Positions 1 through 64,000 of a DNA stretch of 64,000 bases are shown here, piece by piece. Location: contig NZ_QAJM01000001.1 of the NCBI RefSeq assembly GCF_003852405.1, positions 62,001 through 126,000 on the forward strand, given 5' to 3'. Position 1 is the first letter of the stretch. Every line of letters starts with the position of its first letter. The translations under genes and the position numbers were made by a program. A model generated the notes under the pieces. It did not search any database. It was not told the origin of the DNA and worked only from the letters and a program-made list of their open reading frames with translations. The stretch is from Pseudomonas sp. KBW05 (lineage in GTDB: Bacteria > Pseudomonadota > Gammaproteobacteria > Pseudomonadales > Pseudomonadaceae).

Positions 1-1
1 G

Positions 2-2164
2 GGCAGCTTGATTGCCTATCAACTGGGATTGGCTGGGGTGAAGGTGCTGGTGCTGGAATCCGGCCCGGAAATCCCGGCGAACCGTAACCAGTACCTGGAG
101 CGGTTCTATACCGCCACCCTGAAAACCCCGGAATCGCCCTACCCACCCGTCAGCACCCTGAGCCCGGCGCGCAACCCGGCCGAGCAAAACGCACCGCGTG
201 CAACCATCGCCGACCTGATCCTGGGTTGGAACAACCCCGACGTCAGCTACCTGGTGCAAAAAGGCCCGCTGCCGTTTACCAGCACCTACGAGCGCGTGGG
301 CGGCGGCACCACCTGGCATTGGGTGGCGACGTGCCTGCGCATGTTGCCGAATGACTTTCGCCTGAAGTCGCTGTACGGCGTCGGGGTGGATTGGCCGATC
401 AGCTACAACGACCTGCAAAGCGCGTATTGCCGCGCCGAGGCGGAAATCGGCGTGGCGGCCAACGTGGCCGACCAGGGCTACCTGGGCATTACCTTCCCCG
501 CCAACTATGAGTTCCCGATGACCAGCATCCCGCTGTCGCTGGTGGATGGCAGCTTTGTCAGCGCGGTGCAGGGCCAGTCGTTCCAGGGCTTGCCCCTGGT
601 GGTCAGCCCGACCCCGGCCGGGCGCAATTCGCAGCCCTATGCCGGGCGCCGGGTGTGTGCGGGCAATACCAATTGCACACCGATCTGCCCGATCCAGGCC
701 AAGTACGACGCCACGGTGACGATGAATAACGCGCTCAACACCGGCAATGTGCGCATCTTGTACAAAACCGTGGCGAGCAAGGTCACCGTGGCGGCGGACA
801 AGACCATCAGTGGCATCGAGTTCATCCAGTATCAACTGGGCGACGGGCCGGCGACCGGCACCGGCGTGGCCATCGGGCAGCGTTATGTGATCGCCGCCCA
901 TGCGATCGAGACGCCCAAGCTGCTGCTCAATTCCACCAGCAGCGCCTGGCCCAACGGCGTGGCCAACAGCAGCGGCCAGGTCGGCCGTAGCCTGGCGGAC
1001 CACCCGATCTACCTGGCCTGGGGCTTGATGCCCGAAGGCAAGACGGTGTTCCCGTACCGGGGGCCGGTGTCCACATCGGGCATTGAAAGCCTGCGCGACG
1101 GGGCGTTTCGCAGCCAGCGTGCGGCGTGGCGGATCGAGATCGGCAATGAAGGCTTCAACTGGCCGATTGGCGATCCCTACACCACCGTCGCCGACCTCAT
1201 CGATGGCACCAACGTCAGCCGCACCAACCCGCTGCCCAATGCGAGCGGCGCCTCGCAAGTGCTGTTCGGCACGGCGCTGGTGCAACAGTTGAACAACCTG
1301 CTGACCCGGCAATTTCGCGTGGGCTTCCTGGTGGAGCAAGTCGAGGACGACCCCAACAACGCCAACTGCTACATCGTGCCGTCCAGCCAATACAAGGATC
1401 GCCTGGGCATTCCGCGCCCGGAAATCCACTACGACCTGTCGGACTACACCAAGGAGGGCTTCAAGCAGGCGCGCATCCTGGCCAGCCACGTCATCACCGA
1501 ACTGCTCGGGGCAACGGAACTGACCGCCGACATCCCGCCGGGGGTGTTCGTCTACCAGGGCGAATCCTATTCGTTCCAGGGCGCCGGGCATTTGATGGGC
1601 ACCTACCGCATGGGCGCCGATCCGAAAACCTCGGTGGTGGACAAGTACCAGCGCAGTTGGGACCACGCCAACCTGTTCCTGGTGGGTGACGGCGTGTTCC
1701 CCAGCACCGGCACGTCCAACCCCAGCCTGACCATTGCCGCGCTGTCGATCCAGGCCGGTGACACCCTGTGCAACGACCTCAAGGCCGTGACCGTGCAGGT
1801 GCAGGCCAACCAGCCGTGGCAAGGCACCGGCGTGCAGATCAGCGGGCCGAGCCCACGCCTGGTGCGCTACGTGAGCGGCAAATGGCTGGCGAGCCCGGTG
1901 GGCGGGATGGTGGATGGCAATGGCAGCCCGGGGTTGATCGCCAAGGCGGGCTATACGTTGCCGGGGGCCAATGAAGGCGCGTTGATTGGGCGTGTGGGCA
2001 GTGGGGGGACGCCGTTTTTGGTGGGGGATTTGGCAGAGGTTCCACCGGGTGAGACGGGGGAATTGCAGCTGTGTATCAATGATGATCTGGAGGGAAGGTA
2101 TGGGATTGGGCTGGGGGATAACCAAGGGGCACTGACGGTGCAGGTGGGGTTCGGCACGTTGTAG
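2..2164 (+). CDS. GMC-family FAD oxidoreductase with C-terminal LecA-like domain, 5' truncated
   Basis: The reading frame is open to the left edge and enters inside the FAD-binding Rossmann motif (GSLIAYQL followed by VKVLVLESGP), so the true start lies upstream. A late NPSLTIAALS segment is the C-terminal signature of GMC flavoproteins (choline, gluconate and glucose dehydrogenase relatives), which oxidise alcohol or sugar hydroxyls with FAD. From about base 1795 the protein continues with roughly 120 residues outside the GMC fold: GALIGRVGSGGTPFLVGD, then LQLCINDD and a DNQGALTVQVG ending. This matches the beta-sandwich pattern of the galactophilic lectin PA-IL (LecA). The oxidoreductase family is clear; the lectin-like tail is a pattern match. 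Substrate is unknown. No downstream partner is close, since the next gene begins 300 bases on. Confidence 0.85.
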   Translation, partial: GSLIAYQLGLAGVKVLVLESGPEIPANRNQYLERFYTATLKTPESPYPPVSTLSPARNPAEQNAPRATIADLILGWNNPDVSYLVQKGPLPFTSTYERVGGGTTWHWVATCLRMLPNDFRLKSLYGVGVDWPISYNDLQSAYCRAEAEIGVAANVADQGYLGITFPANYEFPMTSIPLSLVDGSFVSAVQGQSFQGLPLVVSPTPAGRNSQPYAGRRVCAGNTNCTPICPIQAKYDATVTMNNALNTGNVRILYKTVASKVTVAADKTISGIEFIQYQLGDGPATGTGVAIGQRYVIAAHAIETPKLLLNSTSSAWPNGVANSSGQVGRSLADHPIYLAWGLMPEGKTVFPYRGPVSTSGIESLRDGAFRSQRAAWRIEIGNEGFNWPIGDPYTTVADLIDGTNVSRTNPLPNASGASQVLFGTALVQQLNNLLTRQFRVGFLVEQVEDDPNNANCYIVPSSQYKDRLGIPRPEIHYDLSDYTKEGFKQARILASHVITELLGATELTADIPPGVFVYQGESYSFQGAGHLMGTYRMGADPKTSVVDKYQRSWDHANLFLVGDGVFPSTGTSNPSLTIAALSIQAGDTLCNDLKAVTVQVQANQPWQGTGVQISGPSPRLVRYVSGKWLASPVGGMVDGNGSPGLIAKAGYTLPGANEGALIGRVGSGGTPFLVGDLAEVPPGETGELQLCINDDLEGRYGIGLGDNQGALTVQVGFGTL

Positions 2165-2209
2165 CCGGGGCACACAAACCACTGCCTACCTGATACATGG
2201 AGATCCAAA

Positions 2210-2233
2210 TGTGGGAGCGGGCCCGCTCCCACA
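2210..2233. repeat. REP-like palindrome (TGTGGGAGCGGG arms)
   Basis: A perfect 24-base palindrome whose arm is TGTGGGAGCGGG lies 45 bases after the GMC gene stop. This sequence type is a familiar intergenic repeat of fluorescent pseudomonads. A second partial arm (GCTCCCACAG) follows at 2250-2259. It may also act as a transcript-end hairpin for the oxidoreductase gene. Confidence 0.7.
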
Positions 2234-2363
2234 CAAACCAGCTCCCACAGTTTTGACCGAGTACGGCAGAGACTTCTGCATACCCTGCAACAGTCCTTTG
2301 TCATCAATGACATTGATAGCACCCTAACGAAACACCCATCCTAGAGGGCTTTCTCGCCGCTTA

Positions 2364-2380
2364 TATCATTCCGAATGATA
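2364..2380. promoter_or_regulatory. Candidate operator upstream of the RND efflux operon
   Basis: Perfect inverted repeat TATCATT-CCG-AATGATA, 84 bases before the chosen mexE start. Its size and T-N11-A core fit a LysR-type regulator box. mexEF-oprN operons are classically activated by the LysR protein MexT, but no mexT-like gene is in this window, so the link to MexT is inference. Confidence 0.45.
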
Positions 2381-2464
2381 GTTACCTTTGCTTCATTCGA
2401 TTCGTGACATAGCACCCCGCCGCGCATGATCCGCCCATCTCAAATACATTGGCGGATGCACCTC

Positions 2465-3706
2465 ATGGAACAGTCACTCAAACATTTGCGCTTCCCCCTG
2501 GCGATCCTGGCCGTGGTGGTGATGAGCGCGTGCGGCAAGACCCCGGAACAAGCGGCCGCCATGCCAGCTGCCAAAGTCAGCGTGGCCAAGGTGCTGGAAC
2601 AGCCGGTGAACGAGTGGGATGAATTCACCGGCCGCCTGGAAGCGCCGGAGACTGTGCAGATCCGTCCGCGGGTGTCGGGCCAGATCGATCAGGTGGCCTT
2701 CATCGAAGGTGCACTGGTAAAGAAAGGCGACCTGCTGTTCCAGATCGACCCGCGTCCGTTCCAGGCTGAAGTGCGCCGCCTCGAAGCCCAGCTGCAACAA
2801 ACCCGTGCCGCCGCCAGCCGCAGCGACAACGAAGCGCAACGCGGTGAACGCCTGCGCCAGAGCAATGCGATCTCCGCCGAACTGGCCGACTCGCGCACCA
2901 CCGCCGCCCAGGAAGCCCGCGCCGCGGTCGCCGGGATCCAGGCGCAGTTGGACCTGGCCAAGCTGAACCTGAGCTTTACCCGCGTGACCTCGCCCATCAG
3001 CGGCCGTGTCAGCCGTGCGGAAATCACCGCCGGCAACCTGGTGACCGCCGACGTGACCGCGCTGACCAGCGTGGTCTCCACCGACAAGGTCTACGCCTAC
3101 TTCGACGCCGATGAGCGCGTGTTCCTCAAGTACACCGAACTGGCGCGCCAAGGCCGTCGCGGTGCGACCACCCCGGTGTACCTGGGCCTGTCCAACGAAA
3201 GCGGCAACCCGCACCAGGGCCAGATGAACTTCGTCGACAACCAGGTCAACCCGGCCACCGGCACCATCCGTGGGCGTGCAGTGTTCGACAACGCGGACGG
3301 CCGCTACACCCCGGGCCTGTACGCGCGCTTGAAGCTGGTCGGCAGCGGCACCTACTCCGCCGTGTTGATCAACGACGAGGCCGTCGGCACTGACCTGGGC
3401 AAGAAATTCGTGCTGGTGATGGAAGGCGACAAGCCGGCGTATCGCTCGGTGGAACTGGGGCCGAAAATCGAAGGTTTGCGCATCGTGCGCAGTGGCCTGG
3501 GCAAGGACGACACCATCGTCGTCAAAGGCTTGCAGCGCATCCGCCCAGGCTCGCCGGTTGCCCCGGAAACCATCCCGATGGCCAGCAAGGAAACCCTCGC
3601 CGCCTTGGCCCAACAACGACAAGCGCTTGAAGCCAGCAACCTGGAGCAAGTGGCGCCGGAAAAAACCGCGCCCAAGCTCGCAGCCGTTGCGACTCCACGC
3701 GGTTAA
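2465..3706 (+). CDS. mexE: RND efflux periplasmic adaptor (MexE-like)
   Basis: Membrane fusion protein that links an inner-membrane RND pump to an outer-membrane channel. The start at 2465 gives 413 residues, matching the usual MexE length. It places a lipoprotein signal at the N terminus (hydrophobic run, then lipobox MSAC), so the mature protein is lipid-anchored in the periplasm. An upstream ATG at 2426 would add 13 unlikely residues. The order is the usual lipoyl/hairpin/beta-barrel one: VRPRV-type barrel strand, hairpin around residues 95-160 with repeated heptads, then the second lipoyl half (SPISGRVSRAEI). It is first in an operon with mexF 15 bases downstream. Specific assignment to MexE rather than another adaptor rests on length and on the neighbouring 1059-residue pump. 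Confidence 0.88.
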   Translation: MEQSLKHLRFPLAILAVVVMSACGKTPEQAAAMPAAKVSVAKVLEQPVNEWDEFTGRLEAPETVQIRPRVSGQIDQVAFIEGALVKKGDLLFQIDPRPFQAEVRRLEAQLQQTRAAASRSDNEAQRGERLRQSNAISAELADSRTTAAQEARAAVAGIQAQLDLAKLNLSFTRVTSPISGRVSRAEITAGNLVTADVTALTSVVSTDKVYAYFDADERVFLKYTELARQGRRGATTPVYLGLSNESGNPHQGQMNFVDNQVNPATGTIRGRAVFDNADGRYTPGLYARLKLVGSGTYSAVLINDEAVGTDLGKKFVLVMEGDKPAYRSVELGPKIEGLRIVRSGLGKDDTIVVKGLQRIRPGSPVAPETIPMASKETLAALAQQRQALEASNLEQVAPEKTAPKLAAVATPRG

Positions 3707-3721
3707 GGGATACGACTCAAG

Positions 3722-6700
3722 ATGAATTTTTCCAAGTTCTTCATTTCGCGGCCGATCTTCGCAGCGGTGCTGTCGCTGCTGATTTTGATCGCCGGTGCGA
3801 TCTCGCTGTTCCAATTGCCGATCAGCGAATACCCGGAAGTGGTACCGCCGACCGTGGTGGTGCGTGCCAACTTCCCCGGCGCCAACCCCAAGGTCATCGG
3901 TGAAACCGTGGCCGCGCCGCTGGAGCAAGCCATCACCGGTGTCGAGAACATGCTGTACATGTCCTCGCAATCCACCGCCGACGGCAAGCTGACCCTGACC
4001 ATCACCTTCGCCCTGGGCACCGACCTGGACAACGCGCAGGTGCAGGTGCAAAACCGTGTGACGCGGACTCAGCCAAAACTGCCTGAGGAAGTGACACGTA
4101 TCGGTATCACCGTGGACAAGGCCTCCCCCGACCTGACCATGGTGGTGCACTTGACCTCCCCGGATCAGCGCTACGACATGCTCTACCTGTCCAACTATGC
4201 CTTGCTCAACGTCAAGGATGAGCTGGCGCGACTGGGCGGCGTGGGTGACGTGCAGCTGTTCGGCATGGGCGACTATTCCCTGCGTGTGTGGCTGGACCCG
4301 AACAAGACCGCTTCGCGCAATTTGACGGCGACGGATGTAGTCACCGCGATCCGCGAGCAGAACCGCCAGGTGGCCGCCGGTGCCTTGGGTGCGCAACCTG
4401 CACCGAATGCCACCAGCTTCCAATTGTCGGTGAACACTCAAGGCCGTCTGGTGACGGAAGAAGAGTTCGAGAACATCATCATTCGCTCCGGCGATAACGG
4501 TGAGATCACCCGTTTGAAAGACATCGCACGGGTCGAGCTGGGTTCCAGCCAATACGCCCTGCGTTCGTTGCTCAACAACCAGCCGGCGGTGGCGATCCCG
4601 ATCTTCCAGCGCCCGGGTTCCAACGCGATCGAGATCTCCAACGAAGTGCGCGGCAAGATGGAAGAGCTGAAAAAGAGCTTCCCGCAGGGCATGGACTACA
4701 GCATCGTCTATGACCCGACCATCTTCGTGCGTGGCTCCATCGAAGCGGTGGTGCACACACTGTTCGAAGCGCTGATCCTGGTTGTTCTGGTAGTGATCCT
4801 GTTCCTGCAAACCTGGCGCGCCTCGATCATTCCGTTGGTGGCAGTGCCGGTATCGTTGATCGGTACGTTTGCGGTGATGCACCTGTTTGGCTTCTCGCTC
4901 AACGCGCTGTCGCTGTTCGGCCTGGTACTGGCGATCGGTATCGTGGTGGACGACGCCATCGTGGTGGTGGAGAACGTCGAACGGAACATCGAGCTGGGCC
5001 TGGAACCGTTCCCGGCCACAGAAAAAGCCATGAGCGAAGTGACCGGTCCGATCATTGCCACGGCGTTGGTGCTGTGTGCGGTGTTCATTCCGGCTGCGTT
5101 TATCAGCGGCTTGACCGGGCAGTTCTACAAGCAGTTCGCCTTGACCATTGCGATCTCGACCGTGATCTCGGCGTTCAACTCGCTGACCTTGTCGCCGGCC
5201 CTCGCTGCGGTGTTGCTCAAGAGCCACAACGCACCGAAAGACCGTTTCTCCAAGGTGCTCGACGCGCTGCTGGGCGGCTGGTTGTTCAAACCGTTCAACC
5301 GCTTCTTCGAGAAAGCCAGCCATGGTTACGTCGGCACCGTACGCCGAGTGATTCGCGGCAGCGGCATCGCCCTGTTCCTGTACGCCGGCCTGATGGTGCT
5401 GACCTGGTTCGGTTTTGCCCACACCCCGACCGGTTTCGTACCGGCCCAGGACAAGCAATACCTGGTGGCCTTCGCCCAACTGCCGGACGCCGCCAGCCTG
5501 GACCGTACCGAAGATGTGATCAAACGCATGTCCGATATCGCCCTCAAGCAGCCGGGCGTGGAAGCAGCGGTCGCCTTCCCGGGCCTGTCGATCAACGGCT
5601 TCACCAACAGCCCGAACAGCGGCATCGTGTTTGTCACCTTGAAGCCGTTCGATGAGCGTAAAGACCCAAGCATGTCGGCCGGGGCGATTGCCGGTGCGCT
5701 GAACGGCAAGTACAGCGACATCCAGGAAGCCTACATGGCGATCTTCCCACCGCCGCCGGTACAGGGCCTGGGTACGATTGGCGGGTTCCGCCTGCAGATC
5801 GAAGACCGTGGCAACCTGGGTTACGACGAGTTGTACAAAGAAGTGCAGAACGTCATCACCAAGAGCCACAACGTGCCGGAACTGTTCGGCCTGTTCACCA
5901 GCTACACGGTCAACGTGCCCCAGGTCGATGCCGCCATCGACCGCGAAAAGGCCAAGACCCACGGCGTGGCGATCAGCGACATCTTCGACACCCTGCAGAT
6001 CTACCTGGGCTCGTTGTATGCCAACGACTTCAACCGCTTTGGCCGTACCTACCAGGTCAACGTGCAGGCTGAGCAGCAGTTCCGCCTCGACGAAGACCAG
6101 ATCGGCCAGCTGAAAGTACGCAACAACAAAGGCGAGATGATCCCGCTGGCGACCTTTATCAAGGTCAGCGACACCTCGGGCCCGGACCGCGTGATGCACT
6201 ACAACGGCTTTATCACCGCCGAGATCAACGGCAACGCGGCACCGGGCTACAGCTCGGGCCAGGCGGAAGCAGCAATCGAGAAACTGCTGAAAGAGGAACT
6301 GCCCAACGGCATGACCTACGAGTGGACCGACCTGACGTATCAGCAAATCCTCTCGGGCAACACTGCACTGTTCGTGTTCCCGCTGTGTGTGCTGCTGGCG
6401 TTCCTGGTACTGGCGGCCCAATACGAAAGCTGGAGCCTGCCACTGGCGGTGATCCTGATCGTACCGATGACCCTGCTGTCGGCCATCACCGGGGTGATTA
6501 TCTCCGGCGGCGACAACAACATCTTCACCCAGATCGGCCTGATCGTACTGGTGGGCCTGGCGTGCAAGAACGCGATTCTGATCGTCGAGTTTGCCAAGGA
6601 TAAACAGGCGGAGGGGCTTGACCCGCTGGCTGCGGTGCTGGAGGCGTGCCGTCTGCGTCTGCGGCCGATCCTGATGACCTCGTTCGCGTTCATCATGGGT

Positions 6701-6901
6701 GTGGTGCCACTGGTGTTGTCCAGCGGTGCCGGTGCCGAGATGCGTCATGCCATGGGTGTGGCGGTGTTCTCCGGGATGATCGGCGTGACCTTCTTCGGTC
6801 TGTTGCTGACGCCAGTGTTCTACGTACTGATCCGTCGCTATGTGGAGCGCAGCGAAGCGCGCAAAGCGGCCAAGGCCTTGAAGCTGGAGACACAGCAATG
6901 A
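3722..6901 (+). CDS. mexF: RND efflux inner-membrane transporter (MexF-like)
   Basis: Proton-driven multidrug exporter of the HAE-1 RND family. At 1059 residues it is close to MexF, and it has the duplicated layout of 12 transmembrane helices with two large periplasmic loops. The N terminus (FFISRPIFAAVLS) is typical. The proton-relay aspartate pair is present as VVDDA at residues 410-411, and the second half carries the matching LVGLACKNAILIVEFAK helix. By family precedent it would export chloramphenicol, quinolone or quorum-signal type substrates. The stop codon overlaps the next start as ATGA, indicating translational coupling to the channel gene. Confidence 0.92.
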   Translation: MNFSKFFISRPIFAAVLSLLILIAGAISLFQLPISEYPEVVPPTVVVRANFPGANPKVIGETVAAPLEQAITGVENMLYMSSQSTADGKLTLTITFALGTDLDNAQVQVQNRVTRTQPKLPEEVTRIGITVDKASPDLTMVVHLTSPDQRYDMLYLSNYALLNVKDELARLGGVGDVQLFGMGDYSLRVWLDPNKTASRNLTATDVVTAIREQNRQVAAGALGAQPAPNATSFQLSVNTQGRLVTEEEFENIIIRSGDNGEITRLKDIARVELGSSQYALRSLLNNQPAVAIPIFQRPGSNAIEISNEVRGKMEELKKSFPQGMDYSIVYDPTIFVRGSIEAVVHTLFEALILVVLVVILFLQTWRASIIPLVAVPVSLIGTFAVMHLFGFSLNALSLFGLVLAIGIVVDDAIVVVENVERNIELGLEPFPATEKAMSEVTGPIIATALVLCAVFIPAAFISGLTGQFYKQFALTIAISTVISAFNSLTLSPALAAVLLKSHNAPKDRFSKVLDALLGGWLFKPFNRFFEKASHGYVGTVRRVIRGSGIALFLYAGLMVLTWFGFAHTPTGFVPAQDKQYLVAFAQLPDAASLDRTEDVIKRMSDIALKQPGVEAAVAFPGLSINGFTNSPNSGIVFVTLKPFDERKDPSMSAGAIAGALNGKYSDIQEAYMAIFPPPPVQGLGTIGGFRLQIEDRGNLGYDELYKEVQNVITKSHNVPELFGLFTSYTVNVPQVDAAIDREKAKTHGVAISDIFDTLQIYLGSLYANDFNRFGRTYQVNVQAEQQFRLDEDQIGQLKVRNNKGEMIPLATFIKVSDTSGPDRVMHYNGFITAEINGNAAPGYSSGQAEAAIEKLLKEELPNGMTYEWTDLTYQQILSGNTALFVFPLCVLLAFLVLAAQYESWSLPLAVILIVPMTLLSAITGVIISGGDNNIFTQIGLIVLVGLACKNAILIVEFAKDKQAEGLDPLAAVLEACRLRLRPILMTSFAFIMGVVPLVLSSGAGAEMRHAMGVAVFSGMIGVTFFGLLLTPVFYVLIRRYVERSEARKAAKALKLETQQ

Positions 6902-8313
6902 GCGTGAAAGTATTCCTGCCGAGCTTGCTGGTACTGGCGCTGAGCGCCTGTGCCGTGGGCCCGGACTACAAAACCGAGAACCTGGAGGCGGCCAATATCA
7001 CGGCCGCCGCCGACACCAAGAGCTATGACCACGCCAAGTACGAAGGCATCTGGTGGCAGCAGTTCGAGGATCCGACCCTCAACCAACTGGTGACCCAATC
7101 GTTGAGCGGCAACCGCGACCTGCGGGTGGCGTTTGCCCGCCTGCGCGCCGCCCGGGCGATCCGTGATGATGCGGCCAACGACATCATGCCGGTGGTCACC
7201 TCCCGTGCCAGCAGCGATGTGGGCAAGGGCCAGATCCCCGGCCAGACCACCAAGCGCGTCACCAGCGAGCGCTATGACCTGGGCCTGGACATGGCCTGGG
7301 AAGTGGATTTGTTCGGGCGCATCCGCCGCAACCTGGAGGCCAGCGACGCTGACCAACAAGTGGCAGAAGCGGACCTGTATCAACTGCAAGTCACCATGAT
7401 TGCCGAGTTGGTGGATGCCTACGGGCAACTGCGCGGCGCGCAACTGCGTGAGCGCATCGCCCTGGACAACCTGAAAAACCAGCAGGAATCGCGCACCATC
7501 ACCGTCAGCCTGCGGGATGCCGGGGTTGGCGACCAGCTGGACGTGGAACGGGCAGACGCCCGCCTGGCGGCGGTCGAAGCCAGCGTGCCGCAACTGCAAG
7601 CCGAGCAAGTGCGCGAGCGCAACCGCATCGCCACCCTCCTCGGCCAGCGCCCGGACAAGCTGAGCGTGGACCTCAGCCCGAAAGACCTGCCGGCGATTGC
7701 CAAGGCGTTGCCGATTGGAGACCCGGGGCAACTGCTGCAACGGCGCCCGGACATCCTCAGCGCCGAACGCAAACTGGCCGCCGCCACCGCGCGGATCGGC
7801 GTGGCCAAGGCCGACCTGTTCCCACGGGTCAGCCTCAGCGGCTTCCTCGGTTTCACCGCCGGGCGCGGTTCGCAGATCGGCTCGGCCGCGGCGAATGCCT
7901 GGTCCCTGGGCCCGAGCATCACCTGGGCCGCCTTTGACCTGGGCAGCGTGCGCGCGCGTTTGCGCGGTGCGAATGCCGAAGCGGACGGCGCGTTGGCGAC
8001 CTATGAGCAGCAAGTGTTGCTGGCGTTGGAAGAATCCGAGAATGCGTTCAGTGACTATGGCAAGCGGCAACAGCGCCTGGTCTCGCTGATCCGTCAGAGT
8101 GAGTCCAGCCGTGCGGCGGCGGACCTGGCGGCGATTCGTTACCGCGAAGGTACCGTGGATTTCCTGGTGCTGTTGGACGCGCAACGCGAGCGGTTGGCGG
8201 CGGAAGACTCCCAGGCCCAGGCCGAGGTGGATTTGTATCGCGGGATTGTGGCGATCTACAAGGCACTGGGCGGGGGTTGGCAGCCGGATACGGTGGTGGC
8301 CAGCGCGAAGTGA
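6898..8313 (+). CDS. oprN: RND outer-membrane channel lipoprotein (OprN-like)
   Basis: TolC-family outer-membrane factor completing the tripartite pump. The start overlaps the mexF stop by ATGA and gives 471 residues, the usual OprN size. The signal peptide ends in lipobox LSAC (Cys18), predicting N-terminal lipidation. Two OEP repeats follow, with the typical ARLRAAR and RPDILSAERKLAAATARIGVAKADLFPR-type helices. The three genes are contiguous, and a strong terminator lies 47 bases after the stop, so they form one transcription unit. Confidence 0.9.
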   Translation: MSVKVFLPSLLVLALSACAVGPDYKTENLEAANITAAADTKSYDHAKYEGIWWQQFEDPTLNQLVTQSLSGNRDLRVAFARLRAARAIRDDAANDIMPVVTSRASSDVGKGQIPGQTTKRVTSERYDLGLDMAWEVDLFGRIRRNLEASDADQQVAEADLYQLQVTMIAELVDAYGQLRGAQLRERIALDNLKNQQESRTITVSLRDAGVGDQLDVERADARLAAVEASVPQLQAEQVRERNRIATLLGQRPDKLSVDLSPKDLPAIAKALPIGDPGQLLQRRPDILSAERKLAAATARIGVAKADLFPRVSLSGFLGFTAGRGSQIGSAAANAWSLGPSITWAAFDLGSVRARLRGANAEADGALATYEQQVLLALEESENAFSDYGKRQQRLVSLIRQSESSRAAADLAAIRYREGTVDFLVLLDAQRERLAAEDSQAQAEVDLYRGIVAIYKALGGGWQPDTVVASAK

Positions 8314-8359
8314 TTTGATTTAAAGAGCTCCTTTGGTTGGTCGCATCCAGCCAATTTTT

Positions 8360-8395
8360 AGCCCCATGGTCCATTTGGTCGTGGGGCTTTTTTTT
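8360..8395 (+). terminator. Intrinsic terminator of the mexE-mexF-oprN operon
   Basis: Seven-base-pair stem AGCCCCA / TGGGGCT with a 15-base loop, followed directly by a run of eight T. It lies 47 bases after the oprN stop. Confidence 0.85.
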
Positions 8396-8622
8396 GAGGG
8401 TTTTTTGTGGGATTAGTCTGAAATAGTCGAGAGAATTATCTGTAGGCATTATGGAGTATTTCTGTAAGTTTATTCCTAGTCCTGCCCGAACAATGACTTC
8501 TGGCTTTTTTTGCATGAATAACATCGTACTACTCATACGCATTGATCGCGGAATGGCCATTAAAGAAAAAGCCTTGGACTCCGACAAATGGAAGTGACTT
8601 TCAATTTTTGGAGCGATTCATC

Positions 8623-9150
8623 ATGGCTATTCTGTTAACTGCCGAACAAATGCGTCATACGAAGGCAACCAATCCTTACCAGATCAAGAATCCTGGGCAG
8701 GTGACCAATCAGTTTACGATAACGGAAGCTTCTAAAGCGGCAGAAACTTTGAAGCTCGATGACCGCAGAGAAATCTCAGAACTGAAGAACTTCCTCAAAG
8801 CCTATGACATGACATCGATCAGCACGGATGAACTTAGAGCCGTAGGCCGCCGCCTTTACAACAGCGAGCTCATTAGTTATCGATCTTTCGGCATGTTCAT
8901 CACTGGGGACGGTGCAAATGATGCATCTGGAAAACCAACAGACACCCACGTCAAATTTAATGCCATCGCCCTGTTCAATGAAAAGCTTGAAGATACTCTT
9001 GCATTTTTTAAAAAAGAACCCTCACTGGCGCAAAGTGAAGGAGCGAGTGACCACCTACAGGGCATGGTTGATGCTAACCACGCAATAAACGCGTTGCTTT
9101 ACTTTGCCAACTCCAAAAGCACTGATTTATCGATTGACGAACGTGCCTGA
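8623..9150 (+). CDS. Hypothetical protein, 175 aa, with own terminator
   Basis: Function not recognised. The start at 8623 (MAILLTAEQM) is preceded by a GGAG-type ribosome site (TTGGAGCG) 8 bases upstream; an in-frame ATG at 8542 lacks one. The product is soluble and polar, with no signal peptide or membrane segment. An asparagine/serine-rich first 35 residues precede a helical body. Base composition is clearly AT-richer than the efflux operon, and the 227-base upstream gap is AT-rich, which suggests a foreign or fast-evolving gene. It is monocistronic, closed by a terminator 16 bases after the stop. Confidence 0.75.
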   Translation: MAILLTAEQMRHTKATNPYQIKNPGQVTNQFTITEASKAAETLKLDDRREISELKNFLKAYDMTSISTDELRAVGRRLYNSELISYRSFGMFITGDGANDASGKPTDTHVKFNAIALFNEKLEDTLAFFKKEPSLAQSEGASDHLQGMVDANHAINALLYFANSKSTDLSIDERA

Positions 9151-9165
9151 GGGGCGCGCAGTGGA

Positions 9166-9199
9166 CAGTGCGCTAAGCCCACTAGCGCACTGGTTTTTT
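9166..9199 (+). terminator. Intrinsic terminator
   Basis: Nine-base-pair perfect stem CAGTGCGCT / AGCGCACTG with a nine-base loop, then GTTTTTT. It ends the 175-aa gene and lies between convergent genes. Confidence 0.88.
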
Positions 9200-9206
9200 C
9201 AGCAGA

Positions 9207-9587
9207 TTAGCGCCCGAATCTCGTCGTGCCTGAATAAGCTTTAGGAAGATCGGCGCCATTTTTCACGCGCACTCGATAAGTCCCGAACGGACCATTGTAG
9301 GAGGCATTACCGCTGATACCAAAGGTCACCCTGTGCCATGAACTGCCTTCCTGTCTTTCAATGAATGTTTCCGGCGGACTACCCACGCCCAATGCTGAAA
9401 CGCGGGCTTCAATATTTGCATTTGAACAGCCATTGGCAGAAGTTATCGTGAACGGTCCATAAGCCGTATTCTCCAAGCCTCCCGACACAATCCCACTAAA
9501 GCTATCCGTTATATACAAGCACGCCGCAGACACCTGCGACGACATCACCATCAACACAGCAAACGGCACCGCAATAAGACTTTTCAT
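9207..9587 (-). CDS. Small secreted protein, 126 aa, unknown
   Basis: Not recognised. The start at 9587 has a GAGG site seven bases upstream; a GTG two codons earlier is less well placed. The N terminus (MKSLIAVPFAVLMVMSSQVSA) is a classical Sec signal peptide with an A-type cleavage site near residue 22. The mature part is about 100 residues, with two cysteines that could pair (ACLYI and NGCSN), many small residues and predicted beta strands. The gene is monocistronic, convergent with the 175-aa gene and separated from the AraC gene by a 270-base gap. Confidence 0.7.
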   Translation of the reverse strand: MKSLIAVPFAVLMVMSSQVSAACLYITDSFSGIVSGGLENTAYGPFTITSANGCSNANIEARVSALGVGSPPETFIERQEGSSWHRVTFGISGNASYNGPFGTYRVRVKNGADLPKAYSGTTRFGR

Positions 9588-9863
9588 GATCACACCTCAA
9601 AATCAAAATTAATTTTCAAATATGCACAGAAAGCCAATCTATTGGTTTATTTATCCATAGAATTCCCTCACAGCTAAACAGCTCGTTCAGCTTCCTGCAC
9701 GGCAGCCTAACGTCACTACGGCTGGCAGAAGGAAACACACGGTTTACTGTGCACGAATTCAGGCTTTGAATATGCCAGCCGCGTCCTAAAATCATTAAGG
9801 AACGCTCTGTCATATTAATTCGATGGAACGAGTCAGCTATATCCTAATCCCGCTCAGGAGCAA

Positions 9864-10880
9864 CTAACTCCGGGCACTTTCATTCAAAATCAAACTCCGA
9901 TAATGCCCCGGATTCGACCCCACCCACTTACGAAACGCCTTATAAAACGAACTGGCGTCCGCAAACCCCAACCGCGCCGCAATCTCGGCAAAGCTGATCT
10001 GCGGTTCAGCCAGCCAAACAATGGCCAACTCTTTACGCACGCTGTCCTTGAGGCCCTGATACGTCTGCCCCTCTTCCGCCAGGCGTCGGCGCAGGGTTGA
10101 GGCGGAGATGCACAAACTGGCGGCCAGGCCGTCGGTTTCCGGCCAGGTGTCAGGGGGCAGGTGGCGCAGGTCGTGTTTGATACGGGTGGCGAGGCTGTCG
10201 GGGTCGCGGTATTTGACCAGGATGTTGGCCGGTGCGTGGGCGAGGAAGCGTTTGAGTTCTTCGGCGCTGCGCTTGATCGGCAGGTCGAGGCAATCGGCGG
10301 AAAAGATCATGCGGGTGCGTGGCCGATCAAACCGTAGGTTGTCGGAAAACATCACCTGGTAGTCGTCGCAAAAGTCCGGCTGCGGGCAGCGCAACTCGAT
10401 CGCCAGGATTGGTATGCGCCGCCCCGCCAGCCAGCAGGCCACGCCATGCACAATCATCCAGTAGGTGAAATAGGTGAACGCGCGCTTGGGCGCGGGCTCC
10501 GCCAGCACGATCTCCGCCAGGCTCTGTTGACGCGCCAGTTGCGCGGGCATCTGTTCCAGCATCAAGGACAGAAAGCCCAGCGCGGTTTCCAGGCCGGTGG
10601 CGAGCGTCGGTTGCGCCATCGAGGCGTGACAGAGAAACGCCAGGCTGCCGGATTTGAGCCGGCGCGGGTCCATACCGAAAAACTCATCGTCGTGACGCCG
10701 CGCCAGCAGACGCCACAGCCGGGCGTAGGCCGTGGCCGGTACACGAGCGTCAGGCTGCTCCAGCAACGCCGGGGCAATCCCGACTTTGCTCAGCGCTTCA
10801 ACCGTGGCCGCCCCGGGCGCACAGCTCTGCAACAGGGCTTCGCGCACGAGGTGGATGGAGATGGAGTCTTTTTCCGACAT
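9864..10880 (-). CDS. AraC-family transcriptional regulator
   Basis: DNA-binding regulator of the AraC/XylS family, 338 residues from the ATG at 10880 (MSEKDSISI). The first 200 residues fit the arabinose-binding-like domain of OruR/ArgR-type pseudomonad regulators, and the last 100 contain the double helix-turn-helix. The second helix pair is visible as ISFAEIAARLGFADASSFYKAFRKWVGSNPGHYR, the family signature. It is divergent from the efe iron operon with 168 bases between starts. The shared intergenic region could let it act there, but the Fur-like site beside efeU suggests iron control of that side. Ligand unknown. Confidence 0.85.
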   Translation of the reverse strand: MSEKDSISIHLVREALLQSCAPGAATVEALSKVGIAPALLEQPDARVPATAYARLWRLLARRHDDEFFGMDPRRLKSGSLAFLCHASMAQPTLATGLETALGFLSLMLEQMPAQLARQQSLAEIVLAEPAPKRAFTYFTYWMIVHGVACWLAGRRIPILAIELRCPQPDFCDDYQVMFSDNLRFDRPRTRMIFSADCLDLPIKRSAEELKRFLAHAPANILVKYRDPDSLATRIKHDLRHLPPDTWPETDGLAASLCISASTLRRRLAEEGQTYQGLKDSVRKELAIVWLAEPQISFAEIAARLGFADASSFYKAFRKWVGSNPGHYRSLILNESARS

Positions 10881-10989
10881 GGGCAGTTGGGCGTTCCGGC
10901 GGCACACAAGATGGCGTGCATCATAAGGGCGGTTGCCCTTCGCCACCACCGTTCAGCCACTGTTCAGCAAACGTCAAGAATTGTTGTTT

Positions 10990-11008
10990 AGCAATGAGTA
11001 TCATTATG
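10990..11008. promoter_or_regulatory. Fur-box-like operator before efeU
   Basis: The 19-base stretch starting AGCAATGAGTATC matches 13 of 19 positions of the consensus Fur box, including the ATGA and ATCATTAT cores. It lies about 40 bases before the efeU start, where a promoter would be. Iron-repressed transcription is the expected outcome. Confidence 0.65.
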
Positions 11009-11048
11009 TTACAACTTAGCCTCCTATCTAGTTGCGACGCGGTGCCGA

Positions 11049-11894
11049 ATGCTTGTCCCTTTTCTCATCATGTTGCGCGAAGGCATTGAAGCCGCACTCA
11101 TCGTTGGCATCATCGCCAGCTACCTGCAACAGACCGGCCGTGGCCAGTGGATGCCGGCGGTATGGATCGGGGTATTCCTCGCCGCTGCCCTGGCGTTGCT
11201 GGTCGGTGGTGGCCTGGAGTTGGTCAGCGCCGAGTTCCCGCAAAAGCAGCAGGAATTGTTCGAAGGTGTAGTCGGACTGGTCGCCGTAGCCATCCTCAGT
11301 TCCATGGTGTTCTGGATGCGCAAGGTGGCGCGCTCCATCAAGCATTCCCTGCATGAGTCCCTCGACCACGCCCTGGCCGGCTCCAAGCATCAGGTCACTG
11401 CGTTGATCCTCATGGTGTTCTTCGCCGTGGCCCGTGAAGGCCTGGAAACCGTGTTCTTCCTGCTGGCCGTATTCCAGCAAAGTGAAGGCCCGGGCGCGCC
11501 GATTGGTGCCCTGCTCGGCTTGATCCTGGCGATCATCGTCGGCTTCCTGATCTACAGCGGCAGCATGCGCCTGAACCTCGGTGCGTTTTTCCGCTGGACC
11601 GGTTTGTTCATCCTGGTGGTGGCTGCCGGCATCCTCGCCAACTCGGTGCAGGCCCTGCATGAAGCCGGCGTGTGGAACCACCTGCAAGCCGTGCTGTTCG
11701 ATTTCAGCGCCGTATTGCCGATGGACAGCCCGCTGGGCTCGGTACTCGCCGGCATGTTCGGCTATCAGGAAGCGCCGACGGTCAGCACCCTGGGCGCCTA
11801 TTTGATCTACCTGGTGGTGGCGCTGGTGATGTTCTTCCTGCCGGCGACACCGGCCAAGCCTGTCGCCAACCCCTCTTCCGTTTCCAGCCAGTAA
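11049..11894 (+). CDS. efeU: Ferrous iron permease EfeU (FTR1 family)
   Basis: Inner-membrane iron permease of the Ftr1/EfeU family, 281 residues with about seven transmembrane helices. Both iron-coordinating REXXE motifs are intact: REGIE at residues 10-14 in helix 1 and REGLE at 129-133 in helix 4. It is first in the efeU-efeO-efeB-efeM operon, ten bases before efeO. It would move iron delivered and oxidised by its periplasmic partners. A Fur-like site precedes it. Confidence 0.93.
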   Translation: MLVPFLIMLREGIEAALIVGIIASYLQQTGRGQWMPAVWIGVFLAAALALLVGGGLELVSAEFPQKQQELFEGVVGLVAVAILSSMVFWMRKVARSIKHSLHESLDHALAGSKHQVTALILMVFFAVAREGLETVFFLLAVFQQSEGPGAPIGALLGLILAIIVGFLIYSGSMRLNLGAFFRWTGLFILVVAAGILANSVQALHEAGVWNHLQAVLFDFSAVLPMDSPLGSVLAGMFGYQEAPTVSTLGAYLIYLVVALVMFFLPATPAKPVANPSSVSSQ

Positions 11895-11904
11895 GGACCG
11901 CCCC

Positions 11905-13107
11905 TTGTCCAACCCAACTCCTCAACCGGCGCCGCCGCCCCGCGCCCTGCGCTGGGCCGTGGCGGGCTCGGTGGTCGTGATGATCGCCGCCGGTGGCCTG
12001 TTCTACTATGCGTCGCAACTGGCCGCGAGCAAGCGCCAGGCCAACCACAATGAAATCGCCGTGACCATTCACGGCCACGCCTGCGAGCCAAATGCGCTGA
12101 CCGTACCCGCCGGCCGTGCGAGCTTTCGCATCATCAACCGCTCCGACCGTGCGGTGGAATGGGAAATCCTCGACGGCGTGCTGGTGGTCGAAGAACGGGA
12201 AAACATCGCCCCCGGCCTGAGCCAGGTGATCAACGCCAACCTGCTGCCGGGCGACTACGCGATCACCTGCGGCTTGCTCAGCAACCCACGCGGCACCTTG
12301 CATGTGACGCCAACAGCAGAGTCGGACGCCCAGGCCAAGGCCAAGCCGTCGATGGTGGCATTTATCGGCCCACTGTCGGAGTTCCGCGTGTACCTGAGCG
12401 CCCAGGGAGGCACGCTGGTCAAGGCGGTGACTGCGTTGCAACAGGCTATCGACGCCGGTGACCTGGCCCAGGCGCAAGCGCTGTACATTCCGGCCCGTGA
12501 GGCGTACCAGCGACTCGCCCCGGCATCCCAGCGCCTGGCGGAGTTGGATAACGCGATCAACGCCCGTGCCGATTACTTTGAAAAACGCGAGCAGGACCCG
12601 GCCTTCAGCGGTTTCCACCGTGTCGAATACAGCCTGTTCCAGCAGCGCAGCCTCGATGGCCTGGCGCCGATTGTCCAGCGCTTGCTGACCGACGTCAGCA
12701 CGCTCAAACAACAGTTGCTGGCGCAATCGCTACCGCCGGAACAGTTGGTGAGCATCGTGGTGCGCAACCTCAACAGCCTGGCAGAGGGTCGCGCCCTCAG
12801 CGGTGAAGAAGAACGCTACAGCCATATCGACCTGAATGGTTTCGCCGCCAACCTGGAGGCCGCGCACAAGGTGGTCGATTTGATGCGCCCACTGCTGGGC
12901 AAATCCGCTGCCGAACTGCTGCCGAAGATCGACAGCGCCCTCGCCGCCTTCGACAGTGAACTCGCTGGATTCAAGACCTCTACCGGCTACACCACCTACG
13001 ACAGCGTGACCGCCGATCAGCGCAAGCAGATCGCCGGCAAGGCCAAGGCTCTGGCCGCCGCACTCGATGGAATCGATCCCGCCCTTGGCCTTTCCGGCCT
13101 GCAGTGA
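11905..13107 (+). CDS. efeO: EfeO: cupredoxin plus M75 (imelysin-like) iron-uptake protein
   Basis: Periplasmic partner of EfeU, 400 residues. It starts with TTG at 11905 behind a TAAGGA site. An N-terminal hydrophobic segment (about residues 16-37) serves as an uncleaved anchor or signal. A cupredoxin-like domain (about 45-135) is followed by an M75/imelysin domain (about 150-395) carrying the metal-binding HXXE motif as H238-R-V-E241. The tail ends four bases into the next gene (GTGA overlap). In the family, EfeO captures iron and hands it to EfeU. Confidence 0.92.
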   Translation: MSNPTPQPAPPPRALRWAVAGSVVVMIAAGGLFYYASQLAASKRQANHNEIAVTIHGHACEPNALTVPAGRASFRIINRSDRAVEWEILDGVLVVEERENIAPGLSQVINANLLPGDYAITCGLLSNPRGTLHVTPTAESDAQAKAKPSMVAFIGPLSEFRVYLSAQGGTLVKAVTALQQAIDAGDLAQAQALYIPAREAYQRLAPASQRLAELDNAINARADYFEKREQDPAFSGFHRVEYSLFQQRSLDGLAPIVQRLLTDVSTLKQQLLAQSLPPEQLVSIVVRNLNSLAEGRALSGEEERYSHIDLNGFAANLEAAHKVVDLMRPLLGKSAAELLPKIDSALAAFDSELAGFKTSTGYTTYDSVTADQRKQIAGKAKALAAALDGIDPALGLSGLQ

Positions 13108-13121
13108 AGACGACCGCACAC

Positions 13122-14423
13122 ATGAGTGATTCCGCACACACCAACCTCCAGCGCCGCCGTGTCCTGTTGGGCATGGCCGCCACCGGCGTCGCGCTGGCGG
13201 GCAGCAGCCTGAGCTGCCCGGCCATGGCCGCCGCCGAGCAAGTCACCAGCGCACCGCGCAGCGACAAGACCCAGGACCACCACGATTTCTTCGGCCAGCA
13301 CCAGAGCGGCATCGTCACCCCGCGCCCCGCCTGCGGCATGCTAGTGGCGTTCGACGTGCTGGCCAGCGACCGCGAAGACCTGGAACGGTTGTTTCGCACG
13401 TTGAACGAGCGCATCAGCTTCCTGATGACCGGCGGTGCCGTGGCACAAGTTGATCCAAAGCTGCCGCCCACCGATTCGGGGATTCTCGGCCCGGTGGTCA
13501 CGCCGGATAACCTGACCATCACCGTGTCCGTCGGCGAGTCGTTGTTCGATGAGCGCTTCGGCCTGGAACACGCCAAGCCCAAGCGCCTGAGCCGCATGGT
13601 GGGATTTCCCAATGACGCACTGGAGCCGGCGCAGTGCCACGGTGATTTGAGCCTGCAATTTTGTTCCAACACCCCCGACACCAATATCCACGCCCTGCGC
13701 GACATCGTGAAAAACCTGCCCGACTTGCTGCTGGTGCGCTGGAAACAGGAAGGCAGCGTGCCGCCCCAGGCGCCGAGCAAACCCGGTGAGCCGGCGCAGA
13801 GCGCGCGCAACTTCCTCGGTTTCCGTGACGGTTCGGCCAACCCCAATTCCAACGACAACAAGGCCATGGACCAGATCGTGTGGGTCCAACCGTCCAGCGA
13901 CGAACCGGCCTGGGCCGCCCATGGCAGCTACCAGGCGGTGCGCATCATCCGCAACTTCGTCGAACGCTGGGACCGCACCCCGCTGCAAGAACAGGAAAGC
14001 ATCATCGGCCGCGTCAAGACCACGGGCGCGCCCATGGATGGCCAGCAAGAAAGCCAGGTCCCCGACTACAGCAAGGACCCCGAAGGCAAGTTGACCAAGC
14101 TTGATGCCCACATCCGCCTGGCCAACCCGCGCACCCCGCACACCCAGGGCAACTTGATTTTGCGTCGGCCGTTCAACTACTCCAACGGCGTCAATAAAAA
14201 CGGTCAGCTGGACATGGGGCTGTTGTTCATCTGCTACCAGGCTGACCTGGAGAAAGGCTTTATCAGCGTGCAAACCCGGCTCAATGGCGAGCCCCTGGAG
14301 GAATACCTCAAGCCGGTCGGCGGCGGGTATTTCTTCACCTTGCCGGGGGTCACGGGCCCCAAGGATTTCATTGGGCGCACGCTGCTTGCAGCCACGCACC
14401 CGCACACCACTGCCAACACCTGA
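13122..14423 (+). CDS. efeB: EfeB: Tat-exported Dyp-type heme peroxidase
   Basis: Deferrochelatase/peroxidase of the EfeUOB system. The N terminus has a twin-arginine motif (RRRVLLG, residues 11-17) and a hydrophobic stretch ending in AMAAAEQ, so the folded heme enzyme is exported by Tat. The Dyp signature GFRDG is near residue 230, and the length of 433 residues is typical. The ATG at 13122 was chosen for a clean Tat signal. A GTG at 13104 would give a translationally coupled GTGA overlap with efeO and adds six residues; both are possible. It probably oxidises ferrous iron or releases it from heme. Confidence 0.92.
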   Translation: MSDSAHTNLQRRRVLLGMAATGVALAGSSLSCPAMAAAEQVTSAPRSDKTQDHHDFFGQHQSGIVTPRPACGMLVAFDVLASDREDLERLFRTLNERISFLMTGGAVAQVDPKLPPTDSGILGPVVTPDNLTITVSVGESLFDERFGLEHAKPKRLSRMVGFPNDALEPAQCHGDLSLQFCSNTPDTNIHALRDIVKNLPDLLLVRWKQEGSVPPQAPSKPGEPAQSARNFLGFRDGSANPNSNDNKAMDQIVWVQPSSDEPAWAAHGSYQAVRIIRNFVERWDRTPLQEQESIIGRVKTTGAPMDGQQESQVPDYSKDPEGKLTKLDAHIRLANPRTPHTQGNLILRRPFNYSNGVNKNGQLDMGLLFICYQADLEKGFISVQTRLNGEPLEEYLKPVGGGYFFTLPGVTGPKDFIGRTLLAATHPHTTANT

Positions 14424-14450
14424 AACCCACCCCACAGCGGAAACCGTCCC

Positions 14451-15269
14451 ATGAAGAAGTCGACTCTCGCGTTGTCGTTGTTACTGACCCTTTCGCCGTT
14501 GGCTGCGTTCGCCACCACGGCACCGCTGGACCTGGTAGGCCCGGTGTCGGACTACAAGATCTACGTCACCGAAGAAATCGCTGAGCTGGTGACCCAGACC
14601 CAGGCGTTTACCGATGCAATCAACAAGGGCGACCTGGCCACCGCCAAGAAACTCTACGCCCCCACTCGTGTGCACTATGAGTCCATCGAACCGATCGCCG
14701 AGCTGTTCAGTGACCTCGATGCGTCCATCGATTCGCGCGTGGACGACCATGAAAAAGGCGTGACCGCCGAAGACTTCACCGGCTTCCACCGCATCGAGTA
14801 CACGCTGTTCTCGCAGAACACCACCAAAGGCCTGGAGGCGCTGACCGCCAAGCTCAACACCGACGTCAACGACCTGAAAACCCGTGTGGATGGCCTGACC
14901 TTCCCGCCAGAAAAAGTCGTCGGCGGCGCCGCAGCGCTGCTGGAAGAAGTCGCCGCCACCAAGATCTCCGGTGAAGAAGACCGCTACAGCCACACCGACC
15001 TGTATGACTTCCAGGGCAACATCGACGGCGCGAAGAAAATCGTCGACCTGTTCCGTGGCCAGATCGAGAAACAAGACAAGGCGTTCCTGACCAAGGTCGA
15101 CAAGAACTTCACCACCGTGGACAAGGTCCTGGCCAAGTACAAAACCAAGGATGGCGGCTTCGAGACCTATGACAAGGTCAAGGAAAACGACCGCAAGGCC
15201 CTGGTGGGTCCGGTCAATACCCTGGCGGAAGACCTGTCGACCCTGCGTGGCAAACTGGGCTTGAACTGA
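14451..15269 (+). CDS. efeM: EfeM/EfeO-like periplasmic M75 protein, second copy
   Basis: Secreted protein of 272 residues with a Sec signal (cleavage after AFA, near residue 21) and a single M75 imelysin-like domain. It lacks the cupredoxin domain of EfeO and therefore resembles the short EfeM form. The metal motif is intact as H113-R-I-E116, within the same GFHR-EY block as EfeO. It lies 27 bases after efeB, so it is the fourth gene of the operon. It likely binds iron in the periplasm as an alternative or accessory donor to EfeU. Confidence 0.85.
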   Translation: MKKSTLALSLLLTLSPLAAFATTAPLDLVGPVSDYKIYVTEEIAELVTQTQAFTDAINKGDLATAKKLYAPTRVHYESIEPIAELFSDLDASIDSRVDDHEKGVTAEDFTGFHRIEYTLFSQNTTKGLEALTAKLNTDVNDLKTRVDGLTFPPEKVVGGAAALLEEVAATKISGEEDRYSHTDLYDFQGNIDGAKKIVDLFRGQIEKQDKAFLTKVDKNFTTVDKVLAKYKTKDGGFETYDKVKENDRKALVGPVNTLAEDLSTLRGKLGLN

Positions 15270-15278
15270 TCGAGCCAG

Positions 15279-15311
15279 TGCGCCTTCGCCCCTCTCGGAC
15301 ACGAAGGCGCA
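15279..15311. terminator. Possible hairpin between convergent genes
   Basis: Perfect ten-base-pair stem TGCGCCTTCG / CGAAGGCGCA with a 13-base loop, between the efe operon and the convergent large gene. There is no T tract on either side, so intrinsic termination is uncertain. Confidence 0.45.
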
Positions 15312-15315
15312 TGCG

Positions 15316-18300
15316 TCAGTTGGCCGCCGGCGACACGACGGCTTGCGGCACAAACCCTTGCAAGGGTGCCCCGCCGGTTTCCAAGGTGTGCGGGTTGACC
15401 CCATACCAGTGATTGTTTTTTCGTACTGCGTAGAGTTCCTGTCCGTCGTAGGTGCCTCGACAGGCGTCCGCGGGTGAGCTTCCAGCGACAGTGTCATAGA
15501 CGCCCGCCCCCCAACGACAGCGTTCAAATGCGGTAGCCGGCAGGTAAATGCCGGTGTCCAGCAATCGCAACTCCCCCCTCAAAAAGCTCTTTAGCAGTCC
15601 TGACGCTTTTTGACCTGATTTCAATAGGCCAACGGTGCCATCCAGCGGGTTGAACAGGCTGCGAAAGAACGGCGCGGCGCCCTTCAATCCCTGCATGGTA
15701 AACGCCCTACCGTTGAATGGCAGCACCACCTTCAACCCTTTGAAGAAGCTTGTGGCTACCCTCACGCCACCGGTCGCAGCAAAGGAGGTAAAGTCTATCA
15801 GCAGGCCCTTCAGACCTTGGGCTACGCTACCTTCAGCAATGTCTGCAACAGCCCCGACAAACGGCAGCAGGCCCAGCACCATACGCAGGTTCTCACTGCT
15901 GAATACGTCGTCGGCACCAAACGGAAACTCGCGTTGGCGCTGCAAATTCGTGGGCTGGTTGGCATAGGCGGTCAACGCGTCGCGTCGCTCGTCAAAACTA
16001 TTGCCCATTATGCCCTCGACGATGCGCGCGGTTTTATCACTGGTGAAACTGTTGGGTACGGGCACTCCCGTATGGTTGACCCCGACCTTTTGCAAGGTGG
16101 CTGCCAGGTCGGGCGCGGCTTTTTCAATGATTACCGACGATTGAACCCCCGCACGCGGTTCCGTCCTGGAAGAATAGGCCTGGAAGTCAAACGCCGCGGG
16201 TTTCTCCCGGCGAACATCCTCGCGGGTGTAAGCGAAGGGCCCGTAGGGTCTCTGCTCCTTTTTGACCTCCCCCCCAAGCGCCAGGGAGTACGGCAAATCG
16301 TCACGCTTGATCATGCGCATGGAGCCCGGGAACACTTCGTAATAGCCAAACCGCGGCTCGACGATCCCAGTCTCGTAGCGGATCAGGGTGCCCTGTATGC
16401 CTTTGCTCTGCGCCACTTTCGATTCGTTGCCGTTGTCCTCTTTGAGCGTTTCTCCGGTGGCCTTGCGCAAGCTGAAAAACTCGATCTGCCCGACTTCCAA
16501 TGCCTTGCGCTGCGCCAATGGCAGCTGAGCGATCATCAGCTTTAACGCGCTGGCTTGGGCGCTACGTGTATCGGCCACATAGCGATCGATGGCTGGAGCG
16601 ACCAAGGGCGCGATCAACGGCAGTTGCTTGATTCGCTCATCAAACGTTGCCTGGGAGATCCTGCCAGGGGGCAGTTCGTACTGAACTTTGCCGGTGGAGT
16701 TCTCCGTCATCCAATTGGTCAACTGCGCCAGCAGGCCCAGCTTCGCTTGCCCGGCCAACAGTACTTCGGTCAAGAGCACTGGCGGCCGCGCCCCTTGCAT
16801 GGGGTGGTAGACCCACTTGAGTTTGAAGTCGCGAATTTCCTGCTCGGTCAGCTCTGGAAACAACTGTGCCAGGTGCTGGATCAACACGCTGGTCTGAGTC
16901 GGTGGCTCGCTCGTCAAAGTACTAAACGCGGCATCTGTAAGCGCTTGCTGGGCGACAAAGGCGTCGCTGGCCTGTCGGTAATGCTGCGGCGAATATTGGC
17001 CATTCGCGGGTGTGGGGAAAACGCCGGCCATCGCCGCCCACTCCAACAACGGCCTGGCGGCCAGGCTTTTGATCAAGGTTTCCTGCTCGGGTACCTGGGC
17101 CTGCAGTTGCGTCAGCGCCAACAATTGCGTGCGGCTCATCAAGCGTGAAGCCCCCGGGCCTGCCAGCGTGTCTGCCAAAGCGCAGCCCAGGCGCAAGCCG
17201 AGCCAGGCGGTAGAACCCTGGGTAATGTCATCGCTGCTTTGCTTGAAAAGTGCCGCCCCAGGTGCCGCCGAGTCAGCCTTGACCAATAGCTCAGGCGCGG
17301 TCTGCGCCAGGAACATATGGGCGAGCAACGGCGCACTGCGGGCACTGGCGCCTTTGCCTTGCAGATGCTGCTCGATATCACTGCGCAACGCTTTCTGGCT
17401 GCGCCCCAGGTTGTTCGGCGAGCACACCTCATACCCGGCCACGAAACCCGGCTTGCCAGGCACATCGCCGCCGGCGTCAAGCTTGAGGGCCGCCGCCAGT
17501 AATTGGTGACGCAGGGCTTTGGACAACGGTTGGCCGCTAGCCACTGCATACAATTGCAGTGACTTCGCCATGGCGTCCGCCTTGGCCACGGCGGCGGGCG
17601 AGTCAAAAAAAGCGGCCAGCCGATGGTCCGCGTCAGGCAGCGAATGCCATGGATCGGGCCGAGCGAGAAAGCTGTCCAGTAGCCCTCCCATACCTACCGC
17701 GAGGTGCTTGAGTGCCCCGCAGTCAGTGGTGGACAATGCCCCCGGGACCCAGCTATACGGCGTCAGTTGCGCAAAGTCGGCGGCCAGCGGTGCCGGGGCC
17801 AGGCGTGTATCCAGCCATGCGATGGCGACCTGCACTTGTGGGTGGGTCTTCGGTGCGCCCAGACAGAAAAAGTCCAACGCCTGGCGTACGTCATAAGTGT
17901 CCGTTGAGTAGAGTGCGTTACCCGTCTTTCTGCTCTGTACAACCAGTTGGCGAAGGCCATCACACAGGGTATCGCCCTGCGGTTGTGGGTGTTCACTGAG
18001 CTCAGCGTCGAGGCTGGCTTGCAGGGATACCCATCCACCTTCTGCAGTCCGCAGTTGAAGATCGCCTTGGCTGATCCTGAATTGATCGTCATGGGCCACA
18101 AGGTCGTGCTTGGCGAGAAACGCCTTGAAGGACTGCGACGTCAAGAGTTCGACAAACGCATTGCGAGGGGCCTTGCTGCGCCGCGCCAACGAGGCGCCCG
18201 GCTCAGCGCTGAAGGGCTGTTGATCGAGGTTGAGATCGTCGTCCGCAGCCTTGTTCTTGAGCTCGCGACGCAAGTGATCGAGCAGTCGTGTACGTTCCGT

Positions 18301-18996
18301 CGCATCACCGCGGGCCTGGGTCAATTGGGTGTAGTGTTCGCGCCAGCGAACCCGCTGCGCGGACACAATCGGCGGCCAGCCATCTCGCTTGAGCTGTTGG
18401 CCAAGGGCAGACGCCGATTGCTCATTCCGGGGCGGTTGTACCCCGTAGAAATCCAGGATGGCATGGCGCGGCAGCGGATTATCAGTGACCGCAAGCCCAA
18501 AATTGCTCGGTGACAGGGCCTGCTGTGCAGCAGACAAATGGGCACTGACCTCACCCCAGCCGGAGCCGTCGCTGGTGGTAAAGCGCACCAGTGTGTCTTT
18601 GCCATCTTGGGTGACCACACCCGTCACATGGTCGTTGAACACCCGCACAGTGGCGAGTTTAAGACCCTTGGCGCCTAACCAGTCTTGCAAAGGTTGCTCA
18701 CTCAGTGCCTGGGTATACACGCTGATAAAGGGCGCGATGCTGGCATTGCGCGGTATGACGGGTACAGACGTGATGCCCTTGAGCAGCCCACGCATCAGGC
18801 GCTCCTGCAGGTGGGCATCCCCTTGGGTCGCGTTGTCCTCGGATAGAAAACACGGAGAAATTTGATTGTTCGCTGCCGGCGCATCGCGCCTGACCCGCGG
18901 TGCGCCAGAGGCCCAGGGGCCGGGGTGCAATGGAAACGGGAGTTGAGTGGCAAGGCTGAACGCGCGGTCATGGCCGCCTACGCGGATCATCGACAT
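15316..18996 (-). CDS. Large toxin-like protein, 1226 aa, function unknown
   Basis: Not assigned to a characterised family. The protein resembles the large Pseudomonas proteins annotated with a dermonecrotic-toxin-type domain. It has a long soluble helical body and a central FGYYEVFPGSMRMI / SSRTEPRAGVQSSVIIE block. Near residues 1045-1110 there is a hydrophobic pair (MVLGLLPFVGAVADIAEG and LLIDFTSFAATGGVRV). A short C-terminal domain follows with YDGQELYAVRKNNHWYGV. No Sec signal is visible. The hydrophobic pair could be a membrane-insertion segment, as in translocated toxins. The gene stands alone, with no obvious immunity gene or secretion neighbour. The start at 18996 is the first in-frame ATG; a later ATG remains possible. 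Effector or toxin function is inference. Confidence 0.7.
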   Translation of the reverse strand: MSMIRVGGHDRAFSLATQLPFPLHPGPWASGAPRVRRDAPAANNQISPCFLSEDNATQGDAHLQERLMRGLLKGITSVPVIPRNASIAPFISVYTQALSEQPLQDWLGAKGLKLATVRVFNDHVTGVVTQDGKDTLVRFTTSDGSGWGEVSAHLSAAQQALSPSNFGLAVTDNPLPRHAILDFYGVQPPRNEQSASALGQQLKRDGWPPIVSAQRVRWREHYTQLTQARGDATERTRLLDHLRRELKNKAADDDLNLDQQPFSAEPGASLARRSKAPRNAFVELLTSQSFKAFLAKHDLVAHDDQFRISQGDLQLRTAEGGWVSLQASLDAELSEHPQPQGDTLCDGLRQLVVQSRKTGNALYSTDTYDVRQALDFFCLGAPKTHPQVQVAIAWLDTRLAPAPLAADFAQLTPYSWVPGALSTTDCGALKHLAVGMGGLLDSFLARPDPWHSLPDADHRLAAFFDSPAAVAKADAMAKSLQLYAVASGQPLSKALRHQLLAAALKLDAGGDVPGKPGFVAGYEVCSPNNLGRSQKALRSDIEQHLQGKGASARSAPLLAHMFLAQTAPELLVKADSAAPGAALFKQSSDDITQGSTAWLGLRLGCALADTLAGPGASRLMSRTQLLALTQLQAQVPEQETLIKSLAARPLLEWAAMAGVFPTPANGQYSPQHYRQASDAFVAQQALTDAAFSTLTSEPPTQTSVLIQHLAQLFPELTEQEIRDFKLKWVYHPMQGARPPVLLTEVLLAGQAKLGLLAQLTNWMTENSTGKVQYELPPGRISQATFDERIKQLPLIAPLVAPAIDRYVADTRSAQASALKLMIAQLPLAQRKALEVGQIEFFSLRKATGETLKEDNGNESKVAQSKGIQGTLIRYETGIVEPRFGYYEVFPGSMRMIKRDDLPYSLALGGEVKKEQRPYGPFAYTREDVRREKPAAFDFQAYSSRTEPRAGVQSSVIIEKAAPDLAATLQKVGVNHTGVPVPNSFTSDKTARIVEGIMGNSFDERRDALTAYANQPTNLQRQREFPFGADDVFSSENLRMVLGLLPFVGAVADIAEGSVAQGLKGLLIDFTSFAATGGVRVATSFFKGLKVVLPFNGRAFTMQGLKGAAPFFRSLFNPLDGTVGLLKSGQKASGLLKSFLRGELRLLDTGIYLPATAFERCRWGAGVYDTVAGSSPADACRGTYDGQELYAVRKNNHWYGVNPHTLETGGAPLQGFVPQAVVSPAAN

Positions 18997-19150
18997 GGTC
19001 TTTTCTCTCTACCAATGGAAACGGCAAGAGTCCTTGTCCCTAAGAACTGTCGAGAGAAAATCTACCTAGCCCTTCCTAACGCAAGCGTCAGCAAAGTCCT
19101 AAAGCCTTGCAGGCAATCAGTGGGAATTATTTGGCCACAGTCAACACAGG

Positions 19151-20494
19151 TCAAAGTATCCGGTACAGCAACCGCTCAATCCGCACCCGGCTGACCCGCC
19201 GCAGAAACTTGCCGACCGCTTCGGGGTAATCCACCAGGGTCTGCAATTGCTGATAACCCTCGATACGCGTGGCGTGCTGGAAAATCTGCGCCAGCTCGGT
19301 GCGGCGCGGCTCCAGCCACTGGCCTTGAGGATCATCGATCAGCAAGGCGTTTTCCAGGTCCAGGCGGAACGCCCGTGGGTTGAGGTTGTTGCCCGTCAGC
19401 AGCGTATAGCGCTGGTCGACCCACATGCCCTTGAGGTGATAGGTGTTATCACCATCGCGCCACAGGTGCAGGTTCAACTGGCCGCTGTCGAGCATCGGCT
19501 GATGGCGCTTGGCAAAGCGGCGCAGGCTGATTTCGTACAGGTAAGGCAGTGCCGCGATCACCTTGAACGGCTCGCTGGGCGGGATGTAGAAGTCGTTGGC
19601 GGTCTTGTCGCCGACGATGATGTCGATTTTCACCCCACGGGCCAGGGCGCGATTGATCTCGCGGGTCACCGGCAGTGGCAGGTTGAAATAAGGGGTGCAA
19701 ATAGTCAGTTGCTGTTGGGCACTGGCGATCAGCTCCAGGATCACCCGGCTCAATGGGTTGTTCTTGCCCACGCCGAGCAGCGGGCTGACCGACAGGTGAC
19801 CATTGGGCAACTGCCCCGTCGTGGTGTCATAGGCCGCGTGTTTCAGGCGGCTGCGCAAGTCGCCGATGTCGTTGCGCAGGCTGCGGGTGGTGGGCGGGTT
19901 CGGCAGGTCCAGGCGATGCACAGCCTTGGACGCCACCAGGCCATGTTCCACCAGATGCTGCATCGAATCGGCCAGCGGCTGGTTGTGGATCAGGTGGTAA
20001 CGGTCGAAGCGGTACTTGTCGAACTTGTGCAGGTACACGTTGTTCAGGCTCGCGCCGCTGTACAGCACGGTATCGTCGATCACAAAGCCCTTGAGGTGCA
20101 GCACGCCGAACAACTCGCGGGTTTGCACCGGCACACCGTACACCGGCACTTCACTGGCGTGGCGCTGGGTCATGGCCTGATACCAGGCGCTGTTGCCCGG
20201 CTGTTTGCCCGCACCGATCAGCCCGCGTTGGGCACGCAGCCAGTCAACCACCACCACGATGTCCAACTCCGGGCGCGCAGCCTTGGCGGCGTGCAGGGCG
20301 TCGTAGATCTCCTGCCCGGCTTCGTCGTGCTGCAAATACAGGGCAACGATATAGATGCGCCGGGTCGCCTGGGGGATCAGGGCCAGCAGGCGGCGGCGAT
20401 ACGCATCGGCGCCAGACAGCACGTCAATCGCATCGGGAGTGAGGGGAAAACCGCGCAGTTTTGGTAACAGGGAGCGTTTGAAGAACGACGGCAT
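19151..20494 (-). CDS. pssA: CDP-diacylglycerol-serine O-phosphatidyltransferase, PssA type
   Basis: Phosphatidylserine synthase of the phospholipase D superfamily. It makes phosphatidylserine from CDP-diacylglycerol and serine, the step before phosphatidylethanolamine. Both HKD motifs are complete: H133-x-K135-x4-D140 (VLHLKGFVIDD) and H353-x-K355-x4-D360 (TYHLKGMWVD). The blocks LYSGASLNNVYL, DKYRFDRYHLI, KTANDFYIP and GNNLNPRAFRLDLENA match the E. coli enzyme closely along its length. The start at 20494 (MPSFFKRSLL) gives 447 residues, near the E. coli length; an ATG 33 bases upstream is less likely. It is a peripheral inner-membrane enzyme. The gene is divergent from the TetR gene. Confidence 0.9.
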   Translation of the reverse strand: MPSFFKRSLLPKLRGFPLTPDAIDVLSGADAYRRRLLALIPQATRRIYIVALYLQHDEAGQEIYDALHAAKAARPELDIVVVVDWLRAQRGLIGAGKQPGNSAWYQAMTQRHASEVPVYGVPVQTRELFGVLHLKGFVIDDTVLYSGASLNNVYLHKFDKYRFDRYHLIHNQPLADSMQHLVEHGLVASKAVHRLDLPNPPTTRSLRNDIGDLRSRLKHAAYDTTTGQLPNGHLSVSPLLGVGKNNPLSRVILELIASAQQQLTICTPYFNLPLPVTREINRALARGVKIDIIVGDKTANDFYIPPSEPFKVIAALPYLYEISLRRFAKRHQPMLDSGQLNLHLWRDGDNTYHLKGMWVDQRYTLLTGNNLNPRAFRLDLENALLIDDPQGQWLEPRRTELAQIFQHATRIEGYQQLQTLVDYPEAVGKFLRRVSRVRIERLLYRIL

Positions 20495-20593
20495 AGGGCT
20501 CGCAATGGGTCGAATCCGAAGAGGCACCGAGCTTACACCATGGGGGTGCTCAGGTCTCGCTGCGGCGCATGGAAAAAATCTGATTGACCAAGA

Positions 20594-20607
20594 AGAACGA
20601 TCGTTCT
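20594..20607. promoter_or_regulatory. Palindromic TetR operator
   Basis: Perfect 14-base palindrome AGAACGATCGTTCT ending 12 bases before the TetR start and 100 bases from the pssA start. Size and placement are typical of an autorepressing TetR-family site. Confidence 0.7.
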
Positions 20608-20619
20608 ACTGTTTGCAGC

Positions 20620-21171
20620 ATGAACGACATGACACGCGACATTATCCTCGACGTTACCGAAAAGTTGATCTATCGCCATGGCATCGCCGCCACCGGCATG
20701 GACTTCCTGGTGAAAACCGCCGGTGTGTCGAGAAAAAGTATCTACCGTTACTTTGCCAACAAAGATGAGTTGGTGATTGCCGCCCTGCAGCGCCGCGACG
20801 AGCGTTGGCTGCAATGGCTGCGCACGGAAGTGGAGCGCCAGGAAGGCAGTGGCGAACGCCTGCTGGCGCTGTTCGACGCCCTCAAGGCCTGGTTCGGTTC
20901 GGCCGACTTCCGTGGCTGCGCCTTTATCAATACCAGCGGTGAAACCGGCGACCCACAAGACCCGGTGCGCCTGTTGGCCAAGGCCCATAAACAGAAACTG
21001 TTCGAGTACGCACTTGAACTGTGTCAAGCACATGGCACCCCCGACCCGCAGCAGCAGGCCGCGCAACTGCTGATCCTGATCGATGGCGCCATTACCGTTG
21101 CCCTGGTAATGGGTGATTCAACTGCGGCCGATAATGCGCAATGCATGGCGCGAACGTTATTGGCGCTTTGA
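20620..21171 (+). CDS. TetR-family transcriptional repressor
   Basis: Repressor of 183 residues from the ATG at 20620 (MNDMTRDIIL). An upstream in-frame ATG would run through the palindromic operator. The N-terminal TetR helix-turn-helix is clear (MDFLVKTAGVSRKSIYRYFANKDELV), and the C-terminal ligand domain resembles the TetR_C group with the GCAFINTSGE segment. It is followed 55 bases later by a DUF1348 gene, its most likely regulated partner. The operator-like palindrome at its own promoter supports autoregulation. Confidence 0.88.
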   Translation: MNDMTRDIILDVTEKLIYRHGIAATGMDFLVKTAGVSRKSIYRYFANKDELVIAALQRRDERWLQWLRTEVERQEGSGERLLALFDALKAWFGSADFRGCAFINTSGETGDPQDPVRLLAKAHKQKLFEYALELCQAHGTPDPQQQAAQLLILIDGAITVALVMGDSTAADNAQCMARTLLAL

Positions 21172-21226
21172 CCCCATAGGCCAGGCAACTTTCCGATAAT
21201 CCCTTATTGTTTTAAGGAGCATGCCA

Positions 21227-21706
21227 ATGTCATCCAACATCGATGTACGCCCACCCTTGCCGCCCTTTACCCGCGCATCGGCCATCGAGAAAGTGCGACT
21301 GGCCGAAGACGGCTGGAACTCCCGCGACCCGCAACGGGTGTCCCTGGCCTACACCCTGGACACCCGCTGGCGCAACCGTGCCGAATTTGCCCACGGCCGC
21401 GAGCAAGCCAAGGATTTCCTCACGCGCAAATGGGCCAAGGAACTGGACTACCGCCTGATCAAGGAGCTGTGGGCCTTCACCGACAACCGCATCGCCGTGC
21501 GTTATGCCTACGAGTGGCATGACGATTCGGGCAACTGGTTCCGCTCCTACGGCAACGAGAACTGGGAGTTCGACGAAAACGGCCTGATGGCCAATCGGTT
21601 TGCCTGCATCAACGACCTGCCGATCCAGGCCAGCGAGCGCAAGTTCCACTGGCCGCTGGGGCGGCGCCCGGATGATCATCCGGGGCTATCGGAACTGGGG
21701 CTCTAG
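21227..21706 (+). CDS. DUF1348 / NTF2-like small protein
   Basis: 159-residue member of the DUF1348 group of the NTF2/SnoaL-like fold, usually encoded beside a TetR regulator. Conserved blocks are [65 protein letters not shown] and [18 protein letters not shown]. The start is set by AAGGAG at 21214-21219, seven bases before the ATG at 21227; an ATG at 21221 sits too close. Biochemical role unknown; a stress or detoxification role is only guilt by association. Confidence 0.88.
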
Positions 21707-21711
21707 CCTGT

Positions 21712-21743
21712 AGCCGCAAGCTTGAAGCTTCAAGCTTGCGGCT
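21712..21743. terminator. 32-base perfect palindrome, probable bidirectional terminator/repeat
   Basis: Sixteen-base arms beginning AGCCGCAAGCTTG fold into a loop-free perfect inverted repeat between two convergent stops (21706 and 21750). AAGCTT/CAAGCTT palindromes of this kind recur between convergent genes in pseudomonads. There is no strong T tract. Confidence 0.6.
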
Positions 21744-21749
21744 GGCTGC

Positions 21750-22907
21750 TCAGTCCTGATTCAAGCCCACGCGGTACAACACGCCATCATCCTCATCCGT
21801 CAGCACATACAAGTAGCCATCCGGCCCCTGGCGTACATCGCGAATGCGCGCTTTCAAACCGCCCAGCAGCCGTTCCTCGTGGATCACCTTGTCGCCATCG
21901 AACTGCAAGCGGATCAACTCCTGGCTGGCGAGTGCGCCGATAAACACGTTGTGCTGCCAGGGTTTGAAGCGGTCGGCGTCATAAAATGCCATGCCACTGA
22001 TGCCAGGGGACTGCTCCCAGACATGATGGGGCTGCACCGTGCCCTCTGCGGTCTTGCCTTTGGCCTCCGGGATTGGCGTCAGCGAATAGTTGATGCCGTG
22101 GGTCGCCAACGGCCAGCCGTAGTTCTTGCCGCGCTCGATGATGTTGATCTCATCCCCGCCACGGGGCCCGTGTTCGTTTTCCCAGATCGTGCCACTCCAC
22201 GGGTTCAGCGCCAGGCCTTGTGGGTTGCGCTGGCCGTAGGACCAGATCTCCGGCCGTACACCTGCCTGGCCCACAAACGGGTTGTCATCGGGCACGCGCC
22301 CATCCGGGTAAATGCGTACGACCTTACCCTGCAATTTGTCCAGGTCCTGGGCGGTCGGGCGATCGTTGTTCTCGCCCAAGGTCACGAACAGGTAGCCGTC
22401 ACGGTCAAACGCCAGGCGCGAACCAAAGTGGTTGCCGGTGGACAGCTTGGGTTCCTGGCGCAGGATCACCTTGAAATCCTTCAAACCGCTGAGGTCATCG
22501 GCCAAACGCCCACGCCCGACAGCCGTGCCGGCGGTACCGCCCTTGCCGCCACCTTCGGCGTACGACAGGTACACCATGCGGTCCTGCTTGAAGTCCGGCG
22601 ACAGCACCACATCGAGCAAGCCGCCCTGCCCTTTGGCCCACACTTGCGGCACACCACTAAGGGGCGCCGACAGTTTGCCGTCCGGGCTGACGAAGCGCAG
22701 ATGGCCTGGGCGCTCGGTCACCAGAAAGCCTTGCTTGTCGGGCAGAAACGCCACGGCCCATGGATGATCCAGGCCCTGGGCGATCGGCGTGACCGTGAGG
22801 CTGCCTTGCTCGCTGGGGAATTGTTGGGGGCCAGCAGCGTACACCGCCGACAGGGGAAGAACGGTGGTCGCGCAAAAGGCGGCCAGAAGGGTTTTACGTA
22901 GGTGCAT
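21750..22907 (-). CDS. PQQ-dependent aldose/sugar dehydrogenase family protein (YliI-like)
   Basis: Periplasmic six-bladed beta-propeller of the soluble glucose/aldose dehydrogenase family, 385 residues. The Sec signal is cleaved near VYAAG (residue 25). Family hallmarks: GLDHPWAVAFLP at the start, GGLLDVVLSPDF, the HFGSRLAFDRDGYLFVTLGE blade, WSYGQRNPQGLALNPWSG, WENEHGPRGGDEINI and a late GPDGYLYVLTDE. These supply the catalytic His/Arg set and calcium site of PQQ enzymes. It lies 11 bases after the small secreted gene and is probably co-transcribed with it. Confidence 0.87.
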   Translation of the reverse strand: MHLRKTLLAAFCATTVLPLSAVYAAGPQQFPSEQGSLTVTPIAQGLDHPWAVAFLPDKQGFLVTERPGHLRFVSPDGKLSAPLSGVPQVWAKGQGGLLDVVLSPDFKQDRMVYLSYAEGGGKGGTAGTAVGRGRLADDLSGLKDFKVILRQEPKLSTGNHFGSRLAFDRDGYLFVTLGENNDRPTAQDLDKLQGKVVRIYPDGRVPDDNPFVGQAGVRPEIWSYGQRNPQGLALNPWSGTIWENEHGPRGGDEINIIERGKNYGWPLATHGINYSLTPIPEAKGKTAEGTVQPHHVWEQSPGISGMAFYDADRFKPWQHNVFIGALASQELIRLQFDGDKVIHEERLLGGLKARIRDVRQGPDGYLYVLTDEDDGVLYRVGLNQD

Positions 22908-22918
22908 TAGGCGAGTCC

Positions 22919-23233
22919 TTACCGGCGATTGCCGTTGGCATCGTAAGTGGGGGCTTTGGTTTCGGTGGCTGGGCGGCTGGGGGCGGTGTTGCGCGTGGGA
23001 TAACGATTGCCGATGCCGCCGTTTTCCAGGGTGGGTGCGCGGGGCGCCGGACCGATCTGAGGCCCGCGCACGGCTGGCGCATTGGGCTGGGTGCCCTGCA
23101 TGCTATTGGGGTTGGCCCGGTGGATCGGGCTGTTGTTGGCGTCGTTACTGCCCGGCAGGTTTTGCGCCTGGGCACCGGGGAGAATCAAAACGCCCAATGC
23201 CAGCAGTGCAAGGTGGCGTACATAACTATTCAT
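22919..23233 (-). CDS. Small secreted Pro/Asn-rich protein, 104 aa
   Basis: Not recognised. The start at 23233 has an AGAGG site eight bases upstream. A Sec signal (cut near GAQAQ) is followed by a low-complexity mature chain rich in Asn, Pro, Gly and Arg, with no cysteines, probably disordered. It stands directly upstream of the sugar dehydrogenase gene with an 11-base gap, so an operon is likely. Confidence 0.75.
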   Translation of the reverse strand: MNSYVRHLALLALGVLILPGAQAQNLPGSNDANNSPIHRANPNSMQGTQPNAPAVRGPQIGPAPRAPTLENGGIGNRYPTRNTAPSRPATETKAPTYDANGNRR

Positions 23234-23350
23234 GACAAAGCCTCTCATGGGCGAGTTGTACGTGCTTTCGATAACACGCTACGCCCAGGGTTCGGCTTTG
23301 GTAACTAAATAGTTTCTCATCAGGTGTAACACGATCTGTCTGCGAGACAT

Positions 23351-24250
23351 TCAGATCAACAGGAAAATGGCCGCCAGGGCTGCAAAAATCGCCCACTTCT
23401 CCAGGTAATAACGCGTGCGGTTACGCTTTTTCAGCGCTTTGCCGCGCAGGCGAATCTTGTACAGCCGGGTAAAGGCGCGGTTCAGCCCTCCGGTCTTGTC
23501 GCCAGCGTCATTGGGTGAGCCCGCCGCCGCCATCACGTTGCGGCTGAACCAGCGGTTGAAGGCCGCCGCCCAGCGGTATTTCATTGGCCGTTCGATATCG
23601 CAGAACAAAATGATGCGGTTCTGCTGCGTGGCGTTTTCGGCGTAATGGATGTAGGTCTCGTCGAACATCACCGCCTCGCCATCGCGCCAGGCATAGCGCT
23701 CGCCATCCACGTTGATATAGCAGGCCGCATCGTTGGGCGTATCCAACCCGAGGTGGTAACGGTAGGAGCCGGCGTAGGGGTCGCGATGGCGCACCAGCTT
23801 GGAGCCTGGCGGCAACTCGGCAAACATCGCCGCCTTGATCGAGCCGATGCCCTGCACCAGTTCAGTGGTGCGCGGGCACAGCTTCATCGCCGAGGGATGG
23901 CTGTCGCCGTACCACTTGAGGTAGAAGCGCTTCCAACCGGACTTGAAGAACGAGTTGAAACCCACGTCGTTGTACTGGTCCGAGCGCTTGATTGCGCCGG
24001 CACGCATCAGGTTCTGCCCTTCCTGGCGAATTTCTTCCCAGTGTTCCTGCAGTGGGCTGAGGTCTGGAAAGTCGCTGGGGGAAAGATAAGGTCGGCTGGG
24101 CAGTTTGGAGAACAGATAGAGAAAACAGTTGATCGGTGCCAGGAAGGTGGAGTGGTCGCTCAATTGGCGGCCCAGTGGGTGGCGCACCCGACCACGCAAG
24201 TGCACATACGCAATGGAAGCAACGTAGAGGACAACAATAATAAGTTTCAC
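23351..24250 (-). CDS. lpxO: LpxO-like lipid A hydroxylase (Asp/Asn beta-hydroxylase family)
   Basis: Fe(II)/2-oxoglutarate dioxygenase that by family precedent adds a 2-hydroxyl to a secondary acyl chain of lipid A. 299 residues. The iron ligands are visible as H155-R-D157 (LVRHRDPYAGSYRYHLGL) and H202 (FDETYIHYAEN), with R212 for 2-oxoglutarate (QNRIILFCD). A hydrophobic N terminus (residues 1-18) and a C-terminal hydrophobic tail (FAALAAIFLLI) would hold it at the inner membrane. It is monocistronic on the minus strand. Substrate assignment is by homology pattern. Confidence 0.85.
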   Translation of the reverse strand: MKLIIVVLYVASIAYVHLRGRVRHPLGRQLSDHSTFLAPINCFLYLFSKLPSRPYLSPSDFPDLSPLQEHWEEIRQEGQNLMRAGAIKRSDQYNDVGFNSFFKSGWKRFYLKWYGDSHPSAMKLCPRTTELVQGIGSIKAAMFAELPPGSKLVRHRDPYAGSYRYHLGLDTPNDAACYINVDGERYAWRDGEAVMFDETYIHYAENATQQNRIILFCDIERPMKYRWAAAFNRWFSRNVMAAAGSPNDAGDKTGGLNRAFTRLYKIRLRGKALKKRNRTRYYLEKWAIFAALAAIFLLI

Positions 24251-24474
24251 GGTATTTCGTCACACGTCAGGAGAAAACAGGCTGCTCCTGCGTGCCCACG
24301 ACGGCCGAGGTTTGGATAAGCAGCAGCTGAAATCACAATTCACAGACAGGCAGCGCAGGCGACTCAGTGACAAGCCGCTGCGTGACCATTTGGCAGATAT
24401 TTAGCCACAACTTGTAACTAAAGGTTAGCAAATAATTGTGAAAAGCTGTCCACTCAGCCTACTTATTGCGGCAC

Positions 24475-25740
24475 CTATCGTCCTCGCGGAAGGCCCCGGC
24501 GCAGGCTCGCAAAATACCGCTCCATCGCCACCAGCACGCCCAGCATCAAGCCAGTTAACAGGCTCAACGCCACCACGAACGCCTTGCGGGGTTTGATCGG
24601 GGCCAATGGCTCTTGGGCCGGGCGGTCGATCGTCGCCAGCTGCAACCCGCCCATATCAAGATTGAGCGCACGCAGCCGGGTGGTTTCCGTGCGGAGCCAT
24701 TCAACATCCTGTAGGAACATGTCCTCGTTGCCGCGCGTTTTCAGTGCGTCAACCTCGCGATTGACCTCCAACAAACGCAGCTTTCTGTTGATTTCGGCGA
24801 CGCGCTCGTTGGTCACGTCGTCACTGCTGCGTTGTTGCAATACCGCACGCTCAGCTTCCAGCACTTGTGTCCCCATGAAAAACAAAGGGACCGTTTGCTG
24901 AGACATCTCCGTCACCTGGCTTGCCCCACCCATTGCCGATGGCGTGGTCGGCCTTGTGATGCCGACGGACCGCGCAATGGCAATGGCTTCAGCCAGTTGC
25001 GCCAAGCGATGGGAGCGCTCCTTTGCCATCTCCTCGCGCAGGGCGCCGAGTTCATCCTGCAGTTGGCCACGCTTGATGGCATCACTCTCCAGCAGCCTGG
25101 CGATTTTCGCGGACTTTTCGTTCTCATAGTTTTCACGGGCGGCATCGATCTTGCGGCCGAGCTCCGCGAGACGATTGTTGACGATCACCTTGATATCAGC
25201 CGCTACGCGCTCACGGTGGCGAGCAATCGCGTAATCGACAAAACCATTGAGGATCGCTACTCCACCGCCGCCCTGGGGGTACTGCATTTCCAGGCGTATA
25301 TAGGTGCCAGGGGCGGTGCTGTTTTTCGGATCGGGCAGCACCTGGCTGACGAGGCTGCGGTCAAACGCGTCAAAGCTTCGCTCCTGGCTTTGCCCTGGCC
25401 GCTGATACGTTTCGAATAGCGTGGCATTGGCGTTGAAAAAACCAAGCCGGGTGTCATAGGAATCCAACTGCAACGCCACTTTGCTCAATGCGTCGGCCGG
25501 CGACAGTGGGTAGACCTCGGAGCGGTTGAGCGCGTCCAGCTCATTGAGCTCGACCGGCCTCAGTACGCTGCTGGCCTGGTACACCTGAGGCGCAAACATC
25601 GCGTAACCGATACCCAGGATTGTAGCGATGGCTGCGCACGTGAAGACCAGCACGCGGTGTTTCCAGAGCCCATGGGCCAGTTCAAAAAGATCGATCTCAT
25701 CCGAGGCCGGATGCGCAATAGTCGGGGGGATTTTGTTCAC
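24475..25740 (-). CDS. Wzz-type polysaccharide chain-length determinant
   Basis: Inner-membrane co-polymerase of the Wzz family, 421 residues. Transmembrane helices flank a long periplasmic coiled-coil: TM1 at about 32-51 (VLVFTCAAIATILGIGYAMF) and TM2 at about 385-405, preceded by the Pro-rich LAPIKPRKAFVVAL signature. The central region (about 180-350) is strongly helical with heptads. It controls O-antigen or exopolysaccharide chain length. No glycosyltransferase genes lie nearby, so this is an orphan copy outside a polysaccharide cluster. The ATG at 25740 gives a standard length. Confidence 0.85.
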   Translation of the reverse strand: MNKIPPTIAHPASDEIDLFELAHGLWKHRVLVFTCAAIATILGIGYAMFAPQVYQASSVLRPVELNELDALNRSEVYPLSPADALSKVALQLDSYDTRLGFFNANATLFETYQRPGQSQERSFDAFDRSLVSQVLPDPKNSTAPGTYIRLEMQYPQGGGGVAILNGFVDYAIARHRERVAADIKVIVNNRLAELGRKIDAARENYENEKSAKIARLLESDAIKRGQLQDELGALREEMAKERSHRLAQLAEAIAIARSVGITRPTTPSAMGGASQVTEMSQQTVPLFFMGTQVLEAERAVLQQRSSDDVTNERVAEINRKLRLLEVNREVDALKTRGNEDMFLQDVEWLRTETTRLRALNLDMGGLQLATIDRPAQEPLAPIKPRKAFVVALSLLTGLMLGVLVAMERYFASLRRGLPRGR

Positions 25741-26048
25741 TGTAAGTTCGCCCTGAAGAGTGGTTATTCAGCGCCCAACAACACAGACCTGAATAACGAC
25801 GGAATAAACAGGGGGCAACGTCAAGGGCGAAAGAGGCGCCCTTTGTTACACGCGAAAGCATAGGAGGTTACGTGCGTGACGCTGCCCGAGGGCGAGAAAA
25901 TAGCGCCAATCCATTGCCTACAAAGGGGAATTTTGCCCAAACACAAAGAATAGAGACGAGTCCTACAGCCTTTGGAAAACTGATTGACTGAATACAGCCC
26001 ATTACCGCTAACTAGCGTCGAATAGCCCTTCAACAAAAAGGAATTTGT
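25741..26048. other. Intergenic region, 308 bases, no gene seen
   Basis: Lies between divergent wzz and the 128-aa gene. A 181-codon minus-strand reading frame crosses it and the next gene but has no ribosome site and no coding character. Nothing else was recognised. Confidence 0.5.
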
Positions 26049-26435
26049 ATGTCGCTTAACACAGATCCAGACCTGCAAGCCCTGCAAGGTATCTGGGAGC
26101 AAACCGCACTGGAAGACAGTGGTGTGCTCAATCCCGTCGATGCCCACAGCGCTCCCGGCGCCATCACAACGATTGCAGATGATCGATTCGAAGTGACGAC
26201 CGTCAGTGGCGAGGTGTTGCTCGCCGGACGGTTTTTCCTCGACAGCACAACCACCCCCAAGGGCATAACCTGGATTGACAGCATGGGCGATGACGCCGGC
26301 AAGCACCTGCCCGCCAGCTACCGTCTCGAAGGGGATGAGTTTGTGTTTATTGCAGCGGATGAGCACATGCCACGCCCGAGTGAATTCCGCACCGGCCCGG
26401 GCCAGACCATGCGCACTTTCATACGCCGGGCCTGA
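26049..26435 (+). CDS. Lipocalin-like small protein (TIGR03067-type), 128 aa
   Basis: Small soluble protein matching the TIGR03067-like pattern: an opening LQALQGIWEQ motif, a middle ITWID and closing RLEGDEFVFIAADE and FRTGPGQTMRTFIRR strands. A lipocalin-like beta barrel is expected. It has no signal peptide. An AAAAAGGAA site precedes the ATG. The gene is monocistronic and closed by a strong terminator. Function unknown. Confidence 0.75.
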   Translation: MSLNTDPDLQALQGIWEQTALEDSGVLNPVDAHSAPGAITTIADDRFEVTTVSGEVLLAGRFFLDSTTTPKGITWIDSMGDDAGKHLPASYRLEGDEFVFIAADEHMPRPSEFRTGPGQTMRTFIRRA

Positions 26436-26527
26436 TCCGTTCCACGTGCGAAATCAAGACAACCTTTTCACACGCCCTTCACTTTGCGACCTATAGGGTG
26501 AAGCCTACCTACTCCTGTAAATCCCTT

Positions 26528-26557
26528 GGCCCGCCTCTTCTCGCGGGCCTTTTTTTG
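26528..26557 (+). terminator. Intrinsic terminator
   Basis: Seven-base-pair stem GGCCCGC / GCGGGCC, eight-base loop, then eight T. Ends the 128-aa gene and faces the convergent methyltransferase gene. Confidence 0.9.
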
Positions 26558-26572
26558 CTCGCGCGAACCGGC

Positions 26573-27379
26573 TCAGCGCTTCGTGGCGGTCAAGGTGAAG
26601 CACAATGGCAATTGCGCAGGCTGGTGCTCATATTGGTCATAGAGTTCCTCGCGGTTGGAGTGCGGGTACTCCTGCAGGTGGCCAATCTGCAGTCCCGCCG
26701 CTATTGCGCCGCTGACCAGGCTACCCATCGTGTGCACGAACCAATAGGACGTCGGCCCCGCCACCTCGCTCAGCCCTTCGTAAACGATGGATTCCTGCAA
26801 CACAAAGGGATCGCACTGAAAGTACGAACTGGCGGGCAGCAACGGGTTGCTCGCGTGCGGGTCGAACACTTCCAGGAACGGGTGGGTTTCATACATCACC
26901 AAGGTGCCGCCCGGCTTCAAGGTACTCGCGACGTGGCGCATAAACAGCGCCACATCCGGCATCCAACCCAGTACACCGATGGTGACCAAGGCAACGTCAA
27001 AACGCCCGTGCAACCGCTCGGGTAAATGATGGATATCGGCTTCGACGAACTCGGGAGAGTGAGGCGAGACCTCGGCCAGTTCCTGTGCCTGCTGCAAAAA
27101 CGCCCGGGATTGATCGACCCCCACCACCGACCGCGCGCCCAGGCTGAACAACGACAGGCACTCACGCCCGTTGTTGCAGCACAGTTGCACCACGTCTTTG
27201 CCGGCGACGCCGACGTCTTGCAGCAAAGCGGTGATGGTGGAGTCCAGGCGCGAAAAGCCTGGATCGGCGACTGAGCGCAGCAGGTTTTTCCAGTTATCCG
27301 TGTCTTTGTGCAACTGGGCGGACTCATCCCAGGCGTGCTTGTTGCTGGTGATAGCCTCTTGGGCTGAGGGCATGTCCAT
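26573..27379 (-). CDS. SAM-dependent class I methyltransferase
   Basis: 268 residues from the ATG at 27379, chosen because GGAG lies five bases upstream; ATGs two codons later and eight codons earlier fit less well. The SAM-binding site is degenerate but present: VVQLCCNNGRECLSL takes the place of the usual glycine motif I, followed by VVGVDQS with the acidic ribose-binding residue. Motifs DVALVTIGVLGWMPD and LKPGGTLVMYETHP follow in order. The target is unknown. Divergent from the MFS gene. Confidence 0.83.
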   Translation of the reverse strand: MDMPSAQEAITSNKHAWDESAQLHKDTDNWKNLLRSVADPGFSRLDSTITALLQDVGVAGKDVVQLCCNNGRECLSLFSLGARSVVGVDQSRAFLQQAQELAEVSPHSPEFVEADIHHLPERLHGRFDVALVTIGVLGWMPDVALFMRHVASTLKPGGTLVMYETHPFLEVFDPHASNPLLPASSYFQCDPFVLQESIVYEGLSEVAGPTSYWFVHTMGSLVSGAIAAGLQIGHLQEYPHSNREELYDQYEHQPAQLPLCFTLTATKR

Positions 27380-27492
27380 TGCGTCTCCAGAACTTCGTAA
27401 CAATCGGGCTCAGAAAATAAGCCAAGCGCCCACCAAATAAAAGCCCGTCAACCCCGCGAAACTTATCGCAAACCCCGCAGGTCATTAACGCA

Positions 27493-28773
27493 ATGGGTGT
27501 TCAGCCGTTGAACGCCGCCCCCGAAGCCTCAGCCGTGACCCCACACCCAGACCTGCGTAACACCCTGTCCCTCGACAGCCTGAACTTCTTCCTCGCCGAC
27601 GTGCGTGACGGCCTCGGCCCCTACCTGGCGATTTACCTGCTGGCCGTGCACCAATGGGACCCGGCGAGCATTGGCGTGGTCATGACCCTGGCCGGTATCG
27701 CCGCACTGATCAGCCAAGGTCCGGCGGGCGCGCTGATCGATCGCACCCGCAGTAAACGCGCCGTCGTCGCGATTGCCGCCATCCTGGTCACCACCAGTTG
27801 CCTGCTGTTGCCCTTTGTCAGCTCATTCAGCCTGGTGGCCTTGACCCAGTCGGCCAGTGCGGTCGCTGCGTCGGTGTTCGCCCCGGCGATTTCGGCGATT
27901 TCCCTGGGCATTACCGGCCCCCGCGCCTTTACCCGGCGCACCGGGCGCAACGAGACCTTCAACCACGCCGGCAACGCCACCGCCGCCCTGCTGGCCGGCG
28001 GCCTGGCCTATCTGTACGGACCGGTGGTGGTGTTCTACCTGATGGCAGCCATGGCGCTGGCCAGTGTGGTGGCGATCAGTTGTGTGTCGGCAAACGCCAT
28101 CGACCATGACATCGCCCGCGGCTTCGACCCCGACCACGTCACCGACCACGCGCAACCTTCCGGCATGGGCGTATTGCTAGCGAACCGCCCACTGCTGGTA
28201 TTCGCCATCTGCTGCGCGCTGTTTCACCTGGCCAATGCCGCGATGCTGCCGCTGGTCAGCCAGAAACTCTCGCAAATCAATCTGCACCTGGCTACGCCAC
28301 TGACCTCGGCGTGCATCGTCGCCGCGCAACTGGTGATGGTGCCAGTGGCCTGGCTGGTGGGCATCAAGGCGGATAGCTGGGGACGCAAGCCGCTGTTGCT
28401 CGCCGGATTCATGATCCTGCCGTTGCGCGGCGTGCTGTATACCCTGTCCAACGACCCCTACTGGCTGGTTGCGGTGCAAATGCTCGACGGCATCGGTGCG
28501 GGCATCTTCGGCGCACTGTTCCCGGTGATCGTCAAAGACCTGACCCAAGGCACCGGGCGCTTCAACGTCAGCCTGGGCGCCCTCTCCACCGCCTTCGGCC
28601 TGGGCGCGGCACTGAGCAGCAGCCTGGCGGGTTTTGTCGTGCAACAGGCCGGTTATGACGCGGCGTTCCTGACCTTGGCCGGTGTGGCAGCCGTGGCGTT
28701 GGCGCTGTTGGCATTGGCAATGCCGGAGACCTTCGCGAAACCAACGCTCGCACGGCAACCGGCAGTGGCCTGA
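27493..28773 (+). CDS. MFS transporter
   Basis: Major facilitator superfamily permease, 426 residues with about 11-12 hydrophobic helices. The loop 2-3 signature appears as GALIDRTRSKR, and a related block (GIKADSWGRKP) follows in the second half, as expected for a two-fold MFS repeat. The opening FFLADVRDGLGPYLAIYLL is typical of a clade of pseudomonad drug or sugar exporters. Substrate cannot be read from sequence. It starts 113 bases from the divergent methyltransferase. Confidence 0.86.
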   Translation: MGVQPLNAAPEASAVTPHPDLRNTLSLDSLNFFLADVRDGLGPYLAIYLLAVHQWDPASIGVVMTLAGIAALISQGPAGALIDRTRSKRAVVAIAAILVTTSCLLLPFVSSFSLVALTQSASAVAASVFAPAISAISLGITGPRAFTRRTGRNETFNHAGNATAALLAGGLAYLYGPVVVFYLMAAMALASVVAISCVSANAIDHDIARGFDPDHVTDHAQPSGMGVLLANRPLLVFAICCALFHLANAAMLPLVSQKLSQINLHLATPLTSACIVAAQLVMVPVAWLVGIKADSWGRKPLLLAGFMILPLRGVLYTLSNDPYWLVAVQMLDGIGAGIFGALFPVIVKDLTQGTGRFNVSLGALSTAFGLGAALSSSLAGFVVQQAGYDAAFLTLAGVAAVALALLALAMPETFAKPTLARQPAVA

Positions 28774-28849
28774 CAACGGCGGTGATGTGCGCTTTGGCGC
28801 CTATACCCTGTTATGGTAGCGCCCTCAGATCGCAATGGAAGCGTCACGA

Positions 28850-29176
28850 ATGTACCCATGGAAGACGCTAGCCGTAGCCGTCATGGCTTTGACCGGTACT
28901 CAAGCAATGGCCGCGGAAAATGCCAATCCTTTTGATAAAGGACTGATGATTACCACCTTTCTGCCGACCATCCTGATCGGCGGAATCACCTCCCTCACGA
29001 CCGAGCCACCCAAGCTGTTCAAAACCGCCAAGACCGATGCCCTGGCGTTTGTTGGATCAGGCGGCGAGATCCGCGGTGCGGAGTTTGAGCAGGCGTCCCG
29101 GTATTACCGTGCGACCTACGCAGCGCCCCTGATGTCCGATATGCAACTGGCGGAGGCGATTGCGAGCTTGTTCTGA
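28850..29176 (+). CDS. DUF2388-family secreted protein
   Basis: 108 residues from the ATG at 28850, placed eight bases after GGAAG; an ATG at 28835 overlaps that site. A signal peptide (cut after AMAA) is followed by a chain matching the DUF2388 pattern of Pseudomonas: TSLTTEPPK, DALAFVGSGGEIRGAEFEQASRYYR and a closing SDMQLAEAIASLF. Members are small periplasmic proteins of unknown role. Confidence 0.75.
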   Translation: MYPWKTLAVAVMALTGTQAMAAENANPFDKGLMITTFLPTILIGGITSLTTEPPKLFKTAKTDALAFVGSGGEIRGAEFEQASRYYRATYAAPLMSDMQLAEAIASLF

Positions 29177-29247
29177 ATTGAGGCGCAGGTTGTACATCGG
29201 TCTTGTGCCTGTATTTTCTTAACGTGCTGGCTCGTTAGGGTATTGAT

Positions 29248-29472
29248 TCAGGGATCAAGCTGCGTCTCAGAAACAAATTCGTAGCGTCTTTCGCCGCTGT
29301 CTTCGAGTACCGCTTTCAACGCCTTGGCCCGTCGCTCCAGGCAAGCATTGAAGCCCGGACTCTGAGGGGCGCCGAAATCCAGGCAAGGATCACGGTTATC
29401 CAGCGGTTTTCGTGGGCTGGAGCATCCAATCAACAGTAGCGCCGCCGCTACCGCAGTTATCAAAATCCGCAT
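29248..29472 (-). CDS. Small lipoprotein, 74 aa
   Basis: Start at 29472 with AAGGAA four bases upstream. A lipobox (LLIGC) gives a lipid-anchored mature protein of about 57 residues with two further cysteines (DPCLDF and NACLERR). Not recognised. Its first residues (MRIL) and upstream sequence resemble those of the lipoprotein at 30551. It begins 21 bases after the stop of the upstream membrane-protein gene, so the two are probably co-transcribed. Confidence 0.7.
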   Translation of the reverse strand: MRILITAVAAALLLIGCSSPRKPLDNRDPCLDFGAPQSPGFNACLERRAKALKAVLEDSGERRYEFVSETQLDP

Positions 29473-29492
29473 GTCGTTCCTTCTTTGGGGTG

Positions 29493-29672
29493 TCACTGTG
29501 CCTTTGTCGAGTGCTTGATCAGCAAGACGCCAATCAAAATAAACACCGCTGATTTTGCCGCAGAAAAAAGAGCATCTTTTCCGATAAACAACTCAACGGC
29601 CGAAAAGAGCAGTGCAAATATTCCCACTATCGCCAATCCATAGCCAACCGGCCGCATAGCCCTATGAAACAT
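29493..29672 (-). CDS. Small two-helix membrane protein, 59 aa
   Basis: Start at 29672 behind GGGAG (seven-base spacing). Two transmembrane helices are predicted, around residues 10-29 and 37-54. Not recognised. It precedes the small lipoprotein gene by 20 bases. Confidence 0.6.
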   Translation of the reverse strand: MFHRAMRPVGYGLAIVGIFALLFSAVELFIGKDALFSAAKSAVFILIGVLLIKHSTKAQ

Positions 29673-29755
29673 CTTTCGTCTCCCTGAAAAACTGAAATTG
29701 TAAGTTTTCGCACCCTGTAGCGCTATCAATCATCCGAGATCACGGAGGGCTGCGC

Positions 29756-29947
29756 CTAACGCTTTCCATTCGTAGCAGGGATGAAGCTGCCAACAAATAA
29801 AACGCTCGCAGGTCCTACAAGCCAACTGATGGATGTTCCTGGACTGACAACTGGCACAGCGAAAGTAACTGCAAACAAGCCTATTCCTGTCCATAGCCGC
29901 CTACGCGGCGTGAGCCATTCTCGAATCCTTTCCAGCCTTTTGCCCAT
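29756..29947 (-). CDS. Small membrane protein, 63 aa
   Basis: Start at 29947 with AGGA nine bases upstream. A basic N terminus (MGKRLERIREWLTPRRR) is followed by two hydrophobic stretches (FAVTFAVPVV and WLVGPASVLFVGSFI). Function unknown. Part of a run of small minus-strand envelope genes. Confidence 0.6.
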   Translation of the reverse strand: MGKRLERIREWLTPRRRLWTGIGLFAVTFAVPVVSPGTSISWLVGPASVLFVGSFIPATNGKR

Positions 29948-30062
29948 TGGAACGTTTCCTGTTTGATAAGCGGCAAAGCATATCACTCGGTTTTACGAAT
30001 CATGCCTGCCGGTGAGGTGCGCAAGGTGACGCTTTTTCTTTGTTGAAAGGTGGATCTGATCC

Positions 30063-30551
30063 CTACGTTCGATGCGCCTTCAAATAGGCAATTGCATCGG
30101 CGAACTGTTGGGCCAGACTGAGGCTGCGAACATTTATCTTTCGAAGCTCAGCGCCGCCGACCTCCTGAACGATCACCACGAACCGGTTTGCCTTTACCTT
30201 GTGCTGGTAGATGTTGACCGCTCCTATAGAGCTGATATAGATCCGTTGCCCCATTTCCCTGGTAATCACTCGGGAGTTGCTGGCAGCAATTGCACCGCCA
30301 CCCATTACAGCCGCGCTGCCAAAGCTACTTCCATCCGAAACAATGCCATCTGCCAGCAGAATGTACTGATCCGTTATCACAACAGACTGAGGCCTGTTTT
30401 TGGTGTTCCAGTCCTCATAAAACCCTTGTTCCACCGCTTCTATCGCTTTCTGCCTGTCCATACTCGGAGGTGGTACAGCCGTGTAGTCGAGCTGTTTATG
30501 GCCGCACCCTGCCAGCAGCAACGCCATTAACGCCACCATCAAAATTCGCAT
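30063..30551 (-). CDS. Lipoprotein, 162 aa, unknown
   Basis: Signal peptide with lipobox LLAGC (Cys16). The mature chain has a helical front (KAIEAVEQGFYEDW), a YILLADGIV strand and a glycine-rich middle (SAAVMGGGAIAAS). Predicted strands follow, including RIYISSIGAVNIYQHK and NRFVVIVQEVGG. It resembles small bacterial envelope lipoproteins with a PH-like beta domain, but no family could be named. A GAGGGAACG site precedes the ATG. Confidence 0.75.
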   Translation of the reverse strand: MRILMVALMALLLAGCGHKQLDYTAVPPPSMDRQKAIEAVEQGFYEDWNTKNRPQSVVITDQYILLADGIVSDGSSFGSAAVMGGGAIAASNSRVITREMGQRIYISSIGAVNIYQHKVKANRFVVIVQEVGGAELRKINVRSLSLAQQFADAIAYLKAHRT

Positions 30552-30606
30552 GTCGAAACGTTCCCTCTATGATTTGGCGGGACTGTAGCATTGAGGACGT
30601 CAGATG

Positions 30607-30636
30607 CAAAAAGCCTAGTGCGGGCCTTCGACGACG
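30607..30636 (-). terminator. Weak terminator after the GNAT gene; part of a repeated block
   Basis: On the minus strand AGGCC pairs with GGCTT around a seven-base loop, followed by TTTTTGCATC. The 3' flank is shared with the terminator at 31261-31286 (see findings). Confidence 0.5.
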
Positions 30637-30658
30637 ATAACTATGTGTTCCCTCGCGG

Positions 30659-31174
30659 CTAGGTAGACGTGCCCCGCAGCGCCTTAAACACCAAACTTGG
30701 CGATTTACCTGGGACGTCATCCAACTGTCCATAGGGTTGCATGCCGATCTTCTCTAGCACCCGGATAGAAGCCATATGATCTGGTCTGACTAGCCCGTAA
30801 ACTTCGGACAAGTAAAGCTGTTCAAATGCATATGTAAGCGCATCTCGTCCTAACTGGGTTGCATACCCACGACCCCACGCTTCGACCGCGAAGCGATACC
30901 CCAGATTGACGCACTGTTCAGTCAAGTAATCGTGCAGGGAAATGCCACCGAACCCTATGACGTGCTCCGGCGCATCGCTCCTTGCAATAGCCCACACGCC
31001 GTATAGATGCTTGTCCCAATGCTCGATCCAGCGACCCAGTAAATCCTGTGCGCTGACAAGATCAGTCATTGGGCCTGCCGGGTTGAAAAGGTTGGTTTTG
31101 GGGTCGCTATAAATAGTGAATAGCCGCTGTACATCAAATGGCTGCGGCGTTCTATAAATCAGGCGGTCCACCAT
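30659..31174 (-). CDS. GNAT acetyltransferase (RimJ/RimL-like)
   Basis: 171 residues from the ATG at 31174, which has GGAGAG seven bases upstream. GCN5-related fold: VIGFGGISLH strand, a YRFAVEAWGRGYATQLGRDAL acetyl-CoA-binding turn (R/Q-x-x-G-x-G/A type) and the closing SIRVLEKIGM helix seen in RimJ/RimL/Ard1 acetyltransferases. The acceptor is unknown. This is the last clearly intact ordinary chromosomal gene before the scrambled zone. Confidence 0.85.
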   Translation of the reverse strand: MVDRLIYRTPQPFDVQRLFTIYSDPKTNLFNPAGPMTDLVSAQDLLGRWIEHWDKHLYGVWAIARSDAPEHVIGFGGISLHDYLTEQCVNLGYRFAVEAWGRGYATQLGRDALTYAFEQLYLSEVYGLVRPDHMASIRVLEKIGMQPYGQLDDVPGKSPSLVFKALRGTST

Positions 31175-31260
31175 GCTGAAACTCTCCAATACCGACCAAG
31201 ATCTACGCAGTCTTAATCGCCTACTGTGGCGCGGGGCTGTAGCACTGGGGGGCCAGATGC

Positions 31261-31286
31261 AAAAAGCCCAGCGGGGGGGGTTGGGC
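31261..31286 (-). terminator. Minus-strand intrinsic terminator
   Basis: On the minus strand GCCCAA and TGGGC pair around a C-rich loop (a G8 run on the plus strand), followed by five T. No intact gene lies immediately upstream, consistent with a lost gene. Confidence 0.6.
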
Positions 31287-31399
31287 GTTTCAACCGCGAA
31301 CTACACGAGCAGTAACTTCGCACGGATCCAGATAGGCTAGCGTGTCGATGTCAGATCGCAAAAACGCAACCCAAACTTAGTACCTACCCTCTGGATCAG

Positions 31400-31445
31400 T
31401 TTCGTAAAAAAAACGAAAGCATTTACCAAGGAAACGCTTGGTAAA
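31400..31445. promoter_or_regulatory. Two adjacent inverted repeats, operator-like
   Basis: TTTCGT-(7)-ACGAAA at 31400-31418 is followed three bases later by TTTACCAAG-GAAACG-CTTGGTAAA at 31422-31445. Both are perfect. Closely spaced dyads in an otherwise gene-poor phage border suggest repressor operators; this is inference. Confidence 0.4.
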
Positions 31446-31947
31446 CTTTTCGCCGACCTCCCTTCTTGCCCGTCATCATGATCCCTCATGCAAAGGCGCA
31501 GAGGTTATCACTGGCCTGTGCACCCATCCAGCGTGGATGGTATGCCAGTAACCACGCCCAAGCTCTCCGTAGTTGCGTTATAACTTCTCTCCGTAGTAGC
31601 GGAGAGTAGGAAGCTCGAAGCCCACACAGGAGACGAACGGCCTGGCCTGCAACCAGCAGCGGGGAACGGGTAACGGGAAACCAACCGAGGGTCACCACAG
31701 TGGAAGCAACAATCATCAACCGCTCATGAAAAGGCCACCGCGGACGTGACCTTGCGCCGCGAGAGCTTCAGTTTCTACGCATTCGATGATCAGTGACGAC
31801 TCGCTGCGTCGCGATCGCAGGGCGCAGGAAAGGCGAATGGCTCAAATGCGGATGGTGCGCAGGACAGAGTGCGCTGAATTGACGGTTTGAGTTGATGCTG
31901 GTCCGCGGAATTGGCCCAGCATTTGATTGCTGGGCCAGAAGGGTAAG

Positions 31948-32304
31948 TTAAAGCAATACAGTGGAAAGCATGCCCAATGCTCCCAGGACAAACCCAATGA
32001 GTGCGCCCCTCCCTGGTGCTTCATGAAACAGAGACCAAACCACAACGGGCTCCAAAAGCAACAAAGAGGTGACTGATACCACCGTTACGATCCAGATATC
32101 TCCGACTGCAATATATCCAAGCCAGTAGGCACCCAGCAGACAAAGTCCTGCAAAACACATAAGCGCGACGGGAAGGATGAACGCTTCCCATGAAGCACTT
32201 CCTGTTTGCGCAAGTTTGGCGGCTACCACCTCACTGTAGATTGCACAAAACTCACCTACCACCATCAACCCTAGAGCAGAAACTCCGAGTAATTCTTTGG
32301 ACAT
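31948..32304 (-). CDS. Four-helix membrane protein, SMR/DMT-like
   Basis: 118 residues, AAGGAG eight bases before the ATG. Four hydrophobic helices fill the chain. A glutamate in helix 1 (VVGEFCAIYSE) sits where EmrE-type small multidrug transporters keep their proton/drug-binding glutamate. The helix 3-4 region (SLLLLEPVVVWSLF then GALIGFVLGALGMLS) resembles the DMT superfamily repeat. Transport function is inference. No pairing partner gene is adjacent. Confidence 0.65.
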   Translation of the reverse strand: MSKELLGVSALGLMVVGEFCAIYSEVVAAKLAQTGSASWEAFILPVALMCFAGLCLLGAYWLGYIAVGDIWIVTVVSVTSLLLLEPVVVWSLFHEAPGRGALIGFVLGALGMLSTVLL

Positions 32305-32576
32305 ATCAAAAACTCCTTCGTATTCAGCGCAATATTTTTCAGCTCCCAGTTGGCGATGCCGCTGTTGAGGAGCTTGTTGCAGTTATACGAAGTAGCCTTG
32401 AATAGGCCTGAATTACCGAAGTGCTTTTCCATGCTCATGTCCTTCAAAGGGTGTGAGTCTCAGCGCCGAAATAAGGCACTCGTTCAGATCATACGGTTCC
32501 AGAACCATTCTGAACAAGCCGCGCCACAACAACCTGTAGCGCGAGCCCCTAAAGGCCTGCGCAGACGACCGCCCTA

Positions 32577-32768
32577 TCAGATCTCGCGGCCAGGAACATA
32601 TTTCCTGCGCAGCTCAGTTGCGAAGTCAATTGCTTGGTTGAGGGTTACGAACACTGATGAAACGGTGCCATCAGGACTGAGGACCGTAAAGCCAACAACA
32701 ACGCCCTCGGCGTCAATTTCCTCATACACCCTAAAATCTCCAACCCATTTTACTGGCTTACCACGCAT
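32577..32768 (-). CDS. Small hypothetical protein, 63 aa
   Basis: Start at 32768 (MRGKPVKWVGDF) with GAGGAG six bases upstream; an upstream frame extension lacks a site. Predicted all-beta front (FRVYEEIDAEGVVVGFTVL) and helical end (TLNQAIDFATELRRKYV). Function not recognised; it sits among phage remnants. Confidence 0.6.
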   Translation of the reverse strand: MRGKPVKWVGDFRVYEEIDAEGVVVGFTVLSPDGTVSSVFVTLNQAIDFATELRRKYVPGREI

Positions 32769-32876
32769 CAACCACTCCTCATTCACCGAACCATTTCGGC
32801 CGTCCGTAATACCCCAGCCCACACCAAATTGCCACCACCGGTAGCCGGAGGGCGGCGCTTACTCGAGCTAAACGAA

Positions 32877-33130
32877 ATGCCTGTACGCCATAGCGTCACC
32901 CACAAGATCGACAAGAAGCCCGAACGCTGCTGAAGGCGTTCAGTGACTTCGTTGAGAGCGAGGACATGGTCGAAGATGCGGCCCGCGAGAAGACGCACAC
33001 GTTGGTCAGCTACTCGATGGCCCAGGCCAAGTTGGGCGAGCCGATTACCCTCGACGAACTGTCGGGCCTGATCGATGAAGACCGGCCGAAGAACTTCTAC
33101 GACTTCATCAAGGCGAAGGAGGTTCTACGG
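32877..33130 (+). pseudogene. ndpA (YejK) nucleoid-associated protein, internally deleted remnant
   Basis: The N terminus of an NdpA-like protein ([16 protein letters not shown]) runs from 32877 to a stop at 32931. It is followed in another frame by the family C terminus ([52 protein letters not shown], 32927-33115). About 270 central codons of the usual 335 are missing and the frame is broken. After [11 protein letters not shown] the sequence departs from the family and overlaps the end of the 76-aa minus-strand gene. Phages carry ndpA relatives in early regions. Confidence 0.75.
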
Positions 33131-33355
33131 CGCGAACTCACCCAGGCTTTCGCGAGCAGTTGGGATGGCATATTCAAGCAGCTCCAACGGGACATTCTGT
33201 TCGAAAAGCGTCACCTCAAAACGCAGCGTGTGGTCATTCCTGAATATATCGAAGACCAAATCGTTGTCCCGCCAACACTCAATCGCCAAACCGTCATGCC
33301 CCTTTGTCACGTGTGAGGCGGTAAAAAACTTGTATTCAACTCCGTCTACGACCAC
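33125..33355 (-). CDS. Small hypothetical protein, 76 aa
   Basis: The GTG at 33355 is preceded by GGGAGG with six-base spacing; a TTG nine codons earlier is weaker. The product alternates strands and ends in a helix ([21 protein letters not shown]). Not recognised. The 3' end reaches the ndpA remnant. Confidence 0.5.
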
Positions 33356-33437
33356 ATCGCACCTCCCTATCTGAGGTGGCAACGATATCTCTCCCCTCTA
33401 TGAGTTTGATAGCCGCCGTAGCGGCAAGGACGAAGTC

Positions 33438-33720
33438 ATGACCACTGAAAACCAAAACTCCGAGCTCGAACTGAGCGACTCCCAACCGGCACGGCCCGGA
33501 TCTGCGCTGCTACAGCGTCGGCGATCAAGACTGGGTAGCGGCAACCAGCGAAGACGAAGCCCGCCGTGTATTGGTCGAAATGAACGGCGGCGACCCGGCC
33601 GACTAAGCGGACTGGGATGTCGAGTTGACCAGGGAAAACATGCTTGATCGGCAGTGGACCGATGAGGATCCACCGCACGCAGAGTGTGGCTGCCTTCGCG
33701 ACTGGCTATCACCACCTACC
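33438..33720 (+). pseudogene. Small phage early gene remnant, frameshifted with in-frame stop
   Basis: Starts MTTENQNSELEL at 33438. After a frameshift it continues as DLRCYSVGDQDWVAATSEDEARRVLVEMNGGDPAD, an in-frame TAA at 33604, then ADWDVELTRENMLDRQWTDEDPPHAECGC. The pattern resembles small Pseudomonas phage proteins of about 75 residues that begin CYAxxxxxWVAA and end near a LWTDED-type block. Two lesions make it non-functional. Confidence 0.65.
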
Positions 33721-34342
33721 TGATGGGTACGGCATGGCCGGACAGATAGGCCTTGAGGAAACACCTGCTGAATTTGTCGGGCGTCTCGTTGAAGTATTTC
33801 GCGAAGTGCGCCGAGTACTGCGTAATGACGGCACCGCATGGGTAAACATGGGCGACACCTACGCATCAATCGCGGGTGGATACGCACCTGGTGGTTCAGC
33901 AGGTAAGCACGACATGGTTTCTCAGGCTACCCGCGGGGCGGTACTGCGTGGCAAGCGACGATCACCGCCGATAGGGCTCAAGCAGAAAGACCTGATGGGT
34001 ATCCCCTGGCGCCTCGCCTTCGCCCTTCAAGATGATGGCTGGTATCTGCGCCAGGACATCATTTGGCACAAGCCGAACCCCATGCCTGAATCCACCATTC
34101 CTCCGGACCTGATCAGGCCTTGCATCCTGGCCGGCGCCCCACTCGGTGGAATCGTGCTTGACCCTTTTGGCGGCTCAGGTACCACGGCGGTCGTAGCCAT
34201 GCAGGAAGGTCGCAAATCAATCCTGTGCGAACTCAACCCGGAATACTCCGCGATGGCTGAGCGCAGGATCGCGGCGGCCTGGCTGGACGGTGCGGCGAAG
34301 ATGGACGTTTTCCGAGACACAGTGCAACACCCAGCAGCCTAA
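33700..34342 (+). pseudogene. DNA (N4/N6) methylase remnant
   Basis: The body is a phage-type site-specific DNA methylase (MAGQIGLEETPAEFVGRLVEVFREVRRVLRNDGT, KQKDLMGIPWRLAFALQDDGWYLRQDIIWHKPNPMPES). The SAM motif DPFGGSGTT and the tail INPEYSAMAE-type block survive. The N terminus with the catalytic SPPY is cut into (only a frameshifted SPP trace at 33708). The segment between KPNPMPES and PPDLIRPCILAGAP lacks the roughly 100 residues normally present, as a clean in-frame deletion. An open frame from 33644 exists but cannot make an active enzyme. Confidence 0.8.
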
Positions 34343-34392
34343 CCTCAACCCCCCTACATGCCTGCCGGTGAACGACGGGCGAGGCCTTCCAC

Positions 34393-34614
34393 TCACGAAA
34401 GCCCATCAAACCAGCCCAACACCCTTAACGTCTTGGAAAACTGTTTTTCATTCGCCAACAACACCAGCAGCACCAAACCGCTCCCCATAACGATACAAAG
34501 TCCACCCCCTGTTCCATCAATGACAATCAGAAGCCCCCCCAACGCCAGGAGTGCAACACCGAACGCCCCTACCCACTTTCGGGCCTGCTTTTGCTCGGGA
34601 TACTTGTCGAACAT
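34393..34614 (-). CDS. Small membrane protein, 73 aa
   Basis: Start at 34614 (MFDKYPEQKQARKW) with GGAAG eight bases upstream; a GTG five codons earlier is possible. Two hydrophobic helices (about residues 16-34 and 38-56) separated by a glycine turn. Not recognised; a holin-like role cannot be shown. Confidence 0.5.
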   Translation of the reverse strand: MFDKYPEQKQARKWVGAFGVALLALGGLLIVIDGTGGGLCIVMGSGLVLLVLLANEKQFSKTLRVLGWFDGLS

Positions 34615-35192
34615 CCATTTTCTTCCCACCGAGTAACATCTCGATCAACTGTAGACCAGCCGCGACCACTCACTACCCACCATCCGCGGCCAGCCCCCCC
34701 ATGTCAGCAGCCGAACACATCCAGCAAACGCCTCCCACCCCCAAGCCACTAAATATCCCTCGTCGCCTGCCATACAACTGTCGCCTCACATATGCGACAA
34801 TGCGCGCCAAATTCCAACACACATCCCCAATTTTCTGCTCAGCGACCGGGTTTCGCGCCTTGATGTCGCTGTTGATGCATGCCTGAAGGCTCCTGCCGTC
34901 ACGCTCGCAACCCATTGATAGGTAAAGTAATTGATCTCCACAGCTAACATCACCATGCGGTCTGGAATGCATTGTGGTGATTAGCCGTGATCAGTGTTTA
35001 TTGGGCGAAGTCGTCGTGAGTAATCACTCGTAACGCACCGAAATGCACCCGTTGGTTCCAGAAATGGTCCCAACGGGGGAATTTCGGCCCATGCCGAAAC
35101 TGCATAACCCTCCCCTTCGGCGTCCTGCCGACCTATATCAAATCCCAAGCTTCCGCCGGCTGCTAAGCTAATCACTCATAAGAGGAACAAGC
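34615..35192. other. 578-base stretch, no supported gene
   Basis: Minus-strand frames of 99 and 64 codons cross this stretch without ribosome sites or family resemblance. No terminator or repeat stood out. Confidence 0.4.
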
Positions 35193-35402
35193 ATGCCGAA
35201 TTCAGACCTTCTACCTTCACTGCTCTCCAAGCTTTATGAGAATCAGCTGGCCCTTGAGGCATCCATCATGGAGTTAACAAACTGGGTGGAGCAGCGCGGC
35301 TCCACTGAAGTCGCCGAGAACATCCGGGGGGCACTGCACGCCATCGACCAGAACGAAGAGTTCATCAAGCTGACCCTAGCCGTCCTGATAGTGCCTGACT
35401 GA
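35193..35402 (+). CDS. Small helical protein, 69 aa, intact copy of a duplicated gene
   Basis: AAGAGGAA precedes the ATG by about six bases. Fully helical acidic protein (LLSKLYENQLALEASIMELTNWVEQ, ALHAIDQNEEFIKLTLAVL). No family recognised. A second copy at 36904-37113 in the same orientation is close to identical in plan but carries two stops; the two copies flank the fimbrial adhesin gene. Confidence 0.65.
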   Translation: MPNSDLLPSLLSKLYENQLALEASIMELTNWVEQRGSTEVAENIRGALHAIDQNEEFIKLTLAVLIVPD

Positions 35403-35873
35403 TCATCGGGCAAACCTGCTTTTTCCAGAGGACGCAACGCGGATAGGCCAATCTGGCCGATGTGAATTGCGCAGCTACATTTATGCACCGCGTTGAATCG
35501 CCACCACCTCCAAGATGCATGCTCGCGGACAGATCGATCTGCCTAATAAAAAGAAGTGGCCATCCTACGGACGCGGCCGCATCCGTCGCTTTTCAAGACC
35601 GATAGTCAAATTCAGGCGGGGGTAGCCTCATAGGCTATCAGCTTTCCACAGTTCAGATAAAAGAGCAGGCCTGCAGCCCTTATTCTATTTGGAATTCGGC
35701 CTTGTTTTTGACACCGGTTCACCCCCTCACCCGACGCTCTGACGGCCGAATACGATCAACGCAACGAAGGCTGTCATCGCAAGCAATAATCTAAGAACTG
35801 TCTTATTTTCTCAGTCGCACGTAATCGATAGGGTATCTCGTCGACGTTCACACCTACCCCGGTTATCAAAAAA
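35403..35873. other. 471-base non-coding stretch before the adhesin gene
   Basis: No open gene. A TTGACA hexamer at about 35708 could be a -35 element, but no matching -10 at good spacing was found. The DNA grows AT-richer toward the adhesin gene. Confidence 0.4.
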
Positions 35874-36836
35874 ATGCGCATTTCAAAAAAACACTATTGG
35901 CTATCCTCTTTGATGACTGTGGTAGCCACGAGCTTTTTTGGCTATTCATCTGAAACATTGGCAGCGAACTGCAGGATGACCCAAGGTGGCGAATTTACGG
36001 CTAACTTCGCCGTCAAGCCAATCGCCTTGACAGTCCCTCGAGATGCACCTGTAGGCACGGTGGTTTATGAAGAGTCCATAATGGCGCCACAACAAGGTTT
36101 TACCTGCCCTTCGGCGTCCCCCTTTATTTTCGCACTTAACCCTACGCTAGGTAGCGTCGCTACCGGTAACGTTTTTCCTTTGGGTAAAACCGGGCTATCA
36201 CTCAAAGTCAAAAACACAGTAAATGGCTATTTAACTGCGGACAGAATTCTCACTGGCCAGGGTTACATGGACGTCTCCAGGGCCTACACCATTGAAATTA
36301 TTAAGTCGGGTGAACTGTCATCGAAAAATGAGGTTCCTGCAGGCAATCTGGGGGCGCATCGGTTCGGTGACGTTGACATTGTAAAGATCAATCTGGCCAA
36401 CCCAATCATTTTAAACGCCGCATCCTGCGTGACTCCGGATGTATCTGTTCAAATGGGTGATGATTATTATCTTTATGAATTCAGCAATGTCGGTGATACG
36501 TCACAAGCCGTTAAATTCAATATTGGCCTTCACCAGTGCCAGACAGGCATCCAGAAGGTCACGTACTCCCTTAAAGCTACCACTCAAGTCATTGATCAGA
36601 AGCAGGGCATCGTAGCGTTGAATGCCAGTTCGACCGCCAAAGGCATCGGCCTGAAACTAATGGACGACGCAGGCCAACCCGTTGCTTTGGATACCACTTA
36701 TCAATTCAACGGTTTCAGTACCACAGGCACAGACTTCAACATCCCTCTTTCTGCTTCTTATTACCGCCTAGCCGATAGCGAACTCAAAGCTGGCACTGCA
36801 AACACATCAGTAACTTTTATAATGAGTTATCTGTAA
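35874..36836 (+). CDS. Fimbrial adhesin-like protein, orphan
   Basis: 320 residues with a Sec signal (cut after LAA, near residue 31). A lectin-like N-terminal half is followed by a pilin-type C-terminal domain from about residue 185 (AASCVTPDVSVQMG). This half has the cysteine pair expected of an incomplete Ig fold (SCVTP and LHQCQTG) and a closing alternating strand (TSVTFIMSYL) that a chaperone would complete. It resembles tip adhesins and minor subunits of chaperone-usher fimbriae. No usher or chaperone gene is within 35 kb on either side. Codon use is AT-rich relative to the chromosome. No good ribosome site is visible. Confidence 0.75.
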   Translation: MRISKKHYWLSSLMTVVATSFFGYSSETLAANCRMTQGGEFTANFAVKPIALTVPRDAPVGTVVYEESIMAPQQGFTCPSASPFIFALNPTLGSVATGNVFPLGKTGLSLKVKNTVNGYLTADRILTGQGYMDVSRAYTIEIIKSGELSSKNEVPAGNLGAHRFGDVDIVKINLANPIILNAASCVTPDVSVQMGDDYYLYEFSNVGDTSQAVKFNIGLHQCQTGIQKVTYSLKATTQVIDQKQGIVALNASSTAKGIGLKLMDDAGQPVALDTTYQFNGFSTTGTDFNIPLSASYYRLADSELKAGTANTSVTFIMSYL

Positions 36837-36903
36837 AAACACGATGAGCTTCTTACTGGAATAGAGTTGAATGCTGCCCTGTTCACCTCACAGAGGAACA
36901 GCC

Positions 36904-37113
36904 ATGCCTAACTCAGACCAGATCCTTCCCCTGCTCTAGAAGCTCTACGAAAATCAGCTCGCGCTTGAGGCATCCATCATGGAGCTGTCAATGTAGGTCG
37001 AGCAACGTGGCTTTGCTGAGGTATCCGAGATCATCCAAGGAGCTCTGCACACCATTGATCAGAATGAGGTGTTCATAAAGCTGACACTCGCAGTACTAAT
37101 TTCGCCGGAGTGA
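36904..37113 (+). pseudogene. Decayed duplicate of the 69-aa gene, two in-frame TAG stops
   Basis: Same length and frame as the gene at 35193 (MPNSDQILPLL, KLYENQLALEASIMELS, VEQRGFAEVSEII, IDQNEVFIKLTLAVLIS). TAG interrupts it after PLL and after SM. AGAGGAA still stands before the ATG. Confidence 0.8.
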
Positions 37114-37130
37114 ATTCGCCAGTGCAGAAT

Positions 37131-37409
37131 TCAGTGCACTCGGATCTTGGACTCGCTTTGACTCACTGGTGGTAACCCGCAATCACCAGTGAAGTCTGCG
37201 GCCCGATTCTGCATTCGCTGCCCAGTAACAACATAAAGAACGTCGATGCCGACCTTGGCGATCGACGCTAGATAGTCAGCCCGCGGAATTCTAACCCCGG
37301 CCTCATAACGACCTTGAGCATTCACCTCCACTCCCCCTGCGGCACCGAGCATGGTTTGAGTTAAGCCGAGGCGCAGCCTTTCAGATTTTAATCTAGCACC
37401 GATACCCAT
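37131..37409 (-). CDS. Short XRE-family HTH protein, 92 aa
   Basis: One helix-turn-helix domain (RLKSERLRLGLTQTMLGAAGGVEVNAQGRYEAGVRIP, residues 6-42) followed by LASIAKVGIDVLYVVTGQR, the usual XRE/phage-repressor tail. There is no peptidase domain, so it is either a short regulator or a truncated repressor. A GAGGG site precedes the ATG. Binding sites unknown; the dyads at 31.4 kb are one candidate. Confidence 0.8.
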   Translation of the reverse strand: MGIGARLKSERLRLGLTQTMLGAAGGVEVNAQGRYEAGVRIPRADYLASIAKVGIDVLYVVTGQRMQNRAADFTGDCGLPPVSQSESKIRVH

Positions 37410-37577
37410 TTAAAATACCCTCGAACAAAAGCCTTTTTGAGAAGATTACCATCGAGTTTTCGGCGCCGCAGCACAGCTTAAATCGGCATCTCATTCTGGT
37501 CTATCTATCGCGCTCGTCCGCACTACACGCTTAGCGGTCACGAACTACACTGACTGGAGATAGGGAGGGGCGCGGGG

Positions 37578-38255
37578 ATGTGCGGGAGACTTACGCAGTA
37601 TCGAGGAATCCACGATTTCGTTGCCGCGCTGAGCATGCCCAATGCCCTGGCGAACTCCGTGGGTGACCAGCCGATTGAGCGCTACAACGTCGCCCCGTCC
37701 ACACAGGTAGCGTTGCTGCATATCCAGAACGATCTGTTGCACGCTGACTCCGTGCGCTGGGGATGGCGGCCTCATTGGGCCAAGGACCGTGCCGCGCCGA
37801 TCAATGCTCGCGCAGAGAAGGTGGCCCACGGCCCGTTCTTCCGGGCGATCTGGCCGCACCGGGCAATCACGCCGATCGACAACTGGTTTGAGTGGGTTGA
37901 TGAAGGCGGCCCCAAAAAGCAGCCCTATTTGATTCGCCGACGCGATGGTGCGCCGGTATTGTGTGCAGCCATTGGCCAACTACCCGACGCCGATGAAGGC
38001 CCAGGTGAGCACGATGGCTTTGTGATCATTACCGCCGATAGCGCTGGCGGGATGGTGGATGTTCATGACCGGCGCCCCGTGGTTCTAACGCCGGACCTTG
38101 CGCGGGAATGGCTGGACCCTGCCACGCCCAAGGAGCGTGCCGAGCAGATGGTGCTACACCAGGGCGAGCCGTCGGAAGCGTTTGAATGGTTCAAAGTCGA
38201 CGGCTCTGTGGGAAATGTACGAAACAAAGGATCTAATTTGATACTACGGGCTTAG
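37578..38255 (+). CDS. SRAP/YedK (HMCES-type) abasic-site protein
   Basis: DNA-protein crosslinking enzyme that shields abasic sites in single-stranded DNA. 225 residues. All active-site residues are present: Cys2 (MCGR), N77 (PINARAE), E105 (WFEW) and H163 (DVHDRRPVVL). The initiator Met is followed directly by the catalytic Cys, so this start is certain. AGGGAGG lies upstream. It is placed beside the prophage lysis genes, in the opposite orientation. Confidence 0.9.
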   Translation: MCGRLTQYRGIHDFVAALSMPNALANSVGDQPIERYNVAPSTQVALLHIQNDLLHADSVRWGWRPHWAKDRAAPINARAEKVAHGPFFRAIWPHRAITPIDNWFEWVDEGGPKKQPYLIRRRDGAPVLCAAIGQLPDADEGPGEHDGFVIITADSAGGMVDVHDRRPVVLTPDLAREWLDPATPKERAEQMVLHQGEPSEAFEWFKVDGSVGNVRNKGSNLILRA

Positions 38256-38274
38256 TGAGCCTTCCCAAGTCACC

Positions 38275-38646
38275 TCACTTTCCTTTCGCGGTTTTTGAAA
38301 CCAGCCTGTCTTTGTTGGTCGGCTTAGCAGTCGCCTCTCCGACCGTGAACTGACTAGTAAAGTGATTGAGGAACGTTTCAATAATATGCCCGTGATAAAA
38401 TGCATATATCTCGGATGTAACGATCTCACCTGCTGGCGGAATCACATTGAAAATCAACTTCCCACTTACATCAGTCCGGGCTTTGAAGTAACACTTCCCC
38501 CCCCAACGTTCCGACTTATGGGTGTAATAGTCTTGCTTGTTTTTCATCCACGTAGTAATAGATCCTTCCTTTTCCTTTTGCTTGATGCGGTCATCGAATG
38601 CTTTAAGTAGGGACTTCGCAGAGCTGGTGTAAAAACGTACCGACAT
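38275..38646 (-). CDS. Hypothetical protein, 123 aa
   Basis: Preceded by AAGGAG at good spacing. Basic, soluble, opening MSVRFYTSSAKSLLKAFDDRI with a central WGGKCYFKART strand. No family recognised. It ends 19 bases from the convergent SRAP stop and is the last minus-strand gene of the late region. Confidence 0.65.
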   Translation of the reverse strand: MSVRFYTSSAKSLLKAFDDRIKQKEKEGSITTWMKNKQDYYTHKSERWGGKCYFKARTDVSGKLIFNVIPPAGEIVTSEIYAFYHGHIIETFLNHFTSQFTVGEATAKPTNKDRLVSKTAKGK

Positions 38647-38721
38647 CGTAAATCTCCTTTTGATGAAGTTGAATCAATATCATAGTGCCACCGTACCATG
38701 CAATCGTGAGTCGGAAGTACC

Positions 38722-38979
38722 TCAACGGCATTCTCTAACTGCCGCCACAAGCTGGCGCTCATATCCAATTCGCTGTCGGCGCTCGGCAAGTAATGCACGC
38801 ACCTTCACCTCCAAACTGTCGGACTTCTTAAGGCCAGCGGCCGCCCAAGACGGCACCGCTATCTCTTTCGTCTTACATGGCACTGGCACCGGCACCTCAA
38901 CACGAACGGTGCGCACCTCGAGCTCCGAGGTCGCGCACCCCGCCAGCACTAGGGCCATCACCACCAGCAAAGACTTCAT
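38722..38979 (-). CDS. Rz1-like outer-membrane spanin lipoprotein
   Basis: o-spanin: 85 residues, lipobox LAGC (Cys15), proline/valine-rich mature start (VRVEVPVPVPC) and a short helical tail. It overlaps the Rz-like stop by ATGA and works with it to fuse inner and outer membranes at lysis. Confidence 0.8.
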   Translation of the reverse strand: MKSLLVVMALVLAGCATSELEVRTVRVEVPVPVPCKTKEIAVPSWAAAGLKKSDSLEVKVRALLAERRQRIGYERQLVAAVRECR

Positions 38980-39347
38980 AGTCCCAACTCCTTGTCGATG
39001 ATCAATGAGGCGGCCTGAGCGGGATCACCGCCGATTTGCTCCCGCAACAGCCGGTTGGCTGCCTCGTAGTCTGGCTGGGCCTCTTGGGCGGCTTTCTCCT
39101 GCGCCAGCGCAGCATTCCGCTCCCGCAGTTCACCTGCCAGCACCAGCTCGCCGAGCTTCTTGCCCTGCTCTCCCGTCAGTGTTACCAAGTTGTCACGGGC
39201 GGCATGGGTGGTGGCTAGGTCACTATTGGCCGCATCGAGCAGTGGCCGGTAGTGGGCGGCGGCACGCCAGACCCCGACGCCGGCGCCCAGGACCAGCAGC
39301 AGCGCCACGGCCAGGCCAAGGCCGATCAGCTTCTCCAGCGATGTCAC
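38976..39347 (-). CDS. Rz-like inner-membrane spanin
   Basis: i-spanin of 123 residues with an N-terminal signal anchor (LIGLGLAVALLLVLGAGVGVW) and a periplasmic coiled coil. The GTG at 39347 overlaps the endolysin stop (GTGA), giving tight coupling; longer frame extensions run back into the endolysin gene. It ends by overlapping Rz1. Confidence 0.8.
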   Translation of the reverse strand: MTSLEKLIGLGLAVALLLVLGAGVGVWRAAAHYRPLLDAANSDLATTHAARDNLVTLTGEQGKKLGELVLAGELRERNAALAQEKAAQEAQPDYEAANRLLREQIGGDPAQAASLIIDKELGL

Positions 39348-39853
39348 GACATCACCCCGCCCGCCAGTCGGTACTGCTTCAGCAGGTCCTCCAACCGGTG
39401 TTCCCGCTGGCCATACCCCGCACCCGGTAAGCTGGCCCAGATGTTCCGGCACTTCGAGATAGCCGTCTCGATCCGCCCGGCAAGCACATCAGGCAAAGCC
39501 CGGCACTCTCGAATATGTTGCAGGGCCAGCAGGTCCTGGCTGATCGGGCTGAAGTCAGGCAGCTTGAGCAGTGCCTTGTAGTGCGGCCAGTCCTTCAGCA
39601 TCTGCTGGTACCGACCGGAAGCATTGGACGTGAGCCCCTTGCTGTTGATGACCTTCGAGGCGCGCCCCTTGGCGAATGGGTGGTCCGTGAAGTCCTTAAA
39701 CACCTCAGGCTTGCGGTCTATGCCGGTCACGATGACGTCGTAGCCATCCATGGCCGTGGCCGGCGAGGTGCTGGTGCCCTCGGACCAGCCGAGCATATCG
39801 AGGAAGGCCAGCGCATTGCGGCCGCCGGCGAGAGATTCGGAAAGTCGTGCCAT
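39344..39853 (-). CDS. Endolysin, lambda R-type lytic transglycosylase
   Basis: 169 residues closely following lambda R: FLDMLGWSEGT with catalytic Glu25, GYDVIVTG, FTDHP, SGRYQ, the LPDFSPISQDLLALQHI helix and SNIWASLPGAGYGQ-type ending (here RNIWASLPGAGYGQ). It cleaves peptidoglycan glycan strands to an anhydro end. GGAGAA stands six bases before the ATG at 39853. No signal peptide, so a holin is expected, but none was identified nearby. Confidence 0.9.
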   Translation of the reverse strand: MARLSESLAGGRNALAFLDMLGWSEGTSTSPATAMDGYDVIVTGIDRKPEVFKDFTDHPFAKGRASKVINSKGLTSNASGRYQQMLKDWPHYKALLKLPDFSPISQDLLALQHIRECRALPDVLAGRIETAISKCRNIWASLPGAGYGQREHRLEDLLKQYRLAGGVMS

Positions 39854-39868
39854 TGCTTTTCTCCAGAC

Positions 39869-39892
39869 AAAAAAATACCCGCTCATGGCGGG
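39869..39892 (-). terminator. Terminator fused to the endolysin ribosome site
   Basis: Minus strand: CCCGCC-ATGA-GCGGG stem, then TATTTTTTT, then GTCTGGAGAAAAGCA and ATG. First of four similar cassettes (see findings). Confidence 0.75.
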
Positions 39893-39911
39893 TGGCAGTG
39901 TTAGGGCGGCG

Positions 39912-40154
39912 TCAGGCTGCCGGAATCACTGGCAGCGGGTAGCGCGCCTTGATCGCTGCGACCGATGCGAGCCACGCTGAATAGTCAGGCTCCAAGCCCT
40001 GGCTGAGGGCGTCGTAGTCAGCCTCCAGGCGGAGCGGGTCGGACTCAGCCAGGTAAGCCGCACGACGGGAAGCCATCACCGCCTCGCGTTCGGCCTGGAT
40101 CTTTTCCGCCTGCAACTGCCCGGCGGTTTTCATCTTGCTGAAGTCGATATTCAT
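39912..40154 (-). CDS. Phage tail-fibre-associated protein, 80 aa
   Basis: Charged helical protein (MKTAGQLQAEKIQAEREAVMASRRAAYLAESDPLRLEADYDAL). It resembles small proteins downstream of tail fibres in Pseudomonas prophages, of fibre-assembly type. It overlaps the preceding gene by ATGA. Confidence 0.65.
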   Translation of the reverse strand: MNIDFSKMKTAGQLQAEKIQAEREAVMASRRAAYLAESDPLRLEADYDALSQGLEPDYSAWLASVAAIKARYPLPVIPAA

Positions 40155-40441
40155 TGAGGAAGACTCACGTTGCCGTCGGGCGGGTTGACGATATCGGCAG
40201 GAAACATGCCGGCGGCAGTAGCATCCGGGCCGAGCGGCAGCAGGATTGTGAGCTTCAGCTCTCCGTTGAGCCGAGTGACATCCCCCACCACGAACTCGCT
40301 ATTTACCGCCGAGGCCGGCAGTACCGCCCCTTCAGGGATCTGGCTGAAGTCGAAGCGCTCATCGTTGATGATCAGCACATCGCCGCGTTTCTGGATGCTC
40401 AGTGCTTTCGAGGGCCCTTGCGGGCTCAGTTGAATGATCAT
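40151..40441 (-). CDS. Phage tail-associated protein, 96 aa
   Basis: Start at 40441 overlaps the fibre stop by ATGA; upstream in-frame codons are fibre shadow. Beta-rich chain (KALSIQKRGDVLIINDERFDFSQIPEGAVLP, ending FPADIVNPPDGNVSLPQ). The pattern recurs directly after tail fibres in Pseudomonas phages; role unknown. Confidence 0.7.
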   Translation of the reverse strand: MIIQLSPQGPSKALSIQKRGDVLIINDERFDFSQIPEGAVLPASAVNSEFVVGDVTRLNGELKLTILLPLGPDATAAGMFPADIVNPPDGNVSLPQ

Positions 40442-41205
40442 GCTTTCCACCGTCCAATTGCGACAAGCCAGGTTGAGTACACGCGGCTTGGCTGTGCCAC
40501 CGCCGCAACATTGAAGTAAGACCCCTGCGAGGCGCTGGCAAAGTTGTTGCTTAAAAACGACACAGCATTGGGGGCTTTCGCGGACCCAAAAAAGGTGGGT
40601 GCCGCATAGAATGCCTGAGGATAATTCCAGGAAAATGTGCTGCCGATAAACAACCCAGTCGCAGCCGAGGAAACCGTATCTGTGTTGTCGACGGTCCTCG
40701 TGCAAATCAGCGTCCCATCCAGAAACTTGGTGTAGTCGCCGTTGGCGTTAGTGCCCCGCTCAATGATCGCGCCGGCGGAGTTCAAGCCAACAACGTCAGC
40801 TACGGCTGCAGAACCCAGCCCAAGCGCGACCCTGGCCGCCGTAGCCGTTGTGGCGCCCGTGCCGCCCTTGTTCACCGGCACGATGTTCTCGGTTGCGACT
40901 GTGCCCAGGCTTGCGAGCGTAGCGCCCCAGTCATTAAGGATCTGTCGCACCTGGTCGGCCAGGCCCTTGGTGTAACCCTGCACCGGGACAATCGCGTACG
41001 TACCGGCTGCGGCTGTAGCGCCACGGTAATTCGGGGAGATCGACAGGACGGTGTTGCTGGCGACGTTGGTGACCTCGTACCAACCACCGTCAGGACCGAG
41101 GAACGCATCGCCTACTCGGGTGTTGGCGACAAAGGATGTGCCAGCGCCTGTGACGGTATTGTTATTCAAAGTTACTGCAACGGTGCCGGTTCTATACCAA
41201 GGCAT
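40438..41205 (-). CDS. Tail fibre protein, 255 aa
   Basis: N-terminal WYRTGTVAVTLNNNTVTGAGTSF module found in many phage fibres, a GGTGATTATAARVALGLGSAA collagen-like junction, then a variable C-terminal head ending SRVYSTWLVAIGRWKA. The short length points to a side or tip fibre. It lies in a chain of overlapping genes that follows a terminator/SD cassette. Confidence 0.8.
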   Translation of the reverse strand: MPWYRTGTVAVTLNNNTVTGAGTSFVANTRVGDAFLGPDGGWYEVTNVASNTVLSISPNYRGATAAAGTYAIVPVQGYTKGLADQVRQILNDWGATLASLGTVATENIVPVNKGGTGATTATAARVALGLGSAAVADVVGLNSAGAIIERGTNANGDYTKFLDGTLICTRTVDNTDTVSSAATGLFIGSTFSWNYPQAFYAAPTFFGSAKAPNAVSFLSNNFASASQGSYFNVAAVAQPSRVYSTWLVAIGRWKA

Positions 41206-41222
41206 ATTTTTCTCCAGGCAAT

Positions 41223-41241
41223 AAAAAACCGCACTTGGCGG
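41223..41241 (-). terminator. Terminator fused to the tail-fibre ribosome site
   Basis: Minus strand: CCGC-CAAGT-GCGG, then TTTTTTATT, then GCCTGGAGAAAA and ATG. Same cassette as at 39869, 46050 and 46707. Confidence 0.7.
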
Positions 41242-41270
41242 CTATAGAGTTCTGCTCGATCTGCAAACAG

Positions 41271-41927
41271 CTATGAAATTGGTTTTGCGAAAACGACGGG
41301 AATATAGAGTGAAGTTTGCAGGTCAACCCCAACAGCTTGAATTACAAGCCTGTCATTTTGATATTCCCAGACCGCATACAAATTCCCTTGCCTAGATGTT
41401 CCTCCCGCTATATCCATTGCAATGTTATTCAGCAGCATATAGTCGCCACTACTCAGCGGCGATGGTGCCGTCCAGCTAAGCCTGCTCTGTCCCTGCGGAT
41501 CGCTGCTTGACCCTAGGTAGGTCCAAGCATTTATGGCCCTAGTAAACTGCGCACAGGGAGTACCGCTATCAAAGAGAAGCTTTGAGCTTCCATCCCATAA
41601 CCGAAAGCCATAAGTGGCCGTGGGTTCTGACTTGAACGCCGCCGTAAACCATTTGCCTGAGGTCGCTTGACCTACCCGCCCGTGAAAGGAAAATCCAGTC
41701 CAGGCACCAGACGATCCCAGAACAACGCAAAAACACAGTATGTTGGATTGATCAGGCCTGACAAATATCAGTGGCGGTTCGTCAGTGGTTATGGTTTTTG
41801 AAAACGACACACCAACTCCCGCTCCGGTACCATTCCAAGTGCCTTTTTCAAGCACTACAAGCCGTGCAAACTCAGAGTCCAGAATCACGACATCACTGTT
41901 ATTTGTAAAGGTCACTCCATAAGTCAT
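41271..41927 (-). CDS. Phage virion protein, 218 aa, likely tail tip
   Basis: No family named. Beta-rich (LSWTAPSPLSSGDYMLLNNIAMD), no signal peptide. The start overlaps the stop of the previous gene (TAATG), placing it in the J operon. Composition is AT-richer than J, and the region is typical for host-range variation. Confidence 0.65.
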   Translation of the reverse strand: MTYGVTFTNNSDVVILDSEFARLVVLEKGTWNGTGAGVGVSFSKTITTDEPPLIFVRPDQSNILCFCVVLGSSGAWTGFSFHGRVGQATSGKWFTAAFKSEPTATYGFRLWDGSSKLLFDSGTPCAQFTRAINAWTYLGSSSDPQGQSRLSWTAPSPLSSGDYMLLNNIAMDIAGGTSRQGNLYAVWEYQNDRLVIQAVGVDLQTSLYIPVVFAKPIS

Positions 41928-42265
41928 TATCGAAACCTCATAACAAGAAGTCTTTGCGGGCTCAGTCCGATAGGACCCGTTGAGGTTGCAGGATTCCCAA
42001 AGTAAATAGTTACACCACCAGAAGAAACTCGCGGAGTGTATTGGATTGCATAGTTACTTTGCGCGGTAGTGTCGTACGCCGCGATAGGAATACAAACAGC
42101 AGAATGAGTTGATGGATCAATTCCGGGAATAGCGATATATCGAGTTCTCCCTGGCGCAGGAATGCCGGATCGGACTATCTCCGAATAGACAATCCGCACA
42201 GTGAAGGACGTTTCATCCAGCTCAAGGAGGCCAGTCGGCCCCCATGTCCGATTTCCAGAGATCAT
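41927..42265 (-). CDS. Phage tail-tip-associated protein, 112 aa
   Basis: Start at 42265 overlaps the J stop by ATGA. A beta-sheet protein (SFTVRIVYSEIVRSG, SGGVTIYFGN). Not recognised beyond context; probably decorates the tail tip or assists fibre attachment. Confidence 0.65.
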   Translation of the reverse strand: MISGNRTWGPTGLLELDETSFTVRIVYSEIVRSGIPAPGRTRYIAIPGIDPSTHSAVCIPIAAYDTTAQSNYAIQYTPRVSSGGVTIYFGNPATSTGPIGLSPQRLLVMRFR

Positions 42266-45200
42266 GCGGAAAGATCCCCCCACTGGTAGCGCTTAACGTC
42301 ATTTTCATCGTAAACCTTGCCGCCACGGTTATTGATGGTCTGGCGACCACCGCCACCAGTCGCGCTATTCAACTCGAACTCACCGGTGACGAAGTTGATC
42401 ATCAGCCCCATCCTCCCGGGAACGTAGTTTTCCGACTGGATGCTCTGGGTCAGCTTTGCCACACCGATTGAAGCGTCCTGAATGAACGCCGAGTTCATGA
42501 ACACCTGCCCGCCCTGCACCACAAACGGCGTGGTGATCGCCCCGCCAGCAATGGTGTTCACCACCGCAAACCGATCAGCACTCACCACGAACTGGCTTTG
42601 CAGTAAGCCGTCGGCGTTCTGCTCGATGCCCAGGCCGATCCCCGCTGCCACGTACTGGCCGTTGGCGTTGACCTGCATCTTCACCGCCCACATTGTGGAC
42701 AGCTTGCCGTCGATGTCTGCTGTAGCCCTGGCCGTGACCTGGATCGACGCCTTGTTCTTCCAGTCGTTGATGGCACTGGCCAGGTCGCCCTCATCCGAGC
42801 CGTCACGATCACCGCCGGCGATGGCTTCAATCGTGGTGGACTGGGATGCGATCGACTTGTTGGTATCAGCAAGCGACTGGGTGACGGTCTGGACGGCTGC
42901 CGAGTTGGTATCGACGTTGCTCTTAAGCTGGTCGATACGCTCAGTAGTTGCCAGCTTGTCGGTGGCCACCACCTGCTCCAGCGTGGTCAGTGCAGCCTTG
43001 TTGGCCCCCACCGCCGCATCCAGCGACGTAGTGCGCTCAACCATTGCCCGGTTGTCGGAAGCCTGTACCTTCACCTGCTGCGCAAACTTGGCGGTGGCGT
43101 CCCAACTTTTCACCGCGTCGGCAAGGTCACCCTCCCCGTCATTCTCGCGCCAGCTTGCCTGGAGCGATTGCAGCGCCGAGGCGTTCGCTGTGACCTTGCC
43201 GTCCACGGTTTCGATTGAAGTCTTGTTCTGCTGGATCTGGAGTGCCATGGCCTGGGTTGTTTGGGCAATGGTGCCCATGTTGAACCAGTACTCGACAGCG
43301 GGCGGCGGGGTATCCACCGGTACCGCCTTGAGTGCCTGCCACAGGTTCTGCCCCGTGCGAACAATCTGCCCGGTGGTGTAGGTCTTGGTCGGAACGTAGA
43401 CCAGGGCGTCCGTTACGTGGTCGATCAGGTCTTCCAGTTCCTGCTTGGCTTGCTCCAAACGATCATTGACCGAGCCCGGACCGGAGCCGGAGATCAGCTC
43501 GATCTCCTCAAGCAGCTCCTTGCCCAATTCGGATTCGCCAATCTGGCCGGCGATCATCTCCAGAATCGGCGCAGCATTCGCGCTGGCCTGCCCCGGTACA
43601 CCATTGACCACCGGATAGAACGGGCCGACGTTGCCGGTGCGGTCCACCAGGCGCGCCCAGAAGAAGAACTGCGCACCGGCCTTGAGGGCCTGCATGCTGT
43701 GGTTCGCCTGGGGGTAGGCCAAGTCGGCAAGCTTGGTGGCCACTGACAGGTCATTGGCTGGGCCGTACCACAGCTCGGTCCGCTGGGTGTCCTCGGCACC
43801 GGGCGGGAAAGCCCACCGGATGCCGATGCCGAACAATTCGCTGGTGGTGGTCAGGGACGCAACCGCAGGCGGCAGGCCCACCTTCCCTTCCAGATTGGTC
43901 AGGTTGGAGCTCTTCCAGATCGACGAAATTTCAAAGGCGCTCACCGAGCGAACCCGGGCCAGATAGGCGCCAGAGTAGATGCCGGTGAGGTCCACGCTCG
44001 TCGAACCAGTGCGCTGCAGCTTGATCCAGTTGCCGCTGTCCTTGCGCCACTCCACGTCATAGGCGATCGCACCCGAAACAGCAGGCCACGAGATGTTCAT
44101 GGTGCTGATTGCCAGGCCTTGGTCCACGGAGTAGTTCGAGGTGATGCTAACGCTCGCCGGCGCCGGAACCACGGTGATGGGTACAACACTGATCGGACGA
44201 TCCTCCAGGCGCGCGCCGGTATCGATGTGATCGAACTTGCTCGGGTCGTACTGCACGGCCGAGATCTCGAACACGCCGGCTTCCGGCCGGGCCACGCTCA
44301 CCACGCGGTAAAGCGGGATGGCCAGGTCGTCTGCATCCAGCGCCCACACCAGTTCGCGCTCAGGCGGGACGGAGTAGGCCAGGGTTACGGTGACTTGCCG
44401 GCCGCTGACCAGTTGCACGGTGCGGCCCTCGCACTTGCCATCGGGCAAGTTGAGGATTAGCCGGTCGCCAGGCTTGGCCTGGGTGTCGCGGTCCAGGGTG
44501 ATGACCTTGCCATTCACCGCCGAGATGCGTCCGCCCACAGAACGGCCGGCCAGCAGTTCGTCAGCAATAGGGATCACGTAGCCGGGCAGCGGGATACGCC
44601 CGTCGAGGCCGACCTTGAAAGTGACGGCGCGGTCTTTGGAGTTCGTGAGCAGCGCCCACTTACCGCGGCGCTGCGCCTCCGACTCACGGGTGCAGCCGAT
44701 GGCGCTGATCTCCAGCGGGTTGTCGCCGTAGCGCCGCTGGAGCTTCGAATCCGTGACCGCCGTGACATCGGTGTCGTAGTTGTTGGCCGGGTTGTCGTAG
44801 CTGATCAATGCCCGGGTGTATCGCGTGCGCTCCGAGGCGCTGGAGTAGGTGAACTTGCCGTCGATCACGTTCGCCCTGGTATAGGCGAAGTCGAAGTCGG
44901 TGGCGCGCGGCATGTCCGCCAGCGTGAAGACCTGGCCCTGCGCCCAGTAGGTCATGCCACGGTAGATCGCCGAGATATCGCGCAGCAGCGACCAAGCGTC
45001 AGCCTTGCTCTGCAGGTTCAAGTTGCAGAGGAAGCGCGGTTCCATGCCGCCTTTTCCGTCCGGCACCAATTGGTCGCAGTATTGGGAAATACGATACAAC
45101 TCCCAAATATCAACCATCCACGGCTTGATGCGACGGCCCAAGCCGAAGCGGTCGGCGGTGGTGATGTCGTAAGTCATCCAGACAGCATTGTCAGTCCATG

Positions 45201-46032
45201 CCTGCTTGAATGTACCGTCCCATATCCCGGTGTATGAACGCGACGCGGGGTCGTAGTTACTCGGTACCTGCATCTTCTTCAGCTTGGTCTCGACCGTGAC
45301 GGCCGGGATGCTGCGGAACTGCTCGGCTGAAAATTCGATGTAGAGCAGCGCTGTATTTGGATAGCGAACCTTCGCATCGATCACCTCGGTGAAGCCGGCG
45401 ATCTGCATGGTGTCGGAGATTTTGTTGTTGTTCTGGTTGATCGTCAGTCGCGTGATCCTCATCAGCCAGCCAGTGGTCGCCTTTGGAAGATCAATGCGGC
45501 GTGTTCGCTCGTACAGGCTGGTGGTCTTGCCGTCGACAGCCTCGCTCAGCACCTGCTGGTAGGTCCCACCATCGGTGGCCAGCTCAACCTTGTATTCAAT
45601 GCGGTACCCATTGACGTTGCCGCTAGAGTCCACCGACTGAAGCGCCGGCCACGCGAAACGCACTCGTACTGCGGAGAGCTGGGTGTTGCTAATGGCTCGG
45701 ACCCACGGCGTACCGCTGCGCAGCTCGGTATTGATCGTTGTCTCGTTCTCGATCGATGGAATGCCCTGGATATAGCTCTGATCCACGGCACCGGTGCGCC
45801 ACTCCCACTTCACGTTCGGGAAGTTCATGTTGCCTTGAGGGTCTTGCAGGGGCGTGTTGTCGAGATAGATGTCTTTGGCAGTTGGCGTGCCCTCGAACTC
45901 ACCCTCGCCCACGGCAATGAGCATTTTTGCGATAGCAACAGAGCGCAGACTGTCCGGGGCCTCAGTCGGCGTTTTTGGTTTACCTTCGCCGCCTTTGGCG
46001 CCGTGTATATCGATGTTTTGTGCTGCGCCCAT
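42262..46032 (-). CDS. Tail tip host-specificity protein J
   Basis: 1256-residue homologue of lambda gpJ, the central tail fibre that contacts the receptor. The conserved N terminus (GAKGGEGKPKTPTEAPDSLRS, then LIAVGEGEFEG) and the tail-tip domains to about residue 620 are followed by fibronectin-III-like modules (about 625-830). A long helical segment (about 860-1090) comes next, and a DUF1983-type C-terminal domain (DGLLQSQFVVSADRFAV). It is preceded by a terminator/SD cassette and followed by an ATGA-coupled gene. Confidence 0.92.
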   Translation of the reverse strand: MGAAQNIDIHGAKGGEGKPKTPTEAPDSLRSVAIAKMLIAVGEGEFEGTPTAKDIYLDNTPLQDPQGNMNFPNVKWEWRTGAVDQSYIQGIPSIENETTINTELRSGTPWVRAISNTQLSAVRVRFAWPALQSVDSSGNVNGYRIEYKVELATDGGTYQQVLSEAVDGKTTSLYERTRRIDLPKATTGWLMRITRLTINQNNNKISDTMQIAGFTEVIDAKVRYPNTALLYIEFSAEQFRSIPAVTVETKLKKMQVPSNYDPASRSYTGIWDGTFKQAWTDNAVWMTYDITTADRFGLGRRIKPWMVDIWELYRISQYCDQLVPDGKGGMEPRFLCNLNLQSKADAWSLLRDISAIYRGMTYWAQGQVFTLADMPRATDFDFAYTRANVIDGKFTYSSASERTRYTRALISYDNPANNYDTDVTAVTDSKLQRRYGDNPLEISAIGCTRESEAQRRGKWALLTNSKDRAVTFKVGLDGRIPLPGYVIPIADELLAGRSVGGRISAVNGKVITLDRDTQAKPGDRLILNLPDGKCEGRTVQLVSGRQVTVTLAYSVPPERELVWALDADDLAIPLYRVVSVARPEAGVFEISAVQYDPSKFDHIDTGARLEDRPISVVPITVVPAPASVSITSNYSVDQGLAISTMNISWPAVSGAIAYDVEWRKDSGNWIKLQRTGSTSVDLTGIYSGAYLARVRSVSAFEISSIWKSSNLTNLEGKVGLPPAVASLTTTSELFGIGIRWAFPPGAEDTQRTELWYGPANDLSVATKLADLAYPQANHSMQALKAGAQFFFWARLVDRTGNVGPFYPVVNGVPGQASANAAPILEMIAGQIGESELGKELLEEIELISGSGPGSVNDRLEQAKQELEDLIDHVTDALVYVPTKTYTTGQIVRTGQNLWQALKAVPVDTPPPAVEYWFNMGTIAQTTQAMALQIQQNKTSIETVDGKVTANASALQSLQASWRENDGEGDLADAVKSWDATAKFAQQVKVQASDNRAMVERTTSLDAAVGANKAALTTLEQVVATDKLATTERIDQLKSNVDTNSAAVQTVTQSLADTNKSIASQSTTIEAIAGGDRDGSDEGDLASAINDWKNKASIQVTARATADIDGKLSTMWAVKMQVNANGQYVAAGIGLGIEQNADGLLQSQFVVSADRFAVVNTIAGGAITTPFVVQGGQVFMNSAFIQDASIGVAKLTQSIQSENYVPGRMGLMINFVTGEFELNSATGGGGRQTINNRGGKVYDENDVKRYQWGDLSA

Positions 46033-46049
46033 GCTTTTCTCCAGGCAAT

Positions 46050-46070
46050 AAAAAACCGCCTCATGGGCGG
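46050..46070 (-). terminator. Terminator fused to the J ribosome site
   Basis: Minus strand: CCGCC-CATGA-GGCGG, then TTTTTTATT, then GCCTGGAGAAAA and ATG of J. Confidence 0.75.
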
Positions 46071-46091
46071 CTGCGATGCTTAAAGTGGTGT

Positions 46092-46691
46092 CTACATCTG
46101 GTCTTCGGCGTATATCGCGGCGCTAATAATCGCGCCGCCGACCCTGCGCTTGCCGTAGCAGAGCGGGACCGGGTTGCCGGATGCAGTTGTGTTCTGCGCC
46201 GAGCCAAATGCATATCCAGGCTGGTTTTCGGGCGCAGCGCTCATCTTGAGGCCTGCCGCCTGCGGACTAAGCATTTGGATTACGCCCCCAGCAGCACTAC
46301 CGATACCGCCCGCTATGAGGGCTGCGCCTGTAGTTGTTGTCGACCCGAACGCAAAAAAACCTACCACAATCAATATGGCACCCAAAATGGTCTGCATCAG
46401 GCCTGCGCGCTTTCGGCCCGTAATTACCGGCGCTATACGGATTTCTCCGGAACCGCCAAATCCTAATTCTTTTTCTTCAAGATTTTTTGACCCTCGAAAC
46501 ACGGCAAACTCAATGCCGCGAGACTTGGCGTTCGACAGGAACCGCTCGAAGCCAGGGATCTGTACGCATAGTGCCTTGATAGCCTCGGCTGGGGACTTAA
46601 CTGACAACCTGAAAGATCTTCCAAATTGCCTAAGCTGCCCATAAAGCAAGATGGTAGTCATCGGCTGATAATTAATTGCGAGTGCTGACAT
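46092..46691 (-). CDS. Tail assembly protein I
   Basis: 199-residue lambda gpI-like protein from the ATG at 46691 (MSALAINYQP). Family features: LYGQLRQFGRSFRLSVKSPAEAIKAL opening and a hydrophobic central segment (QTILGAILIVVGFFAFGS with a glycine-rich GGIGSAAGGVIQML). The tail ends GSAQNTTASGNPVPLCYGKRRVGGAIISA. In lambda, I is directly between K and J; here K is 6.6 kb upstream. Confidence 0.88.
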   Translation of the reverse strand: MSALAINYQPMTTILLYGQLRQFGRSFRLSVKSPAEAIKALCVQIPGFERFLSNAKSRGIEFAVFRGSKNLEEKELGFGGSGEIRIAPVITGRKRAGLMQTILGAILIVVGFFAFGSTTTTGAALIAGGIGSAAGGVIQMLSPQAAGLKMSAAPENQPGYAFGSAQNTTASGNPVPLCYGKRRVGGAIISAAIYAEDQM

Positions 46692-46706
46692 GGTTTTCTC
46701 CAGGCG

Positions 46707-46728
46707 AAAAAAAACCCGCTGTAGCGGG
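46707..46728 (-). terminator. Terminator fused to the gpI ribosome site
   Basis: Minus strand: CCCGC-TACA-GCGGG, then TTTTTTTT, then CGCCTGGAGAAAA and ATG. It also ends the lipoprotein gene upstream. Confidence 0.8.
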
Positions 46729-46738
46729 CTTAATGGGA

Positions 46739-47140
46739 TCAATAAGCGGTAGCTGAAATATCTGGACCGCCGGGCGACATGGATATTCTTCTTCTCAAAA
46801 CTTCTCCGCTTTTTATTTCGACATCGCGCTCAACCATCATCCCTCCCCCGCAAGCTGCGCTTGGCTTCGCGCCAAGCACTACTCGGCCGGCCTTAACACC
46901 AAACCTAGCCACCTCTCCCGAGGAGAATTCGGCAGCAAGCTCCCCATTGATATAGAAACGGTAATTGCATCCAGATCCAAACATCCCGCCATCTCGGGTA
47001 ACAATGAGTTGAGCATCGGACTTTGTAGCGAAGGCATAAAGCCGAGAGCTTGGCACCGGATCGGCCTTGTCGGCAGATATAGGCGAACTAGAGCAGCCGA
47101 CCAAGCTCAAAATAAAAAAGAATCCTACGAACAGTTTCAT
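46739..47140 (-). CDS. Prophage lipoprotein moron, 133 aa
   Basis: Lipobox LVGC (Cys16). Mature chain with SDAQLIVTRDGGMFGSGCNYRFYINGELAAEF, a beta domain reminiscent of DUF2846-like envelope lipoproteins, and a paired CGGGMM cysteine. GAGGGAG precedes the ATG. It is wedged between the immI-like island and gpI; a role in surface alteration or superinfection exclusion is inference. Confidence 0.75.
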   Translation of the reverse strand: MKLFVGFFFILSLVGCSSSPISADKADPVPSSRLYAFATKSDAQLIVTRDGGMFGSGCNYRFYINGELAAEFSSGEVARFGVKAGRVVLGAKPSAACGGGMMVERDVEIKSGEVLRRRISMSPGGPDISATAY

Positions 47141-47197
47141 GTCGCTCCCTCGTTGAGAAATGGCGAGACTTTATCACCAAGCAGAGAGCAACACGAA

Positions 47198-47214
47198 AGC
47201 CCGCAATGCGGGCT
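47198..47214 (-). terminator. Hairpin closing the three-hairpin element
   Basis: Minus strand: AGCCCGC-ATT-GCGGGCT, seven base pairs, followed by TTCGTGTT. The T tract is weak, so termination may be partial. Confidence 0.6.
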
Positions 47215-47235
47215 ATATCAATCGAAAACTTCTAA

Positions 47236-47510
47236 CACTGCAATGCCTCCTCCAAGAAGAGACATTACGCTGTTATCAGCCCATACCAAATCAAACCACA
47301 CCCCGCCGGACCTAGCCGCGACTTGCCGGACCAGAACCTGCCAGCGGCTTCTGCCACCGCAATGCCGACTGATTCCAATCGGCATTACGCTGTTGTCAGC
47401 CCTCACCTCGACATGCCCGACCTAACCAGGCCTCGCCCAACCTTGTCTCGCCACGCCACATGATGCGTTCGCACCGCAATGCCCTCTCATAGAAAGGACA
47501 TTACTCTGCT
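47236..47510 (-). ncRNA. Candidate structured 3'-UTR RNA: three hairpins separated by pentamer-periodic tracts
   Basis: Read on the minus strand from the stop codon at 47509. Hairpin A (47502-47478), a 60-base tract (47460-47401), hairpin B (47386-47361), a 65-base tract (47345-47281) and hairpin C (47266-47242). Each stem begins AATG and ends CATT, pairs over 10-11 base pairs including wobbles, and has differing inner sequence. Flanks of B and C are near identical (GCTGAYAACAGCGT before, GCRGTG after). The tracts repeat NGGNN every five bases, which rules out ordinary coding. No known family recognised. Confidence 0.55.
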
Positions 47511-47970
47511 ATTGACCAAGAGCCTTTCGGGTCATGCCCTGGAGCGCGGAAAACTTTGCTACAGCGTCAAGGTTTGCACGTCGCTGATCATCGGTAAGCT
47601 CCGTTATCCTCAGATTCCTCAGCTTTTCTCCACTCCCGCGAAACGCCTTCCGGACATTCCGGCCCAGCTCACTTACCGCAACTTCTGTCTGCTCATGAGG
47701 CGGCACCCAGCGGTAACCACGGCCGCGCACAGACTGAAGGCAGACCTGATGATGCTTGAGCAAGTCCGATTTAAATGCCTCCACGTTCGCAAGCCATTCG
47801 AACTGACGCTCACGAAACTTCTCAACGGTCAGCGACTTCGAGTCAGTCATGGAAGGCATTCCGAAACGCGCCTCCAACCACTCATGCCCGACCAGATCGC
47901 CGTATTTGAATTCCTTGAGGAAGTCATCAACAGCTTGCTTGTAGCTTGGGTGCTTTGTCAGTTCAGACAT
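47509..47970 (-). CDS. Phage protein of the immI-like operon, 153 aa, unknown
   Basis: Start at 47970 (MSELTKHPSY), overlapping the end of the 191-aa gene by eight bases. Features: a GDLVGHEWLEARFGMP helix-turn pattern, VEAFKSDLLKHHQVCLQSVRGRGYRWVPPHEQ (wing-like strand pair, as in small phage winged-helix proteins) and a helical tail (LTDDQRRANLDAVAKFSALQ). DNA binding is plausible, not shown. It is the last gene before the hairpin element. Confidence 0.7.
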   Translation of the reverse strand: MSELTKHPSYKQAVDDFLKEFKYGDLVGHEWLEARFGMPSMTDSKSLTVEKFRERQFEWLANVEAFKSDLLKHHQVCLQSVRGRGYRWVPPHEQTEVAVSELGRNVRKAFRGSGEKLRNLRITELTDDQRRANLDAVAKFSALQGMTRKALGQ

Positions 47971-48538
47971 ATGCCACCTCGAAACGACCGAAGCGCGGCC
48001 GGTATTCACAGACGCCAATCAACAGTCCTGAGTCGGTGATCGCCTTTTTTGCTTCCTCTATGTTGAGTACGTCAGCGTTGATCGCGACTTCCAGCTCGAC
48101 GCCCCATTCAAGAAAGATTGGCCGGTAACGCATGATCTTCGCCTGCCCAACCTTAACCCCGCGACAATCAACGAATCGCTGATCCTCCCAAAGAGAATCG
48201 GGAGTTGTCGGCCCAGAGAACTCCAGCTTTGCCTTGTCAGTCATTACGACCGCTCCGCGCTTCCATTGCGTGCCCAGCTTCTGAAGCTTCGCGCCAGCCA
48301 GGAACGTCGCATCGAAGTTAGCGCCGGGTACAAAGAATCCGAGCTTTTCATCGTGGTAAGCGCCGGCGATAAATTCAGAGCGAGCGATGGCAAGATGATC
48401 GTCGTCCGTCTTCTTGCGCTTTCCGGTCAATTCCTTATGAGCCTTTGTTGCGGGATTCAAAGGGTTGGCCAGCTTGTCGCTGTGCATCATCAGCGGAGAC
48501 GTGCCGGTAATTTTTAGCGTGACAAGTTCCATGCTCAT
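47963..48538 (-). CDS. Phage protein, 191 aa, RAMP-like motifs, unknown
   Basis: Starts inside the Bro-N stop (ATGA overlap). The first strand reads MELVTLKITGTSPLMMHS, followed by a lysine-rich loop, then FFVPGANFDATFLAGAKL (residues 69-85), IMRYRPIFLEWGVELEV and a glycine-arginine ending GVCEYRPRFGRFEV (175-188). No named family recalled. The layout (T-x-SPL opening, PG-x-N/S-F insertion, G-x-x-x-R-x-RFGRF end) resembles the ferredoxin-like RAMP fold of Cas7/Csm3. That likeness is inference from motif shape. Confidence 0.7.
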   Translation of the reverse strand: MSMELVTLKITGTSPLMMHSDKLANPLNPATKAHKELTGKRKKTDDDHLAIARSEFIAGAYHDEKLGFFVPGANFDATFLAGAKLQKLGTQWKRGAVVMTDKAKLEFSGPTTPDSLWEDQRFVDCRGVKVGQAKIMRYRPIFLEWGVELEVAINADVLNIEEAKKAITDSGLLIGVCEYRPRFGRFEVAYV

Positions 48539-49398
48539 GCTGCGTCCCTCCGAGCAGCCTGGAAAAGAAATCGGCAGCGCAGATTTTCAGTAGCAAGCGC
48601 CACAAACTCAAACATTTCCGCTGTGGAGACTGGCATATCCCTGTCCACAAGCATCGACTGCATGAACTGCTGCCGGGTCAAAACGAACGCACCCATTGGC
48701 ACGGGCGTGACCTGCCGATTGCCGTGATGGTCGGCGCTGACGAGATATCGCTCACACTCTCCAAGTTTGTCGGGGATATCGAAGGACTTGCCCTGCCCCT
48801 TCGGAATGAACTCACCTTCCAGGACGGCGTAGGCCGCGATGAAGTTGCACGCCGACTCGAACTGGCTTGCAGGTATCAGCTCAAGGCGCGGCACGTTGAA
48901 ACGCGTGTGCACTGCTGAATAAATACGCGCGGAAGCACTGCGCTGAATGGATGCTGGAAGATGTGCCACTTTGTGGCGCGCCAAGCCTTTCAGGGCATTC
49001 GTCTCGGTCATGTCGACCAGGTCATCCATCAGCGTCTTCATTCTATTGCTGGAGTCTTGGTAGCTGCCCTGCTTGCGAATCGCCGGAAGGACTTCAGCAG
49101 TCACCCACTTCTTGAAGCGCTTGGCTTCAGCCTTGCGGCTGCGCAGGATGGCCGAGTAAAGGCCGGATTCGTTTATGACCAGCATTTCTTGGTCGCCGCC
49201 AGGGGTACGCACAATCTGCGTACCCTTTTCGTCTTCGTCCAAGTTTCGAGTCATGTCACCAGCAATACGGTACTCCAGGGCGGACGACACATCTGCCGCC
49301 ACGAACCACGGCTGATCATCAATCAGCAGGGTCCGCACCTGTTGCTTGCCGAACTTGAAGGGGATGACATTGGATGTGGCTGTGCTAATATCGCTCAT
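48535..49398 (-). CDS. Bro-N family antirepressor
   Basis: 287 residues from the ATG at 49398. The N-terminal Bro-N domain (about 15-113) has VRTLLIDDQPWFVAADVSSALEY, LDEDEKGTQIVRTPGGDQEMLVINESGLYSAILRSRKAEAKRFKKWVTAEVLPAIRKQGSY, the standard antirepressor pattern. The C-terminal part (about 120-280) is unrelated to KilA-C. It is third from the operator after the small RHH gene, as ant follows arc in P22. Expected role: neutralise a phage repressor. Confidence 0.85.
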   Translation of the reverse strand: MSDISTATSNVIPFKFGKQQVRTLLIDDQPWFVAADVSSALEYRIAGDMTRNLDEDEKGTQIVRTPGGDQEMLVINESGLYSAILRSRKAEAKRFKKWVTAEVLPAIRKQGSYQDSSNRMKTLMDDLVDMTETNALKGLARHKVAHLPASIQRSASARIYSAVHTRFNVPRLELIPASQFESACNFIAAYAVLEGEFIPKGQGKSFDIPDKLGECERYLVSADHHGNRQVTPVPMGAFVLTRQQFMQSMLVDRDMPVSTAEMFEFVALATENLRCRFLFQAARRDAA

Positions 49399-49435
49399 GA
49401 CGTTTTTCCTAGTAGATTGACGTTCTGCTTCACAG

Positions 49436-49466
49436 GCCTCAAGCGTTGGCGCGCTTGGGGCTTTTT
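49436..49466 (+). terminator. Hairpin with T5 on the plus strand
   Basis: GCCTCAAGCG and CGCTTGGGGC pair over ten positions (one wobble), followed by TTTTT. It overlaps the end of the minus-strand RHH gene. No plus-strand gene ends here, so it may serve an antisense transcript or be part of a minus-strand attenuator. Confidence 0.4.
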
Positions 49467-49618
49467 CATGCCTGTTCATTTTTCGCTTTTCCCTTGGCTT
49501 GCTGAATAATCTCAACCAGTTGCGCGTTCATCGAGCGGTTCTGCTCGCGCGCCTGCTGTTTCAACCATTCCATCAGCTCACCAGGGAATCTAACCTGCGT
49601 TCTTGCTAGATCGCTCAT
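49466..49618 (-). CDS. Arc-like ribbon-helix-helix repressor, 50 aa
   Basis: Short gene starting at 49618 behind TAAGGAGGGG (about three to five bases from the ATG). Sequence runs MSDLARTQVRFPGELMEWL then KQQAREQNRSMNAQLVEII and a basic tail. The TQVRFP strand and R-S-M-N-A-Q-L-V-E helix are the Arc/Mnt pattern (compare Arc FNLRWP and GRSVNSEI). It is first in an operon with the Bro-N gene 67 bases downstream, exactly as arc precedes ant in P22. Confidence 0.82.
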   Translation of the reverse strand: MSDLARTQVRFPGELMEWLKQQAREQNRSMNAQLVEIIQQAKGKAKNEQA

Positions 49619-49628
49619 AACCCCTCCT

Positions 49629-49681
49629 TAGTGACACGCAGTCACTATACAGCCGATATTTCACAGTGACAAGATAGTGAC
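49629..49681. promoter_or_regulatory. Operator region with four AGTGAC half-sites
   Basis: Inverted pair TAGTGAC-ACGCA-GTCACTA (49629-49647) and a direct pair AGTGAC / AGTGAC at 49665-49670 and 49676-49681, spaced 11 bases apart. They cover the whole gap between the divergent RHH genes. Hexamers one helical turn apart are typical for cooperative RHH dimers. Confidence 0.72.
49644..49672 (-). promoter_or_regulatory. Sigma-70-like promoter for the RHH-antirepressor operon
   Basis: On the minus strand TTGTCA (-35, at 49672-49667) and TATAGT (-10, at 49649-49644) with a 17-base spacer. Both elements lie within AGTGAC half-sites, so RHH binding would block it. Confidence 0.7.
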
Positions 49682-50071
49682 ATGGAAGAAATTTATAGAT
49701 CTCAATTCCGCCTCCCCTACTCTCTTTATGAGCAGTTGAAGGCTTCCGCTGACAAGAATCGCCGCTCAGTGAACGCGGAGCTAATCGCGCGCCTGGAGCA
49801 AAGTTTTGAGGTTCAGCAACAAGATGCTGAGGATTCCCCTCGATTTAAGATCGATGGAGACGCCTTTAATCTTGGGAAATATGAGCCTGGGGCTGACGCA
49901 GTGAAATTTGCAGGCGGTCCGGCAGCCGAAAAGGAAAACTCCTTTATGGCGAGTTTGCTAGAACTGATTAATGAGTATCGCCCCGCAGAGCTCAAAACGT
50001 TGCCGCCCGATAACGCAAAACCCAAACCTAATACGGGGCCAGAGCCCCGCAAGCGCTACCCGAAGAAGTGA
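49682..50071 (+). CDS. Arc/Mnt-like ribbon-helix-helix protein, 129 aa
   Basis: N-terminal RHH (SQFRLPYSLYEQLKASADKNRRSVNAELIARLEQSF, residues 7-42) followed by an 85-residue acidic/proline-rich extension unlike Arc. It is divergent from the small RHH gene across the AGTGAC operator, taking the place of mnt in P22 immI. The ATG at 49682 directly follows the last half-site; no ribosome site is visible, so leaderless translation is possible. Confidence 0.82.
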   Translation: MEEIYRSQFRLPYSLYEQLKASADKNRRSVNAELIARLEQSFEVQQQDAEDSPRFKIDGDAFNLGKYEPGADAVKFAGGPAAEKENSFMASLLELINEYRPAELKTLPPDNAKPKPNTGPEPRKRYPKK

Positions 50072-50092
50072 TTGGTCCGACAAGGAACGTCA

Positions 50093-50560
50093 ATGTCACC
50101 CAAAGAGCCCATACCAGAACCCGACAATTCCAGTGCCTTTTCGTCAGTCACGGTCTGCTTCGTGCCCAGGGCATTTGCCGCCAACACCCTAGCGAACCTC
50201 GGCCTGGTAGGCACCCTCTGCAAATACGGCGACAAAGAGTTTCGACGAATCGAAAAGCTGAAGTGCGACCTGTACTTCCCAGCCGGGACGTTTGTCGCTC
50301 TTGATCAGAATGGAAACATCGACAGCATCCATACCGGGTCTGACATCGGGCAGCTTGACCTGGCTTTCAACGACTACTTGAATTTCCTCATGGATGTTCG
50401 GCGGATCTACGAAGGGCCGGGCACCTACAACAAAAAACTTGAGGCCGTCGAGGCCATGACAACCGGCATGGGGCGCCAAGGGCATTCCCATGGCTACTTC
50501 ATAGCCAAGCATGGCGGCGCGGGCCCGCTTCTCGACAAGTGTGTCCAGCGAAAGCGCTAG
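50093..50560 (+). CDS. Moron protein, 155 aa, unknown
   Basis: Start at 50093 (MSPKEPIPEP) with AAGGAA about five bases upstream. Soluble; strands (AFSSVTVCFVPRAFAAN, LKCDLYFPAGTFVALDQNGNI) and a helical C-terminal part with LAFNDYLNFLMDVRRIYEG. Not recognised. It follows the RHH gene by 21 bases and may be co-transcribed with it in the lysogen. Confidence 0.7.
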   Translation: MSPKEPIPEPDNSSAFSSVTVCFVPRAFAANTLANLGLVGTLCKYGDKEFRRIEKLKCDLYFPAGTFVALDQNGNIDSIHTGSDIGQLDLAFNDYLNFLMDVRRIYEGPGTYNKKLEAVEAMTTGMGRQGHSHGYFIAKHGGAGPLLDKCVQRKR

Positions 50561-50602
50561 TATTCCCTCCCGCCTGAATCCACCATCGATAAGGAAATTT
50601 GT

Positions 50603-50815
50603 ATGCGGAAATTAAGGTCTATAGAAACCGTCGGACTTAGCGTTCAAGAGATCCTCAGCGAGTTCAATGAGCGCGCGGGAGAGTTTGGCGTGACAGAGGA
50701 AAACCTCGTCTCCGTGAACGTCACTCCCCCGAGTAACCCCATCAAAATACTTGATGGCGATAAAACTAAAGACGCGCGCGTCCAAGTGACTATCATTTAC
50801 TGGAGCGATCGATAG
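50603..50815 (+). CDS. Moron protein, 70 aa, unknown
   Basis: AAGGAAATTTGT precedes the ATG. Helix (SVQEILSEFNERAGEFGV) then strands (LVSVNVTPP, RVQVTIIYW). No family recognised. The gene lies between two other plus-strand accessory genes; a GC-rich dyad GCCCGGC/GCCGGGC follows at 50835-50850. Confidence 0.65.
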   Translation: MRKLRSIETVGLSVQEILSEFNERAGEFGVTEENLVSVNVTPPSNPIKILDGDKTKDARVQVTIIYWSDR

Positions 50816-50878
50816 TCTCCACTCACTGACCCAAGCCCGGCCCGCCGGGCCTCGAACGCCACGCCAGGAGGCTCGGCC

Positions 50879-51274
50879 ATGCTTAAACTAAAAAGAATCA
50901 GTGCCAAACAAGAGATCAGGAGTGCCGTACTTCAGGAGCGCTACTACAAAGGCTCAAGCCCAAAAACCCATGATTATATTGCGCTGTCGAACGATGCTGA
51001 GGCGGGGCTCCTTATCTACGAGGACTGGGGAACTCCCGTAGGTTTTATCTTCGAAATTTTCGTAGTCAGTGATTTCAGAAAACGCGGTATCGGGAACTGG
51101 ATTCTGTCTCAAGCAGAGGTTGTTGCTGCTGAGCTTGGCAACACAAGAATCAGACTCGACGCAAGAACACTTGATCCAGAGCAGATGAGTCATAACGACT
51201 TAGCCACTTGGTACCAGAGCAAAGGTTATGTCTGGAATAACTCTAAAGTTGGCACGCTAGAGAAGGCGCTGTAA
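50879..51274 (+). CDS. GNAT-like acetyltransferase moron, 131 aa
   Basis: GCCAGGAGG stands 8 bases before the ATG. The GNAT core is visible: EAGLLIYEDWGTPVGFIFEIFVVSDFRKRGIGNWILSQAEVVA contains the acetyl-CoA loop R-K-R-G-I-G-N, followed by IRLDARTLDPE and WYQSKGYVW. Acceptor unknown. A toxin-type GNAT is not indicated because no RHH partner is adjacent in the same unit. Confidence 0.8.
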   Translation: MLKLKRISAKQEIRSAVLQERYYKGSSPKTHDYIALSNDAEAGLLIYEDWGTPVGFIFEIFVVSDFRKRGIGNWILSQAEVVAAELGNTRIRLDARTLDPEQMSHNDLATWYQSKGYVWNNSKVGTLEKAL

Positions 51275-51337
51275 CGTCAAAGCCCTTTTCATATCCGTCT
51301 CTGCTTTCCCTGCCTACCCATCCCATAGGATCGTTGC

Positions 51338-51601
51338 GTGTCAGAACCCAACCTCACTTTGAAATGCCTAGGCCGCACCAAACGAGGCGATGTTCTGGTT
51401 GGGCGCTACCATTTGGAAGTGACCGACATCCGAAGTGGCAAGACTGCGACTATCTCGGTCGAACCCAGGCACTCGGCCTCGGCGCGGAGCATGAAAAGGA
51501 TCCTGCTAGAGCGGTGCATATTCTACAGGGCAACGCGCGCGGAGCACGACCAGGTGCTACTTGAGATTCTTGATCCGCTGACTGAAGCAATCCAAAAATA
51601 A
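51338..51601 (+). CDS. Moron protein, 87 aa, unknown
   Basis: GTG start at 51338 (MSEPNLTLKC). Basic, beta-rich front (RGDVLVGRYHLEVTDIRSGKTATISVEP) and helical tail. No clear ribosome site. Not recognised. Confidence 0.55.
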   Translation: MSEPNLTLKCLGRTKRGDVLVGRYHLEVTDIRSGKTATISVEPRHSASARSMKRILLERCIFYRATRAEHDQVLLEILDPLTEAIQK

Positions 51602-51662
51602 TCCTGCCCTAATAAGTTTTCACACTGGCTTACACCTACGCTGCACATACCCAAGGATGACA

Positions 51663-52196
51663 ATGAAGAGAGAAATGTTCGCGAAGGACGTCGGTAAAAA
51701 GATCACGCAATTTCACCAAGCCTTCGACCGCGATGACGCCCTTCTAACGGCTGTGCTTCGAGGTCACATGATGATTGAAGAACGACTCCATGATGTGATC
51801 TCTGCGGGCGTTGCTCGTTATGCTCGCCCACACGACCGAAACGACATATTCACTTTTGGCACAGCAACAGAGCTTTGCAAATCAATCGCGGGACTGGCCG
51901 CCTCACCCGATCTTTGGGATGCTGTTAAATCACTAAACAACCTGCGGAACGCCTTGGGACATCGGAATGAACCGGCGCGACTAGGTTCGCTCTTGCTGAA
52001 ATTCTTCAAGCAGAGCGAGCCGGTTGCTCTCAGCTTTTTTGAGGTGAGCGCATCCTATGATCCAGAGGGCGAAAACGAAAGCACGCACGCCATTGCTGTT
52101 CGTAACCGAATAACTGCGATGTGGACCGTTCTAGGGATTCTCGCTGACGACTTGGCCCGCGACCTGGATAGCGCGCTTGAAACTCGGCGGCATTGA
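51663..52196 (+). CDS. HEPN-like protein, 177 aa, candidate RNase moron
   Basis: Start at 51663 because AAGG lies six bases upstream; an ATG two codons earlier overlaps that site. All-helical. It carries the Rx4H motif R95-NALG-H100 (LNNLRNALGHR) in the second half of a helical bundle, the catalytic signature of HEPN ribonucleases such as those in abortive-infection and toxin-antitoxin systems. An acidic MMIEERLHDVI helix before it fits the same fold. No MNT-type antitoxin is adjacent. Defence role is inference. Confidence 0.65.
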   Translation: MKREMFAKDVGKKITQFHQAFDRDDALLTAVLRGHMMIEERLHDVISAGVARYARPHDRNDIFTFGTATELCKSIAGLAASPDLWDAVKSLNNLRNALGHRNEPARLGSLLLKFFKQSEPVALSFFEVSASYDPEGENESTHAIAVRNRITAMWTVLGILADDLARDLDSALETRRH

Positions 52197-52268
52197 CAAG
52201 GCATACCTACCAACCAGACTCGAAAACCGACCATGCGCCGGACTGAGACCTTACTACCGGAGAAGGGA

Positions 52269-52595
52269 ATGACTCCCGCGAAAAAAGCGATACAAATCAC
52301 TAATGCACGCGTCCTTGTGAAGGCTGACTGCGATGCTGCAGTTGACACTGAAGCAAGCACAGAGGCTCTACGAAACGCAATTTCTGCCTCCTTGCGAGGA
52401 TCGATCAGAGGCCTTTGGGCATCGTTATTTGCTTTTCAGCTCTTCCCTGAAGGAGAGGCTGCTAACCCTGACCATTTGGATCTTGTCGAACAACTGGAAG
52501 AACTTATCGCGAACGATGTAATGTCATTGCCCGCGAGTGAGCGCGACAGCTGCTTCAAGAATCTTGATGAGCTCGTGGCTATGCTTCAAATCTGA
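52269..52595 (+). CDS. Moron family protein, 108 aa (paralogue of 61852)
   Basis: Start at 52269 (MTPAKKAIQI) right after a GGAGAAGGGA site. Helical. Shares VDTEAS, SLRG, WAS-FA-(F/M)-LFP, EQ-EE-IA-D-SLPA and LD---AM--I with the protein at 61852 across its whole length. No family recognised. Both members sit on the plus strand inside the minus-strand late region. Confidence 0.75.
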   Translation: MTPAKKAIQITNARVLVKADCDAAVDTEASTEALRNAISASLRGSIRGLWASLFAFQLFPEGEAANPDHLDLVEQLEELIANDVMSLPASERDSCFKNLDELVAMLQI

Positions 52596-52829
52596 TCTCT
52601 ACGTTTCGTATCACGATGACGCCGCATGAGACCCGCTCAGCCAGGCGTAAATGGGTGAACTGCTAAACGGTTGAGTCTTGGTCATTCCCGCCTGTACGAA
52701 TCCTCAGTAACCCCCGACCACCGGCCAGTAGTAGTCTCCTGCCACACGCAAGGATTTCCCAGCCCTACGCCTGCAAGCCCAAGGACTGGGGTAGCGCCAA
52801 TATCGGCGCGTTTATTGAAGGAGCAAGAC

Positions 52830-53084
52830 ATGCGCCAAGGGCAAACCATTTTCCCCTACGTTTTAGTTACTGAAAGCGCGGCAGTTTCGACAAAAGCTCA
52901 GGATTTCGCCGTAGACGGAATGCAGAGCGGGTTCGGGCTTTTTACTTTTAGCTCAGAGAGCCAGCCTGACGAGCTCTTTACTGCTCTGAGCGAGGCGGGA
53001 ACGGACTTTGCTTTAATTCGGGTATACGACAAAGCGATTCGGGGAGACGGTAACTTTATGAGGGTTTTCGGCCATATCAAATAG
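52830..53084 (+). CDS. Moron protein, 84 aa, unknown
   Basis: Start at 52830 (MRQGQTIFPY) with GAAGGAG seven bases upstream; longer frame versions lack a site. Predicted alpha/beta: FPYVLVTESAAVSTKAQDFA, MQSGFGLFTF, DELFTALSEAGTDFALIRVYDKA. Convergent with the next minus-strand gene, overlapping its stop by eight bases. Confidence 0.7.
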   Translation: MRQGQTIFPYVLVTESAAVSTKAQDFAVDGMQSGFGLFTFSSESQPDELFTALSEAGTDFALIRVYDKAIRGDGNFMRVFGHIK

Positions 53085-53280
53085 GCTGAGTTCTACCGCT
53101 ACTCCAAATGACCCGGCCCTCTCTAACTTCAATCGTAGCGCCCTCGGTCATTCGGTAAGGGCCGCTGAGCAAATACTCAGCGCGCCCATCCTGGACATCA
53201 ACTTCGACAGGATCGCGCTCTGGGTTGGCGAAGTTTCTGCGCCAGGCGATGGTAGGGGCAAACGGGTCTGGCTGAATCAT
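53077..53280 (-). CDS. Small tail-region protein, 67 aa
   Basis: AGGAGATACGC precedes the ATG. Beta-rich (RAEYLLSGPYRMTEGATIEVREGRVIWSSG). It lies 25 bases after gpK in the same direction; not recognised, probably a late-operon accessory. Confidence 0.65.
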   Translation of the reverse strand: MIQPDPFAPTIAWRRNFANPERDPVEVDVQDGRAEYLLSGPYRMTEGATIEVREGRVIWSSGRTQPI

Positions 53281-53305
53281 GCGTATCTCCTGCGGCCATG
53301 CCGCG

Positions 53306-54070
53306 TCATGTTGGTTGTTTTGCGTCTTTGTGCCTGAGAATCAGGCGTGTTCGGTCGTTCCAGGGGCCGCCGTAGACAATGATCTCGGACGGCCTGCCAT
53401 ATAGGTGATGAAGCAGGAACGGGCCAGGCCCGAACGTGCATGACTCTTCACCAGCTAACGCAGGATCAGTACCCAGGTAAATCCCCGCGTGATTCGGGTG
53501 AACCGTTCGGCCGACATGCATGACTATCAGGTCACCGCGCTGCGGCTGGTCCACCTGCACAAAGCCGGCGGCCTCGTAATGCTGTTCGTACAGGCTTGCG
53601 TTCTCCGCGCTCTCCCACCAGCCATCAGTGCGCTGGAAGGTTTCAAACTCCAGTCCCCACTCCCGCTGATACCAGTCAGCGCAAACCTGCCAGCAGTCCC
53701 AGGCTCCGTGAACGAACGGGCGCTTGAGCAGCGGCGTGCTGCCGGTTGGCGTGATCGTGCGCAGATCGCCCTCCGGCCAGCTCAGGATATGCCAGGGCAA
53801 CGCCGTGGCCTCACACATCGCCAGGTCGTGCGATGACGGCCGGCTGGTGGCGTCTGGGTGCGAATGAACAATACCGATCACCTCGCCCAGGTCTTCCGCC
53901 GCGGCGTAGTCCTCAGGATCTAGCCGAAACTCTTCGTTTGGCTCCGTGGCGATGTTCCGGCACGGGAAGTACTTCTGCGACCGCCCGATTGCCAACAGCA
54001 GCCCGCAGCACTCTTTCGGGTACTGGGCGGCGGCGTGCGCCTGAATGGCCGCAATAATGTGCTTGCGCAT
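53306..54070 (-). CDS. Tail protein K, JAMM plus NlpC/P60 peptidase
   Basis: 254-residue lambda gpK-like protein with two enzymatic domains. The JAMM metalloprotease has E20 and H69-S-H71-P with D82 (HSHPDATSRPSSHD). The NlpC/P60 domain has Cys126 (HGAWDCWQVC) and His194 (HPNHAGIYLG). In related phages K processes or locally degrades the cell wall during tail-tip assembly and injection. It follows L with a two-base gap. Confidence 0.9.
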   Translation of the reverse strand: MRKHIIAAIQAHAAAQYPKECCGLLLAIGRSQKYFPCRNIATEPNEEFRLDPEDYAAAEDLGEVIGIVHSHPDATSRPSSHDLAMCEATALPWHILSWPEGDLRTITPTGSTPLLKRPFVHGAWDCWQVCADWYQREWGLEFETFQRTDGWWESAENASLYEQHYEAAGFVQVDQPQRGDLIVMHVGRTVHPNHAGIYLGTDPALAGEESCTFGPGPFLLHHLYGRPSEIIVYGGPWNDRTRLILRHKDAKQPT

Positions 54071-54072
54071 GA

Positions 54073-54825
54073 TCAGCTCCGGGCAATGAGTGAAACGGCG
54101 GGGAATCCACCGAAGGCCAATTCGTTGTTCTCGCCAAACCGCAGCTTGCAGGACGACAGACAGCCCTTACACTGATCCTTCGACGGATCGTCCGTTGGGT
54201 TGTCCTCGTCGTCGAACATCACCGCGCCGGTGTAACCGCAGTCCGGCCCCCGGTAGCCATTGGTCATGGCCCAGTGGCAGAACGTGGTCATCTGCCGGCC
54301 CGGCAGCCCGTGGTTATCGATCTCGCCCGGGGAAGACAGCTCCCACACCACCGCCTCACCGTCCTCGCTGGTCTTCTGGTCGATGAACCAGATTTCCAGC
54401 GCTTCCTGGGTCGGATTCGCCGTTGGGTTCCCCTCCGGGAAGTTCGCCGCATCCAGGTACTGGACCAGGGTCTCTCGAACCGTCAGCTTGAACTTGAGCA
54501 TGTCCTCGAACGCCAGGCACAACGCCGTGACGCGCCCGTTGATGTTGCCGGCGGCGAAGGTCGGGCGTGAGGCGGTGCCGTCGCTGCTGGAGGAAATGCC
54601 CTCGATCTGCACCGGCCAGGCAGCGTATTCCTCGCCCTGCCACCAAATCGACTTGGCCGGCAGGTCCTCTTCCGAGTGTTCGTAGGCCATCAGCTCTTCC
54701 GGCGTGTGCGGAATCGCGTGCCCGTGGAAGCGCAGGTAATCGGCGCCGTACTCGGTCCCGTCGATTTCAAACAGGCGAATCTCGCCGCCGGGCTCCAGTT
54801 TCTGGATGTCCGTGATCAGTGCCAT
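54073..54825 (-). CDS. Tail tip protein L (Fe-S type)
   Basis: 250 residues, opening LITDIQKLEPGGEIRLFEIDGT as in lambda-type L proteins. Late cysteines C183, C196, C219, C222 and C226 (TFCHWA, GPDCGYTG, DQCKGCLSSCKLRFG) fit the [4Fe-4S] site of lambda L. The tail GGFPAVSLIARS is also typical. Part of the distal tail hub between M and K. Confidence 0.9.
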   Translation of the reverse strand: MALITDIQKLEPGGEIRLFEIDGTEYGADYLRFHGHAIPHTPEELMAYEHSEEDLPAKSIWWQGEEYAAWPVQIEGISSSSDGTASRPTFAAGNINGRVTALCLAFEDMLKFKLTVRETLVQYLDAANFPEGNPTANPTQEALEIWFIDQKTSEDGEAVVWELSSPGEIDNHGLPGRQMTTFCHWAMTNGYRGPDCGYTGAVMFDDEDNPTDDPSKDQCKGCLSSCKLRFGENNELAFGGFPAVSLIARS

Positions 54826-54836
54826 GGGCGGTTATC

Positions 54837-55175
54837 TCAGGGGTGAAAGGTTTGCTGGAATGTGGCGGTGATGGCGTAGACCTGGCCACCGCGATGCACG
54901 GGCTTGTAGCCGTTGCACTTGTAGAGGCCAAGCTCCCCGAGGGGCGGCGTCCAGAGAAACGCCTTTGCCCCCTTGTGCCGATCAAGGAACGCCTTGATCA
55001 ACATCACCCGGGGCTTGCCGCCTGTGAAGACGAGCGGCCAGGACTGGGACTGATTGTTGAGGCCGTCCTCGACCGACTGCTCGTAACCGTCCCCGAACTG
55101 CTTGGTGCGAACGCGCTGGGCAACATCCCCTTCCGCGCCCTTTTCCGTCTCCCAGATGAATCGTTCGATGGCCAT
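54837..55175 (-). CDS. Minor tail protein M
   Basis: 112-residue distal tail protein of the lambda gpM family (FGDGYEQSVEDGLNNQSQSW, IKAFLDRHKGAKAFLWTPPLGE, YAITATFQQTF). Its start overlaps the tape measure stop by one base. Confidence 0.9.
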   Translation of the reverse strand: MAIERFIWETEKGAEGDVAQRVRTKQFGDGYEQSVEDGLNNQSQSWPLVFTGGKPRVMLIKAFLDRHKGAKAFLWTPPLGELGLYKCNGYKPVHRGGQVYAITATFQQTFHP

Positions 55176-58100
55176 CAGCGCCCCTTGATTGCTTTGTTGA
55201 TGACGCCGCCCTGGCGCATGTCCTTCGTCCGTAGTTCCTGATACCTCTGCTCGACGAAGGTCGCCAACTCTTTGCCGAACAGGTCGTAGCCGGGATCATC
55301 GGATGAGGACGACGTGTTGCCGTCTCCGTCGATATGCACCTCGACATTGATCTGCGTGCCGCCACCGCCACCGCCGCCCATCGCCATAACGCCAAGCTTG
55401 CCGCTGGAGGTTCGCGTGAGTGGCATGATCGCCTCTTCGCCCGCCTCACCCATGATGCCGGTCTTGCCGTTGCCCATACCGAACGCCTTGGGCTTACTGA
55501 CGACAGAGTTGGTGAAGGCACCGCCGTCGGCGAACATCTGCACGCCATTGGCCCAGGCACCACCGTCCGCCTGAAAGTAGGCGCTGGAATAGCCAGCCTG
55601 CGATGCGCCGAGGTTTGACGACGTGGCACCGGCAGACCCGGCCGCCATGCCATTGCCACCTCCGGCCGCGCTGCCACCGAAGTAACTCGCAGCCGCGCCC
55701 ACCAGACTGCCCAGCAATGCCGAGCTGGCCTGGCGCGTAGCAATGCGCGCCATATCCGCCAAGATCGATTTGGTGAAGTCAGAAAACTTCGCCTTCCCCG
55801 TGAGCACGAAATTGGAAACCGAGTCCTCCATGGTGCCGAAGGCGTTGCCAAACAGGCTTTTTGTCTGACCGGCGATGTTCTGCGCCGAGTCCAGGTAGTT
55901 TTCCCAGGCCGCCGTAGCGCCCTTCGTCCAGTCTCCTTGGGCGGCCTCCACATCCGCGTAGTTCTGCCGAATCTGGTCGGTAGCCTTCTTGTTCGCGTCG
56001 GCGAGCGCCTGCGATTTGCGCGTGAACTCTTCATCCGACATGTTGCGCGACGGATCGGAGCGCTGATTTTCCAGTTCCAGCGACTGCTGAGCAAACCGGT
56101 CTTGCTGGCTGTTCAGTTGCCCGTTGAGCGCGTTCTGGCGATCACCCTGGCCGACGCCCAGCACGGCGCGCTGCCCGGCCAACTCCAAGGCTCGCTGTTG
56201 CTGCCCCAGTGCCTGTACGTACGAGCTGATCGCCCGCTCCTGCTTGGCAAGTCGCCCGACCTCGTTGGTCGCCAACACCTCAAGCTGGCTATCGGCATCC
56301 TTCTGCGCCTTCACCATCCCTGCGCGCGCGTCGGCGATCTTCTGGTCTAGCTGGATGCTTTGCGCGGCTGACGTGGTTTTCTTGCCCTTGGCGGCCTCCA
56401 GCGCAGAGATCTCGGACTCGTACGCGGCCGTTACCTGGTCATGTTCGTTGCCGATCAGCGCCTGGCGACGCACCAGGTAGTCGGCCTCGGAGATGAGGCC
56501 GGCCCTCTGCGCCGCGTCCAATTCCTTCTGGTAGTTTTTGTAATCGGCTGCGATGGCTGCCAGGTTGTTCTTGGCGTCGTTGAAGCCGGTCAGGTCAACC
56601 TGACTGCCTGCCGTTTTCGGGTCTTTGTTCTTGGTCTCAAGCCCCTTCAGTAGCGTGTCGTAAGCACCACCAGAGAACTTGGCGCCGTCGAAACTGACAC
56701 CATCAAGCAATGGTGACTTCTGCCCGGTTTTCTCGGCGTTTTCGTAAAGGGCGCGGAACTGATCGTTGAGTTTCTTCAGCCCAGCCTGACGTTTGGCCAG
56801 AGGGTTGACGTTATCGAGCTGAGCATCCAGCGCCCGCTGAGCGTCAATGGCCTTCTGATTGGCGTCAGTGTTTTCACCGGTGGCGATTGCCAGATTTGAA
56901 CTGGCCGCCTGCCTGGCTTTCAGACCTGCAAGTTTCTTTTCCAGAGCCTCGGTCGAGTCGTCATGCTCGCCGGTGCCCAGGCCCAGCGCAGTGTTGAGTG
57001 AGCTGAGCCCGTTGGAGATTGCGCCAGCTACACCACCACCCTTCCGGGTATCCAGCACCCGCTGAGTGATCTCGATCTGCTTGGCCAGGTCGGGGAAGAT
57101 CTCCGACCGGACTTCGGCGTACGCGCCTTTGATGGCGGTCTTGATGTTGTCCCAGTCGCGCTCAACGTCGGATAGCGACTCGCGGTAGGTCTTCAAGCGC
57201 GTCAGCGCAGCCTGATTCAGATCCTCGCTGAGAACATCCAAAGCGCGCTGGCTTTCGCCTTGGTCATCCAGCCCCTTGATCACCTGGTACTGCTCAAGAG
57301 TGAGCAATCCATACTGGCTGCTGATCTTTCCGGCTGCCTCCGTCGCGGTGTCGCCGGCGGTGGCAAAGGACTTAGCCAACTCGCCCGCGCCCTGCCCAGT
57401 GACCTCGCTGACCGCCGCGGCAGCTTCGGCCAGATTGCGCATCTGCGTTCCGCTGGTGGCTGCGCCAGACGCCAACGACACAACCGCCTCCCGCGCGCCG
57501 GTCAAGTTCCCGGTAACGCGGCCGGCACCGTCAGCCATGTCCTTCAGGCTCGCAATGGTCTGCCCTGCACCGTTCGTGCCGCCATTGATTGCAGCGTTGA
57601 ACTCGCGCGCCTGCTTCATCGCGTCGAAGTAGGCGTAGCCAAGCGATCCAATAACAGCGACCAGCAGGCCGGCCGGGATCAGCATCCCCGCAAGGCTCTT
57701 CGCCGACTCACCGGCGCCGGCACCCAGTTGTGCAATGGCCCGCGCCCCGCTGCCCAGATCGCCCGCCTGAATGGCGTTGACGAGCTGCATCACGTTTTCT
57801 TGAGCCTGGCGCGTACCCAGTTTGAGCTTGTCGAACGCGCCAGCAGTCTCAGTCAGGCCAGACCGATCCTTTCCTATCTTCGCCAGCGCCTCGTTGTAAC
57901 GCTCTGCGTCGATCTGACCGGATTTATGCAGGTCGTTGAGCGCCTTCTCCTGGGCTTCCAACTTCGCCAGCTTGGCGGTGACCGGATCAATCCCGTTGAC
58001 CGTGCGTTTCAGCGCCTCAATCTGACGATTTTCCGCCTCAATCAGTTTCTGTTTCTGGGCCAGTTCCTTCGCTTCTGCCTTCTCGATCTTGTCGTAGGCC

Positions 58101-58522
58101 TTGCCCAGTTGGTCCTGGTACTTCGCTTGCTCCTCGATCGTGACCAGGCCACCCTTGCGAGCGCGCTCCAGCAAGCCCTCGGCCTGCACCAGCGATTCAA
58201 TGCTGTCGATGTTGCCCGTCATTGCCTTGTCGAGTTGGCTGATGACGCTGATTTCCGCTACTGCGCTGTCGGCCGCCTTGCGGCTTGCCCCGGTCTGTCG
58301 ATCCCTGGCAGCAGTGGATTTGTCGATGCTTTGAGCAACGTCCGCTTCGGCCTGGGAAACCTTCTTGCCGGTGTTGGCCAGGCCTTCACCAGTTTTGCCG
58401 AGGTCATCGATAGCCTTCTGGGCACCTTCCGACGAATCGACCAGCTTATCCAGATCGTCAGCAGCCTTTGCGGCCTGCGAGGACTCAACCGCAATGCCTA
58501 GGGTGGCGAAGTTCGTGCTCAT
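55175..58522 (-). CDS. Tape measure protein H
   Basis: 1115-residue phage tape measure setting tail length. It is mostly helical with coiled coils (about 30-260 and 560-900). A hydrophobic stretch follows near residues 280-305 (LAGMLIPAGLLVAVIGSLGYAYF) of the kind that enters the host membrane. The C-terminal tail domain has NFVLTGKAKFSDFTKSILADMARIA and GIMGEAGEEAIMPLTRTSSGKLGV, a classic lambda H ending. The 1115 codons predict a tail of siphophage length. Overlaps the GT reading frame. Confidence 0.92.
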   Translation of the reverse strand: MSTNFATLGIAVESSQAAKAADDLDKLVDSSEGAQKAIDDLGKTGEGLANTGKKVSQAEADVAQSIDKSTAARDRQTGASRKAADSAVAEISVISQLDKAMTGNIDSIESLVQAEGLLERARKGGLVTIEEQAKYQDQLGKAYDKIEKAEAKELAQKQKLIEAENRQIEALKRTVNGIDPVTAKLAKLEAQEKALNDLHKSGQIDAERYNEALAKIGKDRSGLTETAGAFDKLKLGTRQAQENVMQLVNAIQAGDLGSGARAIAQLGAGAGESAKSLAGMLIPAGLLVAVIGSLGYAYFDAMKQAREFNAAINGGTNGAGQTIASLKDMADGAGRVTGNLTGAREAVVSLASGAATSGTQMRNLAEAAAAVSEVTGQGAGELAKSFATAGDTATEAAGKISSQYGLLTLEQYQVIKGLDDQGESQRALDVLSEDLNQAALTRLKTYRESLSDVERDWDNIKTAIKGAYAEVRSEIFPDLAKQIEITQRVLDTRKGGGVAGAISNGLSSLNTALGLGTGEHDDSTEALEKKLAGLKARQAASSNLAIATGENTDANQKAIDAQRALDAQLDNVNPLAKRQAGLKKLNDQFRALYENAEKTGQKSPLLDGVSFDGAKFSGGAYDTLLKGLETKNKDPKTAGSQVDLTGFNDAKNNLAAIAADYKNYQKELDAAQRAGLISEADYLVRRQALIGNEHDQVTAAYESEISALEAAKGKKTTSAAQSIQLDQKIADARAGMVKAQKDADSQLEVLATNEVGRLAKQERAISSYVQALGQQQRALELAGQRAVLGVGQGDRQNALNGQLNSQQDRFAQQSLELENQRSDPSRNMSDEEFTRKSQALADANKKATDQIRQNYADVEAAQGDWTKGATAAWENYLDSAQNIAGQTKSLFGNAFGTMEDSVSNFVLTGKAKFSDFTKSILADMARIATRQASSALLGSLVGAAASYFGGSAAGGGNGMAAGSAGATSSNLGASQAGYSSAYFQADGGAWANGVQMFADGGAFTNSVVSKPKAFGMGNGKTGIMGEAGEEAIMPLTRTSSGKLGVMAMGGGGGGGTQINVEVHIDGDGNTSSSSDDPGYDLFGKELATFVEQRYQELRTKDMRQGGVINKAIKGR

Positions 58523-58842
58523 TTGGTTTCTCTCTGTTCCGCCATCACCTGCAGGGCTTCAGCCTCCATCCGCCGGAAGTCACTGAAAAGGGTTTGTCGC
58601 TGGCTGATCGGCACGCCGCACATCCGAATCACACCGGAGAGAACGCTGTAGTCCATGCCTGTTGCGCCGCACGCGCCTGTGCGCCACTGGGTGCTCATGG
58701 CCTCGAAGACCTTGAAGGCGTCCCAGTTGTCGGGCCAGATGCCGACTTCCTTGTCGGGGATGTCCTGGCGAGACAAACCGAAGGCCATCAGGTCTGCATC
58801 TGACGGCCCGGGTTCATACAGCGCGCGGGAGGCGCTTAGGAG
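58519..58842 (-). CDS. T portion of the GT frameshift product
   Basis: Continues the G protein in the -1 frame from the slippery site: LLSASRALYEPGPSDADLMAFGLSRQDIPDKEVGIWPDNWDAF and on to 58519. The T part is 107 residues and the GT fusion 232 residues. The region from MAFGL (58788) alone is an 89-codon frame of the DUF1799 type. In lambda, GT is a minor product needed to coat the tape measure and recruit the tube protein. Confidence 0.82.
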   Translation of the reverse strand, partial: LLSASRALYEPGPSDADLMAFGLSRQDIPDKEVGIWPDNWDAFKVFEAMSTQWRTGACGATGMDYSVLSGVIRMCGVPISQRQTLFSDFRRMEAEALQVMAEQRETK

Positions 58843-59216
58843 TTTCCCAGGCGGGCTTCGCTGAAGGCTTCGGCGTACGCGTTAAGCACCGCCTTGGGCG
58901 CCGAGTTGATCGAGTTGACGAGGATGCGCACGTTTTCAGGCGTGAACTTTTCCTCGATGTCCCAACCGACGACCACGTCCATCAACTGATCGGCTTGCAA
59001 GGCGATCTGAGCGGCAGTGAACGCCTTGAGGTCCATGTCACCGACTTGCTTGCTCAGCTCGTTGTGGCGCTCATTCCAGCCGGTGTACAGCTCGGCAAGT
59101 GCGGTACGGTCCAGGTACTGGAACTCGAACTCGACCTTTTCGGCGTTGTAGCCGGCCCGCTGGATCAGTACGGTCGCCTTGAACGTGGGTTTCTGGATCA
59201 GCTTGAACTTGGCCAT
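58836..59216 (-). CDS. Tail assembly chaperone G
   Basis: 126-residue G-type chaperone (FKLIQKPTFKATVLIQRAGYNAEKVEFEFQYLDR, helical tail). Ends two codons after the slippery heptamer with TAA. Lies between the tube gene and the tape measure, as in lambda. Confidence 0.87.
   Translation of the reverse strand: MAKFKLIQKPTFKATVLIQRAGYNAEKVEFEFQYLDRTALAELYTGWNERHNELSKQVGDMDLKAFTAAQIALQADQLMDVVVGWDIEEKFTPENVRILVNSINSAPKAVLNAYAEAFSEARLGNS
58842..58848 (-). promoter_or_regulatory. Programmed -1 frameshift site, GGGAAAC
   Basis: Minus strand reads CTG GGA AAC TCC TAA in the G frame; GGGAAAC fits X XXY YYZ. Shifting back one base opens a 107-codon frame. In lambda the G/GT heptamer is GGGAAAG. Confidence 0.85.
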
Positions 59217-59219
59217 GGG

Positions 59220-59876
59220 TTACACCGTGGTCGCGTAGCGAGTTGGCAGGCCAGTCAGGGCAACGCTGATAACACGGGTCATCAGGTTGTTGCGCGACAT
59301 GGTCGGCGTCGCGGTGATCGACACGTAGCCGTTGTAGATAATGCTGCTACCACCCGGGAGGTTCAGGCGGAGCAAGCGAGGCTGCTTGTCGTCGTCCGCT
59401 GCCTCGCAGACAGCCACATAGGGCTTGGACGGATCGTCAGCGACGGTGTAAGTCAGCGTGATCGGGTTCTTGGTGGTCGGCATCTGGCGATCGTTGTCGT
59501 CGGCCACGAAACCAAAGGTCAGGAACTGCTGATCGCCACCGGCCGAGTTCATTTCCGTGACCTGCGAGATCTCGGTGAAGGCAGTCACCTCGCGGACAAA
59601 GCCGATACCGGAGCCCGCTGGATACTGCTGAGTGTTGGTCGTGTTCACGCCTGCCAAGGCGAACGTGCCGCTGGCAATTACCCCCACGCGGACACCGCGG
59701 CCGTCGAGGCGAGTCCAACCGGAATTGACGGCGATTACATCGCCCTCGGCCAGGCCATGGGCTGCAGCAGTTGCGATTGCCGGATTGGCATTGTTCAGCG
59801 CAGTAAACGGGATTTCAACGCCGTAAGTCGATGCAATCTCAAGGGTAGCGCCGTTGGGCATTTGGATGCCGGCCAT
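59220..59876 (-). CDS. Major tail tube protein V
   Basis: 218-residue tube protein. N-terminal MPNGATLEIAS, a beta-rich core, and the TPTMSRNNLMTRVISVALTGLPTRYA ending of Pseudomonas siphophage tube proteins. A hairpin (59903-59926) lies before it, with AGAGGAAA before the ATG. Confidence 0.87.
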   Translation of the reverse strand: MAGIQMPNGATLEIASTYGVEIPFTALNNANPAIATAAAHGLAEGDVIAVNSGWTRLDGRGVRVGVIASGTFALAGVNTTNTQQYPAGSGIGFVREVTAFTEISQVTEMNSAGGDQQFLTFGFVADDNDRQMPTTKNPITLTYTVADDPSKPYVAVCEAADDDKQPRLLRLNLPGGSSIIYNGYVSITATPTMSRNNLMTRVISVALTGLPTRYATTV

Positions 59877-59902
59877 GGGTGTTTCCTCTTTCCAGAAATG
59901 AC

Positions 59903-59926
59903 ATAACCCGCACAGAGGCGGGTTAT
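59903..59926 (-). terminator. Hairpin before the tail tube gene
   Basis: Nine-base-pair stem ATAACCCGC / GCGGGTTAT with a six-base loop, no T tract. It could be an mRNA-stabilising or weak terminating structure between the 129-aa moron and the tube gene. Confidence 0.5.
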
Positions 59927-59993
59927 TGGGTTTGCCCTTTGGGCGGTGGAAGTGCTAATCAGTTAGCTCCGTGATGAAGCACCGGGGACAACT

Positions 59994-60383
59994 ATGTTGA
60001 CAGAGGCCGCTCTACTCAACCTGCTTCAAGAAATGGAAATTAGCTTGCATCAAACGAGTGTCCGCAGTAACCCCGAACAACTCGATCGTCTATTGCACAG
60101 AGACTTCCATGAAATAGGTCGCTCAGGTGCCTTCTATTCAAAAGCTGATACGGTTGAAAGCTTGCCGAATATGAAGTCTCGCGTCGAAATCCTGGCGCGA
60201 AATTTCAAAATGACCGTGATCTCCAAAGACGCTTGCCTGCTGGTATACGAAGCCTCCCAATCCAGCCGCGACGGAGCATCAAGGCAATACGCGCGCAGAT
60301 CTTCAATCTGGAAGCTTGAGGCTGGAAATTGGCAAATGCTCTTCCATCAAGGGACGCCTACTCACCCGCTTGATCCTGGCTAA
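59994..60383 (+). CDS. NTF2/SnoaL-like moron, 129 aa
   Basis: Plus-strand gene between tail tube and terminator genes. DUF4440-like pattern: LHQTSVRSNPEQLDRLLHRDFHEIGRSGAFYSKADTV, then strands SRVEILARNFKMTVISKDACLLVYEA and WKLEAGNWQMLFHQGTP. A small-molecule-binding cone fold is expected; function unknown. It converges with gpU, overlapping its stop. Confidence 0.78.
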   Translation: MLTEAALLNLLQEMEISLHQTSVRSNPEQLDRLLHRDFHEIGRSGAFYSKADTVESLPNMKSRVEILARNFKMTVISKDACLLVYEASQSSRDGASRQYARRSSIWKLEAGNWQMLFHQGTPTHPLDPG

Positions 60384-60796
60384 ACGATGTCGGCTCTGTA
60401 TTCGAACGACACCGGCACGGTATATGTGGGCGGGTCGGGAATGCCCGGACCAGGATCAACTGGCGACATCGTAACGACGGTGAGGCCTGCCTTTGTGTCT
60501 CTCGCATAAAGCGGGAACAGCTTGGTCAACTCAGCCACTAGTGGGTTCGTCTTGGTCTTGCCGGTATTGGCCGGAGCCACAATGCTGACCTGGTAGACGC
60601 CGATGAAAGCTCGATGGTCGCCGGCTAGCGTGCTGCTGGCCGTCTCACCCGGGAGCATGAACGCCCGCAGGTAGGTCTCGCCGTCCGCCGGGTCGTACTG
60701 AGTGTTTTCGAACACGACCTTGATGGGCTCCGCACGCGCTTTACTCCAAGCGAGCAGCTTTGCCTCATAGATCGACGCGATGATGGCATGGCTCAT
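60380..60796 (-). CDS. Tail terminator protein U
   Basis: 138-residue DUF4128/lambda gpU-type tail terminator (AIIASIYEAKLLAWSKAR, YLRAFMLPGETASSTLAGDHRAFIGVYQVSI, VPVSFEYRADI). Its start overlaps the upstream gene stop by ATGA. Confidence 0.85.
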   Translation of the reverse strand: MSHAIIASIYEAKLLAWSKARAEPIKVVFENTQYDPADGETYLRAFMLPGETASSTLAGDHRAFIGVYQVSIVAPANTGKTKTNPLVAELTKLFPLYARDTKAGLTVVTMSPVDPGPGIPDPPTYTVPVSFEYRADIV

Positions 60797-61449
60797 ACTT
60801 GGTTATTCCTGATGGCGTCATCGACAGTTTTCTGGAACTGAGACAACGTGACCCGAATCATCCCATGAGGCGCTTGCTTGCTATGCCCGTACTCAAGGGG
60901 GATTCCGTAGGGCAGGTTATTCACGATGTAGGCCGTTTGCCCCGCTGTCAGGGATTGAACCTGCGCTTTGAGCACAGCGATGCTGACGTTACCGCTGACA
61001 TCGATTTGATCAAGCACTCCCTCGGCCGGCGTATCAATCGAAAACTGCCAGTTCCCGCGAAACCGCCCGCCGACGTAGCTCTTGCCTGCCACCAAACCGT
61101 TCACGCTGAAGTTCTGGTCGCGCTCGGTCTTGGTCAGGGGCTTGGCGTACTTCACGCCCTTTCGCAGCTTGCCGGCTTTGGTGAAGTTCGATTCGTTCAG
61201 GTTGATTATCGTATTGCGCACCGCGACCTTGAAGTCATAGTCATCGGCGGCTCGCTTGTTCGCCTGTCGGTGAACGACATTCGCCGCCCAGACCTCAGGA
61301 TTCCCAACCGGCGACATACGTATCACGCTGCTACCGATCTCAATGACGATCTCGCGGATGGTCGCATCTATGCTGCCTTTCGTTCGCTCGGCGAAGTCGC
61401 GAATGTTCTCAGCAAAGCTGCCGTTCATACTCGCGTATTTGTTCGTCAT
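60793..61449 (-). CDS. Tail completion/HK97 gp10-like protein
   Basis: 218 residues of the gp10/gpZ type that joins the head-tail neck and closes the tail. Features NIRDFAERTKGSIDATIREIVIEIGSSVIRMSPVG, then YGIPLEYGHSKQAPHGMIRVTLSQFQK, a hallmark late block. It begins in the ATGA overlap of the upstream gene. Confidence 0.83.
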   Translation of the reverse strand: MTNKYASMNGSFAENIRDFAERTKGSIDATIREIVIEIGSSVIRMSPVGNPEVWAANVVHRQANKRAADDYDFKVAVRNTIINLNESNFTKAGKLRKGVKYAKPLTKTERDQNFSVNGLVAGKSYVGGRFRGNWQFSIDTPAEGVLDQIDVSGNVSIAVLKAQVQSLTAGQTAYIVNNLPYGIPLEYGHSKQAPHGMIRVTLSQFQKTVDDAIRNNQV

Positions 61450-61817
61450 GATCGCACCTGCAGCTCATACAAGATCGGCGTGCCGGCCGGATTGACCTCT
61501 TTCAGCGGGGGCACGATTGTCCAAGTGCGCCCTTGGACGATGACCTGGTTCAAAAGATCAGGCGCCCATTCCAACCCCTGCGCGGCGATTTTCAGTTTCT
61601 TGTCGTCCTGCTTGATAAGGCTGTTGTTCTGGAATTCCTGGCCGGTAAAGTCTAGCAGGACTCCATGGGCAATTTGCTCTACAGTCGCGCCAGGCGATTC
61701 ACCACCAGTCTCAGGATTGTATTCGCCCGGCTCCGATTTTCTGATGGCCACTGGTTGGCCGAACTGTGTTATTAATCGTAAAGCCACTTCTGCAAATCGG
61801 TCATAAAAGTGCGCCAT
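61446..61817 (-). CDS. Head-tail adaptor protein
   Basis: 123 residues. RKSEPGEYNPETGGESPG and DDKKLKIAAQGLEWAPDLLNQVIVQGRTWTIV fit the stopper/adaptor proteins found between connectors and gp10-like proteins. Coupled to the next gene by ATGA. Confidence 0.75.
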   Translation of the reverse strand: MAHFYDRFAEVALRLITQFGQPVAIRKSEPGEYNPETGGESPGATVEQIAHGVLLDFTGQEFQNNSLIKQDDKKLKIAAQGLEWAPDLLNQVIVQGRTWTIVPPLKEVNPAGTPILYELQVRS

Positions 61818-61851
61818 ATCAAACTCTTCACTAATTCATCGAGGACAAGGA

Positions 61852-62175
61852 ATGACTCCCGAAAAAAAGGCAGCGACGGTACGAGAGGCACGCTTAAAGT
61901 TGCAAAAAGACGTCGATTCCGGCGTCGATACTGAAGCAAGCAAAAAAGTGCTACGAGATTCCATTGTTGCTTCTCTTAGAGGAACGCACCGAGCGATCTG
62001 GGCATCAGAATTTGCAATGAAACTCTTCCCAGCTGATCAGGAAACCCTGCCTTCTTTGTTTGAGTTCATCGAACAATTCGAGGAGATGATTGCTAAAGAC
62101 ATAATCTCTTTGCCAGCCGAAGAGGAAGACGATTTCACCCGCCTTGATGACGTAACGGCAATGTATCGAATTTAA
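61852..62175 (+). CDS. Moron family protein, 107 aa (paralogue of 52269)
   Basis: Plus-strand gene inside the head-tail operon with a GAGGACAAGGA site before the ATG. Helical. MTPEKKAATVREARLKLQKDVDSGVDTEAS, SLRGTHRAIWASEFAMKLFP, EQFEEMIAKDIISLPAEEEDDFTRLDD match the protein at 52269 throughout. Overlaps the DnaT-like gene stop by four bases. Confidence 0.78.
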   Translation: MTPEKKAATVREARLKLQKDVDSGVDTEASKKVLRDSIVASLRGTHRAIWASEFAMKLFPADQETLPSLFEFIEQFEEMIAKDIISLPAEEEDDFTRLDDVTAMYRI

Positions 62176-62675
62176 ATTTTTATCGACCAAAGCCCGCGTT
62201 TAAGCAAGTAATCAGCAAACTGGCTTCGACTTGGTCGGCTTGGTGCCGCAGGAAGAAGCCTACTGCTGGTGTTGCTGATTGGTGCATATTCAACACTAAC
62301 CGCGCCTTCGACACGCTCGCGGACTACTGCTCCTTGTCTTTGGTCGATTGGGTCGACGTCGTCGGTATGGATCTCAGCAGCAAGCGCCATCTGCCCGTAC
62401 TGGATCCGAGCCGGTAGGTAGTTGTTCGGCTTGATCTCGTGATCCAACAGCACTTCCCGGCGCGGCCAGGACAGAGCTTGCTCGCTGTTGGACTTGCGTC
62501 CTTTCCAGACCATGCCATCCATCGCCAAGGCGGCCCGGCGCAGCAACGCTTCCTGCTCGGGAACGCCTGCTGGGATAACCGTGCCAAATTTCACGGCATA
62601 CAGGGCCAGGTCCTCGGCGCTTGCATAGCTTTCCGCGTCAGGCTTGCCGGTGCCGTCCTCGATAATGAGTGTCAT
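62172..62675 (-). CDS. DnaT-like head-tail connector protein
   Basis: 167 residues of the DnaT-like ssDNA-binding/head-tail connector family: EDGTGKPDAESYASAEDLALYAVKFG, EALLRRAALAMDG, W(K/P)GRK and the QALSWPRREVLLD block are standard. Follows the 194-aa head gene. Confidence 0.85.
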   Translation of the reverse strand: MTLIIEDGTGKPDAESYASAEDLALYAVKFGTVIPAGVPEQEALLRRAALAMDGMVWKGRKSNSEQALSWPRREVLLDHEIKPNNYLPARIQYGQMALAAEIHTDDVDPIDQRQGAVVRERVEGAVSVEYAPISNTSSRLLPAAPSRPSRSQFADYLLKRGLWSIKI

Positions 62676-62678
62676 GCG

Positions 62679-62732
62679 TCAACTCGCTGGAATGGTTTGA
62701 AGATTGGCCGCCGGATCACCGACAGCCAGCAT
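62679..62732 (-). CDS. Possible 17-codon mini-ORF
   Basis: ATG at 62732, with AAGGAG five bases upstream formed by the end of the previous gene, reading MLAVGDPAANLQTIPAS and stop six bases before the connector start. It may only carry ribosomes into the connector gene. Confidence 0.3.
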   Translation of the reverse strand: MLAVGDPAANLQTIPAS

Positions 62733-62734
62733 TA

Positions 62735-63319
62735 TCACTCCTTGGACAGATCAGCTACGAGCCTTTCCAGGGATTCTTTCGAGGCGTTGGCGCGGTAAGG
62801 CACCTGGGCTTCGTCCAGCTTCGCTTTCAACGCCGCGACTTCGCCGGCCTCGTCAGCCGTCTGCGCGACTGCGGCCTTCTTCAGCGCTTCAATCTCACTA
62901 CGCAACTCGTCGACGGTAGAGGCCAGGTCGTCACGTTCCTTGGTCAACTCACCAAGAGAGGTATGGGCGGACTCAAACGCATCAAACAAGCAGATCGCCA
63001 ACTCGCCCGTTTCTGGACGCACCATTTCGCCAGTTTTCAGGCCGTCAACCAAGAAGACAATTGCATTGTTTTCAGCGCGCAGGCCGGCAATGAGGCGTTC
63101 CAGTTCAGCCTGATTGTCGGTGCCGACAACCTGCACTCGAGCGCCTTCCTTTACCGAAACATCGACGCCAACCGACTCATAGGCGTCAACCACCTGCGGC
63201 CAATCGCCAATCACCATCACGCTGGTTACACCCGCTTCCGGCTTATCGAAGTGTTCCGGGTTGCGATAACGCTCATCCGGGTCGAAGCCATCAAGCTGAT
63301 TGCTGTAAGTCAGTTTCAT
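62735..63319 (-). CDS. Head-region protein, 194 aa, coiled coil
   Basis: Start at 63319 (MKLTYSNQLDGF). The front half is alpha/beta (VMVIGDWPQVVDAYESVGVDV). The second half is a long coiled coil (LTKERDDLASTVDELRSEIEALKKAA), ending YRANASKESLERLVADLSKE, a SAP-like helix pair. It lies between capsid and connector; a capsid-associated or neck role is likely, not proven. Confidence 0.68.
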   Translation of the reverse strand: MKLTYSNQLDGFDPDERYRNPEHFDKPEAGVTSVMVIGDWPQVVDAYESVGVDVSVKEGARVQVVGTDNQAELERLIAGLRAENNAIVFLVDGLKTGEMVRPETGELAICLFDAFESAHTSLGELTKERDDLASTVDELRSEIEALKKAAVAQTADEAGEVAALKAKLDEAQVPYRANASKESLERLVADLSKE

Positions 63320-63365
63320 GAATATCTCCGTGGCGGCCATTTCTGGCCGCCTTCAGGGGTTGTTA

Positions 63366-64000
63366 TCAGCCGCCGGCTGGAGGCGTGGCAGTCAGTTTGA
63401 TCATCACGCCGGCGGTGACCTTGTTGCTGCCCGCGTGCTTGACCCAGTTAGCCGCGGAGCCAACGGCGGCGAGGGTTGGGTTGGAGCCGCCGGTGGTGGC
63501 TTTCCAGCTGTAACCCAGCACGTCGATGTTCACGGTGCCTTCTGCGCGGTAACCGATGCTCAAGTTCTCTTCGTCGTTGACTTCGTACGAGCGGAAGCCT
63601 GGAGCCTGAGACTCGGTGATGGTTACGGCGTTTGGCAGCAGGCCGAAGATCACGTCCGCCGGCGCGGTGTCGGTTACAAGCACCGGCTTGCCGAGAGTGC
63701 CGGGCAGACCGCCGTAGATCACGACACCGGCTTCTTCGTAGATCTTGTTGGTGATCGCCTCGTCAACGATGTCGAAGTACGCAGACGAGTGCATGACCCA
63801 CAGCGCGATGCGGCCGAACTTGTCGCCGAACTTGCGCATACCGCGCGTCAACGTCTTCTTGCCGTCGGTTTCGATATTGGCGGAGACCACCATTTCGGCG
63901 TTGGAGCCGATAGCGGCGCGCAGGCCGGCAGTCGCGTACTGGATGAAGCCTTCCAGGGTCGCGTCGGCCACGTCGGCACCGACGATCTGGGAGAACTCCT
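63366..64000 (-). CDS. Major capsid protein, 5' end beyond the window
   Basis: The frame stays open to the right edge (EFSQIVGADVADATLEGF precedes an internal GTG), so the start is outside. HK97-like coat features: IALWVMHSSAYFDIVDEAITNKIYEEAGVVIYGGLPGTLGKPVLVTDTAP, GFRSYEVNDEENLSIGYRAEGTVNIDVLGY and a C-terminal GSNKVTAGVMIKLTATP. Upstream head genes (portal, terminase) would follow outside the window. Confidence 0.82.
   Translation of the reverse strand, partial: EFSQIVGADVADATLEGFIQYATAGLRAAIGSNAEMVVSANIETDGKKTLTRGMRKFGDKFGRIALWVMHSSAYFDIVDEAITNKIYEEAGVVIYGGLPGTLGKPVLVTDTAPADVIFGLLPNAVTITESQAPGFRSYEVNDEENLSIGYRAEGTVNIDVLGYSWKATTGGSNPTLAAVGSAANWVKHAGSNKVTAGVMIKLTATPPAGG

Follow-up and report, generated by a model that had tools for sequence, protein, structure and literature searches.

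A probable VIPR locus in a lambda-like Pseudomonas prophage, with predicted guides against tail genes J and I of competing phages

What kind of element lies on the minus strand of this lambda-like Pseudomonas prophage, 3' of the gene for a 153-aa protein, where three hairpins are set apart by two tracts with a 5-nt period and a terminator-like hairpin comes last? The original prediction, made from the window (the whole 64,000-nt stretch of DNA that was analysed), described a structured noncoding RNA array after an operon and knew of no named element with this plan. The three hairpins and two periodic spacers are present at that place, the array is supported, and the plan does have a name. We read the array and the two genes upstream of it as a Viral Interference Programmable Repeat (VIPR) system, at a probability of roughly 85%. 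VIPR is a known kind of system, and this prophage adds one more member, with two named likely targets.

VIPR is an RNA-guided system that was described in 2026 and proposed to predate CRISPR (preprint PMC13142463). It pairs a protein of the RAMP family (Vipr) and an accessory protein (vap) with vrRNAs that consist of 9-16 GGY/NN units and carry a structured tail; the work was done on phage SUSP1 and on a prophage of P. fulva, and the systems are grouped in seven types by Vipr phylogeny (PMC13142463). In the published model, vrRNAs of ~100 nt are bound by Vipr, and base pairing of their NN dinucleotides with DNA passes over one base between each dinucleotide and the next (PMC13142463). A literature search by the system name found no description beyond this preprint.

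The features of the locus are collected in Table 1. On the minus strand, the pentamer unit of the tracts reads GGYNN, a near-fixed GGY followed by a variable NN; neither this split nor the two mini-hairpins of each tract had been listed in the original prediction. The NN series of vrRNA-1 is GT GA AA TG GA CT TA CG AT GA GA, that of vrRNA-2 is AG CT CC AA GC TA CC GG GT TT TT AT, and each tract is followed by GG and a 3' mini-hairpin (GCTG-AYAA-CAGC). The paired stems had been put at 10-11 pairs and turned out a little longer (13, 14, and 13 with G-U allowed), while the starts of hairpins A-C are spaced 116 and 120 nt, for an earlier estimate of about 117-120. The 315-nt array region folds with a z of -7.6, and 0 of 100 shuffles folded as well. 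The suggested autocorrelation check bore out the periodicity: lag-5 identity of the two tracts, with a few flanking bases included, was 0.47 and 0.48 compared to a shuffled mean of 0.30, and 0 and 4 of 10,000 dinucleotide shuffles reached these values. When both strands of the window were scanned with an 11-unit GGY pattern, the top 14 start positions all fell in or at the edge of the two tracts. The expected terminator-like hairpin was found at the array end as a consensus match, such sites numbering 9 in the 3.4 kb scanned, where 4.0 were expected. We rejected coding in the array because the period is 5 nt and the hairpins covary, and the earlier statement that a period of 5 excludes coding was right in effect. 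A tRNA scan of the window found none. Further hairpins of 12-15 pairs were seen outside the array, at window positions 21729 and 54991.

Table 1. Features of the predicted VIPR locus and related sites in the window
Feature	Position	Strand	Description
Terminator-like hairpin	47198..47214	-	ends array; consensus match only
Hairpin C	47240-47268	-	13 pairs (G-U allowed); 3' tail of vrRNA-2
3' mini-hairpin of vrRNA-2	47269..47280	-	GCTG-ATAA-CAGC
vrRNA-2 guide tract	47281..47342	-	12 GGY/NN units
5' mini-hairpin of vrRNA-2	47343..47358	-	GGTGGC-AGAA-GCCGCT
Hairpin B	47359..47388	-	14 pairs (G-U allowed); 3' tail of vrRNA-1, inferred processing site
3' mini-hairpin of vrRNA-1	47389..47400	-	GCTG-ACAA-CAGC
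vrRNA-1 guide tract	47401..47457	-	11 GGY/NN units
5' mini-hairpin of vrRNA-1	47462..47475	-	GGTGC-GAAC-GCATC
Hairpin A	47476-47504	-	13 pairs (G-U allowed); precedes first guide
vap	47509..47970	-	153-aa accessory protein, phrog_5926
vipr	47963..48538	-	191-aa RAMP-family protein, phrog_4652
Antirepressor (BRO-N)	48535..49515	-	upstream of vipr, same direction
Arc-like DNA-binding protein	49466..49618	-	first gene of presumed operon
Promoter-like TTGTCA-17-TATAGT	49644..49672	-	consensus match only
Own J site, homologous to vrRNA-1 target	45088..45114	-	VDIWELYRI, Leu as TTG
Own I site, homologous to vrRNA-2 target	46200..46226	-	NQPGYAFGS, Ser as TCG
Site in own vipr for L048 vrRNA-1	48420..48451	-	predicted, 1 mismatch of 22

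The Vipr protein (191 aa) matches PDB entry 36pp_D, 'SUSP1 Vipr protein', with an E of 6.9e-46 (phmmer), and its AlphaFold2 model has a pLDDT of 94.2. Foldseek with this model gave 749 rows (E up to 10), and the best 50 were all titled as CRISPR complexes or Cas proteins, mostly of the Csm3 type, with a best E of 2.1e-4 and a TM to the model of 0.30-0.56. The locus is identified as VIPR because Vipr matches 36pp_D and its model finds CRISPR RAMP structures; judged by sequence and modelled fold, Vipr is a relative of the CRISPR RAMP proteins. The 42% identity to the SUSP1 protein, together with the locus plan, suggests type II. Other VIPR features present here are vap beside vipr, tracts of 11 and 12 units, and a conserved structured 3' tail. 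In Pfam and NCBIfam scans, vipr and vap had no family above cut-off, and vap had a sub-threshold LytM_N match only (E 0.079). The families phrog_4652 and phrog_5926 adjoin in Pseudomonas phages Medea1 and LESphi2, Citrobacter phage Moogle, and Escherichia phage SUSP2; Gordonia phage MakoManhole has the same gene pair with a more diverged partner, and GGYNN tracts were observed in noncoding DNA near vipr-vap in all of these phages. The vap homologues align at 21-58% identity, and the one in the Gordonia phage is annotated as 'DNA binding protein'. A CRISPR-Cas array was considered and rejected, given that the hairpin units differ in sequence and that no Cas family of Pfam was hit among the 7 neighbouring proteins scanned.

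The Arc-like gene, the antirepressor gene, vipr, vap, and the array would form one operon and one transcript. The promoter-like site in Table 1 is one of 3 such sites in the scan, with 1.9 expected. A second Arc-like gene, at 49682-50071 on the plus strand, is divergent from the first (49466-49618, minus strand), with the promoter-like site between them. Because two divergent Arc-like genes flank this site, an Arc/antirepressor switch that resembles immI may control the VIPR operon.

Pattern-limited protein searches for relatives yielded 23 loci from the species genome collection and, from viral contigs, the best 80 of 166. A Vipr match was found in 4 of 399 Pseudomonas genomes, the source genome of the window included. 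Of 112 loci, 106 have GGY/NN tracts on the vipr strand and 2 have them on the opposite strand, a count that leaves aside L007, the window's own copy, which is not oriented and has tracts too. The six loci with no tract are L002 (entered via the antirepressor), L027 and L029 (both distant), L033, L093, and L094, with L033 and L094 ending close to vipr. Across 130 clean unique tracts, position 1 was G in 97%, position 2 was G in 72%, position 3 was a pyrimidine in 97%, and positions 4 and 5 were mixed; 123 of these tracts had 9-16 units and 7 had 17-22. The last NN was AT in 79 of the 130, so the tail-proximal NN is probably not informative.

As the original prediction had proposed, covariation was examined, and the hairpin stems were found to be kept by compensatory change across homologous prophages. 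The alignment comprised 72 unique units out of 76, taken from a list of selected loci, and it also served to predict the structure. Over the 14 pairs, 975 of 998 cells in the inter-tract hairpins were paired (97.7%), and two-sided changes were observed in 11 of the 14 pairs (212 cells). Slid controls were 29-52% paired, and column shuffles had a mean of 72%. Loci L015-L034, L072, L074, L075, L077-L085, L087, and most above L092 are absent from this list. Because the stems covary across the clade, we regard hairpins A-C as real RNA structure, and the transcript is presumably cut at them. The units differ in hairpin sequence, with no identical repeats. A 5' mini-hairpin stem of 5 or more was present in 61 of 66 clade units (6 of the 72 were too short), compared to 12.6% of shuffles, and 131 of 155 unique units had GG with a perfect 4-bp tetraloop hairpin where the tract ends. 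At L012, L043, and L047, the first tract follows the upstream gene with no obvious hairpin A.

The published gapped code was evaluated with 150 unique guides from the window, L001, L008-L014, L031-L092, L105, and L112. These guides are not independent, some being common to near relatives, and at a skip of 1 their best hits with 0, 1, and 2 mismatches numbered 9, 19, and 20 in 3.61 Mb of DNA, a chosen set rich in VIPR flanks and window-like J genes. The corresponding counts were 0, 0, and 3 at a skip of 0, and 0, 0, and 7 at a skip of 2, while five sets with shuffled NN order gave 0, 0.8, and 4.6 per set. A smaller scan of 2.44 Mb gave 9, 17, and 22 at a skip of 1, compared to 0, 0, 3; 0, 0, 5; and 0, 2, 3 in the controls. 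Skips of 0 and 2 were rejected, having few low-mismatch hits relative to a skip of 1; a skip of 3, tried with the window's guides only, scored high at the arrays themselves and at close relatives. At the level of sequence, these results support the published code on DNA gathered without the discoverers' target data, and the locus serves as an independent check of it.

The skipped base was the third codon position for 19 of 21 guides with a single open frame, among 48 guides checked for codon phase (15 others were ambiguous and 12 had no open frame). By best BLAST hit of any open frame, the 48 guides with at most 2 mismatches were assigned to tape measure (13), J (6), L (4), vipr (3), Arc (2), I (1), antirepressor (1), and hyp22 (1), with 17 unassigned; because the searched DNA is biased and assignment was by best BLAST hit, this census is no estimate of frequency. 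The I assignment of L048_2 has an internal stop. The single guide of L035 (4496-4576), which this census placed under J, in fact fits gene I of rival phages in frame at its last codons, with 2 mismatches of 24, a second I target besides that of vrRNA-2.

The two guides of the window are predicted to recognise the tail genes J (tail tip) and I (tail assembly) of competing phages, which names two late tail genes as likely natural VIPR targets. The 9-unit core of vrRNA-1 fits the J codons VDKWELYRI and is perfect at 106 of 130 J sites, and the guide as a whole reaches 20-21 of 24 in most J sites. The core of vrRNA-2 fits the antisense of the gene I codons NTPGYAFGS and is perfect at 97 of 109 I sites, with 20 of 24 at 97 places in gene I. 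These sites were found by a loose peptide motif in 265 sources and are counted by locus, some loci being copies of one record; the J motif was fitted by all 110 loci L115-L224, and many of the VIPR loci as collected include no J site. For J and I alike, the skip falls on the wobble position of the codon, as in the published code so far as sequence can tell, and both matches are specific to the 1-nt skip. Counting against these targets, the last two NN of vrRNA-1 (GA GA) match no listed J site, and the best targets of vrRNA-2 have 3 mismatches of 22. Elsewhere in the clade, guides match the tape measure, tail L, Arc, and antirepressor genes and the vipr of rivals. Other VIPR guides are in turn predicted to hit the window phage: vrRNA-1 of L048 (Table 1) and a guide of L064, which fits the window's tail gene L at 54356-54381 (1 mismatch of 18).

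The array could be a VIPR array and J and I still not be functional targets, if conserved codons explain the matches and the true targets are lysis-lysogeny regulators or satellites outside the DNA searched. Such regulators are the main targets in the P. fulva clade, where 36 vrRNAs fall on one prophage locus (PMC13142463), and both the bias of the searched DNA and the unmatched terminal NN of vrRNA-1 fit this account. We nevertheless consider it improbable: two guides of one array hit neighbouring genes of one phage family, shuffled codes rarely match as well as these skip-specific hits, and the arrays of L045, L059, and L063 bring a different J guide for the same codons. Hardly credible, in our judgement, is the earlier suggestion of a put-like antitermination RNA, or of any other cis-acting transcription element. 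Several strong hairpins in a phage transcript would suit it, but the array is placed 3' of the operon instead of in an early leader and ends in a terminator-like hairpin, its variable dinucleotides match target genes in trans, and tracts are linked to vipr in 106 of 112 loci. An Rfam scan of the window at the gathering score gave 0 matches (the put family may not be in Rfam). The other two roles that had been suggested, a protein-binding array and a small RNA cut from the 3' UTR, both come close to the VIPR model (PMC13142463).

If J and I are the targets, the carrier's own copies of these genes become relevant. The window's own J mismatches its own guide at only 2 of 18 core bases, which counts against its escape, and its own I at 4 of 18. 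Among 57 distinct J-site alleles, 50 encode VDKWELYRI and the other 7 occur in VIPR-bearing records only; of the alleles from outside VIPR records, 48 of 48 are VDKWELYRI. The J core was fitted with 0 or 1 mismatch of 18 by 8 of 301 tracts (next best 4 of 14), and the own J is altered in 8 of 8 of the corresponding loci. Mismatches to the own guide (of 18) number 2 in the window, L008, L031, and L034, 3 in L032 and L063, and 4 in L045 and L059, while most other J sites have 0 or 1 mismatch to these guides. Five of the eight loci, those of window type, are one lineage. The altered J forms vary among guide carriers (VDIWELYR, VDKWSLYQI, VDKWSLYEI). Six VIPR loci have a J site and lack a guide for it. 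The ordinary J is found in L001, L035, L060, and L064 (one array being common to L001 and L060). In L048 and L055, J is altered, by 2 bases and 1 base respectively, with no J guide in the array seen, which counts against a link between guide and alteration.

The I guide is present in 5 of 301 tracts, and the own I is altered in all five loci, as ENQPGYAFGS in four and ENQPSYAFGS in L032, where gene I is diverged as a whole. Counting against, L035, L063, and L126 carry the ENQPGYAFGS form with no I guide of the vrRNA-2 type; the L126 genome lies outside the 4 that have a Vipr hit, and common descent with the window-type lineage may account for the J and I alleles of L063. The own gene L of L064 mismatches the L064 guide at 3 positions, compared to 0-2 in the 20 other motif-fitting loci (9 distinct alleles). 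For the vipr site, the mismatch count against the own guide is 7 in L048, the highest among 43 loci, and 4 in L052, with 33 of the 42 others lower, 8 equal, and 1 higher. None of 24 own homologous sites has fewer than 3 mismatches to the own guide, a result that is uninformative for variable genes.

We tentatively propose, at slightly under even odds, that VIPR phages alter codon positions 1 and 2 of their own targeted sites as a self mark. The changes would be amino-acid replacements or switches from one box to the other of a six-fold codon set (for example Leu CTN to TTG and Ser AGC to TCG). Since the VIPR cassette adjoins the altered I and J, the cassette and the immune alleles would form a poison-antidote-like haplotype that recombination could not split without self-targeting. 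This offers a concrete, testable rule for how VIPR phages avoid hitting themselves; a self/non-self rule by altered own sites was not found in the main text of PMC13142463. Somewhat less probable, to our minds, is that the altered J and I are simply inherited alleles of some phage lineages and that self-protection was not selected. The altered sites are indeed common to close relatives, and the I form occurs with no guide in the three loci named above. Own changes are also not significantly concentrated in the J target, with 2 of 16 differing codons falling in the 9-codon target within a 221-codon J fragment (hypergeometric p 0.13); of the own changes seen in at most 2% of homologues, 1 of 1 lies in the target (p 0.04). 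Because this within-gene test is not significant, the claim of self-protection rests on the comparison between loci. There, the altered J forms differ from one guide carrier to another, altered J alleles are confined to VIPR-bearing records, four VIPR loci with no J guide keep the ordinary J, and the same tendency is seen in gene L (L064) and in vipr (L048, L052). From this we infer that the own-site changes were selected for self-protection.

Under the VIPR reading, cutting of the transcript at hairpins A-C would release two vrRNAs, each about 117-119 nt long. Each GGY/NN tract would be coated by Vipr subunits, with the NN pairs staying free to read DNA and passing over one base from pair to pair. 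In a cell shared with a related rival phage, vrRNA-1 would be directed to conserved codons of gene J and vrRNA-2 to those of gene I, the wobble base being skipped in each. Vipr with its vrRNAs would bind there and block the late tail operon; few infectious rival particles would therefore be made. The carrier would be spared by the differences in its own J and I, which fall on codon positions 1 and 2. Complex formation, DNA binding, and repression at J and I are expected here by analogy with PMC13142463. The gain would lie in competition among co-induced or co-infecting phages, since blocking late genes would hardly save the cell. In PMC10884400, a resident prophage protein is reported to interfere with the virion assembly pathway of invading phages; the likeness is that a resident prophage spoils the virion assembly of invaders, although a protein acts in that case and an RNA-guided block of tail gene expression is proposed here.

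Like class 1 CRISPR-Cas with its RAMP complexes (Csm3/Cas7), the locus combines a RAMP fold with guides separated by hairpins, but its array lacks identical repeats and has a 5-nt period and a gapped code. It shares with the P. fulva prophage and SUSP1 systems, which are type II in PMC13142463, Vipr, vap, and structured-tail vrRNAs built of 9-16 GGY/NN units, as well as being phage-encoded with 1-nt-skip targets in rival phages (here predicted from sequence). It differs from them in having two vrRNAs, downstream only, in its predicted targets in tail genes I and J with its own I and J altered, and in that the hairpin plan of the array was worked out by covariation. Layouts vary among the relatives. 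LESphi2 (prophage 2 of P. aeruginosa LESB58; L003 3086-3411) has three tracts upstream of vipr and not downstream. Nine closely packed or overlapping GGY/NN tracts follow a distant vipr relative in a Dokdonella MAG contig (L030 2260-2836), a layout perhaps like the 'staggered arrays' of PMC13142463. Tracts of about 26 units, beyond the published 9-16, were observed at L021 4023-4153 and L015 5695-5825 and may be fused tracts.
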